IMG/VR virus record: IMGVR_UViG_3300031841_004254
Location: 1-39,059 of that record
DNA: 39,059 bases
Direction: 5' to 3' (one strand)
DNA from: a virus
Below the pieces are notes generated by a model, which was given only the letters and a program-made list of their open reading frames with translations, did no database searches and was not told the origin of the DNA. The position numbers and the translations under genes were made by a program. Position 1 is the stretch's first letter. Each line of letters starts with the position of its first letter. Positions 1 to 39,059 of the stretch are shown here, in pieces.

Positions 1-38
1 TGTTTCTGCTCTTCTTTGTCGTCAATATCAAGTTCCAC
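1..38 (-). CDS. 5' end of a small gene running off the window start (partial)
   Basis: Downstream of the portal gene an AAGGAG Shine-Dalgarno (positions 45-50) precedes two GTG codons, at 40-38 and 38-36. From 38 the reading is VELDIDDKEEQK and stays open to the window edge. If the window is circular, the frame from GTG 40 continues into the Cys-rich partial ORF at the far right end (38971-39057), giving about 42 aa. The frame from GTG 38 has better SD spacing and looks more protein-like, but would stop a few codons past the junction. One inserted or missing base at the contig ends would reconcile the two. The existence of a start here is fairly convincing; the frame is not. Confidence 0.4.
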   Translation of the reverse strand, partial: MELDIDDKEEQK

Positions 39-48
39 ACCAATCTCC

Positions 49-80
49 TTATAACCAATCGCTCAAATTGAGCGTTAAAG
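49..80 (+). repeat. attC-core-like remnant between portal and next gene
   Basis: TTATAAC at 49-55 matches the left core seen at the attC-like sites elsewhere in the window, and GTTAAAG at 74-80 fits the right-core consensus GTTRRRY. Between them is the palindrome CGCTCAAATTGAGCG. At 32 bp it is much shorter than a functional attC (usually 57 bp or more), so it may be a degenerate site or coincidence. Confidence 0.3.
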
Positions 81-105
81 TTTCGCGCCTACTTCATCTA
101 CCTTC

Positions 106-148
106 AGCGCCAATACTAACACTTCTACCCGCCCACACTCGTCATGCT
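106..148. repeat. 43-bp direct repeat, copy 1 (3' end of portal gene)
   Basis: This 43-bp stretch covers the last seven portal codons (SMTSVGG), its TAG stop and about 20 bp beyond. It recurs at 38434-38476 with only two mismatches and in the same orientation. If the window ends join, the two copies flank a block of roughly 0.8 kb holding two small cassette-like ORFs. Confidence 0.85.
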
Positions 149-1507
149 TTCCCCTTTTGGACTGTTACCTGGGGTGATGCTTATTTTTGGCGGTTTGGTG
201 TCTTTATCGTCTTCATCGTCTATGGTTGGGTAGGGGTCGTCGCTGTTTGCTTGGTCTTTACGGGCGGCGAGTACGGCGCTGGCATCTAGCCCGGCAGATT
301 GCCATACGAGTTTTGGTGGTACGCCTAGCGCTTGGTGTTTTAGGGCTAGGTCTGCTCGTTGGTTTGGCGTATCCGTTCTGCGCTCTGCAAATTTTATGGT
401 GAAATCGGCATCATCTGGGTTGATGCCTTGCAGGAGTAAATCTAGCCTAAAGCCGTGTTCGTAGGCTTCGGCTTGGGTGTCTTGCAGGGCGTCTATTTCT
501 TCGTAGTAGTCTTTTTTTAGGTCTTCTAGTATGTCACGATTTAGGTCGCCTACGTAGCCGAACAAGCCTTTTGGTGCGGGACTGCCTGCGAAAAAGGTGT
601 CTAGCAGGTAGCTAACATCGGCTATTTGGTCTAGGTTGGCATCGCCCTGTATGGGGGTTACGCCGCCTTTTTTGTTGGCAAAGTAGTTGGTGGTAATGTC
701 TTGCTGATCATTTTCTACGCTCTCTTTGTAGGCTTTCAGCTCGTCGGCGGTTGCGCCTTCTAGCACGTGGGATGTTCTTAGTGGGGCACGTTGTCGCCTG
801 CGAATAACGAGGTCTTCTTCTGTCATGCGGAGCTGTTGCCAGGTGCTGCGGGTGGCGTCTAAGTATGGGCGGCCTAGTGATCCTTCATCGTCGTAGTTAT
901 CTGGCGTTAGGCGCACTAGGCTTAGCTGCCACTTGGCGAAGCTGGCTATTTCTTTACCGGCGGTGATGTCTATTTGCGAGTAGGCTTTGCTTACGTCGCT
1001 AAAGGTGCCGTTTGGCCCTACGTTTGGGCGAATGGTTTCGCTGGGCATACGAATAGCTTTTACCACGGTGTTTTGCTGGTTGAGTACCCATTGCAGGGGT
1101 AAATTGCCTTCCATCACTAAGCCACGTGCATCGGATTCTAGTTTTTGAATTTTGTTGAGGTTTAGCCGTTTGATGAATTGTTTGAAGGCGTTAATAACGC
1201 GCTCGTCTTCTGCTGGCATTTCTAGCATGAGCCCACCTTTTACGGCAGCACGCGCCATGCGGGTATGTATTTTTTTAACGCGACCATCGACGGTGTCCAT
1301 GTTGCGAACATCGAGGATTCGTTGGTGTATTTGTGGGTCTACCCACATTTGACGGTAGAGGTGCCGTATTTGGTTTTCTGGCGTGGTGCGATTGCCTTGT
1401 TCGCTGGTGGCTTTGTCTTGTTTGCCGGTTAGGTCGTTGCTGGCTTGCTGGGTGCTGGCTTGTTTTGTTGGCGCTGGTTTTTTGCGCATGAATTTTGGTA
1501 AAGGCAT
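125..1507 (-). CDS. phage portal protein
   Basis: Predicted portal (460 aa), the dodecameric ring at the capsid vertex through which DNA is packaged. It directly follows the terminase large subunit, with ATG at 1507 overlapping the terminase TAA (TAATG), the usual TerL-portal coupling. An in-frame ORF continues upstream to 1597, but that part lies inside the terminase coding sequence, so 1507 is the chosen start. The N-terminus is a short basic tail (MPLPKFMRKKPAP). The middle carries portal-like stretches such as PLQWVLN and RRRQRAPLRTSHVLEGA, and the C-terminus is acidic and disordered-looking (DDEDDKDTKPP). The next gene in a Mu-like order, gpF, lies at the other end of the window. The call rests mainly on position, size and general resemblance; the exact portal subfamily is not recognised. 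Confidence 0.75.
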   Translation of the reverse strand: MPLPKFMRKKPAPTKQASTQQASNDLTGKQDKATSEQGNRTTPENQIRHLYRQMWVDPQIHQRILDVRNMDTVDGRVKKIHTRMARAAVKGGLMLEMPAEDERVINAFKQFIKRLNLNKIQKLESDARGLVMEGNLPLQWVLNQQNTVVKAIRMPSETIRPNVGPNGTFSDVSKAYSQIDITAGKEIASFAKWQLSLVRLTPDNYDDEGSLGRPYLDATRSTWQQLRMTEEDLVIRRRQRAPLRTSHVLEGATADELKAYKESVENDQQDITTNYFANKKGGVTPIQGDANLDQIADVSYLLDTFFAGSPAPKGLFGYVGDLNRDILEDLKKDYYEEIDALQDTQAEAYEHGFRLDLLLQGINPDDADFTIKFAERRTDTPNQRADLALKHQALGVPPKLVWQSAGLDASAVLAARKDQANSDDPYPTIDDEDDKDTKPPKISITPGNSPKGESMTSVGG

Positions 1508-3075
1508 TAAGCCGCTCCTAGTAGTTGCTGGCGTGTTTTGGTGGTGGATAGTACGGTTGTTTGTACTTGGCAAACGCCACGGGTGGCCAATGCCCAAACG
1601 GAGGCCATGGCGGCGTCGAATAAGTCATCACCTATTTTTGGGTTGGCTTGTTTGTAGCTGGCGTAACTGGTTTTTGTGGTTTGCGGCACAATGTTGGCTA
1701 GCTGCGAAACGAAGAGACGAAAATCGAGCACTTCGGGGTCGTTTAGGTTTTGGTCGTCAAAATAAGGGATGGCGGCTTGGCGATTGTGAAAAAGCGATCT
1801 AACAGCTTGCGCCATGGAGTGTTTGGTCATGCCTTCAAATCGAATGGGGGCAAAGGGCCATTCTGGCCATGTGCTGGCGGTGCTGTCTCCATCGCCTATG
1901 GTGCGGCGGTCTATGTGGGTTAGCCCGTTGTTGTATAGCTCATCGTTTAGCTGGGTAAGCATACCGACGCCGTAGGCATCGCCCATGGCATAGTCGGGGT
2001 TGAAATACTCCCAAAGGCCGAGTAGGTCGCGTTTAACGACTTGATCATCTGCGCCGGGCGGCCATGTTCGCACGTAGGGAAAGGTGATGAAGTTGCCTAT
2101 TTGCTCGGTAACGACAAGGGCATGACGTGAGCTGGTGGGGTTTTCGCCGTGGCCGCCGGCATCGTAGCCAAACCCGATAAGGCCGCGTTTTTTGTATTTT
2201 ACCCCTGGTAATGGGCTGGCAGATGGCAAACCAGATTCTAAGCCGGTTTGCATGGCGCGGCGTATGTATTTTTCCCAAATGAGGTTGGTGGCGCTAATGT
2301 TTTTGCACAGCATTTGGCGTATATATTCTTCGGGCGATAGTTCTTTGCGCATGTCCATCATGAATGTTTCGTTGATGATGCCCATGGTCATTCCAAGGTG
2401 GCAGTCGATGGTGGGCAGTACGTGGTAGCTGTCGCTGGCAACCATGTCTGTTAGGGTGTCTGCGCCTTTGAATACGCCGGTTATTCGTATTTCTGGGTCG
2501 TTCTCGCTGCTTTCGTCGGCGCCTAATCGTCTTGATGAGCCCATCATCAACAAGAAACGGGAATACAATCTTTCTTTGGGCATGTCGTCTACTTCTTCTA
2601 GCGAGGCGGCGGTTATATCCCCCCCATCGACTTGCGCCATAATGCCATACGCTTTGGCTTTGGAGCGGTTGGCAAATTCGTAGTAGGTATCGGCTAGTTG
2701 TTTTCTACCTGCTTTAACGGCTACCCATGCGTCGAGTATGGCGGATCGCCTAATCGCATCTAGGTGATAACCAAGGTTGACTAACGATTGCGCCTCTCGT
2801 GGCGCGACGATGCCTAGTTCTTGATCGTTTTTTGTGGCGTTGTTTTTTAGCAGGTAAAGTTCTTTAATGGCTGTTTTACCTGTGCGGCGGCATGAAAAAT
2901 CAAGCGTGTTTTTGTGCTGGTCCATCTCAATGCATTTAAGCACTTGCATTGGGTCTAGTTTTACACCGTGGATGTGTTTGTGCCACAGCGCATGGTCGTT
3001 TTTGTAGCGCATAACCTCAACTTCTGCGCGGTTGCGTAGCTTTATGCGTTTGGCAGCGCTAATTCGTTCAGTCAT
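1507..3075 (-). CDS. terL: terminase large subunit (ATPase and nuclease)
   Basis: Packaging motor of 522 aa. A Walker A-like motif CRRTGKT lies near residues 62-68, and a Walker B-like hydrophobic-acidic segment LEEVDDM near 159-165. The C-terminal half has acidic residues spaced as in the RNase H-like terminase nuclease: GFGYDAGG, YAMGDAYG and DDLFDAAMA. ATG at 3075 is preferred because it has a GGTGG SD and overlaps the stop of the upstream gene by 8 bp; the ORF extends 20 codons further upstream into that gene. The neighbours (terminase-small-like upstream, portal downstream) match the family. The first Walker A position is Cys rather than Gly, a variation seen in terminases. Confidence 0.9.
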   Translation of the reverse strand: MTERISAAKRIKLRNRAEVEVMRYKNDHALWHKHIHGVKLDPMQVLKCIEMDQHKNTLDFSCRRTGKTAIKELYLLKNNATKNDQELGIVAPREAQSLVNLGYHLDAIRRSAILDAWVAVKAGRKQLADTYYEFANRSKAKAYGIMAQVDGGDITAASLEEVDDMPKERLYSRFLLMMGSSRRLGADESSENDPEIRITGVFKGADTLTDMVASDSYHVLPTIDCHLGMTMGIINETFMMDMRKELSPEEYIRQMLCKNISATNLIWEKYIRRAMQTGLESGLPSASPLPGVKYKKRGLIGFGYDAGGHGENPTSSRHALVVTEQIGNFITFPYVRTWPPGADDQVVKRDLLGLWEYFNPDYAMGDAYGVGMLTQLNDELYNNGLTHIDRRTIGDGDSTASTWPEWPFAPIRFEGMTKHSMAQAVRSLFHNRQAAIPYFDDQNLNDPEVLDFRLFVSQLANIVPQTTKTSYASYKQANPKIGDDLFDAAMASVWALATRGVCQVQTTVLSTTKTRQQLLGAA

Positions 3076-4030
3076 TATTGCCACCGTGTTCGATGAGGAT
3101 TGGGTCGTTGGCGGTTTTCTTCTGACTTTCGGCAATCATATCGCGCAGGCTTTTTAGCGCTTCGGTTTGCTCGGCTTGATAGTTGAGCAGTTCGTCTGCT
3201 TTGCTGTCGCTGCTATCTAGGTTACCTTGTAGCGGCTCTTCTTCTACGTTGAGTTTTGGTGTCATACCCATATCGGCCATGGATAGGCTGTTTTTTGAGA
3301 TGAAATCACCTAGGTTTTTAAGCAATGGGTGTGCTTTAACGTCTACCAGGGGTTGAACGGTGCCATTTTCATCTACTTTTTCAACAAAGTGCACACCGCC
3401 ATCTTTGTCGTTTACGTAGACCGGGCTTTTAAGCTCTGTACCGGTGTTGATGATGGATAGCATCATGTTGTCTAAAATCGACTGCATACGCGATTGGTTG
3501 TTGGCGTAAATGTCGCGCAGTTGGCTTGGGTCGTTTTCATCAAATGCAATTTGGTACCGCATGGCGCGGTCTGCTTCTTTAGCGCAAATGGTGTTAGACA
3601 AGCAAGTGTCTCTGTCTATTTGGCAGTTTTTGCATTGCAGATATTGCCCAGGACGGGCGGGGAAAAATTCAAGCACATCAGCGTACATGCCATGTTTTAG
3701 CGAGTTAAACCGCAATCGCTTTGTTTGCTCTGGGGTGGGATAGCCGTCTATGTTTTTGGTGACCCGCGCCTTGCCTTCGTCTGTTTTTGGCCCTGTATGT
3801 TTGCCGTAACTGGCCATTAACCCCATTTCCCATGGTTGCTGTGGCGATTCGGCATCACATTGTGGGCAGTTGGCAAAATACATCCACGGGTGAGCGGTTC
3901 TTTCGGGCGCTTCTTCAACACGACCGGGTTCACACGCAAAGGTGTGCTTGCATGGACGGCAAATAAAATGCACTTCCTCTAACGGATTTGCTGGGTCGTG
4001 TTTAGGCTGTTTTTTCTCCATTGCTGTCAT
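3068..4030 (-). CDS. zinc-motif protein in the terminase small subunit position
   Basis: A 320-aa protein immediately upstream of TerL and overlapping it. Visible features are paired cysteines near the N-terminus (CRPCKHTF and CPQC, a probable zinc ribbon), a second cysteine cluster further on (CKNCQIDRDTC followed by CAKEADRAMRYQ), and a charged C-terminus that may form helices. The position suggests a terminase small subunit or DNA-recognition partner, but it is longer than classical small terminases and has no obvious HTH. Cys-rich proteins of this kind occur beside TerL in other phages. ATG 4030 is chosen because of a GAGAG SD and because it begins 15 bp after the conserved promoter-like element at 4045-4074. 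ATG 4021 is the alternative. Confidence 0.6.
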   Translation of the reverse strand: MTAMEKKQPKHDPANPLEEVHFICRPCKHTFACEPGRVEEAPERTAHPWMYFANCPQCDAESPQQPWEMGLMASYGKHTGPKTDEGKARVTKNIDGYPTPEQTKRLRFNSLKHGMYADVLEFFPARPGQYLQCKNCQIDRDTCLSNTICAKEADRAMRYQIAFDENDPSQLRDIYANNQSRMQSILDNMMLSIINTGTELKSPVYVNDKDGGVHFVEKVDENGTVQPLVDVKAHPLLKNLGDFISKNSLSMADMGMTPKLNVEEEPLQGNLDSSDSKADELLNYQAEQTEALKSLRDMIAESQKKTANDPILIEHGGNND

Positions 4031-4044
4031 ACTCTCACAAAGAT

Positions 4045-4074
4045 GTTGCGCAAAAATACCCCGAATGTTGCTAC
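4045..4074 (-). promoter_or_regulatory. late-promoter-like element, copy 1 (terminase operon)
   Basis: On the minus strand the core reads GTAGCAACATTCGGGG, then TATTTTTGCGCAAC. Nearly the same 30 bp occurs at 32052-32081 and 35624-35653, each directly after one gene's end and ahead of the next transcription unit. GCAACATT recurs 22 bp later as GCAACATC, about two helical turns away, as expected for an activator binding the same DNA face twice. TATTTT could serve as a -10 hexamer, with RNA beginning about 20 nt ahead of ATG 4030. No good -35 box is visible, so an activator-dependent late promoter is the inference. Confidence 0.55.
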
Positions 4075-4076
4075 TA

Positions 4077-4520
4077 TCACGGCTTTTTTTCGTCCCGTTC
4101 GCGTTTTTTATCTGTAAAAACAATCCGGCGAATATGTGCAACGCTAACGTCTTCGCTTAATTCGGCTTTGATTCGGCGCTTAATATCCGGATACGACATG
4201 CCAGCGTCACGTAACGAGATAATAACTCGATTGCGCTGGTATCGTAGCCAACTACTAAATTTTGGCACGTAGAGCCCCCGCTCATCTATCGAGCTGGCGG
4301 CATCTAACTTTTGCCAAACTTTCAAGAAAGCTTCAAATTCAATTTCTTCAGCAATTTCAACCCAACAGGCCGATAAGCCAATTTTTCGAATTTCACCAAC
4401 CCTTGGGTCAAAAAAATTTTTTCCCAAAACCTCAGAATCATTGCAGATATCTAAGTACCCTACTCCCCCTGAGCATGTTTTTGACTCCTTATGCCGAGCC
4501 CCCACCCCTTTTGTCTTCAT
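4077..4520 (-). CDS. HTH-containing protein, candidate late-gene regulator
   Basis: A 147-aa protein with an excellent SD (GGAGG, 7 nt from ATG 4520). The N-terminal third is basic and Gly-rich; the middle (VEIAEEIEFEAFLKVWQKLD) looks helical. The C-terminal half holds a probable helix-turn-helix (LRDAGMSYPDIKRRI followed by VSVAHIRRIV) and a very basic tail. It is the last gene before the terminase operon and its stop lies 3 bp before the conserved promoter-like element. In many temperate phages this slot holds the late activator or antiterminator (the lambda Q position). That makes it the best candidate to act on the three-copy element. The family is not recognised, and a small-terminase-like DNA-binding role is the alternative. 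Confidence 0.55.
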   Translation of the reverse strand: MKTKGVGARHKESKTCSGGVGYLDICNDSEVLGKNFFDPRVGEIRKIGLSACWVEIAEEIEFEAFLKVWQKLDAASSIDERGLYVPKFSSWLRYQRNRVIISLRDAGMSYPDIKRRIKAELSEDVSVAHIRRIVFTDKKRERDEKKP

Positions 4521-4798
4521 CGTAAAACCTCCATTCCGTGAAATGAGTTGCGCTTTACAGTGTTAGTGCGGTTTCTTAATCCCTTTAAAACACTGCAACT
4601 AGCGTTTAGTGAGTTGCGCTTTATCAAACAACACGCAACTAAGTTCCACACGCCTAAATAGCTTATGTTCGAAATTTGACCAATTTTGTAAATCCCCCAT
4701 TCCCGTTCCAAAACACCGTAAAACCGCGACCTTTGATCTACTTCTAGGGGGTTGGTATATGCGTTCCAAAAGCCCAACGCGCGCGTTAATAGATACAT
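4517..4798 (-). CDS. doubtful small ORF in repeat-rich intergenic region
   Basis: An open frame of 93 codons between the recombinase and the HTH gene, starting at ATG 4798 or at GTG 4810, which overlaps the recombinase stop. The first half (LLTRALGFWNAYTNPLEVDQ) is protein-like. The second half runs through a cluster of direct and inverted DNA repeats (4544-4641), is rich in Ser/Asn/Arg, and resembles non-coding sequence read in frame. There is no clear Shine-Dalgarno for ATG 4798. It could equally be a leader or regulatory region, so it is listed only because nothing else explains these 280 bp. Confidence 0.25.
   Translation of the reverse strand: MYLLTRALGFWNAYTNPLEVDQRSRFYGVLEREWGIYKIGQISNISYLGVWNLVACCLIKRNSLNASCSVLKGLRNRTNTVKRNSFHGMEVLR
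4544..4641. repeat. cluster of direct and inverted AGTTGC repeats
   Basis: The 14-mer TGAGTTGCGCTTTA occurs identically at 4544-4557 and 4610-4623. Inverted counterparts (CACTGCAACT and CACGCAACTA) lie at about 4591 and 4631, so each TTGCGC copy can pair with a GCAAC copy. The arrangement is a pair of similar 60-70 bp units and suggests operators or replication iterons upstream of the HTH gene. No binding protein is identified. Confidence 0.55.
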
Positions 4799-4806
4799 GA
4801 ATGCTT

Positions 4807-5820
4807 TCACTTGTTCAGTTCCTTCAGCAATTGAGTCACAGGCGTTGTTATTTTTGACAACGGATTACCCTTAGCGCTCTCTCGTCTAAGCTTTCTCATC
4901 GCCGCATGGTTATAAACCTTTGCTGTGTTCGCGTCTGCATGGCCCATTAAGTCCATGATGGTATGCAAATCAACACTCTCCTCTGCCAACTCAGTGCCAT
5001 AAAGGTGACGAAGAGCATGAGCATGAACAACGTTGTGATCAATGCCCGCTTGCTTGCCATACTTCTTCAGCATCGAGTCAATAGCATTATTCGAAATCCG
5101 GCGTCTCTCACCGTAATACAAATGCGGCGCAATATTCCTATTCAGCGTAGAAACAAACAACACCTTATCGCCATCATCCAAATCTCGAATAATGCTTTGC
5201 AGTTCTGGATGTCCCAAATAAGCCCTAACCATCAACCGCACTTCATCAGGTGCTGGCACCATCCTAACCTTCTTGCCTTTCTCCTCAACACGAATGATTA
5301 AAATTTCATGCCGGTGTTCATCTTGAGTAAAAATCAAACTCGACTCATTCAAATTCTTAACACCCGACATTCGAAACCCACAGCCAATAAAAATTGAAAT
5401 AATCGCCGCATCTCGCACGCCCAAAAAAGTTGTTAAATCAGGCTGCGCCAACAACTTCTCCGCATCACTCAACTGCATAATGGATGGAAAATGTTGTGGC
5501 AACTTAGGCGTTAACACATGCAACGACGGGTTATCCATACGCACATTCGTTCGCTGTAAAAACTTAAAAAAGCCCTTAATTGCAGAAATCACCGGCTTTC
5601 GGCCAGCAGACTTCAACCCACGTTTCATCAAATGCATCCCAGTAAATTCATCCAACCCCTCTTGAGTGGCCGTTAAATGATCCATCCCCTTATCTGCCAA
5701 AAACTCCCGCAACCTCAGCAAATAATGGCGATACTTAATCACCGTCTCTTCAGAGCGGCCCATATTCGCCTCTAAAAAAACCATCCAATCCTCAATCGCC
5801 AACTCAAACTGGTCCATCAT
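4807..5820 (-). CDS. XerC/D-like tyrosine recombinase
   Basis: A full-length tyrosine recombinase of about 337 aa. The N-terminal SAM-like DNA-binding domain (residues about 1-100) contains EETVIKYRHYLLRLREFL. The catalytic domain carries the first Arg in GCGFRMSGVKNL, the HxxR box in HALRHLYGTELAEE, the second His in DLMGHADANTAKVY and the Tyr nucleophile in KVYNHA. All catalytic residues appear intact. It overlaps the replication P gene (stop TGA shared with ATG 5820; GTG 5823 is also possible). It is not next to the probable attP at 16.1-16.3 kb, so it may resolve multimers or act on other sites, such as the attC-like elements. The insertion typical of integron integrases is not visible. 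Confidence 0.85.
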   Translation of the reverse strand: MMDQFELAIEDWMVFLEANMGRSEETVIKYRHYLLRLREFLADKGMDHLTATQEGLDEFTGMHLMKRGLKSAGRKPVISAIKGFFKFLQRTNVRMDNPSLHVLTPKLPQHFPSIMQLSDAEKLLAQPDLTTFLGVRDAAIISIFIGCGFRMSGVKNLNESSLIFTQDEHRHEILIIRVEEKGKKVRMVPAPDEVRLMVRAYLGHPELQSIIRDLDDGDKVLFVSTLNRNIAPHLYYGERRRISNNAIDSMLKKYGKQAGIDHNVVHAHALRHLYGTELAEESVDLHTIMDLMGHADANTAKVYNHAAMRKLRRESAKGNPLSKITTPVTQLLKELNK

Positions 5821-6467
5821 CACAATACCTTCCGCATATTCTTCAAAAACGAAACCACCTCATCAGGCCGAACAGGCTTACCAGCCTCACCAAACACCGG
5901 CTTAGGTGGCGGTTTAGGTAACCCAATCACCAACTTCTCACCGCGCATCACTTGTAAACAAAAAACCTCGTAATTTTTCTTAAACCTTGGAAACATCACA
6001 CCCTCAGGCGTTCGTCTCAACTCAAACCGGCCAGTCGCATTAGCCGCCAAATGCACCGCGTCATGCGACCAAACATGCCCCTGCCCAGCATTACACGCCT
6101 CTTTGTACGCATCCCTCGCATCAGGCAAACCAACATCCTCAGCCGAAGGCCGGCACCAACTCACAAACTCACCACTACTAGGAAAAAAAGGAGTCGACGT
6201 ACGCCTAGCCATACTTTTGCCCTTAGAAATCATAAATCTGCTCGTAATCCCGTTCTCAATAAACGCCTTTGTCCATTCACGTTTAGCAACATTCAGCGCC
6301 TTATCATCTGGGAAAGACTGTCGCCATGCCGGCTTACACGCCTTCAAATGATCAAACAAATCATTAACCAGCTCAGCCGCCTCATCCGACACAACACCCG
6401 GTATTTTCGGCTTAACCTTCACCGTAGAAAGCCCTTGTTTAGGTCTAAAATCACTTGCATTTCTCAT
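5820..6467 (-). CDS. lambda P-like replication protein (helicase loader)
   Basis: A 215-aa protein resembling the phage lambda P family, which recruits host DnaB helicase to the phage origin. Family-like stretches are KREWTKAFIENGI near residue 70, PFFPSSGEFVSWCRP near 100, GLPDARDAYKEAC near 120, WSHDAVHLAANATG near 145, and a C-terminal FPRFKKNYEVFCLQVMRGE. Start ATG 6467 has a GGAG SD; the frame is open nine codons further upstream into the previous gene's end. It follows the DUF1376/O-like gene directly, the same O-P order as in lambdoid phages, and overlaps the recombinase downstream. Confidence 0.8.
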   Translation of the reverse strand: MRNASDFRPKQGLSTVKVKPKIPGVVSDEAAELVNDLFDHLKACKPAWRQSFPDDKALNVAKREWTKAFIENGITSRFMISKGKSMARRTSTPFFPSSGEFVSWCRPSAEDVGLPDARDAYKEACNAGQGHVWSHDAVHLAANATGRFELRRTPEGVMFPRFKKNYEVFCLQVMRGEKLVIGLPKPPPKPVFGEAGKPVRPDEVVSFLKNMRKVL

Positions 6468-6469
6468 TC

Positions 6470-7222
6470 TCAATCTCCTAAATTGTGGTGCCAAGGTTCT
6501 TCAACCACAGCACTTGAAAAATCAGCACTCACCACATTGTCCAACGCCTTTGACTTTCGCCTTTTGCTCCAAGCCCTGGCTAAATTCTGCCAATTCTCAA
6601 TAGGCTCCCTGCTCTGATCCTTTCCAACATGCCAATCATTATTTTCATAAAAAACAAAAAAACCATCCAAATCCAGACCGTTCTTTTCACCAAAAACCTC
6701 AACCTCAGATTCTTGCGGTGAGTTTCTGGTTGGTTGGTTTTTATCTGTTTCTAGTTCTGGTTCTGGTTCTGGTTCTGGTATGGCATCTGTTTGGCAATGC
6801 GAAACCGATGCAACCGCATCACCACTTTCATTGATTTTATTAGGTTTTTTAGGTGTTTCGCCTACATCTTTTAGCTCTTGATCGCCCCACCGTTGCTCCG
6901 CGTTTGCTTTATTTTTTTTCCTTTTTTGCTCAAAAACTTTCACTTCTTCGAGCAAACGCGAATTAAACAGAGTTGAATCCTTAACCAAAACAACCCCTAA
7001 ATCATCCACTAGAACGCGTCTAATTTTTTTCCAAGTAGAGGGTTTACAGCGTAGTAAATTGCAGCACCAACTCGGCTTATCTGGAACAAAGCCAGACCTC
7101 TTCCACATAGCCGCTAATAACCTAATATAAGCGCCCTCACACTCAAGCCCCATATCAAAAATGCGCTCGCTATCCAGCCAATCATTAGGGTAAAACTGAA
7201 AATAAGGCGCTTTTTTATTCAC
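6470..7222 (-). CDS. DUF1376-type replication protein (O-like position)
   Basis: A 250-aa protein beginning PYFQFYPNDWLDSERIFDMG, the signature of the DUF1376/YdaU family common in phage replication modules. The N-terminal 100 residues are a winged-helix-like domain. A basic linker (EQKRKKNKANAEQRWGD) follows, then an acidic tract with a PE repeat (EPEPEPELET) encoded by tandem TCTGGT/GGTTCT repeats at about 6748-6780. The C-terminus (NDWHVGKDQSREPIENWQNLARAW) is the conserved end found in these proteins. It probably plays the initiator role beside the P-like loader, and the phage origin may lie within or near it as in lambda O. Translation starts at GTG 7222 with a GGGGG SD. Confidence 0.7.
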   Translation of the reverse strand: MNKKAPYFQFYPNDWLDSERIFDMGLECEGAYIRLLAAMWKRSGFVPDKPSWCCNLLRCKPSTWKKIRRVLVDDLGVVLVKDSTLFNSRLLEEVKVFEQKRKKNKANAEQRWGDQELKDVGETPKKPNKINESGDAVASVSHCQTDAIPEPEPEPELETDKNQPTRNSPQESEVEVFGEKNGLDLDGFFVFYENNDWHVGKDQSREPIENWQNLARAWSKRRKSKALDNVVSADFSSAVVEEPWHHNLGD

Positions 7223-7230
7223 ACAACCCC

Positions 7231-7623
7231 CTAAAAAGGCACGTCATCATCAAAATCTGGTGCTTTATTAGCCACCAAACCACCACCACGGCTATCAAGC
7301 ATTTGCATCGTACTGGCCACAATCTCTGTAGAATAACGCTCAATATTCCTATCGTCCGTCCACTTATTCGTGCGTATTTGGCCCTCAACGTACACCTTAG
7401 AGCCCTTTTTAAGGTACTCGCCAACCACCTCAGCCAAGCGGTTAAAAAACACCACCTTATGCCACTCAGTTCGCGTCTCAACGCTACCTGTTTGTTTATT
7501 CTTCCAAGACTCACTCGTTGCTAGCGGAATAGACGTTACCGCCTTACCATCCCCAGTAAAACGGGCCTCAGGGTCTGCGCCCAAATTACCAATTAAAATC
7601 ACTTTATTCACACCATCAGCCAT
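7231..7623 (-). CDS. ssb: single-stranded DNA-binding protein
   Basis: A 130-aa bacterial-type SSB. The OB fold starts with [17 protein letters not shown], followed by [32 protein letters not shown] and [18 protein letters not shown] short flexible linker ends in the acidic tip DFDDDVPF, the partner-docking motif. It is shorter than the host protein (about 170-180 aa) because the linker is reduced, as is usual in phages. It protects single-stranded DNA during replication. Its start overlaps the upstream cupin-like gene by 8 bp and it precedes the O/P replication pair. Confidence 0.96.
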
Positions 7624-8152
7624 TATTCGCTCCTTTATCTGTCATTACATTTAAAGCCGCCCTATCCACCTCAGCGCCGAGCGGCGCATCTAAATACCAG
7701 CCTCTAGACGCCTTAGCATCCAGCGGTTGGTGGTAGCACGTGCCCTCATCTGTTTTCTTCAAAAAACCCCACGGTTTAACGGTGGGGCGGTGAATAAATA
7801 AAGACCACGTTTCAGGCTTCGTTTCCCTAATTCGATGAAAATCAACACCCCTAATCACATTCAAACGCCAAGGTTTTAAGTGCTTAAAAACCGACACCCA
7901 GCCCTTGTCAATGCATAACCGCGTCATACGCTCCTCGCTGTAGCCACCACACAAAATTAAAGACAACGCAAAATGCCACGGGTGATCGTGCACCTCCTCG
8001 TCTCCATCAGGCGACACAAACCGATGCAAATACGCCGTAAACCCCAACCACTTACCCAAATAATAACGCTCCAAATAGCGCTCACCAGGCGTTCTATTAA
8101 TTAACCTAATCGGCAACTTAGCCGAGTATTCAAACAACCTTTCATTAAGCAA
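7616..8152 (-). CDS. cupin-like phage protein of unknown function
   Basis: A 178-aa protein with the layout of a small cupin/beta-barrel phage protein. [27 protein letters not shown] has a His-x-His pair (HDHPWH); SEERMTRLC and a later [20 protein letters not shown] supply further conserved His/Arg, and PWGFLKK follows. Proteins with this HPW...TWSLF...WGF pattern are widespread in phages next to replication genes, but their reaction is unknown. The His cluster suggests a metal site. It overlaps ssb by 8 bp and lies in the compact early operon. Confidence 0.55.
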
Positions 8153-8163
8153 AATAACCCCCT

Positions 8164-8313
8164 CTAAAAAGGCTTAAACGACACCACAGTCGTTAAACCA
8201 GCCGCCAGCAACCAATACGCCGCTGCATTAAAATCACCCTTAACAGCGCACACAACGCATGCCCCAAGGCTCTCTGCCAGCATCAACGCCGGAAAAAACA
8301 ACTCAACCTTCAT
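8164..8313 (-). CDS. small two-helix membrane protein
   Basis: A 49-codon ORF. The peptide starts MKVELFFPALMLAESLGACV, forming one membrane segment, then a short polar stretch (KGDFN), then a second hydrophobic segment (AAAYWLLAAGLTTVVSF). ATG 8313 overlaps the end of the upstream gene and the stop lies 12 bp before the next start, which fits the packing of this operon. Small membrane proteins of this shape are common in phage early regions. A holin-like or superinfection role is possible, but nothing in the sequence decides it. Confidence 0.6.
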   Translation of the reverse strand: MKVELFFPALMLAESLGACVVCAVKGDFNAAAYWLLAAGLTTVVSFKPF

Positions 8314-8533
8314 CCCCACCCTCTACCGCAGGCGCAACACCCCTCAAACAATGCATCCACGTGCTCACCAAATCAGGCCTAACGCCCAAACGCTCAAGCT
8401 CACGCGCCATGCATTTACCCGTAGAAAGCAACCCCTTTAAGGACTCGGTTCGAATCCTAACTTGGGATTGGGTTTGGTTCCCGTTAGTAGACAGCTCATT
8501 TAAAAAAGCCCCGTGATCACTATTAACACTCAC
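8303..8533 (-). CDS. small hypothetical protein
   Basis: A 76-aa protein that starts at GTG 8533, overlapping the recombinase stop (GTGA), and ends 11 bp inside the small membrane protein gene, so it is translationally coupled on both sides. The middle (VRIRTESLKGLLSTGKCMARELERLGV) looks like one or two amphipathic helices. There is no recognisable domain. Proteins beginning with a short helical segment and a conserved HCL/WMHC region are seen in phage early operons, but no function can be given. Confidence 0.6.
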   Translation of the reverse strand: MSVNSDHGAFLNELSTNGNQTQSQVRIRTESLKGLLSTGKCMARELERLGVRPDLVSTWMHCLRGVAPAVEGGDEG

Positions 8534-9171
8534 GACACCGCCTCCAAAGACCGCTCAATATCCTCCCGATCAGGCAAGGTATACACCGTCGTACTCACCA
8601 CACTGCTATGCCCAAGTACCGCACACACATGGCCCCGTGGGTCATCGGCTTCACTACTGCTCATTAACCGCTTCGCCAACGTATGCCGCCACCAATGCGG
8701 CGATGCTGTCACCTTAAGCCCAGCCACCCCACACCAATGCTGCATACGTTGCTGAAAACTACGCACCGCCAGCGCCTTATGGTGCCTACTTAAAATAAAA
8801 GGCGAATCAGGGTCCATAGGCGCACCCATCTCTTTACGAATTTTCAGCAATCGCTTAAGCGCCACAGTGGCCGTTTTATTCAAAAACACCTTATAGCCAC
8901 GCTCACCCTTCGCAATCTCATCACGCAACACCAAATAACCCGATTGCCTAGCCATCAGCGCATCATCCAGCGTTAACCCAGCCAGCGAACCCACCCGAAT
9001 ACCCGTATGCCTAAGCAACAGCATCCAAGCATGGTCACGCCGCGCCAACACACTGCCAAACGTCTTAATTGTTTTAAACAGCAACCGCTCTTCCTTCTCG
9101 CTTAAATACCGCTCAAACACCTGACGTTGACCGTATTTTTTAACTTGTTTAGTTGTCTTATTTATATTCAT
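8530..9171 (-). CDS. minimal tyrosine recombinase (catalytic domain only)
   Basis: A 213-aa protein that is nearly all catalytic domain: the first Arg in RHTGIRVGSLAGL (near residue 60), a conserved Lys region around KVFLNKT, the HxxR box in HWWRHTLAKRL, the second His in AVLGHSSVVS and Tyr in TTVYTL. The N-terminal core-binding domain of usual phage integrases is missing; only about 20 basic residues (KTTKQVKKYGQRQ) precede. All catalytic positions look intact, so it may be active with a partner or on short sites. Start ATG 9171 has a GGAG SD (GTG 9174 is the alternative). It lies about 220 bp from the attC-like site at 9395-9455 and next to cassette-like ORFs, which makes a role on those sites worth testing. 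Confidence 0.8.
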   Translation of the reverse strand: MNINKTTKQVKKYGQRQVFERYLSEKEERLLFKTIKTFGSVLARRDHAWMLLLRHTGIRVGSLAGLTLDDALMARQSGYLVLRDEIAKGERGYKVFLNKTATVALKRLLKIRKEMGAPMDPDSPFILSRHHKALAVRSFQQRMQHWCGVAGLKVTASPHWWRHTLAKRLMSSSEADDPRGHVCAVLGHSSVVSTTVYTLPDREDIERSLEAVS

Positions 9172-9201
9172 CACTTCTCCTTGTTTCGCTTATTACTGCT
9201 G

Positions 9202-9381
9202 TTATATTTCTTTACCGACAACTAAAAGAATCTCTGATTTAGCATTTTTAATGTCGCAAACGAAATCCAAATCTTTTGTTTCCTCTTGGTCGCCGCATGT
9301 TTCACATCGCACAAACCCACTCTCTATTTCTTCTAGCGCTCTATCCAATAGAATCAGCGCAGCATTTAAATGTCCATTCAT
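9202..9381 (-). CDS. small cassette-type ORF with CxxC motif
   Basis: A 59-aa protein (starts MNGHLNAALILLDRALEEIE) with a helical N-terminus and a CETCGDQEE segment. The ATG at 9381 has a GGAGG-like SD (TTGGAGGAAACT). The frame upstream of it runs through the attC-like site and is not expected to be coding. The TAA stop lies within ATATAAC, a core-like heptamer. This arrangement, with the start just after one core and the stop inside another, is the same as for the ORFs at 37.0-39.0 kb. Function unknown. Confidence 0.6.
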   Translation of the reverse strand: MNGHLNAALILLDRALEEIESGFVRCETCGDQEETKDLDFVCDIKNAKSEILLVVGKEI

Positions 9382-9394
9382 AGTTTCCTCCAAA

Positions 9395-9455
9395 ATATAA
9401 CAAGGTTTATCAAGCCGACCTCGTAAACTCGGCTGCTTATTAACGGGCGTTATGC
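9395..9455 (+). repeat. attC-like recombination site (61 bp)
   Basis: Left core ATATAAC at 9395-9401 followed by AAGG; right core GTTATGC at 9449-9455 preceded by GGGC. The arms ATCAAGCCGA and TCGGCTGCTTAT pair imperfectly, with an unpaired C in the left arm at the same place as in the classical aadA attC (TTCAAGCCGA). This fixes the polarity as plus strand. The adjacent ORFs are on the minus strand, and the stop codon of the MazG-like gene (9450-9452) lies in the right core. Confidence 0.7.
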
Positions 9456-9788
9456 GCTTTGGTGGTGTTGTTCGCACTCACCGTATTTATATCTATCGAG
9501 ACTCATTACAAAACGCAACGCCATCGCCGCTGTTTGGATAGCTTCCTTTCTTACTTCCTGCAAGCTGCTACCAGTTTTTTGCGGCTCGTATGTTAATTGC
9601 AGTACGGCCTTATTCAATTCTCCATATTCTTCGCCAAGCACCGCCATCGCGTGTAACGGGTCAGTCGGCCATGTCGGAAACTTTCGCACGGCTAGGTCGA
9701 TTTCAGCCTGTATTTCTGCCGACGCTTTCTCAGCCGCTGTCATTGTATTTTGGTGTTGTACTGCCATATCAATCGCATCTTCCAACAT
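9450..9788 (-). CDS. MazG-like all-alpha nucleotide pyrophosphohydrolase candidate
   Basis: A 112-aa protein. The motif EEYGELNKAVLQ followed by EVRKEAIQTAAMALRFVMSLD matches the helix pair of MazG-like/dUTPase-2-type all-alpha NTP pyrophosphohydrolases, where acidic residues of ExxE and ExxD bind magnesium. Here the second motif reads EAIQ, so Gln replaces one acidic residue. Such phage proteins are thought to clean or adjust nucleotide pools; activity here is inferred only. Start ATG 9788 has a GAGG SD; the frame extends upstream to 9851 without a better start. It lies in the cassette-like segment between a GTTAGGC core at about 9815 and the attC-like site. Confidence 0.55.
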   Translation of the reverse strand: MLEDAIDMAVQHQNTMTAAEKASAEIQAEIDLAVRKFPTWPTDPLHAMAVLGEEYGELNKAVLQLTYEPQKTGSSLQEVRKEAIQTAAMALRFVMSLDRYKYGECEQHHQSA

Positions 9789-9840
9789 AATTCCATCCTC
9801 TAATTGTGTCGCGTTTTTTCTTGTCGCGCCTAACAAGTAG

Positions 9841-10218
9841 CTAGTGTGCAAGCCCCAGCCTTACAGCAGCTTCACGGACCTTTAAAATGTCATCACCATA
9901 TCCCCACGGGTTTTCAAAGCCGTTATCCATTTCTGGTTGAAAATAAGCGGCTCTCATCTGCGTGCCTTTTGTAATATAATCACGCATTGATTCAACCAAA
10001 CGTTTCATTGTTCCGCCGTTGGTGAACCCATTCCATCTAACGTATTTTCGATGGGTATATATTCTTTTTTTCGTGTAGCTATCAATGAAGAAAACACGCG
10101 CTGTTGGAGATAATTCAAGCGTTGAAATAAAGCCGTTGTATTGAAAAAAATTTCTTCCACAACTTGCGATAACTTTTATAAATTCATTTGAATTTTTCAG
10201 TCTTTCTTCTTTACTCAT
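9841..10218 (-). CDS. hypothetical protein
   Basis: A 125-aa protein beginning MSKEERLKNSNEFIKVIASC. The middle is aromatic-rich and beta-like (NFFQYNGFISTLELSPTARVFFIDSYTKKRIYTH). The C-terminal part (ENPWGYGDDILKVREAAVRLG) resembles the end of small phage proteins that assist early functions. No catalytic motif is visible. ATG 10218 overlaps the upstream stop by 4 bp (ATGA), so it is coupled to the zinc-finger gene. Its TAG stop is followed by CTACTTGTTAGGCGC, containing a perfect attC-type core (GTTAGGC), which marks the border of the cassette-like segment. Confidence 0.55.
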   Translation of the reverse strand: MSKEERLKNSNEFIKVIASCGRNFFQYNGFISTLELSPTARVFFIDSYTKKRIYTHRKYVRWNGFTNGGTMKRLVESMRDYITKGTQMRAAYFQPEMDNGFENPWGYGDDILKVREAAVRLGLAH

Positions 10219-10811
10219 TCCAACATCCCCATCATCACCCCATAGTCATCACCTGATTTAAACCACAGCATACTAGCCTCAGCATCCGTAAAAACATGCA
10301 AATCAGGCACGTTTATAATCAGCTTTAAATACTTTATATTAACTTTTACACCCAGCACATTAACTGTCAGATACTCAGGGTAACGCTTGCCATCGCCGTT
10401 GCATGAAAAACAAGTTTCCGTACCGTGTTTGCTAACAACAAAGCCATCGCCCCCGCAAGATTTGCACTCGCACTCGTAATCGTTAAAGCAGTTGTCAAGG
10501 CTAACCTCCCCCTCCCCGTCGCACTCAACACACTGCTTTTTATGGGCTGTTCCTCGGCCACCGCAAATCGAACATTCAACAGGGTCAGGTAATGGGATAA
10601 TCGGCATCGGGGTTAATTTTGTGGCATCAAAACGGGCCAACACCTCTTTAACACCGGTGGCTTCCCCTTCTTTTAATTCGTCATACTCAGCAGATAACTG
10701 TGTTGAAAGAAGAACCGCCCCATTTGATGCAACCGTTCTGCCATCAATGTTAAAAGGTTGTTTTAAATAGTCTCTGCGGTCATTTTCAGCGCAAAAATCT
10801 TTAATATTCAT
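10215..10811 (-). CDS. protein with DnaJ-type CxxCxGxG zinc-finger repeats
   Basis: A 198-aa protein. The central part has four cysteine motifs of the DnaJ zinc-finger type: CSICGGRG, CVECDGEG, CKSCGGDG and CFSCNGDG, at about residues 80-145, expected to hold two zinc ions. There is no J-domain (no HPD). The N-terminal 75 residues (FNIDGRTVASNGAVLLS) and the C-terminal part (EYLTVNVLGVKVNIKYLKLI) resemble phage proteins that fold like a sliding-clamp or beta-rich domain interrupted by the finger, but this is uncertain. ATG 10811 is chosen for its GGAGAG SD; GTG 10838 is possible. It is part of the overlapping early operon. Confidence 0.6.
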   Translation of the reverse strand: MNIKDFCAENDRRDYLKQPFNIDGRTVASNGAVLLSTQLSAEYDELKEGEATGVKEVLARFDATKLTPMPIIPLPDPVECSICGGRGTAHKKQCVECDGEGEVSLDNCFNDYECECKSCGGDGFVVSKHGTETCFSCNGDGKRYPEYLTVNVLGVKVNIKYLKLIINVPDLHVFTDAEASMLWFKSGDDYGVMMGMLE

Positions 10812-10834
10812 ACTGCTCTCCATTTTTTTAACCA

Positions 10835-11017
10835 TCACCCAAACGCCCCTGCATCACGGGCCCTTTTAAACTGCGTGTGCCAAAGTTCAGCTAGGTCTTT
10901 TGGGCAGCCTTCGCTATTAGCCATTAGTTCGCCGCATAAAATCAGCTTGCGTAATGCTTTGTTAGCATCGGTCTCACTGCGCCGGTCTTTCATCATTACT
11001 GTTGTATCAATACTCAT
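10835..11017 (-). CDS. small hypothetical protein
   Basis: A 60-aa, probably all-helical protein (MSIDTTVMMKDRRSETDANK...). The C-terminal part LAELWHTQFKRARDAGAFG is amphipathic. ATG 11017 overlaps the previous gene's stop (ATGA), and its own stop lies just inside the following ORF's upstream region. No domain recognised; inclusion rests on tight coupling within the operon and normal protein-like composition. Confidence 0.5.
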   Translation of the reverse strand: MSIDTTVMMKDRRSETDANKALRKLILCGELMANSEGCPKDLAELWHTQFKRARDAGAFG

Positions 11018-11286
11018 TCGAAAACATACTCCTCGGCAAACTTAACCACCTCTTCAGCTTTCCAGAGTAATGCCCCGCCTTTATCGCTATCAAAGTTTCT
11101 GCGCCGCCCTTTGGGAAAATGCTCATGCGCTCTAATTCTGTCCACCGTATCAACGCTGCAATTAAAGTAATCAGCCAGCTTTTTTCGGCCCCAAAGCACC
11201 TTATTGAATGGAATAGGGTTGGCCATGGTGGTGACTAAATCGGTTAGTTGATCTAGTTGTTTGCTAAGTTGTGCTAGTTCACTCAT
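11014..11286 (-). CDS. excisionase/AlpA-like HTH protein
   Basis: A 90-aa protein with a helical N-terminal segment (ELAQLSKQLDQLTDLVTTM) and a winged HTH of the excisionase/AlpA (MerR-like) type: GRKKLADYFNCSVDTVDRIRAHEHFPKGRR, then LLWKAEEVVKFAEEY. In this family the recognition helix is followed by a wing containing the FP-Gly-Arg motif, as here. Such proteins act as recombination directionality factors or small activators. Given the integrase at 16.3 kb it could be the excisionase, although that gene lies 5 kb away. Confidence 0.65.
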   Translation of the reverse strand: MSELAQLSKQLDQLTDLVTTMANPIPFNKVLWGRKKLADYFNCSVDTVDRIRAHEHFPKGRRRNFDSDKGGALLWKAEEVVKFAEEYVFE

Positions 11287-11666
11287 AACGTGTCCTCCGT
11301 GTAATCTTTAACCACGGGGCCTGGCTTTTCTTTTTTGCTATAAAAATCAGATACCCAAGCATCAATCATCACCTTCATTGGGCGTCCGCTCTTATCAAAA
11401 ATAACCGCCTTGGGGAAAATAATAATCGGCACACCAAACGGCGTTAAATTAATGCCCGCCTCAACCCCACACCGCACCACCTTTTTCGCGTTGCGTTTGT
11501 AAACCACCAGCACCACCGAATAAACATCATCAACCAACTCATACTCAGCCAGTACCACCACTTTAGACGCCACCCAAACCGCCTCACCCATCTCAATGGC
11601 TACCCGTTCGCACTGGTCTTTATCTACCGCCAAACCGTTGTTTAACAACTTAACCAATATGCCCAT
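11283..11666 (-). CDS. hypothetical protein
   Basis: A 127-aa, beta-rich protein (VWVASKVVVLAEYELVDDVYSVVLVVYKRNAKKV) with a hydrophobic core segment INLTPFGVPIIIFPKAVIFD and a charged C-terminus. It has no transmembrane-length run without charges and no catalytic motif. It starts at ATG 11666, overlapping the antirepressor stop by one base, and its stop overlaps the HTH gene start. Function unknown. Confidence 0.5.
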   Translation of the reverse strand: MGILVKLLNNGLAVDKDQCERVAIEMGEAVWVASKVVVLAEYELVDDVYSVVLVVYKRNAKKVVRCGVEAGINLTPFGVPIIIFPKAVIFDKSGRPMKVMIDAWVSDFYSKKEKPGPVVKDYTEDTL

Positions 11667-12391
11667 TACGCCACCTCCATATTTTCAGCCAACCAAGCAA
11701 GCCCAGTAGACGTAACCCGAACCTGCTCGCTCACCTTCTCGCTACCATCACCGCGCGAAAAAGTAGCTACCTTATGCTCAAGCTGCCCCCGCTGAATTTT
11801 GTCCTGATAGGCCAACCAGCCACCATGCCCAACGCGCCTATAAATCCACTTATTAGCACTCAGCCAATCAAATAAAACCTTAGGCCTAACTTGCAAAGAC
11901 TTAGCCGCATCAGAAACACAAAAACTACCGTCACTCGATGCAATGCGGTCAAGAGCAACCGATTTAGGCTTTAATACCTCAACTTGCTCCATAGCATCAG
12001 CCGCCAAACGCAGCGCTTCAGGCAATGTTTGTGGAACAGTCGGTTTTAAATGCCCCGTTCGGTAGTCAATAAAGGTTTGATTAACCTTTATTCTGAATTT
12101 TGCGTTTATCCAGCCACAGTATTCAATTGCTATAAGTTCATGAGCAAATGTTCCTTGAGCCATCCCCGCAGAGAAGTTGCCTCGAATCGTGTTTATCGGT
12201 GATGTGCATATCTGCATATCACTAATTTCAGCAATAAATTCTTTAGCTTTCTGTGTTCTTAGCCATTGCGCTGGAGCTTTGCTTGAATCTAGCCCACTGG
12301 CCTTATGAAGTGCATTCAGGTTAAAACGCCCAAATTCATCGGTCGTAATCTCAATACCCGCAATAACAGGAATTTCAGTAGCAAGCATCAT
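11666..12391 (-). CDS. phage antirepressor (KilA-N plus Ant C-terminal domain)
   Basis: A 241-aa two-domain protein. Residues about 15-115 form a KilA-N domain: RFNLNALHKASGLDSSKAPAQWLRT, then TFAHELIAIEYCGWINAKFRIKVNQTFIDY. Residues about 155-241 match the phage antirepressor C-terminal domain (FCVSDAAKSLQVRPKVLFDWLSANKWIYRR, then VRVTSTGLAWLAENM). Proteins of this class counteract a phage repressor or remodel early transcription. The frame opens at ATG 12391 or 12388, overlapping the upstream KilA-N gene's stop. The partner repressor is unknown; the ribbon-helix-helix proteins at 13.4-14.2 kb are candidates. Confidence 0.85.
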   Translation of the reverse strand: MMLATEIPVIAGIEITTDEFGRFNLNALHKASGLDSSKAPAQWLRTQKAKEFIAEISDMQICTSPINTIRGNFSAGMAQGTFAHELIAIEYCGWINAKFRIKVNQTFIDYRTGHLKPTVPQTLPEALRLAADAMEQVEVLKPKSVALDRIASSDGSFCVSDAAKSLQVRPKVLFDWLSANKWIYRRVGHGGWLAYQDKIQRGQLEHKVATFSRGDGSEKVSEQVRVTSTGLAWLAENMEVA

Positions 12392-12756
12392 GACAAGCCC
12401 TCCTCAGTTAAACCATTAACCCCAATCATCAAATCAAAAGAACTGACAACTTTTAAATAAAATCCGACACTAACCCACATTGCATAGGCCACTACTATGG
12501 GCTTAACAGCAAAAGTCCCCCTATCTTTGCAACCACCGCACGTGACCCTGACCGGCTGAATATTCATAGCCGCCGCCTCGGTAACTTCAGCAATAAGTTT
12601 TTTTGTTGAGTCAAGCCTGAGCCAGTTGCTCGGCTGTTTAGATTTGCCCTCACCACTTGCTGCATGAAATGCAGTCAGGCTAAAACGCCTAAACTCATCA
12701 ACGGGAATATTTACCCCATTGATAGCCTGAAAAGTCATTAATTCATCACTCATCAC
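12388..12756 (-). CDS. stand-alone KilA-N domain protein
   Basis: A 122-aa protein with only the KilA-N DNA-binding domain: RRFSLTAFHAASGEGKSKQPSNWLR, then GTFAVKPIVVAYAMWVSVGFYLKVVSSFDL. It contains an extra CGGC pair in the loop. Comparison with the next gene shows the same block order (FSLTAFHAASG versus FNLNALHKASG, and GTFA in both), so the two are probably an old duplication in which this copy lost the C-terminal Ant domain. It overlaps both neighbours. Probable role: regulator, or competitor of the full antirepressor. Confidence 0.75.
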   Translation of the reverse strand: MMSDELMTFQAINGVNIPVDEFRRFSLTAFHAASGEGKSKQPSNWLRLDSTKKLIAEVTEAAAMNIQPVRVTCGGCKDRGTFAVKPIVVAYAMWVSVGFYLKVVSSFDLMIGVNGLTEEGLS

Positions 12757-13205
12757 GAACCCTCCTCAACCAAGCCATCCAACCGCTCAATAAGCGCAAG
12801 CCCCGCCTGCACCGCCTCAAAAAACTCCTTTCTAACCCTATTGACATGGCCTTTATTAACAACCTTTACTTCCAGCGTTCGGCAAATCTCAGCCGCCATA
12901 TCACCAGTTTCTTTGTGATAACGCGCATAAGAATCCAGTAACTCAACGTCCGATGCCCCCGAATAATCACCCAACGGAATACACGCATGGCTAAGCGCCG
13001 CTGCTTCTGCATAAAGCACGTCGTAACGCTGTCGTGTGTTTTGAATTAAAACGGCCTCTTTAACCGTTAAATGATGGTTTTCCATGGAAATACTGGCCTT
13101 GTTACTTAACGTGCCAGCATTCATATTAGTCAGCGCCGCCAGCTTTGCAGCCGTGGTGCCTTGGTGAATCAAATCGTAAATAGATTGATCAATAGGATCG
13201 TGCAT
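12753..13205 (-). CDS. CII-family phage regulatory protein
   Basis: A 150-aa protein like the phage regulatory protein CII (CP76) family: IDQSIYDLIHQGTTAAKLAALTNMNAGTLSNKAS, then HHLTVKEAVLIQNTRQRYDVLYAEAAAL. The N-terminal part is an HTH, and the middle is the conserved helix pair. Family members are DNA-binding regulators of the lysis/lysogeny choice in many proteobacterial phages. ATG 13205 has a GGAGATT SD; a longer frame to 13265 crosses the promoter region and is less likely. It is the first gene of the long leftward early operon, right behind a promoter/operator candidate. Confidence 0.75.
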   Translation of the reverse strand: MHDPIDQSIYDLIHQGTTAAKLAALTNMNAGTLSNKASISMENHHLTVKEAVLIQNTRQRYDVLYAEAAALSHACIPLGDYSGASDVELLDSYARYHKETGDMAAEICRTLEVKVVNKGHVNRVRKEFFEAVQAGLALIERLDGLVEEGS

Positions 13206-13251
13206 TGTGAAATCTCCATTTCCTTCAACATTGAAAAAATAGAGGTCACTG

Positions 13252-13287
13252 GTGCAAACTATCATTACAATAGTAAGCGAGGTGCAA
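13252..13287 (-). promoter_or_regulatory. early leftward promoter/operator candidate
   Basis: On the minus strand, TTGCAC (13287-13282) is followed 18 bp later by GATAGT (13263-13258), about 50 bp ahead of ATG 13205. The 17-bp palindrome ACTAT-N7-ATAGT (13258-13274) overlaps the -10 box, and GTGCAA occurs as a direct repeat at 13252-13257 and 13282-13287. The palindrome is a plausible operator for the region's regulators. The promoter match is moderate. Confidence 0.45.
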
Positions 13288-13375
13288 TAAAGGTGTTCAA
13301 CAAAACCAGTGCCTCATCCGGCTTGCAGGGTGCTTCCAACACCTTGCAGGCCAACTTTACAAAACTACGTCATAC

Positions 13376-13413
13376 AAAAAAGCCCTATCCGTTTGCAGCG
13401 GATGGGGCTTTTT
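13376..13413. terminator. bidirectional Rho-independent terminator
   Basis: Stem AGCCCTATCCG (13381-13391) pairs with CGGATGGGGCT (13399-13409) with one mismatch-like G-T position. A-runs precede and T-runs follow, so it can act on both strands. The stop codon of the leftward Arc-like gene (13385-13387) lies in the stem. It separates that gene from the early operon promoter. Confidence 0.8.
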
Positions 13414-13567
13414 CTATTAAACCGTCTTCTCGCATAGTTCTTTCTAGCCTCATAGCCATTTCAGAATTACGTGATCGGCCATTCTTTCTAGCCTCGATAT
13501 CCAATACCTTAATCATAACTTTAGGTATTCTTAACCCTGCATTTGGTGACTCTCTTCCAACAATCAT
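13385..13567 (-). CDS. Arc-like ribbon-helix-helix DNA-binding protein
   Basis: A 60-aa protein fitting the Arc/Mnt fold: a beta strand at LRIPKVMIKVLDIEA, helix A in ARKNGRSRNSEMAMRLERTM, with the typical (N)GRS-RNSEM turn. ATG 13567 has a GGAGATAG SD. It is transcribed away from the double-RHH gene at 13652, with an 84-bp shared upstream region, and ends in a terminator. In P22, Arc and Mnt regulate the immI region; a similar switch role is inferred here. Confidence 0.75.
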   Translation of the reverse strand: MIVGRESPNAGLRIPKVMIKVLDIEARKNGRSRNSEMAMRLERTMREDGLIEKAPSAANG

Positions 13568-13584
13568 CTTCTATCTCCGAGTTG

Positions 13585-13604
13585 TAATGATGAACACATT
13601 GTTA
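13585..13604. promoter_or_regulatory. operator candidate between divergent RHH genes
   Basis: TAATGATG-AACA-CATTGTTA is a 20-bp imperfect palindrome (6 of 8 arm positions match), centred in the 84-bp gap between the two divergent ribbon-helix-helix genes. A further inverted pair, CCGTT/AACGG, spans 13609-13639. RHH repressors typically bind such short palindromes and control their own genes. The site is inferred from position and symmetry only. Confidence 0.4.
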
Positions 13605-13651
13605 TACGCCGTTCTATTGAAGTCAAGTAAAATTAACGGATAATTAAAAAT

Positions 13652-14191
13652 ATGTTGAACGGTGGAACACGTTTATTCAGATTAAGACTCCACGAGCCCT
13701 TTAAAAAGGTGCTCGAAGCACTTGCGTGGCACAACAAGCAGAGCATGGCCGCAGAGATCATTCAGCGCATCTCAAACCACTCGCTAAACGACATTTCAGA
13801 ATTCGTTGTTCCACCACCAGAGCTTATTCAAGGTGAAAAAATAATATTTGGCTTTAGGCTGCCAAACACATTAAAAGAAGAAATAAGCGAATGCGCCAAT
13901 GCCAGAGGCACGGGCATGACCGCCGAAATACTCAGGCGGCTATTCTTAACTAAGCCCTTAGTTGACTATAAAATTATTCAATCTAAAGAAAAAGCGGCCT
14001 CCTTTGTTTACCCAAGTGAAAAAATAGACAGAGGATTAACCGTAGAAGAAACACAAGGACTGTGTACGCAAACGGAGGACGAGCGAATTATGCTAGAAAA
14101 ATATCGCTCAATGTCAGCCGAACAGCGTACACAGTTGCAAGCAATTAGCGATACGTTTTATGAACAAAAAAAAATTGGTATAAAAAAATAA
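13652..14191 (+). CDS. double ribbon-helix-helix protein, probable phage repressor
   Basis: A 179-aa protein with two Arc-type RHH units in one chain. The first (residues about 7-42) reads RLFRLRLHEPFKKVLEALAW, then SMAAEIIQRI. The second (about 64-100) reads IIFGFRLPNTLKEEISECAN, then GMTAEILRRLF. The C-terminal third is charged and helical (YRSMSAEQRTQLQAISDTFY) and may mediate oligomerisation. It is one of few plus-strand genes and diverges from the single-RHH gene, as a lysogeny repressor would. No CI-type HTH repressor is present elsewhere, so this is the best immunity repressor candidate. The SD is weak (ACGGATAA). Confidence 0.7.
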   Translation: MLNGGTRLFRLRLHEPFKKVLEALAWHNKQSMAAEIIQRISNHSLNDISEFVVPPPELIQGEKIIFGFRLPNTLKEEISECANARGTGMTAEILRRLFLTKPLVDYKIIQSKEKAASFVYPSEKIDRGLTVEETQGLCTQTEDERIMLEKYRSMSAEQRTQLQAISDTFYEQKKIGIKK

Positions 14192-14227
14192 GGTATTGAA
14201 TATAACAACCCAAAAAAAGGAATTTTC

Positions 14228-14821
14228 ATGGATCAAGCAGCCTGCCCATCATGTGGACATATAAAACAACCTGGTGAATTTGGTGCCATCGGTGAATGCA
14301 ACCAATGTAATGCACCTTTTGTATCAAAACCTAAATCACCAATAGCGCTAGAAAAAAGACAAGCCGCCAATCGCAAAAGAAAGGCCGCTAACGCCAGCAT
14401 AAAGGCAGATCAAAAAAGCATAAAACACATACTTATTGCCACAGTCGTTGTGGGCATCGTAACCATCATCATGTACGCACTTGAACCAACAAAAGAAACA
14501 ACCGCTATTAACGAGCAAGCCAACACCCAGCAAGCGCAAAGCATAACTAACTACATAAAACAAAACTACGGCATGCCCAACCTCACTGCCAGCTGGTACT
14601 ACTCAATAGAGCACATCGAAATAAATCAAACAGAAAACCAGCGCACCATCGACGTATCCACCACCACAGAACAGCGCAGCAGCCCCGTAGGCAACAATAT
14701 ATGCAACGCCGTAAGCAACTACTGGCAAAGCCATAAAAACAGCTTCACCGGCATTAGAATTATTGGAATGGGTGGGCAAATAACAAACTACCGCTATTCG
14801 CTTAATAACCCTTGTCGTTAA
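14228..14821 (+). CDS. zinc-ribbon single-pass membrane protein
   Basis: A 197-aa protein with three parts. The N-terminal zinc ribbon has CPSCGHIKQPGEFGAIGECNQC (two CxxC pairs, residues 6-9 and 25-28). A basic linker (LEKRQAANRKRKAANASIK) follows, then one transmembrane helix (ILIATVVVGIVTIIMYAL, about 68-85). The outside domain of about 110 residues contains NYIKQNYGMPNLTASWYY and two further Cys. The basic linker before the helix predicts a cytoplasmic N-terminus. The gene follows the repressor candidate with a GGAA-type SD and may be expressed in the lysogen, so a superinfection-exclusion or host-conversion role is possible but unproven. Confidence 0.65.
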   Translation: MDQAACPSCGHIKQPGEFGAIGECNQCNAPFVSKPKSPIALEKRQAANRKRKAANASIKADQKSIKHILIATVVVGIVTIIMYALEPTKETTAINEQANTQQAQSITNYIKQNYGMPNLTASWYYSIEHIEINQTENQRTIDVSTTTEQRSSPVGNNICNAVSNYWQSHKNSFTGIRIIGMGGQITNYRYSLNNPCR

Positions 14822-14832
14822 TAACAAGGGTT
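14807..14832. terminator. hairpin between convergent genes
   Basis: AACCCTTGT (14807-14815) and ACAAGGGTT (14824-14832) form a perfect 9-bp stem with an 8-nt loop, overlapping the stop codon of the plus-strand membrane protein gene and facing the convergent gene that ends at 14846. No strong T-run follows on either strand, so termination would be weak. Confidence 0.45.
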
Positions 14833-14845
14833 ATAATGTAGTTAT

Positions 14846-15259
14846 TTAGAAAGGGTGGGTCCAAAAAACATGCACGGCTTGAATGGTGGCGATAATTTCA
14901 GGGATAGTCAGTTGATCTATTTTATTGATAAATTCGCTAAAATCTGTACGCAGCGGATCATCACCTAATAGCACACGCACGTTTTCATCGTATTGTATAG
15001 CCTCTTTAATGGTCCAACTAAATGCTTTAGCTTCAAGCTCAATATCAGCATTAAACATTCGTCCGTTGTAAGCCTGGCATATTGCTTTAAATTCGTTATC
15101 TGAAAATTCAGGCAGTAAATGTTCAGTTAGAACGTCGTAGCGGTGAATGATTTGATTAACCGAAAAATTGTAGTTAGGCTCACTACCGCTAGGGCTAACA
15201 TGCTGTATTAGCTCGTCTGAGCGCTGGTTAAATCGTATTGTTTTTTGTGTTTGTGCCAT
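14846..15259 (-). CDS. hypothetical protein with RHH-like N-terminus
   Basis: A 137-aa protein beginning MAQTQKTIRFNQRSDELIQH. The N-terminal KTIRFNQRSDELI has the beta-strand/helix look of ribbon-helix-helix proteins. The remainder (LLPEFSDNEFKAICQAYNGRMF and DIELEAKAFSWTIKEAIQYDENV) is helical and unfamiliar; the latter half resembles small phage proteins that pair with plasmid-type regulators. ATG 15259 lies one base before the previous stop codon's region; the in-frame extension to 15286 is inside the upstream gene. Third gene of the promoter-led operon at 15.9 kb. Confidence 0.5.
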   Translation of the reverse strand: MAQTQKTIRFNQRSDELIQHVSPSGSEPNYNFSVNQIIHRYDVLTEHLLPEFSDNEFKAICQAYNGRMFNADIELEAKAFSWTIKEAIQYDENVRVLLGDDPLRTDFSEFINKIDQLTIPEIIATIQAVHVFWTHPF

Positions 15260-15260
15260 G

Positions 15261-15485
15261 TTATTTATCCATCCATTCAAATTCAAATATAATCGGGTTG
15301 CCGCTGAGCGTTTCGTTGCTTGAAATTTCTATATAAGCGTCAATATCTTCTGTCCCTATTTCGTTGCTAACGTTGTTAATAATGTACGACTCAAAGGCTT
15401 TAACGTCCGTTACTTTATAAGCATCTTTAACTAGCTCGTTATGTTGCGCCATGAGTTGTTCAAATGTTGTGTTGAGTAGTGCCAT
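15261..15485 (-). CDS. small acidic hypothetical protein
   Basis: A 74-aa acidic protein (MALLNTTFEQLMAQHNELVK...). The first half is helical; the C-terminal half (NEIGTEDIDAYIEISSNETLSGNPIIFEFEW) is beta-like. It ends so that the next ORF's ATG follows within a few bases, and it is preceded by a SD-like TTGGAGAAATC. No family recognised. It is the second gene of the small leftward operon next to the attP region and possibly acts in lysogeny. Confidence 0.5.
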   Translation of the reverse strand: MALLNTTFEQLMAQHNELVKDAYKVTDVKAFESYIINNVSNEIGTEDIDAYIEISSNETLSGNPIIFEFEWMDK

Positions 15486-15503
15486 GATGATTTCTCCAAG
15501 GTG

Positions 15504-15521
15504 AAGCCCCCGAAGGGGCTT
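15504..15521. terminator. UUCG-type hairpin between operon genes
   Basis: AAGCCCC (15504-15510) pairs with GGGGCTT (15515-15521). On the minus strand the loop is TTCG, a very stable tetraloop. It sits between genes 15528-15887 and 15261-15485. With no T-run it may be an mRNA-processing or partial termination element rather than a full terminator. Confidence 0.4.
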
Positions 15522-15527
15522 TGGTTG

Positions 15528-15887
15528 TTAATCTATATAGTGATTTAATGCTTTAAATTCTCTATACGTTCCTTTTTTTGAGAAAATATAGGCATTGTGT
15601 TGTGGGCTATATTCAAATATAGAGCCGCAATCGTGACGGTGGCTTTCTGTTCTAAATGATTTATTCGCTTCTTTTAAAATGTTGAAAATTTCAGAAACTA
15701 CTTTGTTTGATAATAATTTAGCACTATAAAGCTCAAGAGCTTTGTCTGCTATTTCTAAGAATGATTGCTTGTTTACTGTAACGTGAGCATTAAATAGCTC
15801 GTTAAGTTTTGCTATGTCTGTGAAGTGCAAAAAACCAGTTAAATTTTGGCGAGTGTTGCGAATGTCGTTCATTTCGTTTTTAGTCAT
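15528..15887 (-). CDS. hypothetical protein, first gene of promoter-led operon
   Basis: A 119-aa, mostly helical protein (LTGFLHFTDIAKLNELFNAH, then SFLEIADKALELYSAKLLSN) with a C-terminal segment holding two His and one Cys (ESHRHDCGSIFEYSPQHNAY), which might bind metal. ATG 15887 has a GGAG SD. About 75 bp upstream lies the strongest sigma-70-like promoter of the window, with a palindrome around the predicted start of transcription, so it is probably tightly repressed or autoregulated. No family recognised. Confidence 0.55.
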   Translation of the reverse strand: MTKNEMNDIRNTRQNLTGFLHFTDIAKLNELFNAHVTVNKQSFLEIADKALELYSAKLLSNKVVSEIFNILKEANKSFRTESHRHDCGSIFEYSPQHNAYIFSKKGTYREFKALNHYID

Positions 15888-15936
15888 TTTATTTCTCCGT
15901 TTAGCATCTCGGTGAGTGCGGTTCTAGTGAATAAAT

Positions 15937-15990
15937 CAAGCTTTTCTGCTAAGCTTGTAAACAGTATAGCATCTATTTAGATTCTGTCAA
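15937..15990 (-). promoter_or_regulatory. strong sigma-70 promoter with palindromic operator
   Basis: On the minus strand a perfect -35 TTGACA (15990-15985) is spaced 16 bp from TATACT (15968-15963). The predicted start falls in the 21-bp palindrome CAAGCTT-N7-AAGCTTG (15937-15957). This is the typical geometry of a repressor blocking initiation. It drives the leftward genes 15887 to 14846. Confidence 0.75.
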
Positions 15991-16100
15991 TATTTATTTT
16001 AATTTATTTCGGTAAAACGCAAACACATTGATTTTCTTTTAAACGAATACAAACATAAGAATCTCAAAGCATTAAAATTTAAAAGTAATTTAACGTATTA

Positions 16101-16330
16101 TTTACGCTATTTTTACGATATAAGAATATTAACTTATTGATTTTAAATAAAAACCAGTTACCGGCCCCAGGCACCATTTATACTTTCAGTATTCGGCTGA
16201 ATTAGACCGCAAAGCCCGACAATAAAGGGCTTTGAGGCTCTAAACCCTATCTTTACTTTCCGCAATAAACCGCATTAAACGGCATCTTTTACCTTTCATT
16301 TACGCCATTTTTACGCCACAATTTACGCCA
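16101..16330. other. probable attP region with phased integrase arm-type repeats
   Basis: TTTACGCCA occurs three times at 16299, 16310 and 16322 (11 and 12 bp apart). Related TTTACGCTA and TTTACGATA lie at 16101 and 16112, also 11 bp apart and in the same orientation. Direct repeats in helical phase on both sides of a core, directly upstream of the integrase gene, are typical of arm-type binding sites. Between them, CCCAGGCACCA (16166-16176) looks like the last bases of a tRNA gene ending in CCA, a common crossover target. The core is a guess. The remaining AT-rich sequence at 15.99-16.10 kb shows nothing else. Confidence 0.5.
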
Positions 16331-16353
16331 AGTTGTTTTTAACGGGGGCGTTG

Positions 16354-17316
16354 GTGGCTAAACCGAGAAAGGTTAATGGTAAGTGGCGGGCTGAATTTAG
16401 GCGTGGTGGCTTTTATTCGTCGGCTTCTTTCAATTCGAAATCAGCGGCTAATAATTGGCTTGTCGAAAAAGAGGCGGCTTTTTTGTCGCGGCGCCAGGGC
16501 GGCGTGTCTACTATGCTGTTTTCTGAGTTGCTAACGGATTATTCTAATCGCATTACTATTAAAAAACGGTCTGCTAAAAATGAGGCTGTTCGGATTGTTT
16601 TTATGAAAAAACAGTTTTTTGCTAATATTAAGTTGTGTGATTTGTCCTCTGCTGATTTTTCGCATTGGCGCGATGAGCGCTTAAAAAAGGTTTCTGCAGC
16701 GTCTGTTTTGCGTGATTGGAATTTGCTAAGCCATGTTTTTACTATTGCTATTAAAGAATGGGGGTTAATGCACGAAAGCCCATTATCTGGCGTTGCTAGG
16801 CCGTCTAAGCCAAAACATAGGGACCGATTAGTGTCTAATGATGAGATAGAGAAGCTTTGCTATTGTTCAGGCTACGAAAGCGGTTTGCGCAATAAAACCG
16901 CGCGTTGCTACCTTGCTTTTATATTTGCGATTGAAACAGCTATGCGTTTGGGTGAAATTGCCAAACTTAAACGGGCTGATATTAACGGAAACATAGCCTT
17001 GCTTAAAATGACTAAAAACGGCCAGTCGCGTAAAGTACCATTGTCACCAAAGGCGCTAGAAATTTTAGACAGCCTGCCCACCGATGATTTGTTTGATATG
17101 CGCGCCGATGTGATGAGTACGTTGTTTAGAAAGGTGCGTGATCGGGCTGGGCTGCCAGATTTGCACTTTCATGATTCACGGCACGAAGCGATTACCAGAT
17201 TATCAAGAAAGTTAACTATTTATCAGTTGGCTAAAGTGGCTGGTATTTTAGATTTAAAAATACTGATGGTTTATTACAACGAAACGGCTGAAGATATAGC
17301 AGATTTGATGAGTTAA
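16354..17316 (+). CDS. int: phage integrase (tyrosine recombinase)
   Basis: About 320 aa. The N-terminal arm-binding region (KPRKVNGKWRAEFRRGGFYSSASF, here in two parts) is followed by the core-binding domain and the catalytic domain: first Arg in ETAMRLGEIAKLKR, HxxR in HFHDSRHEAITRLS, and Tyr in LMVYYN. The usual second His (GHxxxxxxxxY) is replaced: the motif reads AGILDLKILMVYY. The gene is plus-strand, follows the phased arm repeats, and ends 10 bp from the convergent tail operon. GTG 16354 with a GGGGG SD is the preferred start; TTG 16333 and TTG 16351 are alternatives. It probably integrates the phage into the host chromosome. Confidence 0.85.
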   Translation: MAKPRKVNGKWRAEFRRGGFYSSASFNSKSAANNWLVEKEAAFLSRRQGGVSTMLFSELLTDYSNRITIKKRSAKNEAVRIVFMKKQFFANIKLCDLSSADFSHWRDERLKKVSAASVLRDWNLLSHVFTIAIKEWGLMHESPLSGVARPSKPKHRDRLVSNDEIEKLCYCSGYESGLRNKTARCYLAFIFAIETAMRLGEIAKLKRADINGNIALLKMTKNGQSRKVPLSPKALEILDSLPTDDLFDMRADVMSTLFRKVRDRAGLPDLHFHDSRHEAITRLSRKLTIYQLAKVAGILDLKILMVYYNETAEDIADLMS

Positions 17317-17326
17317 CTTGCTTTAA

Positions 17327-18799
17327 TTATAGAAAAACAGCCGTAGTCTCAAAGCCAACTGGTATTTGCTGAAAAGCCCCTTGATTATAATAGCTTCTGT
17401 ATTCTCGAATCTGATCATTAACATGATCGTATGCTAAGTTACTGTTTGATAAATCACTAGCATTTGTAGTTCCGTATCCAGAATATACAGTTGTTGATAG
17501 CTGAATAGGCTCTGGCTGTACTGACGCGGTCGGGTCAAAGGTTGACATACGAATAAATCTATCTGCTATATTGTCCCACGTATAGCTGCCAGCCGATGAA
17601 AATAATGACGGCTGAGGGCAAGTGTCATACTCTCCATCATCATTTGTGTCTTTTGCAGCATATACCCACGATTTATCAGCGCCACTTGCAGCATCTTGCC
17701 AAACCCCTTTATAGTATAAAAACAACCCTGAAACACTGTAAACTGGGTCTATGAATGAAATGGTATCTTCATTCCATGTATATAGCCCCTCATCTATCCA
17801 ATCGTCAGCGGGTAGCGTTTCTGATTGACTGTAATAATTACAACTAGACGTTGTTCTTTCTTCTACAGTTTCACCATTTAATTGTATGCCCGATACATCT
17901 TCAAAACATGGCGAGGCTACTTCTTCGTTACCTGATTCGCCTTGCACTTCTAAATGATATTCTGTTCTTTCTGCTGAAAACCCATAAAAATGCTGATTAT
18001 TATTATTGTCGAAATAAGCATATCGAATAGTACGTTCTATTGTTCTTTTTCCTGAAACATCGGATATTTCACCAGCAACAACAGATTGCTGTTCTTCCGT
18101 TAGCTGCCCAACTGTTGTTATATCTTCAACTGTTTTTTGTGTAGAACACTCAGCCGTTGTTTTAAATATTGATTGATTGAACGTTAGCCCCGCATCACTA
18201 AGCCCTTTTTTTACCTGCCCTGATATATCGACTCTTATTATTCCTGCTAGATTGCGTCGTTGAGCATTACCCAATATGTGCGTTTCATTTTGGAATGTCG
18301 CCATAGCCATGATGAACACCGATTTGCAATCAGGGCTTTGCTCAATACTAAAGGAATCACGTAGCGTAAAGTCATCCCCACTTTCGGCACTAAATGTTAT
18401 TGCTGGCAACTGGATATTTTCATTAATGAAATTTTCCGAACCGATCAAACCGAACTCACGCAATACATTTATATTTATTGTGTAGTCTTTGCCTGTAGCA
18501 GATACCGTAAAACGTAATAAATACGGCGTATTCAGATCATCGTAATACATCATTATTTGACCATTTGGAAGTGGTAGCGATCCGGGGAAAACAGCCCTAT
18601 CTTGCCAGTTATAATTTTTCTTACTATCTAGTTTCGTGCTAGATGGGCCGTTTTTTGATCTTGCCTTATACAATAAAACGCCGATATTACCGGGCATTCT
18701 TCCTTCATAGTTAGGCAAGTTTTGGCTTTCTAATCGAGTAATAAACCCGTAATTAACAAACCCAACCGCAAGCGGCTTTAATTTAAATGCTTCCGGCAT
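17327..18799 (-). CDS. tail-associated protein of unknown function (last late gene)
   Basis: A 490-aa protein beginning MPEAFKLKPLAVGFVNYGFI. It is rich in beta-prone, Asn/Thr/Tyr-containing stretches. The first 200 residues hold phrases like VFPGSLPLPNGQIMMYYDDL and LRFTVSATGKDYTININVL; the second half is Cys-, Tyr- and Trp-containing (SCNYYSQSETLPADDWIDEG, YTWNEDTISF). Repeated YTWDNI/YTWNED phrases suggest duplicated beta modules. Its place at the end of the tail operon fits a receptor-contacting or tip protein, but no domain is recognised. ATG 18799 overlaps the upstream gene by 17 bp. Confidence 0.55.
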   Translation of the reverse strand: MPEAFKLKPLAVGFVNYGFITRLESQNLPNYEGRMPGNIGVLLYKARSKNGPSSTKLDSKKNYNWQDRAVFPGSLPLPNGQIMMYYDDLNTPYLLRFTVSATGKDYTININVLREFGLIGSENFINENIQLPAITFSAESGDDFTLRDSFSIEQSPDCKSVFIMAMATFQNETHILGNAQRRNLAGIIRVDISGQVKKGLSDAGLTFNQSIFKTTAECSTQKTVEDITTVGQLTEEQQSVVAGEISDVSGKRTIERTIRYAYFDNNNNQHFYGFSAERTEYHLEVQGESGNEEVASPCFEDVSGIQLNGETVEERTTSSCNYYSQSETLPADDWIDEGLYTWNEDTISFIDPVYSVSGLFLYYKGVWQDAASGADKSWVYAAKDTNDDGEYDTCPQPSLFSSAGSYTWDNIADRFIRMSTFDPTASVQPEPIQLSTTVYSGYGTTNASDLSNSNLAYDHVNDQIREYRSYYNQGAFQQIPVGFETTAVFL

Positions 18800-19037
18800 G
18801 ATAATGATACTCGTAAGCGACAACAAAAAGACCATCGGCGCTTTCTAGCGACCCAGTAACAGAAACAGCCTCACCAGCACCGCCACCGCTACTTGACTCA
18901 GATGATTTACCTGAACCTTTCTCTTGCTCTATTGGCGCTCTTGCTTCTCGTTGCGCCAGTTTGTTATTACTCGGCGCTGGCTTAACAAGTTTGTTAATAT
19001 CATCCGCTAAGTTAGTGGATGGTTTCCCACGAGCCAT
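18783..19037 (-). CDS. small tail-region protein with Ser/Gly-rich linker
   Basis: An 84-aa protein. The basic N-terminus (MARGKPSTNLADDINKLVKP) is followed by a charged segment, a low-complexity linker (GSGKSSESSSGGGAGEAV), and a short beta-like end (DGLFVVAYEYHYHAGSI). ATG 19037 directly follows the previous stop (TAAATG) and its own end overlaps the next gene. Probably a minor structural or assembly protein of the tail tip; no family recognised. Confidence 0.5.
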   Translation of the reverse strand: MARGKPSTNLADDINKLVKPAPSNNKLAQREARAPIEQEKGSGKSSESSSGGGAGEAVSVTGSLESADGLFVVAYEYHYHAGSI

Positions 19038-19466
19038 TTATACCTCCCTTGTTGAATTAGTGCTAAAGCTCAATTCATTAAACGTGCCCGCGTCTGAAAC
19101 GGTTGGCGTAATCATTCGGTAATGCACTTCAACTTGATTACCAGCGCCTGAGCTAACAGTTAAACCGATGTCTAGCGGGTCACCTGCTACGGCTGAATCT
19201 AAGTTTGCATTAGATGAGGCTAGTTTAATGTCGTTAGGCTGTGGGCCTACACCCTCGTTAGATGTTGTATCTGCAATTGATACGCTAATTTGATCAACGC
19301 CTGGGTTACTGTCTGCTTGCGCTGTTGTGCTAGATGCTGTGCTGCCGTAATATACTACGCCGTCAACATCACCTGTTGAGCCGTCTTTGTTTTGACTAAT
19401 TGATAATGGGTTAGCGACTTCTGTTGTTAGCCCTGCGTCTGAATAAAATTTAAATGAGTTTGCCAT
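19038..19466 (-). CDS. small tail-tip-region structural protein
   Basis: A 142-aa, beta-rich and Ser/Thr/Asn-rich protein without Cys (MANSFKFYSDAGLTTEVANP...). The phrase FKFYSDAGLTTEVANPLSIS resembles the start of small phage accessory structural proteins in which a first strand is followed by a repeated Ig-like fold; the C-terminus (NQVEVHYRMITPTVSDAGTF) is also strand-like. It follows the tail hub gene by 8 bp with an AGGT SD. Likely a decoration or tip protein; function inferred from position only. Confidence 0.5.
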   Translation of the reverse strand: MANSFKFYSDAGLTTEVANPLSISQNKDGSTGDVDGVVYYGSTASSTTAQADSNPGVDQISVSIADTTSNEGVGPQPNDIKLASSNANLDSAVAGDPLDIGLTVSSGAGNQVEVHYRMITPTVSDAGTFNELSFSTNSTREV

Positions 19467-19474
19467 GTTTTGAC

Positions 19475-21682
19475 CTATGCGTTAATTGTTAATGTGTCTT
19501 GTGGAATTGCAACGTTGTAGATGGGTGAGTCTGTAAATTCGGCGCTATCTCGTGCGGCATCTTCTACTTCTGGGAAATCAACCCTAAATTCTTCGGGGTA
19601 CCATTCGCTTGGATAAGTTCTAGTGCTCCAATTCCCTATATATCCAGTCCAGTCGGGGTTGTATTTTGTAGTGGTTCTACCGCCAAAATGACTATTAAGC
19701 GTTAAACCTTGCGGCGATAAATCTGGCAATGTGTTAACGGTTAAAGGCGCAACAACATCATCTGTTTGCCCAGCAACATTGGGCTGATAAATAGCCGCTT
19801 CAATAGTGCTAAACGCAAAGCCTTTTGTATTAGACATAACGTGGCGCACTCGTTTAACTTTGCCTTTTGCTGTAATCTCTGGTGAATTAACCGCCAGCGT
19901 CTGGCTAGTGCTGGCTGTTGGGTTTATTAGCGTTTCAATAACAACTGTGTTTGATCTGTGTGAGGCGTGAATACGTGTTTTAGCCTCTGCAACGGCTGTT
20001 TTTGCGGCGTTATCAAAGTCATCACGGCTGCTTGGGTCTAATATATTGTCGTAACCATTTATATTAGTGCCGCCCAGCTCTGGCGCTTTATAACCAAAAC
20101 TAGACCCTGTTTCGCTGTCGTCTGTTTGGCTATCAATTCCAATGGTTGATGTTTGCGACGGTGTTTCATATTCTTCGTCTATCTCTAAATCTAGCGCATA
20201 CGACGCATCTGTTTTTAGCTCCCCGTGTTTAGCAACGCTGGCAGGAGAGACAACTTTAATATCGTACGTTTCAGTAATATCTTGTAGCCAGCGCTTAGCA
20301 ACACTAAAGTTAACGCCCCACACTAAAGAGTCCCGTAACGAGTCGCTTATGCCCCACGTTGTTTGCGCGCCCTCAGAATTTGTATACTCACCAGATGGCG
20401 GGAGTTTTTGCCAGTTTATTGACTTAACATCCCAACCAGACTCAAGCGCTGATAGCACCATCGAACGGTTTGGTATGGTTGTTTGATCAGACAAGTATTG
20501 ATAAAACGGGCGTGGATAATTCCAGCTTCCGGACAGTTCTCGCTGCCATTTTCTCCCGTATCGGTAGCCAAAATTTATGTTAACGGTGTTCAATACATCG
20601 CGTCTACTAATGAGCGATAACCCAAGCGATTCGTGAATAATCTCGCCAACACCATACGACATATCTGCTGTGCTTTTTGCTTGCCAGCTTGTTTTCCGGC
20701 CAACGCGGTACACGTCCAGATCAAAACTAGCAGTTTGCGTGCTCATTCGCTGTTGCGAATAAAGCCATAAGTCATCTGTTTCACCAAACACATCGGTTGA
20801 GTGCTCACCACCAAGCAATAAATCTAAGCTGCTTTTTGATTGCTGCTCTAAATATTCTTGCAGCGCATCAGTGCATGTGAATGTGGTTAGTTTTGTAGTG
20901 GGGTTATAAACCGGTTCGTCAACAATGCCCGTAAATAATCTATCAATCGAAACTTGCTCGTTTTGCGAATTGTATTGCGCAAAGTCAATTGAAACGCTCA
21001 CACCAATCCAGTCATAAGGGTCAATAGCGCCGCTAAATGGCGCTAATGTAAACTCTGAAATACCCGCTGCGCCCTCGACAAAATCAATCATAATGTCGCC
21101 CATTAAACGAGCGCTCATATCAACGCCATCTAGTATTATTTTAACTTGCCAGATAACCGCGTTGCTTGGGTCATTTACCCTGTTTTCAACGTTAACGGAG
21201 GCTGTGCCAACAGCATACACTTCGTTTTCAAAACTAACAGTAGCAACACCAACACCATCTCGCGCAATATCATTTTCAATATTGACAGTAGCCGCACCAA
21301 GCGCGAAAACCTTGTTAATAAATGATTGTGTAGCAACGCCAAGCTTGTAAACTGTGTTCTCAATATTGACTGTAGCTGTGCCCAGCGCGAAAATGCTATT
21401 TTCAATATTAACCGCCGCTTCACCAACGGCATACAACTTGTTTTCAATATTAACGCTCGCCGTGCCAACGGCATAAACATCATTTTGAATGTTAACAGTG
21501 GCAATGCCGACATTACCGCCCAAGATAACGTTTTCAATATTAACGCTCGCCGTGCCAACGCCATACACTTCGTTTTCAATATTGACCGTTGCAACGCCAA
21601 CGTTACCGCTCGCATCAAAAACAAAATCACTACCAAACGCTGCTTGTTCAGTTAGTGTAAAATTGCTACTAAAAGCCGTCAT
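19475..21682 (-). CDS. tail hub-like protein with ten 14-residue repeats at its N-terminus
   Basis: 735 aa. Residues about 28-170 are ten imperfect repeats of 14 residues, consensus VGTASVNIENxVYA (two units have 2-residue insertions). After this comes a domain typical of phage tail hub/baseplate proteins (VKIILDGVDMSARLMGDIMI, RLFTGIVDEPVYNPTTKLTT, FTCTDALQEYLE), which resemble the ring-forming fold of gpD/gp27-like hubs. The rest (SYGVGEIIHESLGLSLISRR and NVNINFGYRYGRKWQREL) is beta-rich. It begins at ATG 21682 overlapping the LamG gene stop (TAATG). The position after distal tail protein and LamG gene supports a tip/hub function. The repeat block is probably surface-exposed or a flexible extension. 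Confidence 0.6.
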   Translation of the reverse strand: MTAFSSNFTLTEQAAFGSDFVFDASGNVGVATVNIENEVYGVGTASVNIENVILGGNVGIATVNIQNDVYAVGTASVNIENKLYAVGEAAVNIENSIFALGTATVNIENTVYKLGVATQSFINKVFALGAATVNIENDIARDGVGVATVSFENEVYAVGTASVNVENRVNDPSNAVIWQVKIILDGVDMSARLMGDIMIDFVEGAAGISEFTLAPFSGAIDPYDWIGVSVSIDFAQYNSQNEQVSIDRLFTGIVDEPVYNPTTKLTTFTCTDALQEYLEQQSKSSLDLLLGGEHSTDVFGETDDLWLYSQQRMSTQTASFDLDVYRVGRKTSWQAKSTADMSYGVGEIIHESLGLSLISRRDVLNTVNINFGYRYGRKWQRELSGSWNYPRPFYQYLSDQTTIPNRSMVLSALESGWDVKSINWQKLPPSGEYTNSEGAQTTWGISDSLRDSLVWGVNFSVAKRWLQDITETYDIKVVSPASVAKHGELKTDASYALDLEIDEEYETPSQTSTIGIDSQTDDSETGSSFGYKAPELGGTNINGYDNILDPSSRDDFDNAAKTAVAEAKTRIHASHRSNTVVIETLINPTASTSQTLAVNSPEITAKGKVKRVRHVMSNTKGFAFSTIEAAIYQPNVAGQTDDVVAPLTVNTLPDLSPQGLTLNSHFGGRTTTKYNPDWTGYIGNWSTRTYPSEWYPEEFRVDFPEVEDAARDSAEFTDSPIYNVAIPQDTLTINA
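21173..21601 (-). repeat. coding tandem repeats, 42-bp unit, about ten copies
   Basis: The DNA behind the 14-residue repeats of the hub-like protein. TTTTCAATATTGAC/TTAAC and GCCGTGCCAACGGCATA-like phrases return every 42 bp (48 bp in two places). Some neighbouring units are almost identical at the nucleotide level, which favours slippage or recombination and variable copy number. Confidence 0.9.
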
Positions 21683-22761
21683 TACGATTCTATCGTTCCA
21701 GCGTAGTCAATTTGAGTCATCGGCGTTGGGCAAACACCCATATCTTGCACTGTTACGCTACCATCTGTAGTCGTGCCGCCTTCTTGGTCTAACACTGGCT
21801 CACTGCCTGCCGTTGTTCCAGCAACGGTTACTTTATAAATATGGTCATTAGTCGTTACATCGGCAGGTAAGTAATAATCCCCAACTGCATATTCTGTGCT
21901 GTTAAGTCTGCGCTTGCCAGTTTTCGGTAAGCACGTTAGTAGAATTTCGTCAGCATAATCGCTGTAACCAGAAACTAAATTTAAGTCAACTTCGTAAGTC
22001 CCATCGCCAGCTACAACAGCATCCATGATATGTGTGCCGTTAACTAGTTCTGAAGCTCTCACATAAAAATCAGTGGCCGCTAGTGTCTCCGATACTGTGC
22101 CTTGAATGCCAAAGAATGGCGGGGTTTCGTTAAATAATGATGTTTTCTCAGTAGGCGTTAATATTCTGTCATAAACTCTAACCTCATCTACTTTGCCTAA
22201 AATAGATTGTGCGCCGCCAACATAGCCGGATGGCACCGCGCCAATGTATGTATCGCCAGTTGCAAACGTTATGCCCGATGCTGCTGTGGCTGTTCCCTGA
22301 GAAACGTCGTCAATATCATAGGTTATTTCACCCGTTGTTCTGTTGTACGTTAATATTAAATGCCTAAAGCCTGCGGCAGGCTTAGCGGAGGTTATAGCAG
22401 TAGAGCCAACAGAAAACCCTAACCAGTCCGAAGCCCCTCCACTATAGTCAAACAGTCTAAATCTATTTCCGCCTCCTATATCAGGGTCATGGATAATTGG
22501 CGAATCATAAGTATCTGCTCGTATTGTGACGTCAACCCACATTGAAATAGAGAAATCAGTAGCCCATCCGCTAAACAAATTACTAATTGTGACTCGATCA
22601 GATGTCCCCCCATTAAACTCTAAAGCGTTATATATTTTCCCTGTAGCTTGGACAGCTCCCGCTATAACACCGTCTTTACTATTCGCACTTTCATCAACCA
22701 GCGTTGTGCCGCTGATATTGTCCATTGTGTAGTGAGCAACAAAATCTGTAGGGATTGCCAT
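21682..22761 (-). CDS. LamG/concanavalin-like domain tail protein
   Basis: A 359-aa protein. Residues about 1-215 form a LamG-type jelly roll: it starts VAHYTMDNISGTTLVDESAN, has DGVIAGAV and NALEFNGG, and ends in the family signature KVDEVRVYDRILTPTEK. Such domains bind sugars or proteins and in phages help attach to the host surface. The C-terminal 140 residues carry ATDFYVRASELVNGTHIMDA and GDGTYEVDLNLVSGYSD, a small beta domain as in carboxypeptidase-like modules. It lies between the distal tail protein and the hub-like gene; the role as an adhesin is inferred. Confidence 0.7.
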   Translation of the reverse strand: MAIPTDFVAHYTMDNISGTTLVDESANSKDGVIAGAVQATGKIYNALEFNGGTSDRVTISNLFSGWATDFSISMWVDVTIRADTYDSPIIHDPDIGGGNRFRLFDYSGGASDWLGFSVGSTAITSAKPAAGFRHLILTYNRTTGEITYDIDDVSQGTATAASGITFATGDTYIGAVPSGYVGGAQSILGKVDEVRVYDRILTPTEKTSLFNETPPFFGIQGTVSETLAATDFYVRASELVNGTHIMDAVVAGDGTYEVDLNLVSGYSDYADEILLTCLPKTGKRRLNSTEYAVGDYYLPADVTTNDHIYKVTVAGTTAGSEPVLDQEGGTTTDGSVTVQDMGVCPTPMTQIDYAGTIES

Positions 22762-22763
22762 AT

Positions 22764-22868
22764 TTAAGCTCCTTTACCCAATTCGTCAAGCATATCTGTG
22801 CCGGATGTTTCTGTGTGGTCATAAAACCAACCCGGTGAATCTTTAAGTGCTACTGATTTAAAGCTCAT
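22764..22868 (-). CDS. very small ORF between tail genes
   Basis: A 34-codon ORF that exactly fills the gap between two tail genes: ATG 22868 directly follows the distal tail gene's TAA and its own TAA lies 2 bp before the next ATG. Peptide MSFKSVALKDSPGWFYDHTE and an acidic end. A GGAG sequence within its end acts as the SD of the LamG gene. Coding potential rests on the packing only. Confidence 0.45.
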   Translation of the reverse strand: MSFKSVALKDSPGWFYDHTETSGTDMLDELGKGA

Positions 22869-23399
22869 TTAAATTTCCTCTGCGTCTATTTGCCAGCCAA
22901 ATTCAGCGGCAGCTAGGTTTATATTGGATTCGCTGGCTTTTGCGTACACGGTTATTTCTGGGTAATAAATAACGCCGTAGCCGGTGGCGCTTGCTACTAC
23001 ATCAACGGTAGCGGTATCGCCGGCCATATTAACGGGCGAATCAACCCGTTCACCGTTGACGATTGCATAGCCGTGCGGGGCGTAAAATGTTTCTGATCGT
23101 CTTGCGCTGGGTATTGAAATAGCGTTTGATTGGCTACCAATAACGCGCCCACCTGCACACTTTAAAAGCATCGGTTGGTTATAATTTAAACCATCCCATG
23201 CGGCTGGCATCCACCCGCGCCCGGTAATGGTTGTTTTAAGTTTGTTGCCCCAAGCTGTTTGCACTTTTGCGCTACCGTCAATCATCCGAATGGGTGGCCA
23301 TGTGCTAGCTTTGAGCACTTCATAGGTTTGCGAAATTTCTAAATGCGCTTCATAAGGAATCGCCACGCCATCTAGCTCAAAATAGCTTTGAGTGCTCAT
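22869..23399 (-). CDS. distal tail-like protein
   Basis: A 176-aa protein placed after the tape measure gene, where Dit-like or tail-tip proteins are found. It is beta-rich (YFELDGVAIPYEAHLEISQT, TTITGRGWMPAAWDGLNYNQ, YGVIYYPEITVYAK). A conserved central segment (QTAWGNKLKTTITGRGWMPA) resembles the start of small tail proteins that cap the tube. ATG 23399 overlaps the tape measure stop by 4 bp. The call is by position and composition. Confidence 0.5.
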   Translation of the reverse strand: MSTQSYFELDGVAIPYEAHLEISQTYEVLKASTWPPIRMIDGSAKVQTAWGNKLKTTITGRGWMPAAWDGLNYNQPMLLKCAGGRVIGSQSNAISIPSARRSETFYAPHGYAIVNGERVDSPVNMAGDTATVDVVASATGYGVIYYPEITVYAKASESNINLAAAEFGWQIDAEEI

Positions 23400-25564
23400 A
23401 ATCGCCGTCCTTTTTGTAGCGCTTCATCTTTAAAAACAGCGTTAGTGCTGCTTTGTCTATCGCTAAACGAATTACCCGCTGCATTAACGTATAACTCTTT
23501 AACCACCGGTTTGGCGGCCTGTTCGGTAATAGCGTTTATCTGCCTTTCCGCCTCGCTGGTGTCTAATTGCAAGGGGCGAATAATGGGGGTGGTGTTGTCG
23601 GGCAGTTGCTCCACGTTGGGCACTAATGGATTAACGCCCACTTTTTCAAGCAGCCCTTCGGCTTGTTTAAGGTCTACCCCTTGCGCCAAATTAATGCTCA
23701 TAACCAATGGGTTTTGATTAAGTTTTTGTTGCAGTATTTGTTGAATATCAGTTAGGTTTTTATCCGCTAATGCCTGATCAAAGCCCAGCTCAATATGTTT
23801 TAAAAATTCAGCGCGAGTTATCAATTTATCAATAGACTGTTGGGCTTTTTCAAGTTGACTCGCTTCTTGTTCAACCCGTTTACCAGCGGCTTCGTTTGCT
23901 AAATCAGCGGCTTGTTGTGCAAGCCCTTGCAGCACAATATCTGCTTCGGTGCCGTTATCGCGCATGGTGCGAATCATCTCGGCTAGGCCTTCAGCCCCAT
24001 CAATCGCGCCTTCATAATCGCCATTATTTAATGCTTGCCGTGCATTAGTAATGGCGCTGGCAAAGTCTAAAATATCGGGTTGCTCAACCTCTTGACCAGA
24101 ACCAGTTCTTAATTCATTAATTAAATCGGCAAACTCTTTAGCAATATCAACTTGTCGCTTTTTAGCATCCTCTAACCCTTTTAAATGCGTATCGTATGCT
24201 TTAAGTTGCGCGGCTAATTCGTTTTTAATGGCGGTTGTTTCGGTTTGTTTTGCTTGTTTAATTTTTTCTGCATAGTCGGCATGAATAGCCGCTTGCTTGC
24301 TGAGTGCATTTGCCACGCCCTCTTTATTTAAACGCTCGTTTTCCTTTCGTATTTCTTCTTGAGCTTTGGTTATTTCATCAGATGCTTTATTTACGCCATC
24401 AGCCGCATCATTGGCGGCATCGTCCATTTCAAGGTATTTGCTAATAGCCGCATCTAAGGCCAACGTTAAGCCCAGCGTGGCGGTGGCTTTTAATATTCTG
24501 GTTGCTCTGCTTAGTTTAGTGGTGGCAGATGTTGCCGCCAATGCACCAGCGGCGATGCTATACAAGCCAGATGCATACTTTAATAATTGACCAACAATCA
24601 ACACTTTGCCCAGCAACACAATTTCATCATTAAATCTAACAATAAAACCGACCACTGAACCTAGCACCTTGGCTAAATTAACAATCGCCTCACCAACCTC
24701 TTCTGCATACTCTTGCAGCTCGCCAGAGGCCGCCAACCGCTCTATCTCTGCGAGTAAATCAGTTAGCTCTTCTTTAAAGAAATCTAACGAGCCACTTTGT
24801 GCAATAGTGTCTAAAAACTGTTGCCATTCAACTTGCGCGTTGGAAACAAGGCCGTTCCACGTTTCAACTTGTTTCAGCGCGGCGCCATCCACGCCTTTGC
24901 CCATTTCTGCTACCAGCTTGGCAATAACCTCGCGGCCCAACTCACCTGATGCCGACATATCTTGCAATTCAGCGTTTGTTCTACCGGTTGCTTGCGCCAA
25001 CAAATCCCATACGGGCACGCCACGCTCAACAAGTTGGAGTATTTCTTCACCTTGTAGTTTTTGTTTTGCCCAAGCTTGGCCTACGGCTAAAATAATACCG
25101 TTTAGTTTTTCTTGCCCACCGCCCAGCGCGGCGGCTTGGTCGGCAATGGCTTGGTAGCTGCCGTCCATCGGGTCTAAACCAAAGGCTTTAAGTTTTATAA
25201 ACCCTTCGGTAACATCATCCAGCCCAAACGGCGTTTCTTTAACAAAGGCTTTTATCCAATCAAATGCTTGCTCGCCAGCCAGAGCGCTGCCGGTTAGTGT
25301 TTCTAATTGAATCCGCAGGCTTTCAAAGTTACCACCTGTTGCCAGTAGTTGCTTAACTAATGCAATAGAGTTACTAACTGTTAAATAAGCCGCGCCCAGT
25401 TTTAATACTTTTCTGGTAAGCGAGCCCATACTGTTAGATGCCGTTGTATTTATGCCTGCAATATCTTGGGTGGATGAGGCATACACACGCGTTGCATTTT
25501 TAACGCCCTGCTCAAATTGCTGGGCGTTAATTTTTAATACAACTTCTACGGTGCTATTGTCCAC
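23396..25564 (-). CDS. tail tape measure protein
   Basis: A 722-aa helical protein. The N-terminal STVEVVLKINAQQFEQGVKNATR and the following region up to about residue 250 (GGNFESLRIQLETLTGSALA, QAFDWIKAFVKETPFGLDDV, and GRTNAELQDMSASGELGREV) match the conserved tape measure N-terminal domain. Hydrophobic segments lie around 290-340 (GSVVGFIVRFNDEIVLLGKV), and a long coiled-coil-like stretch (KAQEEIRKENERLNKEGVAN) follows. Such proteins set tail length at about 0.15 nm per residue, here roughly 100-110 nm. The GTG start at 25564 overlaps the frameshifted chaperone reading. Downstream genes are tail-tip proteins. Confidence 0.9.
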   Translation of the reverse strand: MDNSTVEVVLKINAQQFEQGVKNATRVYASSTQDIAGINTTASNSMGSLTRKVLKLGAAYLTVSNSIALVKQLLATGGNFESLRIQLETLTGSALAGEQAFDWIKAFVKETPFGLDDVTEGFIKLKAFGLDPMDGSYQAIADQAAALGGGQEKLNGIILAVGQAWAKQKLQGEEILQLVERGVPVWDLLAQATGRTNAELQDMSASGELGREVIAKLVAEMGKGVDGAALKQVETWNGLVSNAQVEWQQFLDTIAQSGSLDFFKEELTDLLAEIERLAASGELQEYAEEVGEAIVNLAKVLGSVVGFIVRFNDEIVLLGKVLIVGQLLKYASGLYSIAAGALAATSATTKLSRATRILKATATLGLTLALDAAISKYLEMDDAANDAADGVNKASDEITKAQEEIRKENERLNKEGVANALSKQAAIHADYAEKIKQAKQTETTAIKNELAAQLKAYDTHLKGLEDAKKRQVDIAKEFADLINELRTGSGQEVEQPDILDFASAITNARQALNNGDYEGAIDGAEGLAEMIRTMRDNGTEADIVLQGLAQQAADLANEAAGKRVEQEASQLEKAQQSIDKLITRAEFLKHIELGFDQALADKNLTDIQQILQQKLNQNPLVMSINLAQGVDLKQAEGLLEKVGVNPLVPNVEQLPDNTTPIIRPLQLDTSEAERQINAITEQAAKPVVKELYVNAAGNSFSDRQSSTNAVFKDEALQKGRRL

Positions 25565-26026
25565 TTGCTTTGCTTGCCTCTATCAACTCATCCATCGCTG
25601 TTTGATACATTCGCCAGGGGTAATCCCAAATGCTTGAGTGCCCCAGCCTTATTAAGCTGGCGCAGCCTTTGTCTAACCCACTAAGTGCTTGTCCAGTGCC
25701 GCCTTGCCCGCGAGTGTTAGGGTTGCGGCAAGCCCGAAAAAAGACGCATTTACCTCTTTGCACACCTTAGCCACTTGCTCAAGCTCGCTACCGGTTAAGG
25801 TGTTTACTTGCTCACGCGTTAAGTCGGTCATTTGCATTACATCGGCTAGCACCATATCGCCCACGGGCATTAGCGCTAGCAAGGGGTCGTTTACTTGGCT
25901 TCCGCTTGGGGTTAATTTGTCATCTAACCACTGGCCTATTTCAGCCACGGTTAACTCTTTAACCGTGACCACCAAATCACCGATGGCAACGGTTTTATTG
26001 CGTCCGCCGTTATTCGACATAGGCAT
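25554..26026 (-). CDS. tail assembly chaperone, -1 frameshift product (G-T type)
   Basis: Predicted 157-aa product made when ribosomes slip back one base on the T TTT TTC heptamer (25742-25736). The first 97 residues are shared with the shorter chaperone; the extra 60 residues (RACRNPNTRGQGG, then SSIWDYPWRMYQTAMDELIE) come from the -1 frame. The WxYPWxxY-type ending resembles the T part of G-T chaperones, which hands tail tube and tape measure together. The position between tube and tape measure genes is exactly where this conserved mechanism occurs. The slippery heptamer and an open -1 frame are visible; in-vivo slippage is inferred. Confidence 0.7.
25673..26026 (-). CDS. tail assembly chaperone (G-type short form)
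   Basis: The in-frame product of 117 aa, starting MPMSNNGGRNKTVAIGDLVV. It has VTVKELTVAEIGQWLDDKL and LLALMPVGDMVLADVMQMTD, the pattern of tail assembly chaperones, which guide polymerisation of the tail tube around the tape measure and are absent from the virion. ATG 26026 or 26020 lies inside the tube gene's end; the frame upstream to 26053 lacks a good SD. Normally this short form is made in excess over the frameshifted product. Confidence 0.75.
   Translation of the reverse strand: MPMSNNGGRNKTVAIGDLVVTVKELTVAEIGQWLDDKLTPSGSQVNDPLLALMPVGDMVLADVMQMTDLTREQVNTLTGSELEQVAKVCKEVNASFFGLAATLTLAGKAALDKHLVG
25736..25742 (-). promoter_or_regulatory. -1 programmed ribosomal frameshift site
   Basis: The codons TCT TTT TTC on the minus strand contain the canonical heptamer T TTT TTC in the zero frame. 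Slipping by -1 leads from the chaperone G frame into an open frame of 60 codons that ends just inside the tape measure gene. This is the classical arrangement for tail chaperone genes in lambda-like phages. Confidence 0.7.
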
Positions 26027-26744
26027 ACTTAAAGTATTTACTAATGCCAGCACCTACTTTGCTGGCGTCTTCTGTTAGCTCACCATTAACGGTTGGCGCG
26101 GCGTAGTCCTCGCCAATAAGGGCTAGGTCTGAGAAGATGCTGGGTTTAACCAGGAACAAGTCAACCACGGTGGCTTTGCCGCTTTGTGCATCGTTTAGGC
26201 CCACAAAGGTTAGCTCGTATTGTTTGGCGCTATTGGTTAGCCCTTGTACGACCTGTGCTTCGGTGTAGCTGTAGTCAATAAGCAAGGCATCATCATCAGA
26301 AATATCACCGCCTGCCAGCACCTTAATACCCGCGCTGGTTACTTCGTAATCAGTGCCTTCAACATAGGTTGTGCCTGCCGGATCACTGGTAACCACAACG
26401 GCGGATATATTGATTTGCGCAGTGCGTGATAAACCGCCAACTTTACCAACAATGGATTCATCCGTTACAGTGCCAGCTACCACGGTGCTCTGGGTGCCGT
26501 AAAGCATCATCTCTAGGTTGTCTTTTTCCACGTCATGCATGGTCATGCTCATGGTCACAGCATCAACACGGGTAGATGCGTTGGCATTTCCGCTACCTGT
26601 TTTAAAGTTTTTAAGCGCTCGCTCATCTGCCGTTGCCGCTAAATTTAACGCGGATGCATTACCAATTTCCCAATTTTTTGAACCGCCCACTTCTTTAGCA
26701 AATACACGGCCAAAACCAATGTAGCTATAATCTTTTTTAGACAT
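26010..26744 (-). CDS. major tail tube protein
   Basis: A 244-aa, beta-rich, acidic protein (MSKKDYSYIGFGRVFAKEVG...) placed directly before the chaperone pair and the tape measure gene, the standard place of the tail tube subunit. It has IGNASALNLAATADERALKN, ASTRVDAVTMSMTMHDVEKD (typical of tube proteins) and a central domain (GTTYVEGTDYEVTSAGIKVL, VVTSDPAG) like an Ig or decorating domain. The SD CAGGAG lies before ATG 26744. It should polymerise into the hollow tail through which DNA passes. Confidence 0.75.
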   Translation of the reverse strand: MSKKDYSYIGFGRVFAKEVGGSKNWEIGNASALNLAATADERALKNFKTGSGNANASTRVDAVTMSMTMHDVEKDNLEMMLYGTQSTVVAGTVTDESIVGKVGGLSRTAQINISAVVVTSDPAGTTYVEGTDYEVTSAGIKVLAGGDISDDDALLIDYSYTEAQVVQGLTNSAKQYELTFVGLNDAQSGKATVVDLFLVKPSIFSDLALIGEDYAAPTVNGELTEDASKVGAGISKYFKYAYVE

Positions 26745-26913
26745 TTTCAGTCTCCTGCTTAGGTTTATCTAACACGCCATGCGCCCTTAAAAATGCCGCT
26801 TGCACATTAGTTACCGTGATGGTTGTACCGGGCTCTACCGGCTTACCTTGGTGTGAGTGAACGCCCCAGATCGTCACGACTTCTGTTTTTAATGGGGGTT
26901 TTTTATCGGCCAT
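26737..26913 (-). CDS. small protein before the tail tube gene
   Basis: A 58-codon ORF with a perfect AAGGAGG SD, 5 nt before ATG 26913, ending in an 8-bp overlap with the tube gene. Peptide MADKKPPLKTEVVTIWGVHS, then a segment with PVEPGTTITVTNVQAAFLRA. This resembles a small beta-fold domain often found in phage tail regions (xxPGTTxxVTxxQAxFLxxxG). Probably a tail accessory or chaperone protein. Confidence 0.65.
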   Translation of the reverse strand: MADKKPPLKTEVVTIWGVHSHQGKPVEPGTTITVTNVQAAFLRAHGVLDKPKQETENV

Positions 26914-26922
26914 ATTGCCTCC

Positions 26923-27354
26923 TTAGGGGCTTGTTTTGGTGTAGGTAATGGTTAATGGAATGCGGCTGCCAACGCTGGGTCTAAAGGCATCGCCATCGGG
27001 TTCTATTTGCCCAGGCTTGGCGGTGATGTGGTAGCCATCAATAATGGTTGGCGTGTGCCCAAACGTACGCAATGCATTAACGGTTATGTCTTCTAAATCG
27101 GCCAGCTGTAAGTAGCCATCGGCGGCGCTATCTAGCGCATCTTGCACCGAGCTGGTGACCCAACATTCAATAAATACCGTTTGTTCGCCACGGCGGTTGC
27201 GTAACCTGTCGTCTGTTTGGCCGGGGCCACGTAATAACACCAGTGTGGTGCTGTCGGGTATAGCGCCACTGTCGCCTAGTTGAATAGTTACATTGCTAAA
27301 AGCCGGTAGGCTTTTAAAGTAAGCATCTAGTGCTTGTAATATGCGATACCACAT
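26923..27354 (-). CDS. tail completion/terminator-like protein
   Basis: A 143-aa protein in the slot where tail terminator proteins (lambda gpU/HK97 gp11-like) occur, between an HK97 gp10-like gene and the tube genes. The start MWYRILQALDAYFKSLPAFS is helical; PDSTTLVLLRGPGQ and GEQTVFIECWVTSS follow, with a strand-like end (GSRIPLTITYT). ATG 27354 overlaps the previous stop (TAATG). It probably caps the tail at the head-proximal end. The assignment is by order and size. Confidence 0.55.
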   Translation of the reverse strand: MWYRILQALDAYFKSLPAFSNVTIQLGDSGAIPDSTTLVLLRGPGQTDDRLRNRRGEQTVFIECWVTSSVQDALDSAADGYLQLADLEDITVNALRTFGHTPTIIDGYHITAKPGQIEPDGDAFRPSVGSRIPLTITYTKTSP

Positions 27355-27848
27355 TACAAGCCTGCCTTGCGTAAGCCAATGCTTACACCTTTATTAGCTA
27401 ATTGATTAAGCCTGCGTTGTGGAAAGCCTGAGTCAATAACCGGCTGTACAAAGGGTTGGGCTTTGGTGCCTTGCCGTGCAATTTTTTTAGCAATGGCCCA
27501 CGAAACGGCTTTAATGCTTCTATCGCCAGTAACGCCTAACTTACGCTTTACCCATTGCGATAAATCTGCAATAGGCGGCATACTGCCCGGTTTTCGTCCA
27601 CCCTCTACTGCTTCAGCATAATTAACGTGCGGCCCTACTCGGTATTCAAAAGGGCTTATTCGGTCTGCTTTAATACTATTCGTTAGGGTAGAAAACGCTT
27701 TAGGCGCATGCCCTTTTATTTTATCGCCCGTTTCTATTGCTGCGCGTGCCACTGCGTTAGACACCTCGCGCCCCACCTCTACGGGCGCTTTTTTCATCGC
27801 GGCGCGAAAGACTTTGTCGTTAAACTTTATGTCTATGCTGTCGCTCAT
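27354..27848 (-). CDS. HK97 gp10-like head-tail joining protein
   Basis: A 164-aa protein with the pattern of the HK97 gp10 family: DIKFNDKVFRAAMKKAPVEV, AIETGDKIKGHAPKAFSTLT (short basic helices), the P-rich HVNYAEAVEGGRKPGSMPP, and the final AQPFVQPVIDSG (F-x-P-A-F-like motif). Such proteins join head and tail or complete the neck. ATG 27848 overlaps the connector gene's stop; the ORF could extend to 27887 but lacks an SD there. Very basic overall. Confidence 0.75.
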   Translation of the reverse strand: MSDSIDIKFNDKVFRAAMKKAPVEVGREVSNAVARAAIETGDKIKGHAPKAFSTLTNSIKADRISPFEYRVGPHVNYAEAVEGGRKPGSMPPIADLSQWVKRKLGVTGDRSIKAVSWAIAKKIARQGTKAQPFVQPVIDSGFPQRRLNQLANKGVSIGLRKAGL

Positions 27849-28459
27849 GCGGCGGCCTCGTACATAGCTGTTAATTTTTCTACCCAACCGCTTGCGGTGG
27901 TGGCTTTAGATTGACTACCCATGCCACGATGTAATTGAATGGGGTTAACAGTGCCGCTATTGGCCAGCTCTATCATTGCGTGAATTGTTGCTAGCAATAA
28001 CAGTAAATCGCGGTCATTTTCACGAACAGTTGTTTTTCCGGCCTCCTCAGATAACGTGTGAGCAGCGTAATAAAAAAAGGTATAGCTAGACCCAATGCAA
28101 GCAATTTGCTGTGCACTAGGTAGCGGAGAGAGAAATATTTTTAAGCTGCCTTCCTCTTCAGCCACGCTCATTACCGGTAATCGCCCAGGGTGGCGACTAT
28201 CCCAGGGTTTATATTTTCGTTGCTCTTCGCGGCCCCATAAACTGCCTTTTTGCATAATAAAATCAGCGGGGGCTGCATAACGGTCCACCCCGGCTATTAA
28301 ACTAATACTGCCTGTTAACGTTCGTGGGCGTTTTCTGCCAAACCCAACAGCGGCTAACGCTAACAAACGCTTAAAATCGGCATCGTCAGCAGCGTCAAAC
28401 TTGGCGGCGCTGTCTTTTAAACTGGCTTTTAAATCTTCCACCAAATCACTTAGCTGCAT
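27845..28459 (-). CDS. head-tail connector/adaptor protein
   Basis: A 204-aa protein. MQLSDLVEDLKASLKDSAAK, then DDADFKRLLALAAVGFGRKR with the phrase RPRTLTGSISLIAGVDRYAAP, matches phage neck adaptor proteins in which a helical N-terminus is followed by a hydrophobic DRYxxPxDF stretch. The C-terminal part (RDLLLLLATIHAMIELANSG) is helical. It starts at ATG 28459, a few bases from the endolysin's stop. The role as gp6/gp15-type adaptor between portal and tail is inferred from order and from the D-Y-P motif. Confidence 0.6.
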   Translation of the reverse strand: MQLSDLVEDLKASLKDSAAKFDAADDADFKRLLALAAVGFGRKRPRTLTGSISLIAGVDRYAAPADFIMQKGSLWGREEQRKYKPWDSRHPGRLPVMSVAEEEGSLKIFLSPLPSAQQIACIGSSYTFFYYAAHTLSEEAGKTTVRENDRDLLLLLATIHAMIELANSGTVNPIQLHRGMGSQSKATTASGWVEKLTAMYEAAA

Positions 28460-28461
28460 GC

Positions 28462-28974
28462 TCACCGGTAATCCTCTATCAGGTTCCGCCAATTAATGTT
28501 TTTTTGCTGCATGTGTGGGCGGTCTACTTTACTGGCTGGCCAGTTGCCGCCCCATTCCATGTTTACATCGTCGGCTAGGTTGCCGTATAAATCCCAAAGG
28601 GCTAGGTCATCCGGCGCTTTGTCGCCCCACACTGGGCGGCCTTCACGCAGTGGCACGGCATCTAATGCAAGCCCATAATTGTGGTAACTTTGCCCCGGTG
28701 CTGCATAGGTGAGGATGCGTTGACCCATTTGCGGCCCTACGTCCATTAATATGCTGGCTAAATCTGCACGGCCCCATTGCTCACACAGCTCATCGGCTTT
28801 GTGTTGAATTTGTGCCAAGCTGCGACCATTGCGGTACAGTTTTGCTTGCTCGCTAAATGATCTATGCGTGCAGTAAATAAGCAGGTCTAAGCCTACAAAT
28901 TCGGCTGCACTGTCTAACAAAACAGCCTGGGCTCTAAAGCCCGGGCTTAAATCATCTATTGAGCGGCTTGGCAT
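28462..28974 (-). CDS. M15-family peptidase endolysin
   Basis: A 170-aa protein with the M15 (VanY/L-alanyl-D-glutamate endopeptidase) signature: SYHNYGLALD at residues about 103-112 (zinc ligands His and Asp), and the third ligand His in VDRPHMQQ near the end. CTHRSFSEQAKLYRNGRSL (R-S-x-x-E-Q) is the substrate-binding region. No signal peptide, so it needs a holin or other route to reach the wall. It cuts peptide bonds in peptidoglycan. It sits in the head-to-tail section rather than beside the holin candidate at 34.8 kb, which is unusual. Confidence 0.85.
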   Translation of the reverse strand: MPSRSIDDLSPGFRAQAVLLDSAAEFVGLDLLIYCTHRSFSEQAKLYRNGRSLAQIQHKADELCEQWGRADLASILMDVGPQMGQRILTYAAPGQSYHNYGLALDAVPLREGRPVWGDKAPDDLALWDLYGNLADDVNMEWGGNWPASKVDRPHMQQKNINWRNLIEDYR

Positions 28975-28975
28975 A

Positions 28976-29305
28976 TTATTCAGTCGACTCTAAATTTGCA
29001 CGGCGCAAAGTTTCTGTTAGCAACCCTTCTAAAATGCCTTTGCGTGGGTTTTCGGCTTCATCTTCCAACTCTTGCAGCACGACTAAATCTTCATCGCTTA
29101 AAGTTTCTAGCGCATCTAACACGCTTTTTACGTTGCCCATTAAAAGCTCGACTAATGGGTTTTCTGGTTCTGCTGGGGCTGGTTTTTGTGCTTTGAAACT
29201 AGGTAACAAGGTTTTTTCAACCTCGCGTGTTTCACCGGGCGCAATGGATTTATTACCCATGTAAACGGTGTGGTCTTTGGTATTTGTAAAAGCAATTAAT
29301 GGCAT
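28976..29305 (-). CDS. small protein after the capsid gene
   Basis: A 109-aa protein with a beta-like N-terminus (MPLIAFTNTKDHTVYMGNKS, APGETREVEKTLL), a Pro-rich linker (KAQKPAPAEPENP) and a helical acidic C-terminus (GNVKSVLDALETLSDEDLVV). It is similar in layout to small proteins located after the major capsid gene in Mu-like phages. A strong AAGGAG SD precedes ATG 29305. Perhaps a head decoration or completion protein. Confidence 0.5.
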   Translation of the reverse strand: MPLIAFTNTKDHTVYMGNKSIAPGETREVEKTLLPSFKAQKPAPAEPENPLVELLMGNVKSVLDALETLSDEDLVVLQELEDEAENPRKGILEGLLTETLRRANLESTE

Positions 29306-29324
29306 GTCAAACTCCTTGTTATTT

Positions 29325-29353
29325 TAAAAAGATAGCCCCCGTTAAGGGGCTAT
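29325..29353 (-). terminator. Rho-independent terminator after the capsid fusion gene
   Basis: On the minus strand ATAGCCCC-TTAACG-GGGGCTAT is followed by TCTTTTT. It lies 12 bp past the capsid gene stop (29366) and ahead of the next gene's SD. It would reduce expression of downstream genes relative to the capsid, as is common after major capsid genes. Confidence 0.8.
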
Positions 29354-29365
29354 TGAGTGCTGGTG

Positions 29366-31930
29366 TTATCGACCGGAGGAGGAGTAAGCCAAGACAGACG
29401 TTAGGCGGTTACGGATAGGCGTTGGCGTTTTAATGGCTGAGTATTCTTCGCCATAAGCTTGCTTTTGCCCTGTTGGCACACCGTTGCTGTCCACCGCTTC
29501 AAATGGCATACCGGTTTGGAACGGCTTTGCCACGGTGTAAGTCGTTGTGCCACGTTGCCCCATAATGATTCGCTCATCACCTAAATCCACATTCGGCGCA
29601 TTGGTTGCCCATGCTGGAATGTTTTTAATGGTTTCTAAATCACCAGCTTCTGTTTGATCTGTACCCGCTTTTTTATTGCTGGTGTAGAACTGTTCGGCAT
29701 TGGTAATGCCATCATTTAACACAGGGCTCATTAACATAAAGTCTGGGTTAATAAAGCGATCTGCATTTAAAATTGCTTTGCGTGCGCCAACGGTTCTTAA
29801 TACATCATTCATGCGTTTTTCAACCGTTAGCGAGCCAACATCAGTATCCACTTTGGCAATATTAGTAGCGTAGCTGTAACTCACATCATCTGCGCCTGCT
29901 GCATCGGCTGGTGTTACGGGTACGCCCGCTTCATCTACATACTGAATGTAGCCAAGGTTATAATTTGTAACGCGGTAGTAAGTGGCCGCGGTTTGAGTGC
30001 CCGAACCGTCGTAAGCGCCAATTGCTGCGCCATTTAAACGCACAGTAATGGGGTTTTCTTCTGTTCCAACGGCGTTGCCTTGCAGATCACGCTGCTGGTG
30101 CGGGCGCACAATGGGGAATTGCGCTGTTTTAATCGTGCTAACCGTTGAGCCATCGAGTTGGCCATCAATCGCCTCGGTCGTGATATCAGCGGCTAAGTAA
30201 GCATCGGCGCTGCGTTGAATTTCGTTACAAATACGGCGTACTACTAATTCGCGCATAAAGCGTGCATTGCTTTCAACGTTACGTGCGTAGGCGTCCCAAT
30301 CTATACCGCTGGCACGTGAGAAGTGCATCACCTCGTTTGAAATAATAAACGCGATTTTCATTGGTAAAATATACGCTGTGTCCATTGCTTGGCTTACGCT
30401 GGCACGGTGAATAGGCTGGTTTTCGTACACAATGCCATCGTTTAGCACGGCTGAACCGTCACGTGTTTCATAAGGAATTTGCGTGGTGGCTGTTGCGCTA
30501 AAATCAGTTAGCGTGTTGACCAACTCTAATACGCGCAAATCAGACAGTGCCTCGCGAATAACCGTACGCTGGAAACCAATTGGCAAACTAGTGTCGCTAG
30601 TGGCTGTAGAGCCGCCGGATAATAACACCGCCTCGCGTTGAATAGCCGGTGCGTTCATTCGGTCAAACTCAGACAGCACTTTTTCAACAAATGGGCTGGC
30701 TTTTTCAGCTAGCTTTAATTTACCCACGCCGGCTTGCGATGTTTGCTTTAAGCCTGCATTAATTTTTTCTTGCAAGGACAACGCCGTGCGTTGGTCCGTT
30801 TGGCTAATGCGAACCGTTCCAGCCGGTGCATAACCCATGCTACCCAACTGAGCATTAACCGACATACTGGTACCCAGCTTAATTTGGTGCTCTGCCAGTT
30901 TTTTAATTTGTGGCTCGGTCATATCCGCCGTTACCATCTCCACCGCTTCGCCTAGTGTTTTGCGGGTGTCTTCATCTAGCGATTTAATGCTTTCAGATTC
31001 GGCCAGCAATGTTGTAAAAATGGCTTGGTTGGCAGTGAGAGTTTCGGCTAATTTAACGGCGCTGGCGGCTTTGGTTTGTTCGCGCTTATCTAACAGTGCA
31101 TTAATATCACTTTCGGATAATGTTTTGCCGCCTTCAGGGGTGTTAATAGATAAGTTAATTTCGCCTGCCCCTGCACCAGCGGCTTGTTCAGACAGTGTTT
31201 TACCTGTTTGCTCAAACTGGTCATATAGGCCTTTAATTTTGGCCTCGTCTTCGCCTAATGTTTTGGCGGTTTCCTCAAACGCGCCCACCAATTGGGTCAC
31301 AATGGCTTCGGATAATTTAAACCCTGTTAATGCAGTGGTTAACGATAGTAATAATGCTTGTAAGTTCATGGTTGCCTCTTCAGCTAGTTTTTTAAGTAGT
31401 TCCGGGTGTATAAGCACCGGGTGGGGCTGGCCTTCGGAAAGTCGCACGGGGTCCAGGTGTTTAATAACGGGTCTCACGGTTAAACCTGCGCCAAGTAGGG
31501 TTGGCCCATGTTCAAGTCCGGCTTCGTTATCTTTAAAATTTTGGTGAAATTCGGCAGACAGGTATTGAAAGCCTCTGTCTTTAACGGCTTTAATGCCGTA
31601 CTCTGTCCACTCTACAGCGGCGCACAATCGGTTACCTTTTACAGACAGGTTAATAATCTTGCCCGCTGCGCCATCGTCTGGCTTATGCGCCACATCTATA
31701 AAAATATCCTGCCCGTAGGCGTTGTTTTTAAAGTTACTAACCATGGCCAGCAACATATCTTTGCTAATTTCAAACTCACCGTAGCGTGGGTCGGTGAACG
31801 TACCTGTGCGCGTAACGGTTACTATGCTGGTGCGCTTACCTTCAGCTAGCGCTAGTTTTTGCTCGCTAACAAACCGAATAACGCCTTCAGAAGCCTTGGC
31901 AGATAGTTTAATAATGCGGTCTATTTTCAT
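29366..31930 (-). CDS. fused head maturation protease, scaffold and major capsid protein
   Basis: One 854-aa ORF containing three parts. Residues about 35-165 resemble the Mu gpI-like prohead protease: TGTFTDPRYGEFEISKDMLL, conserved VAHKPDDGAAGKI with His 82, and YLSAEFHQ with Ser 125. Residues about 188-400 are helical and charged like a scaffold. Residues about 410-854 are the major capsid domain (NAPAIQREAVLLSGGSTATS, LPIGFQRTVIREALSDLRVL, RMNDVLRTVGARKAILNADR, ITNAEQFYTSN). No stop codon or frameshift separates them. In most phages these are separate genes (Mu I, Z, T). An internal ATG at residue 188 has a good SD. The ORF starts after a terminator and the conserved promoter-like element copy 2; ATG 31930 lacks a strong SD. 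Confidence 0.8.
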   Translation of the reverse strand: MKIDRIIKLSAKASEGVIRFVSEQKLALAEGKRTSIVTVTRTGTFTDPRYGEFEISKDMLLAMVSNFKNNAYGQDIFIDVAHKPDDGAAGKIINLSVKGNRLCAAVEWTEYGIKAVKDRGFQYLSAEFHQNFKDNEAGLEHGPTLLGAGLTVRPVIKHLDPVRLSEGQPHPVLIHPELLKKLAEEATMNLQALLLSLTTALTGFKLSEAIVTQLVGAFEETAKTLGEDEAKIKGLYDQFEQTGKTLSEQAAGAGAGEINLSINTPEGGKTLSESDINALLDKREQTKAASAVKLAETLTANQAIFTTLLAESESIKSLDEDTRKTLGEAVEMVTADMTEPQIKKLAEHQIKLGTSMSVNAQLGSMGYAPAGTVRISQTDQRTALSLQEKINAGLKQTSQAGVGKLKLAEKASPFVEKVLSEFDRMNAPAIQREAVLLSGGSTATSDTSLPIGFQRTVIREALSDLRVLELVNTLTDFSATATTQIPYETRDGSAVLNDGIVYENQPIHRASVSQAMDTAYILPMKIAFIISNEVMHFSRASGIDWDAYARNVESNARFMRELVVRRICNEIQRSADAYLAADITTEAIDGQLDGSTVSTIKTAQFPIVRPHQQRDLQGNAVGTEENPITVRLNGAAIGAYDGSGTQTAATYYRVTNYNLGYIQYVDEAGVPVTPADAAGADDVSYSYATNIAKVDTDVGSLTVEKRMNDVLRTVGARKAILNADRFINPDFMLMSPVLNDGITNAEQFYTSNKKAGTDQTEAGDLETIKNIPAWATNAPNVDLGDERIIMGQRGTTTYTVAKPFQTGMPFEAVDSNGVPTGQKQAYGEEYSAIKTPTPIRNRLTSVLAYSSSGR
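31367..31380 (-). promoter_or_regulatory. internal ribosome binding site for scaffold/capsid start
   Basis: AAGAGGCAACC followed by ATG (31369) lies in frame at codon 188 of the fusion gene. GAGG is 6-7 nt from the ATG, a better SD than at the gene's own start. Translation from here would give a 667-aa scaffold-capsid protein without the protease, similar to nested scaffold genes in Mu (I/Z) and lambda (C/Nu3). Confidence 0.55.
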
Positions 31931-31952
31931 AATGTCATTTTGTTGGTCCCAT

Positions 31953-31994
31953 AAAAAAAGCCCCCAGCTCTCGTTTTAAGAGAACTGGGGGCTT
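31953..31994 (-). terminator. terminator between late promoter-like element and capsid fusion gene
   Basis: On the minus strand GCCCCCAGTTCTC pairs with GAGAGCTGGGGGC (one mismatch), followed by TTTTTTT. It lies about 60 bp downstream of promoter-like copy 2 and 22 bp before ATG 31930. RNA starting at the element must pass it to reach the capsid gene. It may also terminate the upstream lysis/fibre operon. Confidence 0.85.
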
Positions 31995-31999
31995 ATCGC

Positions 32000-32081
32000 T
32001 TAATGGTTGCGTGATGCCTTTTTTAGTTGGTTTTTACTATAACGCTAAAATGTTGCGCAAAAATACCCCAAATGTTGCTAC
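32000..32081 (-). promoter_or_regulatory. late-promoter-like element, copy 2 (capsid operon)
   Basis: It starts 6 bp after the stop of the 110-aa gene. It contains the same GTAGCAACATTTGGGG and TATTTTTGCGCAAC as copies 1 and 3. With copy 3 it also shares the following 45 bp, including TTATAGTAAAAACC and GGCATCACGC, and then a terminator. Both TATTTT and TATAGT are possible -10 boxes. Its position before the capsid gene suggests a late promoter. Confidence 0.6.
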
Positions 32082-32086
32082 CTTTT

Positions 32087-32419
32087 TTAAATGCCTTGTT
32101 TTGTTACCTTCAACGTGTCGTGAAATTCTTTATTGATGTTCGACGATGTATTGTTTAGCTCAACCAACAAATAATAATCATCGGCTGATAATGCCGCCAT
32201 TTCCGCCGGTGTAATGCTCACAATATAGCGCGTGTTATCCGGCGTTTGATCTGTGATGGTTTTATCAATAGCTTTTATTTCACCATCAATGCCACCCGAC
32301 TTTAATTTAACCACCAACTTGCACGTCCAGTCTGCTGAAAAGTTTTGCTCCACCCCATCAAGCTTTAAACCGTACTTAACCGATAATGATTCGCCTTGTT
32401 TTCTATTATAAATAGACAT
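32087..32419 (-). CDS. small protein downstream of the fibre-like gene
   Basis: A 110-aa, beta-rich protein (YNRKQGESLSVKYGLKLDGV, ADWTCKLVVKLKSGGIDGEI, NTRYIVSITPAEMAALSADD). The pattern resembles small Ig-like or baseplate N-terminal modules in which a strand with DG turn is repeated, but no family is certain. It starts 9 bp after the stop of the 504-aa gene, at ATG 32419, and the promoter-like element copy 2 follows its stop directly. Probably a fibre or lysis-module accessory protein. Confidence 0.5.
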   Translation of the reverse strand: MSIYNRKQGESLSVKYGLKLDGVEQNFSADWTCKLVVKLKSGGIDGEIKAIDKTITDQTPDNTRYIVSITPAEMAALSADDYYLLVELNNTSSNINKEFHDTLKVTKQGI

Positions 32420-32428
32420 AATTATTCC

Positions 32429-33943
32429 CTAATCTATTAGCGGATCTATCAATACCTCTTCTGATAAACCTTTTGTTATTATTTCACTCGACAGGCCTGC
32501 CATAACAACCTGCTCTTGTATAAACTCTATGGTGCTAAATGTAATGCCTGCGCCTACTATAACGGCATCTACCCCTGCACTCGCGGATTCGCCCACCTTC
32601 TTTAGTGCCGCATTAAATGAGGCTGAAACCGATTTAATTTTAATCAATATCGCACTTAATACGGCACCAACGGCCTGTGCTTTTTTTAATAACCCATCCA
32701 TTAAAGAGCTATTAACAATGCCATTTTTTTGTAGCAGCGCATGAATACTCGCTTGCATCCCAAGTTTTTTAAGCAACAAAGAATCTGCGCCAATATCAGC
32801 AGAAAGTGTTTTACTCAGCATTGCGTTTAATGATGCAAGTTGTTTTTGATCTGTGGCTTTTAATAGCGCATCTACGTTTATATTTTGCGTAAGCCCAATG
32901 GATTTCAATAGCGCGTTTACCCCTGTGGCGATGGTTAAGGTGGATGACGCCCCACTTTGTAAAATGGAATCTAAAGAGACGGTAATAGCCACATTTTTTT
33001 GCAATACACTGTCAACGTTAGCGGCCAAGCTAAATGACTTTTGCACCAGTGCGTCTAATGCGGTGTTGGCGGAAATGCTTTGCTGTAACAATGCATTAAG
33101 CAAGACGGGGTTTTGCACTGCGTGCTGCAATAGGCTGTCCATGCTGGTGTTGTTGATCATATTTTCGCCCAGCAAGGCATCAACCCCTAATGACGACTGA
33201 TACCTTTTTACTAACGCCGCATCTAATCCTGTTATGGCCAACAGCGTTTTTTGAAGCAAGGCGTTAATATCAGCCTCACCACTTACGTTACGCTTTAGCG
33301 CTGCATCAAGCGAGCTAATGGTGCTGCCAGCCACGGCTAATGCGGCATCTAGCCCTGTTAATTTAACAATACCGGCCTTTTGCAACGCGGCATCCATTGA
33401 TGGCTGCGCCAATATGTTTTGCTTTTGCACCAGCGCTGCAAAACTGCTTGTTTGTGTGAATGTGGTTACGCTAGCTGAATACTCAACGTCCCAGTCTATA
33501 AATTGGAATTCGCCGGTGGTGCGATTGCTTGGTGATCCCCCCGACTTAATAGCCTCTACCTCAATTTCAACTTGTGACCCGTTGGCTGTGCCGAGTAATG
33601 TTGCATCCCACGTTATTTGACGGGTGACTCCTGTTGTACTGGCACTGGCCCAGGTATCTATCGCCGAGCCGCCGTTGATTCGTGTTCCATTTTCGCGCAA
33701 ATAGGCATTAAATGTAACACTTCTTGCGTTGGCAGTTACGCGATACTTTACTGTAAAACCTTGCAGCCCTGCGCCCGTTGTGGGGTTTCCCGTTGGCGAA
33801 GGGAACGACACCGCAACAACTGAATTGGCGTTATTACTGCTAGCAGTTAGCCATGCGGCATCATCAGAATTTATGTCGGCTAGTGTGCCAGCTAGGTTGC
33901 TTTGTAGTAGTAAAGCATCGGGTAGTTGTGTTTCGGCGGTCAC
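32429..33943 (-). CDS. fibre-like protein with about 21 tandem 15-residue repeats
   Basis: 504 aa. The N-terminal 155 residues form a beta-rich domain (GFTVKYRVTANARSVTFNAY, TTGEFQFIDWDVEYSAS) resembling a sugar-binding jelly roll. From about 160 to 480 follow roughly 21 imperfect repeats of 14-16 residues, consensus LDALLQKxxxxxx, which should form short helices or a repeated coiled structure. The end (FSTIEFIQEQVVMAGLSSEI) is separate. The GTG start at 33943 is just after the previous stop. Fibre or spike function is inferred from the domain layout and from the small putative structural genes before it. No tail-fibre family is recognised. Confidence 0.55.
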   Translation of the reverse strand: MTAETQLPDALLLQSNLAGTLADINSDDAAWLTASSNNANSVVAVSFPSPTGNPTTGAGLQGFTVKYRVTANARSVTFNAYLRENGTRINGGSAIDTWASASTTGVTRQITWDATLLGTANGSQVEIEVEAIKSGGSPSNRTTGEFQFIDWDVEYSASVTTFTQTSSFAALVQKQNILAQPSMDAALQKAGIVKLTGLDAALAVAGSTISSLDAALKRNVSGEADINALLQKTLLAITGLDAALVKRYQSSLGVDALLGENMINNTSMDSLLQHAVQNPVLLNALLQQSISANTALDALVQKSFSLAANVDSVLQKNVAITVSLDSILQSGASSTLTIATGVNALLKSIGLTQNINVDALLKATDQKQLASLNAMLSKTLSADIGADSLLLKKLGMQASIHALLQKNGIVNSSLMDGLLKKAQAVGAVLSAILIKIKSVSASFNAALKKVGESASAGVDAVIVGAGITFSTIEFIQEQVVMAGLSSEIITKGLSEEVLIDPLID

Positions 33944-33945
33944 AT

Positions 33946-34197
33946 CTAGGGCTTAAGGTTTGCTTGTTTAGTTAAAACGAAGTGCCCGTTGCCATTGCAA
34001 TACAGGTACACATCATCTAGCTTGCACACCAACAATGACGATTGGGTTGCGCCATCGGTGGCAAACGGCTTGACCGCCCTGCGGTGGAATATTTTCTTGT
34101 CACCTTCACCAATAACCGACACCTTGGTATCAAAACGAATCGCATGCGATTCGTCCTGCTCGTTGCTTATTTCAAAATCAACGAAATTAGATTTCAT
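33946..34197 (-). CDS. small protein overlapping the preceding gene
   Basis: An 83-aa protein starting MKSNFVDFEISNEQDESHAI. ATG 34197 lies 11 bp inside the upstream gene's end. A beta-rich composition (FDTKVSVIGEGDKKIFHRRA, LLVCKLDDVYLYCNGNGHFV) suggests a small barrel. Its stop is directly followed by the fibre-like gene's GTG. Function unknown; probably an accessory of the fibre module. Confidence 0.5.
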   Translation of the reverse strand: MKSNFVDFEISNEQDESHAIRFDTKVSVIGEGDKKIFHRRAVKPFATDGATQSSLLVCKLDDVYLYCNGNGHFVLTKQANLKP

Positions 34198-34678
34198 CGT
34201 ATGAGAACGTGGCTGTTTCTGCGCCCAACGCGCCCTGCGTTGCGGTTGATCCAACTTCTAGCGCCATCACAACATGATCGGCCTTTTCGCCCGTGCCTGT
34301 GAATGGGCCAGCGCCGAGTGATAACGGTGCTGCCGATGTATAACTGAACGCATCTAAATAACCCGTGTTTGATGTTGCCTCTGCTGGCGTTGCGTAAGCC
34401 GCAACGGCTTTAGCCCATAACAAAACACCCGTGCCGAAACCATTTGCACCATCCATATAAAATTCGACATTACTGATTTCTGTGTCGGGAGCAACGGTCA
34501 CATTTAGCCGCAGCCATTTTTCAAACGACCAATCACTACCTGCTGCGGGAATAACCATGGGGTTGGCTGTATCTACATTGGCATCATCGGCATTTTTAAA
34601 CCGTATCGTACCGGCGGTTTTATCGGTTAATACTGGGGTTGCTGTGTTTTTTTCTACAATTTGTACTGTGGCGACCAT
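34187..34678 (-). CDS. structural protein of the lysis/fibre module
   Basis: A 163-aa, beta-rich protein without Cys (MVATVQIVEKNTATPVLTDK...). The central phrase WLRLNVTVAPDTEISNVEFY is typical of beta-sandwich phage structural proteins, and the C-terminal part AGPFTGTGEKADHVVMALEV is similar. It precedes the small overlapping gene and the fibre-like gene. A head-fibre or tail-spike accessory is plausible; no family is recognised. Confidence 0.5.
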   Translation of the reverse strand: MVATVQIVEKNTATPVLTDKTAGTIRFKNADDANVDTANPMVIPAAGSDWSFEKWLRLNVTVAPDTEISNVEFYMDGANGFGTGVLLWAKAVAAYATPAEATSNTGYLDAFSYTSAAPLSLGAGPFTGTGEKADHVVMALEVGSTATQGALGAETATFSYDEI

Positions 34679-34714
34679 GTTTAAGCCCTCTGCTTAGGTG
34701 GTTTATTAGAGTAG

Positions 34715-34993
34715 TTAATCATCTTCGTTAAGCGATAGTTCTCGCTCACTTAACTTTTCATTCTCGTTTTTTATTTGAATATCTAGCAGCTCAATCGCGC
34801 GGCGTTTATGCCTTGCATTTGCTCTGGCTGTATAAATCATCGTGACTATTGAGGTGATACCGATGGCAACACCAACGACTTCGCTTATTGTTAAGCCTGC
34901 AACGACGAGCCCTGCGCCACTTGCTGCATAGGACACTTTGGTGGCTAAAGTTGGCGCTATGGCGTCTGATACTTGCTCTGAAAACTCACTCAT
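34715..34993 (-). CDS. holin candidate
   Basis: A 92-aa protein with two hydrophobic segments (YAASGAGLVVAGLTISEVVG and VAIGITSIVTMIYTA, about residues 26-60) separated by a short turn, then a very basic/helical C-terminus (RANARHKRRAIELLDIQIKN). The length, the two membrane helices and the charged tail fit class II holins, which open the inner membrane to release the endolysin. It sits beside the NlpC/P60-like hydrolase gene, supporting a lysis role. The start at ATG 34993 lacks a strong SD. Confidence 0.65.
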   Translation of the reverse strand: MSEFSEQVSDAIAPTLATKVSYAASGAGLVVAGLTISEVVGVAIGITSIVTMIYTARANARHKRRAIELLDIQIKNENEKLSERELSLNEDD

Positions 34994-35034
34994 GATGCTT
35001 TAAACTCCATTGGTTTGTTTTTGTTATCCCAACG

Positions 35035-35517
35035 CTACTTGCTGGCATTAGCATTCTCCGTTACTACCGTTGAATTAAATTTAAGCAATGGCGACCAGCT
35101 AAGTGTTACCGGTGAAATTTTATAAGCATCGACTCTTGCTAGCAGTGGAGCACCACCGGCGATGCAAATAGCTAGTGCTATCTCAGAGCATATCCAAGCG
35201 TCTTTGTTGTCGCCTGATGTGTTTGTTAGGAATTTTAAAATTGTTCGGTAGCCGTAAGGCTTGTCGATTTGTGACTCTGCAAACTTCAATGCAGCTTCTT
35301 CATTAACGGGTGCATCAATATCAAAAATAACCACCTCTGTCCCAGGCGTATGCCCATCCGATAGCGATTTTATCCAACGGACTGAGTTAGTACCTTGCCA
35401 CGCCTCTAAAACACGTCCATCATCAAATATGACAGCTACATGAGAATATTCACCACGAGTTTTCCATCGTATGAGCCGTGAAGTAATTGATTTGCCTTTG
35501 TAGAAAGCTAGTTTCAT
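35035..35517 (-). CDS. NlpC/P60-like (YiiX-type) cysteine hydrolase
   Basis: A 160-aa protein like the permuted NlpC/P60 (YiiX/CHAP-related) family: SRLIRWKTRGEYSHVAVIFD with the His in YSHVAVIF, then DKPYGYRTILKFL, and the Cys in WICSEIALAI. Such enzymes cleave peptidoglycan stem peptides or lipid/peptide amides. Next to the holin candidate it may be a second lysis enzyme. It begins at ATG 35517, 15 bp after a strong terminator, so its mRNA must read through. The family link is by motif order; the substrate is unknown. Confidence 0.65.
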   Translation of the reverse strand: MKLAFYKGKSITSRLIRWKTRGEYSHVAVIFDDGRVLEAWQGTNSVRWIKSLSDGHTPGTEVVIFDIDAPVNEEAALKFAESQIDKPYGYRTILKFLTNTSGDNKDAWICSEIALAICIAGGAPLLARVDAYKISPVTLSWSPLLKFNSTVVTENANASK

Positions 35518-35531
35518 TTATTTTTCCCAAC

Positions 35532-35568
35532 AAAAAAGCCCAGCTCTCCTATTAGGAAAGCTGGGCTT
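35532..35568 (-). terminator. terminator between late promoter-like element and lysis module
   Basis: On the minus strand AAGCCCAGCT pairs with AGCTGGGCTT around an imperfect loop region (CCTAATAGGAG), followed by TTTTTT. It lies about 60 bp downstream of promoter-like copy 3 and 15 bp ahead of ATG 35517. The stem differs in length from that at 31953-31994, but the flanks (AAGCGATAAGCCC) are the same. Confidence 0.85.
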
Positions 35569-35579
35569 ATCGCTTTGAG

Positions 35580-35653
35580 TGCGTGATGCCTTTTTTAGTT
35601 GGTTTTTACTATAACGCTAAAATATTGCGCAAAAACACCCCAAATGTTGCTAC
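35580..35653 (-). promoter_or_regulatory. late-promoter-like element, copy 3 (lysis module)
   Basis: The element (GTAGCAACATTTGGGG, then TGTTTTTGCGCAATA) overlaps the last 4 bases of the Com-like gene. With copy 2 it shares about 70 bp with only two substitutions, including the downstream TTATAGTAAAAACC and GGCATCACGC. It is the presumed promoter for the lysis/fibre module. It is unusual that a terminator immediately follows. Confidence 0.6.
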
Positions 35654-35835
35654 GCTTTGTAATTAATGGGCAATTTAATCCATGTTTTACAGCGCTTGCA
35701 TTTGCCTTCGCTGCTGTGTGGCAATAGTCGAATAGCGGTCACTTGTTTAATAACCAAACCATCAAACACGGTATTGGCACAGGTTGGGCAGTTTATCGCT
35801 GGGCGTGGCTGCTGTAGGTGGGCTAGGTTAGTCAT
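35650..35835 (-). CDS. Com-like zinc-finger protein
   Basis: A 61-aa protein with two CxxC pairs (CPTCANTVFDGLVI, then GKCKRCKTWIKLPI), the form of the Mu Com family: CxxC...K...CKRCK. In Mu, Com is an RNA-binding zinc finger that activates translation of mom. No Mom-like gene is seen here, so it may regulate another late mRNA or serve as a small structural zinc protein. It follows the gpF-like gene by 12 bp and its end overlaps promoter-like copy 3. Confidence 0.65.
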   Translation of the reverse strand: MTNLAHLQQPRPAINCPTCANTVFDGLVIKQVTAIRLLPHSSEGKCKRCKTWIKLPINYKA

Positions 35836-35847
35836 TGTTAACCTGCA

Positions 35848-36972
35848 TTAGTCGTCTGGCTGCCACTTGTCTGGCATAGCGCCTTTTTGTTCGTAGCGTT
35901 TTTTCAATACATTCCATGGCGTTTTTATTTGGTTCTCTTTTAACAAATCACGCTTTAGCGCCATTCGTTTTTTGCGCGAGCCTAATACGTTTTCTTGAAT
36001 AATAATACTTTGTTTATTTAACCAATCAATTCGCGTTTCTTTGCCAGCCCTATCGTCGTTGCTTATTTGGTCTATAAACACGGTTTCTTCATAACTAAGG
36101 GTATTGGGGTGCGCTGGCCACGGGCTTTTGCCTTTTGGGTAAACACCAGGGCCAAGGCCGTAGCGGTTAACCTTAGCGTGCATATCGCAAATGTCCGGCC
36201 GTGGATGGCTGGGGGATAATAAAAACCGAGTGCCCACCACATCCGGGTGAGAAAAGGCGGTGTTTTGATAAGCTATACCATGCGCTCGGTTTATTTCTGT
36301 TCGCATCAGTCGCATGGCGTTGCTCATGGGTGAACCGGGTCCGTTCATTAAGCCCTGTTTAATATCGTTAATTATTTTATTCGCTTGGGCGGCGTTCATT
36401 TTGCTTAGCACATCGGCTGGAACTGATTCGCCACGGGCTAAAAATTCACGCGCCGCTTGGCTGGCAGAATGGCCTTGTATAACGGCCTGCTCAATCGCTT
36501 CTTGCACTACACGCCTTGCGTGTTTATCGGTTCGCCAAATTCTGTCGCTTAGTTGCAAGCCATCTTCTGCTATAAAGCTACGCGCGGCACGAACCGCATC
36601 TTCAGCCAAATTAGTTAGCGAGGCAGACAGCACGGCAGATTCAGCAACAAACGGCTGAACGCCCACCGTAGCGCCTATATTAAGCCCGTTGGACAATACC
36701 CCATCGCGCAAATCTTCTAATTGAGCTAAACCGCTGTTAGCCTGCGCAATAAGCCGCTGCAATACTTCAAGGCGTACATTGCCATCGGCACCGGCAAAGG
36801 CTTCAATATCACGCGACAAACGATCAACCGTTTCACGATAAATACGCTTTAACTCACGCCGCGCATCCGCATCCACCACCCCCATATCGCGCCGCGCTTT
36901 AGCAGACGCACGACGAATAGCCGCTTGCTTGGCAAGGCGGTTAGGGTCTTCGGCTAGGGCTGTGTTGTTCAT
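35848..36972 (-). CDS. gpF-like minor head/head morphogenesis protein
   Basis: A 374-aa protein of the SPP1 gp7/Mu gpF family. The typical C-terminal module is visible: AMRLMRTEINRAHGIAYQNT (R-T-E-x-x-R/A), then DICDMHAKVNRYGLGPGVYP with conserved D-C-H, and PWPAHPNTLSYE. The N-terminal 170 residues are helical and Arg/Glu-rich (RELKRIYRETVDRLSRDIEA). It helps assemble the procapsid around the portal. In Mu-like phages it follows the portal directly; here the small cassette ORFs lie between them, assuming the window ends join. Confidence 0.85.
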   Translation of the reverse strand: MNNTALAEDPNRLAKQAAIRRASAKARRDMGVVDADARRELKRIYRETVDRLSRDIEAFAGADGNVRLEVLQRLIAQANSGLAQLEDLRDGVLSNGLNIGATVGVQPFVAESAVLSASLTNLAEDAVRAARSFIAEDGLQLSDRIWRTDKHARRVVQEAIEQAVIQGHSASQAAREFLARGESVPADVLSKMNAAQANKIINDIKQGLMNGPGSPMSNAMRLMRTEINRAHGIAYQNTAFSHPDVVGTRFLLSPSHPRPDICDMHAKVNRYGLGPGVYPKGKSPWPAHPNTLSYEETVFIDQISNDDRAGKETRIDWLNKQSIIIQENVLGSRKKRMALKRDLLKENQIKTPWNVLKKRYEQKGAMPDKWQPDD

Positions 36973-37034
36973 AATTTCTTTTTTATAACTATCGCATGAA
37001 CCGGACGCGGGAAAATGCGCCGGTTATGCGGGTG

Positions 37035-37229
37035 TTATGTGTTTTTCCCCGTAATCATCCAGTACAGCATTATGTAAGGCCAGAGCAATAAAAAGGCTAT
37101 TCTCAAATATGGAGGCAGGTTGTCTATTGATTCTTTGATGCCGTCACTCCCAAGCCCATCAACCATGTTAAAAAACGTAATTGCACCTATAGCGTGTAGC
37201 GCAACAATCCATAAAATTAAATACTGCAT
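37035..37229 (-). CDS. small two-helix membrane protein (cassette-type ORF)
   Basis: A 64-aa protein with two hydrophobic stretches (MQYLILWIVALHAIGAITFF and LRIAFLLLWPYIMLYWMI) linked by a polar loop (GLGSDGIKESIDNLPPY). ATG 37229 has a GGAGATT SD; a preceding in-frame ATG is 4 codons upstream. It is the last ORF before the gpF gene and begins 20 bp after an attC-like core. It may be a membrane accessory (superinfection or lysis helper); no family is recognised. Confidence 0.6.
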   Translation of the reverse strand: MQYLILWIVALHAIGAITFFNMVDGLGSDGIKESIDNLPPYLRIAFLLLWPYIMLYWMITGKNT

Positions 37230-37248
37230 AATAATCTCCAAAAATCAC

Positions 37249-37311
37249 ACATAACAAATCTTTCAAAACGACCGCCAAAAGGCGGCGGCCTTTTAACTCT
37301 AATGGTTATGT
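37249..37311 (+). repeat. attC-like recombination site (63 bp)
   Basis: Left core ACATAAC (37249-37255) is followed by AAAT, and right core GTTATGT (37305-37311) closes the site. The inner arms TTTCAAAACGACCGCC and GGCGGCGGCCTTTTAACTC pair imperfectly with an unpaired C in the left arm, the hallmark of attC. The stop codon TAA (37306-37308) of the ORF 37306-37512 lies inside the right core. The polarity is plus; the ORFs are on the minus strand. Confidence 0.75.
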
Positions 37312-37512
37312 GTCATCAAAATCTGATTCATCCAGATTATAACGAGCAATCAACTCAGACTTTGATCCAGTTCGTAACGCATATGCGCCAAATGGCGGGG
37401 ATTCTTGTTCTGCACATAGCTCTATTTCATCCTCATAAGAATAAGCTCTGGTTACAGGCGTTGATTTCGCATTAATCCATACGTAAAATTTCGTATTAAT
37501 TGCTTCACACAT
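37306..37512 (-). CDS. hypothetical protein (cassette-type ORF)
   Basis: A 68-aa protein starting MCEAINTKFYVWINAKSTPV; it is mixed beta/acidic and ends in a polyacidic SDFDDT. The ATG lies within the attC-like left core (GTTATGTG) with GGAG as SD, and the stop lies in the next attC-like site, so the ORF exactly fills one cassette. No family recognised. Confidence 0.6.
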   Translation of the reverse strand: MCEAINTKFYVWINAKSTPVTRAYSYEDEIELCAEQESPPFGAYALRTGSKSELIARYNLDESDFDDT

Positions 37513-37610
37513 AACAAATATCTCCAGTTGACAAATAACCGCATCGGCTTTTGTCGTTAAATTTAAAGTTTGCAGTAGCGGTTATTTGCTACTGAGAATT
37601 GGCGTTATAT
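37509..37610 (+). repeat. attC-like recombination site (102 bp)
   Basis: Left core ACATAAC (37509-37515), right core GTTATAT (37604-37610) preceded by GGC. CAAATAACCGC and GCGGTTATTTG form a perfect 11-bp inverted repeat, extended outwards by TCTCCAGTTGA/CTACTGAGA with unpaired bases in the left arm. It is the longest and most convincing hairpin of the set. It includes the start codon of ORF 37512 and the stop of ORF 37605. Confidence 0.75.
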
Positions 37611-37775
37611 TTCTATCCACACTCTAGATGGGTGCGGTAGGTCAGAATGCGAAACTTTTAGTATTTTCTTAGCTCCACTCGACGCGGTTTCCTCCAAAGA
37701 TATTAAAACTGGTGCGTCGTCGTCGCATTCATCTAATATTTCCTGTAACGCCTCTATCAATTTTCTTAGTTTCAT
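37605..37775 (-). CDS. small acidic protein (cassette-type ORF)
   Basis: A 56-aa protein MKLRKLIEALQEILDECDDD..., typical of small phage proteins beginning KLxELIxxLQ(E/K)xxxxxDDxxV. The end is basic to beta-like (KILKVSHSDLPHPSRVWIEI). ATG 37775 with a GAGGAT SD; a longer frame to 37814 begins in the attC-like core. Its stop lies in the right core of the site at 37509-37610. Function unknown. Confidence 0.65.
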   Translation of the reverse strand: MKLRKLIEALQEILDECDDDAPVLISLEETASSGAKKILKVSHSDLPHPSRVWIEI

Positions 37776-37800
37776 TTTCTTATCCTCGGTAAAATTCAAA

Positions 37801-37862
37801 ATATAACAAGTCATTCAAAAAGAGCCGAAACAGCACCGGCCTGTTTAACTAAAGCGTTACAT
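37801..37862 (+). repeat. attC-like recombination site (62 bp)
   Basis: Left core ATATAAC (37801-37807) is followed by AAG, right core GTTACAT (37856-37862) by TG. The arms TTCAAAAAGAGCCG and CGGCCTGTTTAACT pair with an unpaired C in the left arm. The right arm GGCCTGTTTAACTAAAGCG is identical to that at 38562-38580. It lies between ORFs 37605 and 37864. Confidence 0.75.
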
Positions 37863-37863
37863 G

Positions 37864-38079
37864 TCAGTTACCTTCTAAATACAGGTATTCTTTTTCCTTC
37901 TGCTTATTTTCTTCACTCATTGTTGGGTGCGATCTCATCACCCATCCTTCGTTTTCAACTCCCTTAATAACTGACCAATCATCTAATTTAATTATCTCAT
38001 AATCGCTATGCCTACGGTTTACAATTTCCATGTCATCTGGATACTGCTCAAGCATCTTTTTTAAATCTCCTACATTCAT
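37864..38079 (-). CDS. small phage protein (MxVGDLxxxLxxYPDDMEI type)
   Basis: A 71-aa protein with the start MNVGDLKKMLEQYPDDMEIV, a widespread small phage/prophage pattern (VxxLxxxLxxxPDDxEV). The rest (DDWSVIKGVENEGWVMRSHP and a charged end) is unremarkable. ATG 38079 overlaps a TGA of the short upstream ORF (TTATGAATG). The stop TGA lies next to an attC-like core. Function unknown; common in cassette-like regions. Confidence 0.65.
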   Translation of the reverse strand: MNVGDLKKMLEQYPDDMEIVNRRHSDYEIIKLDDWSVIKGVENEGWVMRSHPTMSEENKQKEKEYLYLEGN

Positions 38080-38229
38080 AAGTCACCCGCCTGTTTAACT
38101 AAAAGTATTCTATTTGAAAATGCTTTATTAATATCAACCATTGTTTTACCTATAACTGATTGGTTATTGGATTACGCTGTTAAGTCTCGTGGCTTATTCA
38201 GCATTTTTTTAACGCTAACTCTTTAGTTT
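38080..38229. other. short intergenic segment with degenerate attC arm and a 21-codon ORF
   Basis: GCCTGTTTAACTAAAAG (38089-38105) is nearly the right arm seen in the attC-like sites at 37801 and 38562, but no right core follows. On the minus strand, ATG 38142 starts a 21-codon frame (MVDINKAFSNRILLVKQAGD) ending at the next gene's ATG; its SD is weak. It may be a leader peptide or remnant of a cassette junction. Nothing else is visible. Confidence 0.35.
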
Positions 38230-38419
38230 TTAGCTCTGCTCCCAATCACACGGCTTTCCCGCTATATCAAAACAAACTTCAACAAAATTCACTGATTCAT
38301 GCTGATCAATAACGCCGCACAAATCATTATTCATATAAAGCGCCAACTCTTTTATTAACTGAAGGGTTTCATCATTTAGTTGTTTTTTTAAAAGCCTCTT
38401 CTTTGTTTTTATCTGCCAT
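38230..38419 (-). pseudogene. frameshifted small ORF
   Basis: ATG 38419 with a GGAGAT SD begins MADKNKEEAFKK, but after a run of seven A residues the frame stops at TGA. Removing one A restores an open frame to the TAA at 38230, giving about 62 aa with the ending LALYMNNDLCGVIDQHES and then NFVEVCFDIAGKPCDWEQS. It is either a homopolymer sequencing error, a real mutation or a slippage site. It starts right after the second copy of the portal 3' end. Confidence 0.55.
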
Positions 38420-38433
38420 TTTTATCTCCGTTT

Positions 38434-38476
38434 AGCGCCAATACTAACACTTCTACCCGCCTACACTCGTCATACT
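38434..38476. repeat. 43-bp direct repeat, copy 2 (portal gene 3' end duplicated)
   Basis: Same sequence as 106-148 with two mismatches, including the SMTSVGG-stop codons of the portal gene. Here it lies just before the frameshifted ORF. It suggests that this ORF once followed the portal directly, before the cassettes were inserted in between. Confidence 0.85.
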
Positions 38477-38554
38477 CTCTTTAATCAAGCTGGCTGACCC
38501 CTTGATAACCCCTTGATAAACTCTCTTTAATCAAGCTGGCTGACCCCTTGATAA
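38475..38554. repeat. 46-bp tandem direct repeat (two copies, second partial)
   Basis: CTCTCTTTAATCAAGCTGGC and the following TGACCCCTTGATAA occur at 38475-38508 and again at 38521-38554, 46 bp apart, with CCCCTTGATAA doubled in between. It is non-coding and lies between the portal repeat and the attC half-site. Confidence 0.85.
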
Positions 38555-38561
38555 AAGCACA

Positions 38562-38586
38562 GGCCTGTTTAACTAAAGCGTTATGT
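38562..38586 (+). repeat. attC half-site (right arm and core)
   Basis: GGCCTGTTTAACTAAAGCG and core GTTATGT match the right half of the site at 37801-37862. No paired left half is seen; TACTAAC at 38442 could be the left core only if the site included the tandem repeats. It lies 3 bp from the stop of the ORF 38589-38891. Confidence 0.55.
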
Positions 38587-38588
38587 GG

Positions 38589-38891
38589 CTAAAGGTTCCG
38601 CCATCCTGCGTCCATAACCCTATTAACAAATTCATCAGTTATCTTGCCGCTTATCGCTTCATGTACTTTTGATTTTAGTAGGTCAGCGTGTTCCGACATT
38701 AAGCATTCCAGTATCAGGTTGTTTACGTGTTTTTTTATTACCGCATCGATTGGATTCTGGTAGCTCTTTCCAAGCTCATCGACATTTTTTTGAACCTGTG
38801 CCTTTACCTGCTCACCAATAGCACTATTCAAAACTGCTTCGGCCACCATTTTATTTATCTGTTCAGGATCAATGTTTATATTCAAGTCCAT
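38589..38891 (-). CDS. small helical phage protein (cassette-type ORF)
   Basis: A 100-aa protein: MDLNINIDPEQINKMVAEAV, then IGEQVKAQVQKNVDELGKSY, NPIDAVIKKHVNNLILECLM and KITDEFVNRVMDAGWRN. The pattern with an acidic start and the central YxNPID motif occurs in small phage proteins of unknown function. ATG 38891 has a GGAGATT SD; the frame upstream crosses the attC-like site. Its stop is 3 bp from the attC half-site. Confidence 0.65.
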   Translation of the reverse strand: MDLNINIDPEQINKMVAEAVLNSAIGEQVKAQVQKNVDELGKSYQNPIDAVIKKHVNNLILECLMSEHADLLKSKVHEAISGKITDEFVNRVMDAGWRNL

Positions 38892-38913
38892 AATAATCTC
38901 CAGGTTTTGCGCC

Positions 38914-38976
38914 ACATAACAAGGCACTTAAATTGGAGCCGCAAACTGCGGCCCATTTAGCTAAATTGCGTTATAA
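38914..38976 (+). repeat. attC-like recombination site (63 bp)
   Basis: Left core ACATAAC (38914-38920) followed by AAGG, and right core GTTATAA (38970-38976). The left arm AAATTGGAGCCGC pairs with GCGGCCCATTT with two unpaired bases (T and A) in the left arm. The site contains the stop codon of the partial ORF at the window end. Confidence 0.75.
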
Positions 38977-39057
38977 GGAATGGTCGCAGTAATCATTTAG
39001 CGCTTCAACCCAGTTGCATTTTTCACATCTAGTCTTACCGTTCGGGCACTTGCAAAC
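38971..39057 (-). CDS. Cys-rich small protein, partial at window end (cassette-type ORF)
   Basis: 28 codons are visible, with VCKCPNGKTRCEKCNWVEAL and then NDYCDHSL. Four cysteines (CKC...CEKC) and a final Cys/His suggest a zinc-binding fold. The stop TAA lies within the attC-like site 38914-38976. The 5' end lies beyond the window edge, and probably joins the start at positions 38-40 if the sequence is circular. Confidence 0.6.
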   Translation of the reverse strand, partial: VCKCPNGKTRCEKCNWVEALNDYCDHSL

Positions 39058-39059
39058 TC

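Follow-up and report, generated by a model that had tools for sequence, protein, structure and literature searches.

The DNA analysed here (the window, by which we mean the whole 39,059-nt stretch) is an IMG/VR virus record of a temperate phage, in which a cluster of integron attC sites without an integron integrase lies between the portal and head genes, and in which one further attC is found in the early region. The portal and MuF-head genes are at opposite ends of the window and are neighbours in ~150 related phages and prophages (with a gap of <100 bp in more than half of them); the record is therefore circularly permuted, and the array lies between these two genes:

125-1507, minus strand: portal gene, bordering the array upstream (across the record ends), with homologues beside the head gene in the ~150 relatives
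35848-36972, minus strand: MuF-type head morphogenesis gene, bordering the array downstream (PHROG 1657, E = 6e-36)

The small genes between the attCs share the direction of the surrounding phage operon. A megablast search of phage records with half of the window gave no match, and no Rfam family matched the window.

Sites were identified using a covariance model, R1, that was built solely from 19 bacterial attCs to avoid circularity; these came from the class 1 integron on plasmid NC_004998 (L180) and from chromosomal integrons of Cycloclasticus relatives. In the 39-kb window, R1 found six attCs, all on the plus strand, with five in 36983-38976 and one at 9395, and the next-best place scored 10.7 bits, leaving a clear gap below the six:

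36983-37040, plus strand: attC0, abutting the MuF-head gene start (36972); R1 29.6 bits, E = 1e-5; bottom-strand fold z = -4.75
37249-37311, plus strand: attC1; R1 18.8 bits, E = 0.008; fold z = -2.97
37509-37610, plus strand: attC2, a long site of 102 nt; R1 35.2 bits, E = 4e-7
37801-37862, plus strand: attC3; R1 28.2 bits; fold z about -0.6, not better than shuffles
38914-38976, plus strand: attC4; R1 15.4 bits, E = 0.07; 29 by a separate simple scorer; fold z = -3.2
9395-9455, plus strand: lone early-region attC; R1 27.0 bits, E = 6e-5; fold z about -0.7, not better than shuffles

All five elements that a preliminary description of this DNA had called attC-like were thus recovered (15.4-35.2 bits), at scores far above those of shuffled sequence as it had required of them, but its list was incomplete, having missed attC0 (29.6 bits). 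The separate simple scorer placed 5 sites at or above 24, all in 36983-38976 and on one strand, where 0.64 were expected per dinucleotide-shuffled window, and R1 itself was specific, giving only 7 matches with E ≤ 0.5 in 158 related phage loci (1.6 Mb). By R1, attC1 and attC4 are weak when taken alone; attC4 yet has AACAA, GCGTTA, complementary arms and the context of the array. The window sites have the R''..AAC and R' GTT.. cores, inner L''/L' arms, the unpaired base and the shared fold of attCs, although two of the six fold no better than shuffles. The bottom-strand hairpins that had been predicted for them were seen in part: DNA folding was significant for four of the six (z -3.0 to -4.8) and not for the sites at 37801 (attC3) and 9395. 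Searches for the exact attC2 pattern in viral contigs and for the attC DNA in isolated phages found none. Overall, the window sites are genuine members of the integron attC family, and five of them within 2 kb with no intI form a CALIN.

The sites delimit small genes, which were assigned to the minus strand:

37035-37229, minus strand: cassette gene G, small membrane-like protein; codon score 10.8 on this strand
37306-37512, minus strand: cassette gene F; codon score 17.7; ATG within the attC2 R'' box, stop TAA formed by the attC1 R' core
37605-37775, minus strand: cassette gene E; codon score 17.2; stop TAA formed by the attC2 R' core
37864-38079, minus strand: cassette gene D; codon score 24.1
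38589-38891, minus strand: cassette gene B; codon score 24.8; GGAGATTATTATG start as in gene G
38971-39059, minus strand: 3' end of a cassette gene (CxC..CxxC) that runs off the record

If the record is circularly permuted, nucleotides 1-39 (minus strand) may be the 5' end of this last gene. None of the window cassette proteins matched Pfam or PHROGs. An identical 14-bp start region (TGGAGATTATTATG) is present at 37227-37240 and 38889-38902, in two cassette genes with unrelated products.

As a reference for polarity we used aadA1 of a class 1 integron, in which the gene is followed by its attC on the same strand. The window departs from this canonical layout (attC downstream of its gene, both on one strand), as all of its attCs are on the plus strand and all of its cassette genes are on the minus strand, judging by codon score, by ribosome-binding sites and starts beside R'', and by stops that R' supplies in several genes. 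With the polarity reversed, each attC precedes its gene, the ribosome-binding site and ATG come after the R'' side (GGAG and the ATG of gene G do so at attC1), and the R' core (TAAC on the gene strand) is often the stop of the previous gene. The preliminary description was right that integron-type attCs occur in this phage, but its reading of the whole as the structure of integron gene cassettes did not hold, because every gene runs against its attC.

Compared to bacterial arrays, the polarity of phage arrays was opposite: using a per-genome codon model, 49 phage genes ran against their attC and 3 with it, relative to 8 against and 96 with in bacterial arrays (Fisher p = 3e-28). Across the arrays of 21 phage records, seeded with one attC pattern that is blind to gene direction but limits host range, 93 of 96 called genes opposed their attC, and nearly all of them followed the direction of their phage neighbours. 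The reversal was thus seen in the window phage and in about 18-20 other phage records, including a Mu-like prophage; phage markers (terminase, portal, tape measure, tail fibre, primase or polymerase) lay near the arrays in most records. It also applied to the isolated phage H101 (PH101), which has four attCs on the plus strand with the GenBank genes between them on the minus strand. Canonical arrays were found in the isolated phage TJE1 and in two further records (L223 and L027), so that reversal is not universal. Two phages (G130 and G129) carry attCs on both strands, which oppose the local genes each time, and in the 53-kb phage G130 a flip in operon direction is accompanied by a flip of the attC strand. 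Replication strand, considered as the sole cause of the polarity, is made less likely by this behaviour of G130 and G129. In the open-access literature that we searched, neither this consistent reversal nor its tie to operon direction appears to have been reported.

The two polarities also meet within single hosts. In the genome of a Cycloclasticus relative (G009), a Mu-like prophage is reversed, whereas the chromosomal attC cluster belongs to the bacterial set, in which canonical genes are the majority; the prophage (L247 10106-10432; G009 C1 about 1660105-1660431) has two attCs with a reversed gene between them. On contig NVUJ01000009.1, prophage genes have the polarity opposite to that of a bacterial array on the same contig. 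This array (L178-L179, about 74964-85667), which shares the contig with a Cycloclasticus prophage, carries toxin-antitoxin cassettes. Seven reversed cassettes from bacterial arrays included one phage-type methyltransferase, one phage anti-repressor/Rha-like protein and one antitoxin-like protein; the reversed bacterial cassettes at L198 3151-3801 and L195 7228-8304 have as products a DNA methyltransferase of phage type and a protein resembling a phage anti-repressor. Ten canonical bacterial cassettes gave mostly weak or unknown matches. These numbers are small and make the comparison a lead only.

Gene content at the portal/head locus turns over between close relatives. Arrays of 1.7-3.6 kb with differing genes occupy this place in the window and in its two closest relatives, whose cassette genes are unlike those of the window. 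One of these (L021), a prophage in a contig of a Cycloclasticus MAG with 84-87% portal identity, has a 3.6-kb interval with about six sites and genes for a C5 methyltransferase and others; the second (L004; 78% portal identity) has a 1.7-kb interval with two sites and a methyltransferase-like gene. The Cycloclasticus prophage has a homologue of attC0 in the corresponding position (C22 5524-5582), and attC2 is 82% identical to another of its sites (C22 7840-7925; site extent about 7839-7941). BLASTP of cassette genes between phages gave one pair only, and thus the genes turn over faster than the attCs.

BLASTN among the attC-bearing phage records showed that attCs are common to phages without other similarity. 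The 9395 attC is identical at 58 of 58 positions to 22159-22216 of G130 (IMG/VR 3300027852_000046, 52.8 kb), a phage otherwise unrelated to that of the window, and the identity ends just outside R'' and R', beyond which the flanks differ. The same site is 81% identical to one in the Mu-like prophage, and attC3 matches a G130 site at 80% over 80 nt. Several sites are 95-98% identical between G129 and G130, and one is 100% identical between L225 and L234; a methyltransferase-like gene lies directly 3' of an attC in both L004 and the unrelated G130 (74% over 619 nt). The expectation of the preliminary description that phages would differ exactly at the cores was borne out in part: cassette sets differ at the portal/head locus and the flanks of an identical attC change at both cores, but no near-identical pair differed by one cassette gained or lost among the relatives compared.

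The array also contains damaged sites:

38553-38587, plus strand: right half of an attC, left half lost; 94% copy of the attC3 right half
38079-38109, plus strand: remnant of an attC right half, by repeat-family match
49-114, plus strand: decayed attC at the portal gene end, left part kept and R' part lost; 85% over 66 nt to G130 442-507

The G130 counterpart of the decayed site (442-507) is a full attC. In addition, the portal gene end (92-147) is duplicated within the array at 38435-38480 (AGCGCCAATACTAACACTTCTACCCGCC), which is likely a scar of array growth. The half sites (38553 and 38079), the decayed site and the second copy of the portal end record turnover of the array. A 35-bp exact direct repeat with 46-bp spacing (38474-38554) stands in place of the left half of a damaged attC.

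The window encodes two tyrosine recombinases, which the preliminary description had named as candidates for acting on the sites, and both proved distinct from integron integrases:

4807-5823, minus strand: phage integrase (Pfam PF00589), not an integron integrase; 44.7 bits for its best TIGR02249 stretch (cut-off 265)
8530-9174, minus strand: short tyrosine recombinase of 214 aa, catalytic domain only; best TIGR02249 stretch 24 bits against the same cut-off

No TIGR02249 match above the cut-off, and so no intI, was found in the window record, which does not hold a complete integron. The 214-aa recombinase is 87% identical, and the main integrase 66% identical, to those of the Cycloclasticus prophage. 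The gene for the 214-aa protein lies one gene away from the lone 9395-9455 attC, a site with no established counterpart in that prophage. A role for this protein as a dedicated cassette recombinase would not be general, since 19 of 23 attC-bearing phage records, some of which are fragments, lack a PF00589 protein. Of 121 genomes related to the Cycloclasticus MAG, 75 encode an integron integrase, as does the MAG that holds the closest prophage. A fragment of such an integrase lies at the edge of a contig other than NVUJ01000009.1 (L174 18526-19071).

It was previously shown (PMC9892861) that attCs of H101/PH101 recombine with attI1 via IntI1, and that their bottom strand does so better than the top. 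The lack of IntI in the phage, its presence in related bacteria and this activity with IntI1 together point to a host integrase acting in trans, and host IntI probably exchanges these phage-adapted, reversed cassettes. In such a scheme, the chromosomal integron integrase of the host would recombine folded attC bottom strands, and cassettes would be gained and lost without a phage-encoded recombinase. In this orientation the bottom strand that recombines coincides with the coding (non-template) strand of the phage operon; this strand may become accessible during transcription and, where genes are co-directional with the fork, during lagging-strand synthesis. In Vibrio, excision was higher once the bottom strands had been moved to the lagging template (PMC11023631). 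Reversed cassettes would be read by the phage operon and be antisense to Pc in a bacterial integron, an orientation that could keep phage and bacterial cassette pools apart. Against a purely integrase-based account, in the sharpest case of sharing, that of the 9395 attC, the gene on the R'' side does not travel with the site. One IntI move, with the cut at R', should carry gene and attC together, yet the attC is shared alone, so that gene turnover or homologous recombination must also act, and homologous recombination at attC may contribute.

The main rival carries this last point further, taking attCs as short islands of homology (~60 bp) at which phage recombinases or RecA act, that is, as mosaic linkers with no part for an integron integrase. 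Phages are mosaic, most attC-bearing records lack a tyrosine recombinase, and an attC common to phages with different genes on both sides is what any homologous stretch would give. We consider this explanation doubtful, as it accounts neither for the islands being integron attCs that retain both cores and the unpaired base nor for the polarity rule; homologous exchange should also yield chimeric attCs with switches inside the site. Improbable in our view is the proposal that the attCs have been domesticated as mRNA elements, namely hairpins in 5' leaders that serve small-gene expression and have lost their use in recombination: every attC does lie immediately before a ribosome-binding site and a start codon, always in one polarity, but two of the six in the window lack a stable DNA fold, and IntI1 recombines those of H101/PH101, a reversed phage (PMC9892861). 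That ordinary bacterial integron cassettes were picked up by accident is very improbable, although this attC family is also that of the lineage's bacterial integrons, because phage cassettes have the opposite polarity to bacterial ones of the same lineage, even on contig NVUJ01000009.1, the counts contradict it, and attC polarity tracks the phage operon. Chance intergenic hairpins, a reading to which the individually weak sites at 38914 and 37249 might lend themselves if they stood alone, are refuted by the scores, the clustering and the sharing between phages.

The reversed polarity in this and the other phage records suggests that phages maintain an exchangeable type of gene cassette that is theirs alone. 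In its full form our proposal is more tentative: the phage cassette pool would be inverted in polarity relative to that of bacteria, the host integrase would move its cassettes in trans, their reversal would place the recombining strand on the coding strand of the operon and hold the two pools separate, and reversed bacterial cassettes, perhaps some cassettes generally, would be of phage origin. The proposal bears on where integron cassettes originate and why a minority of them run backwards. If a strong polarity rule holds for phages, they would have a definite part in the making and movement of cassettes, and a further class of phage accessory-gene exchange, independent of any phage recombinase, would be recognised. 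Such a rule predicts that attC orientation relative to transcription may set exchange during infection, and polarity would offer a way to tell phage-borne from bacterial arrays in viral contigs.

The preliminary description held that attC arrays in phages are rarely reported, which stands, yet they had already been described in 2023, and the polarity reversal is what appears to be new. Qi et al. 2023 (PMC9892861) report phage-borne CALINs that resemble the window array, being attC clusters without IntI in temperate and virulent phages that carry DNA methyltransferases besides small unknown genes. Their phages include H101/PH101, reversed as well by the present scan; the available text describes the direction of cassettes within the array, not that of the gene relative to its attC. 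Beyond what it covers, we add reversal as a rule in about 18 phage records, an attC shared from core to core, and the exact location of the array in the late operon. The sedentary chromosomal integrons found in Cycloclasticus and further Gammaproteobacteria have the same attC family, with IntI in related genomes, and differ in that IntI is present, cassettes encode toxin-antitoxin systems and genes run with their attC (96:8), whereas the phage lacks IntI and its genes run against theirs. Finally, the array resembles the morons, or accessory gene insertion sites, of tailed phages in placing small accessory genes at a fixed position between structural genes; unlike morons, the genes of the window are delimited by integron recombination sites.
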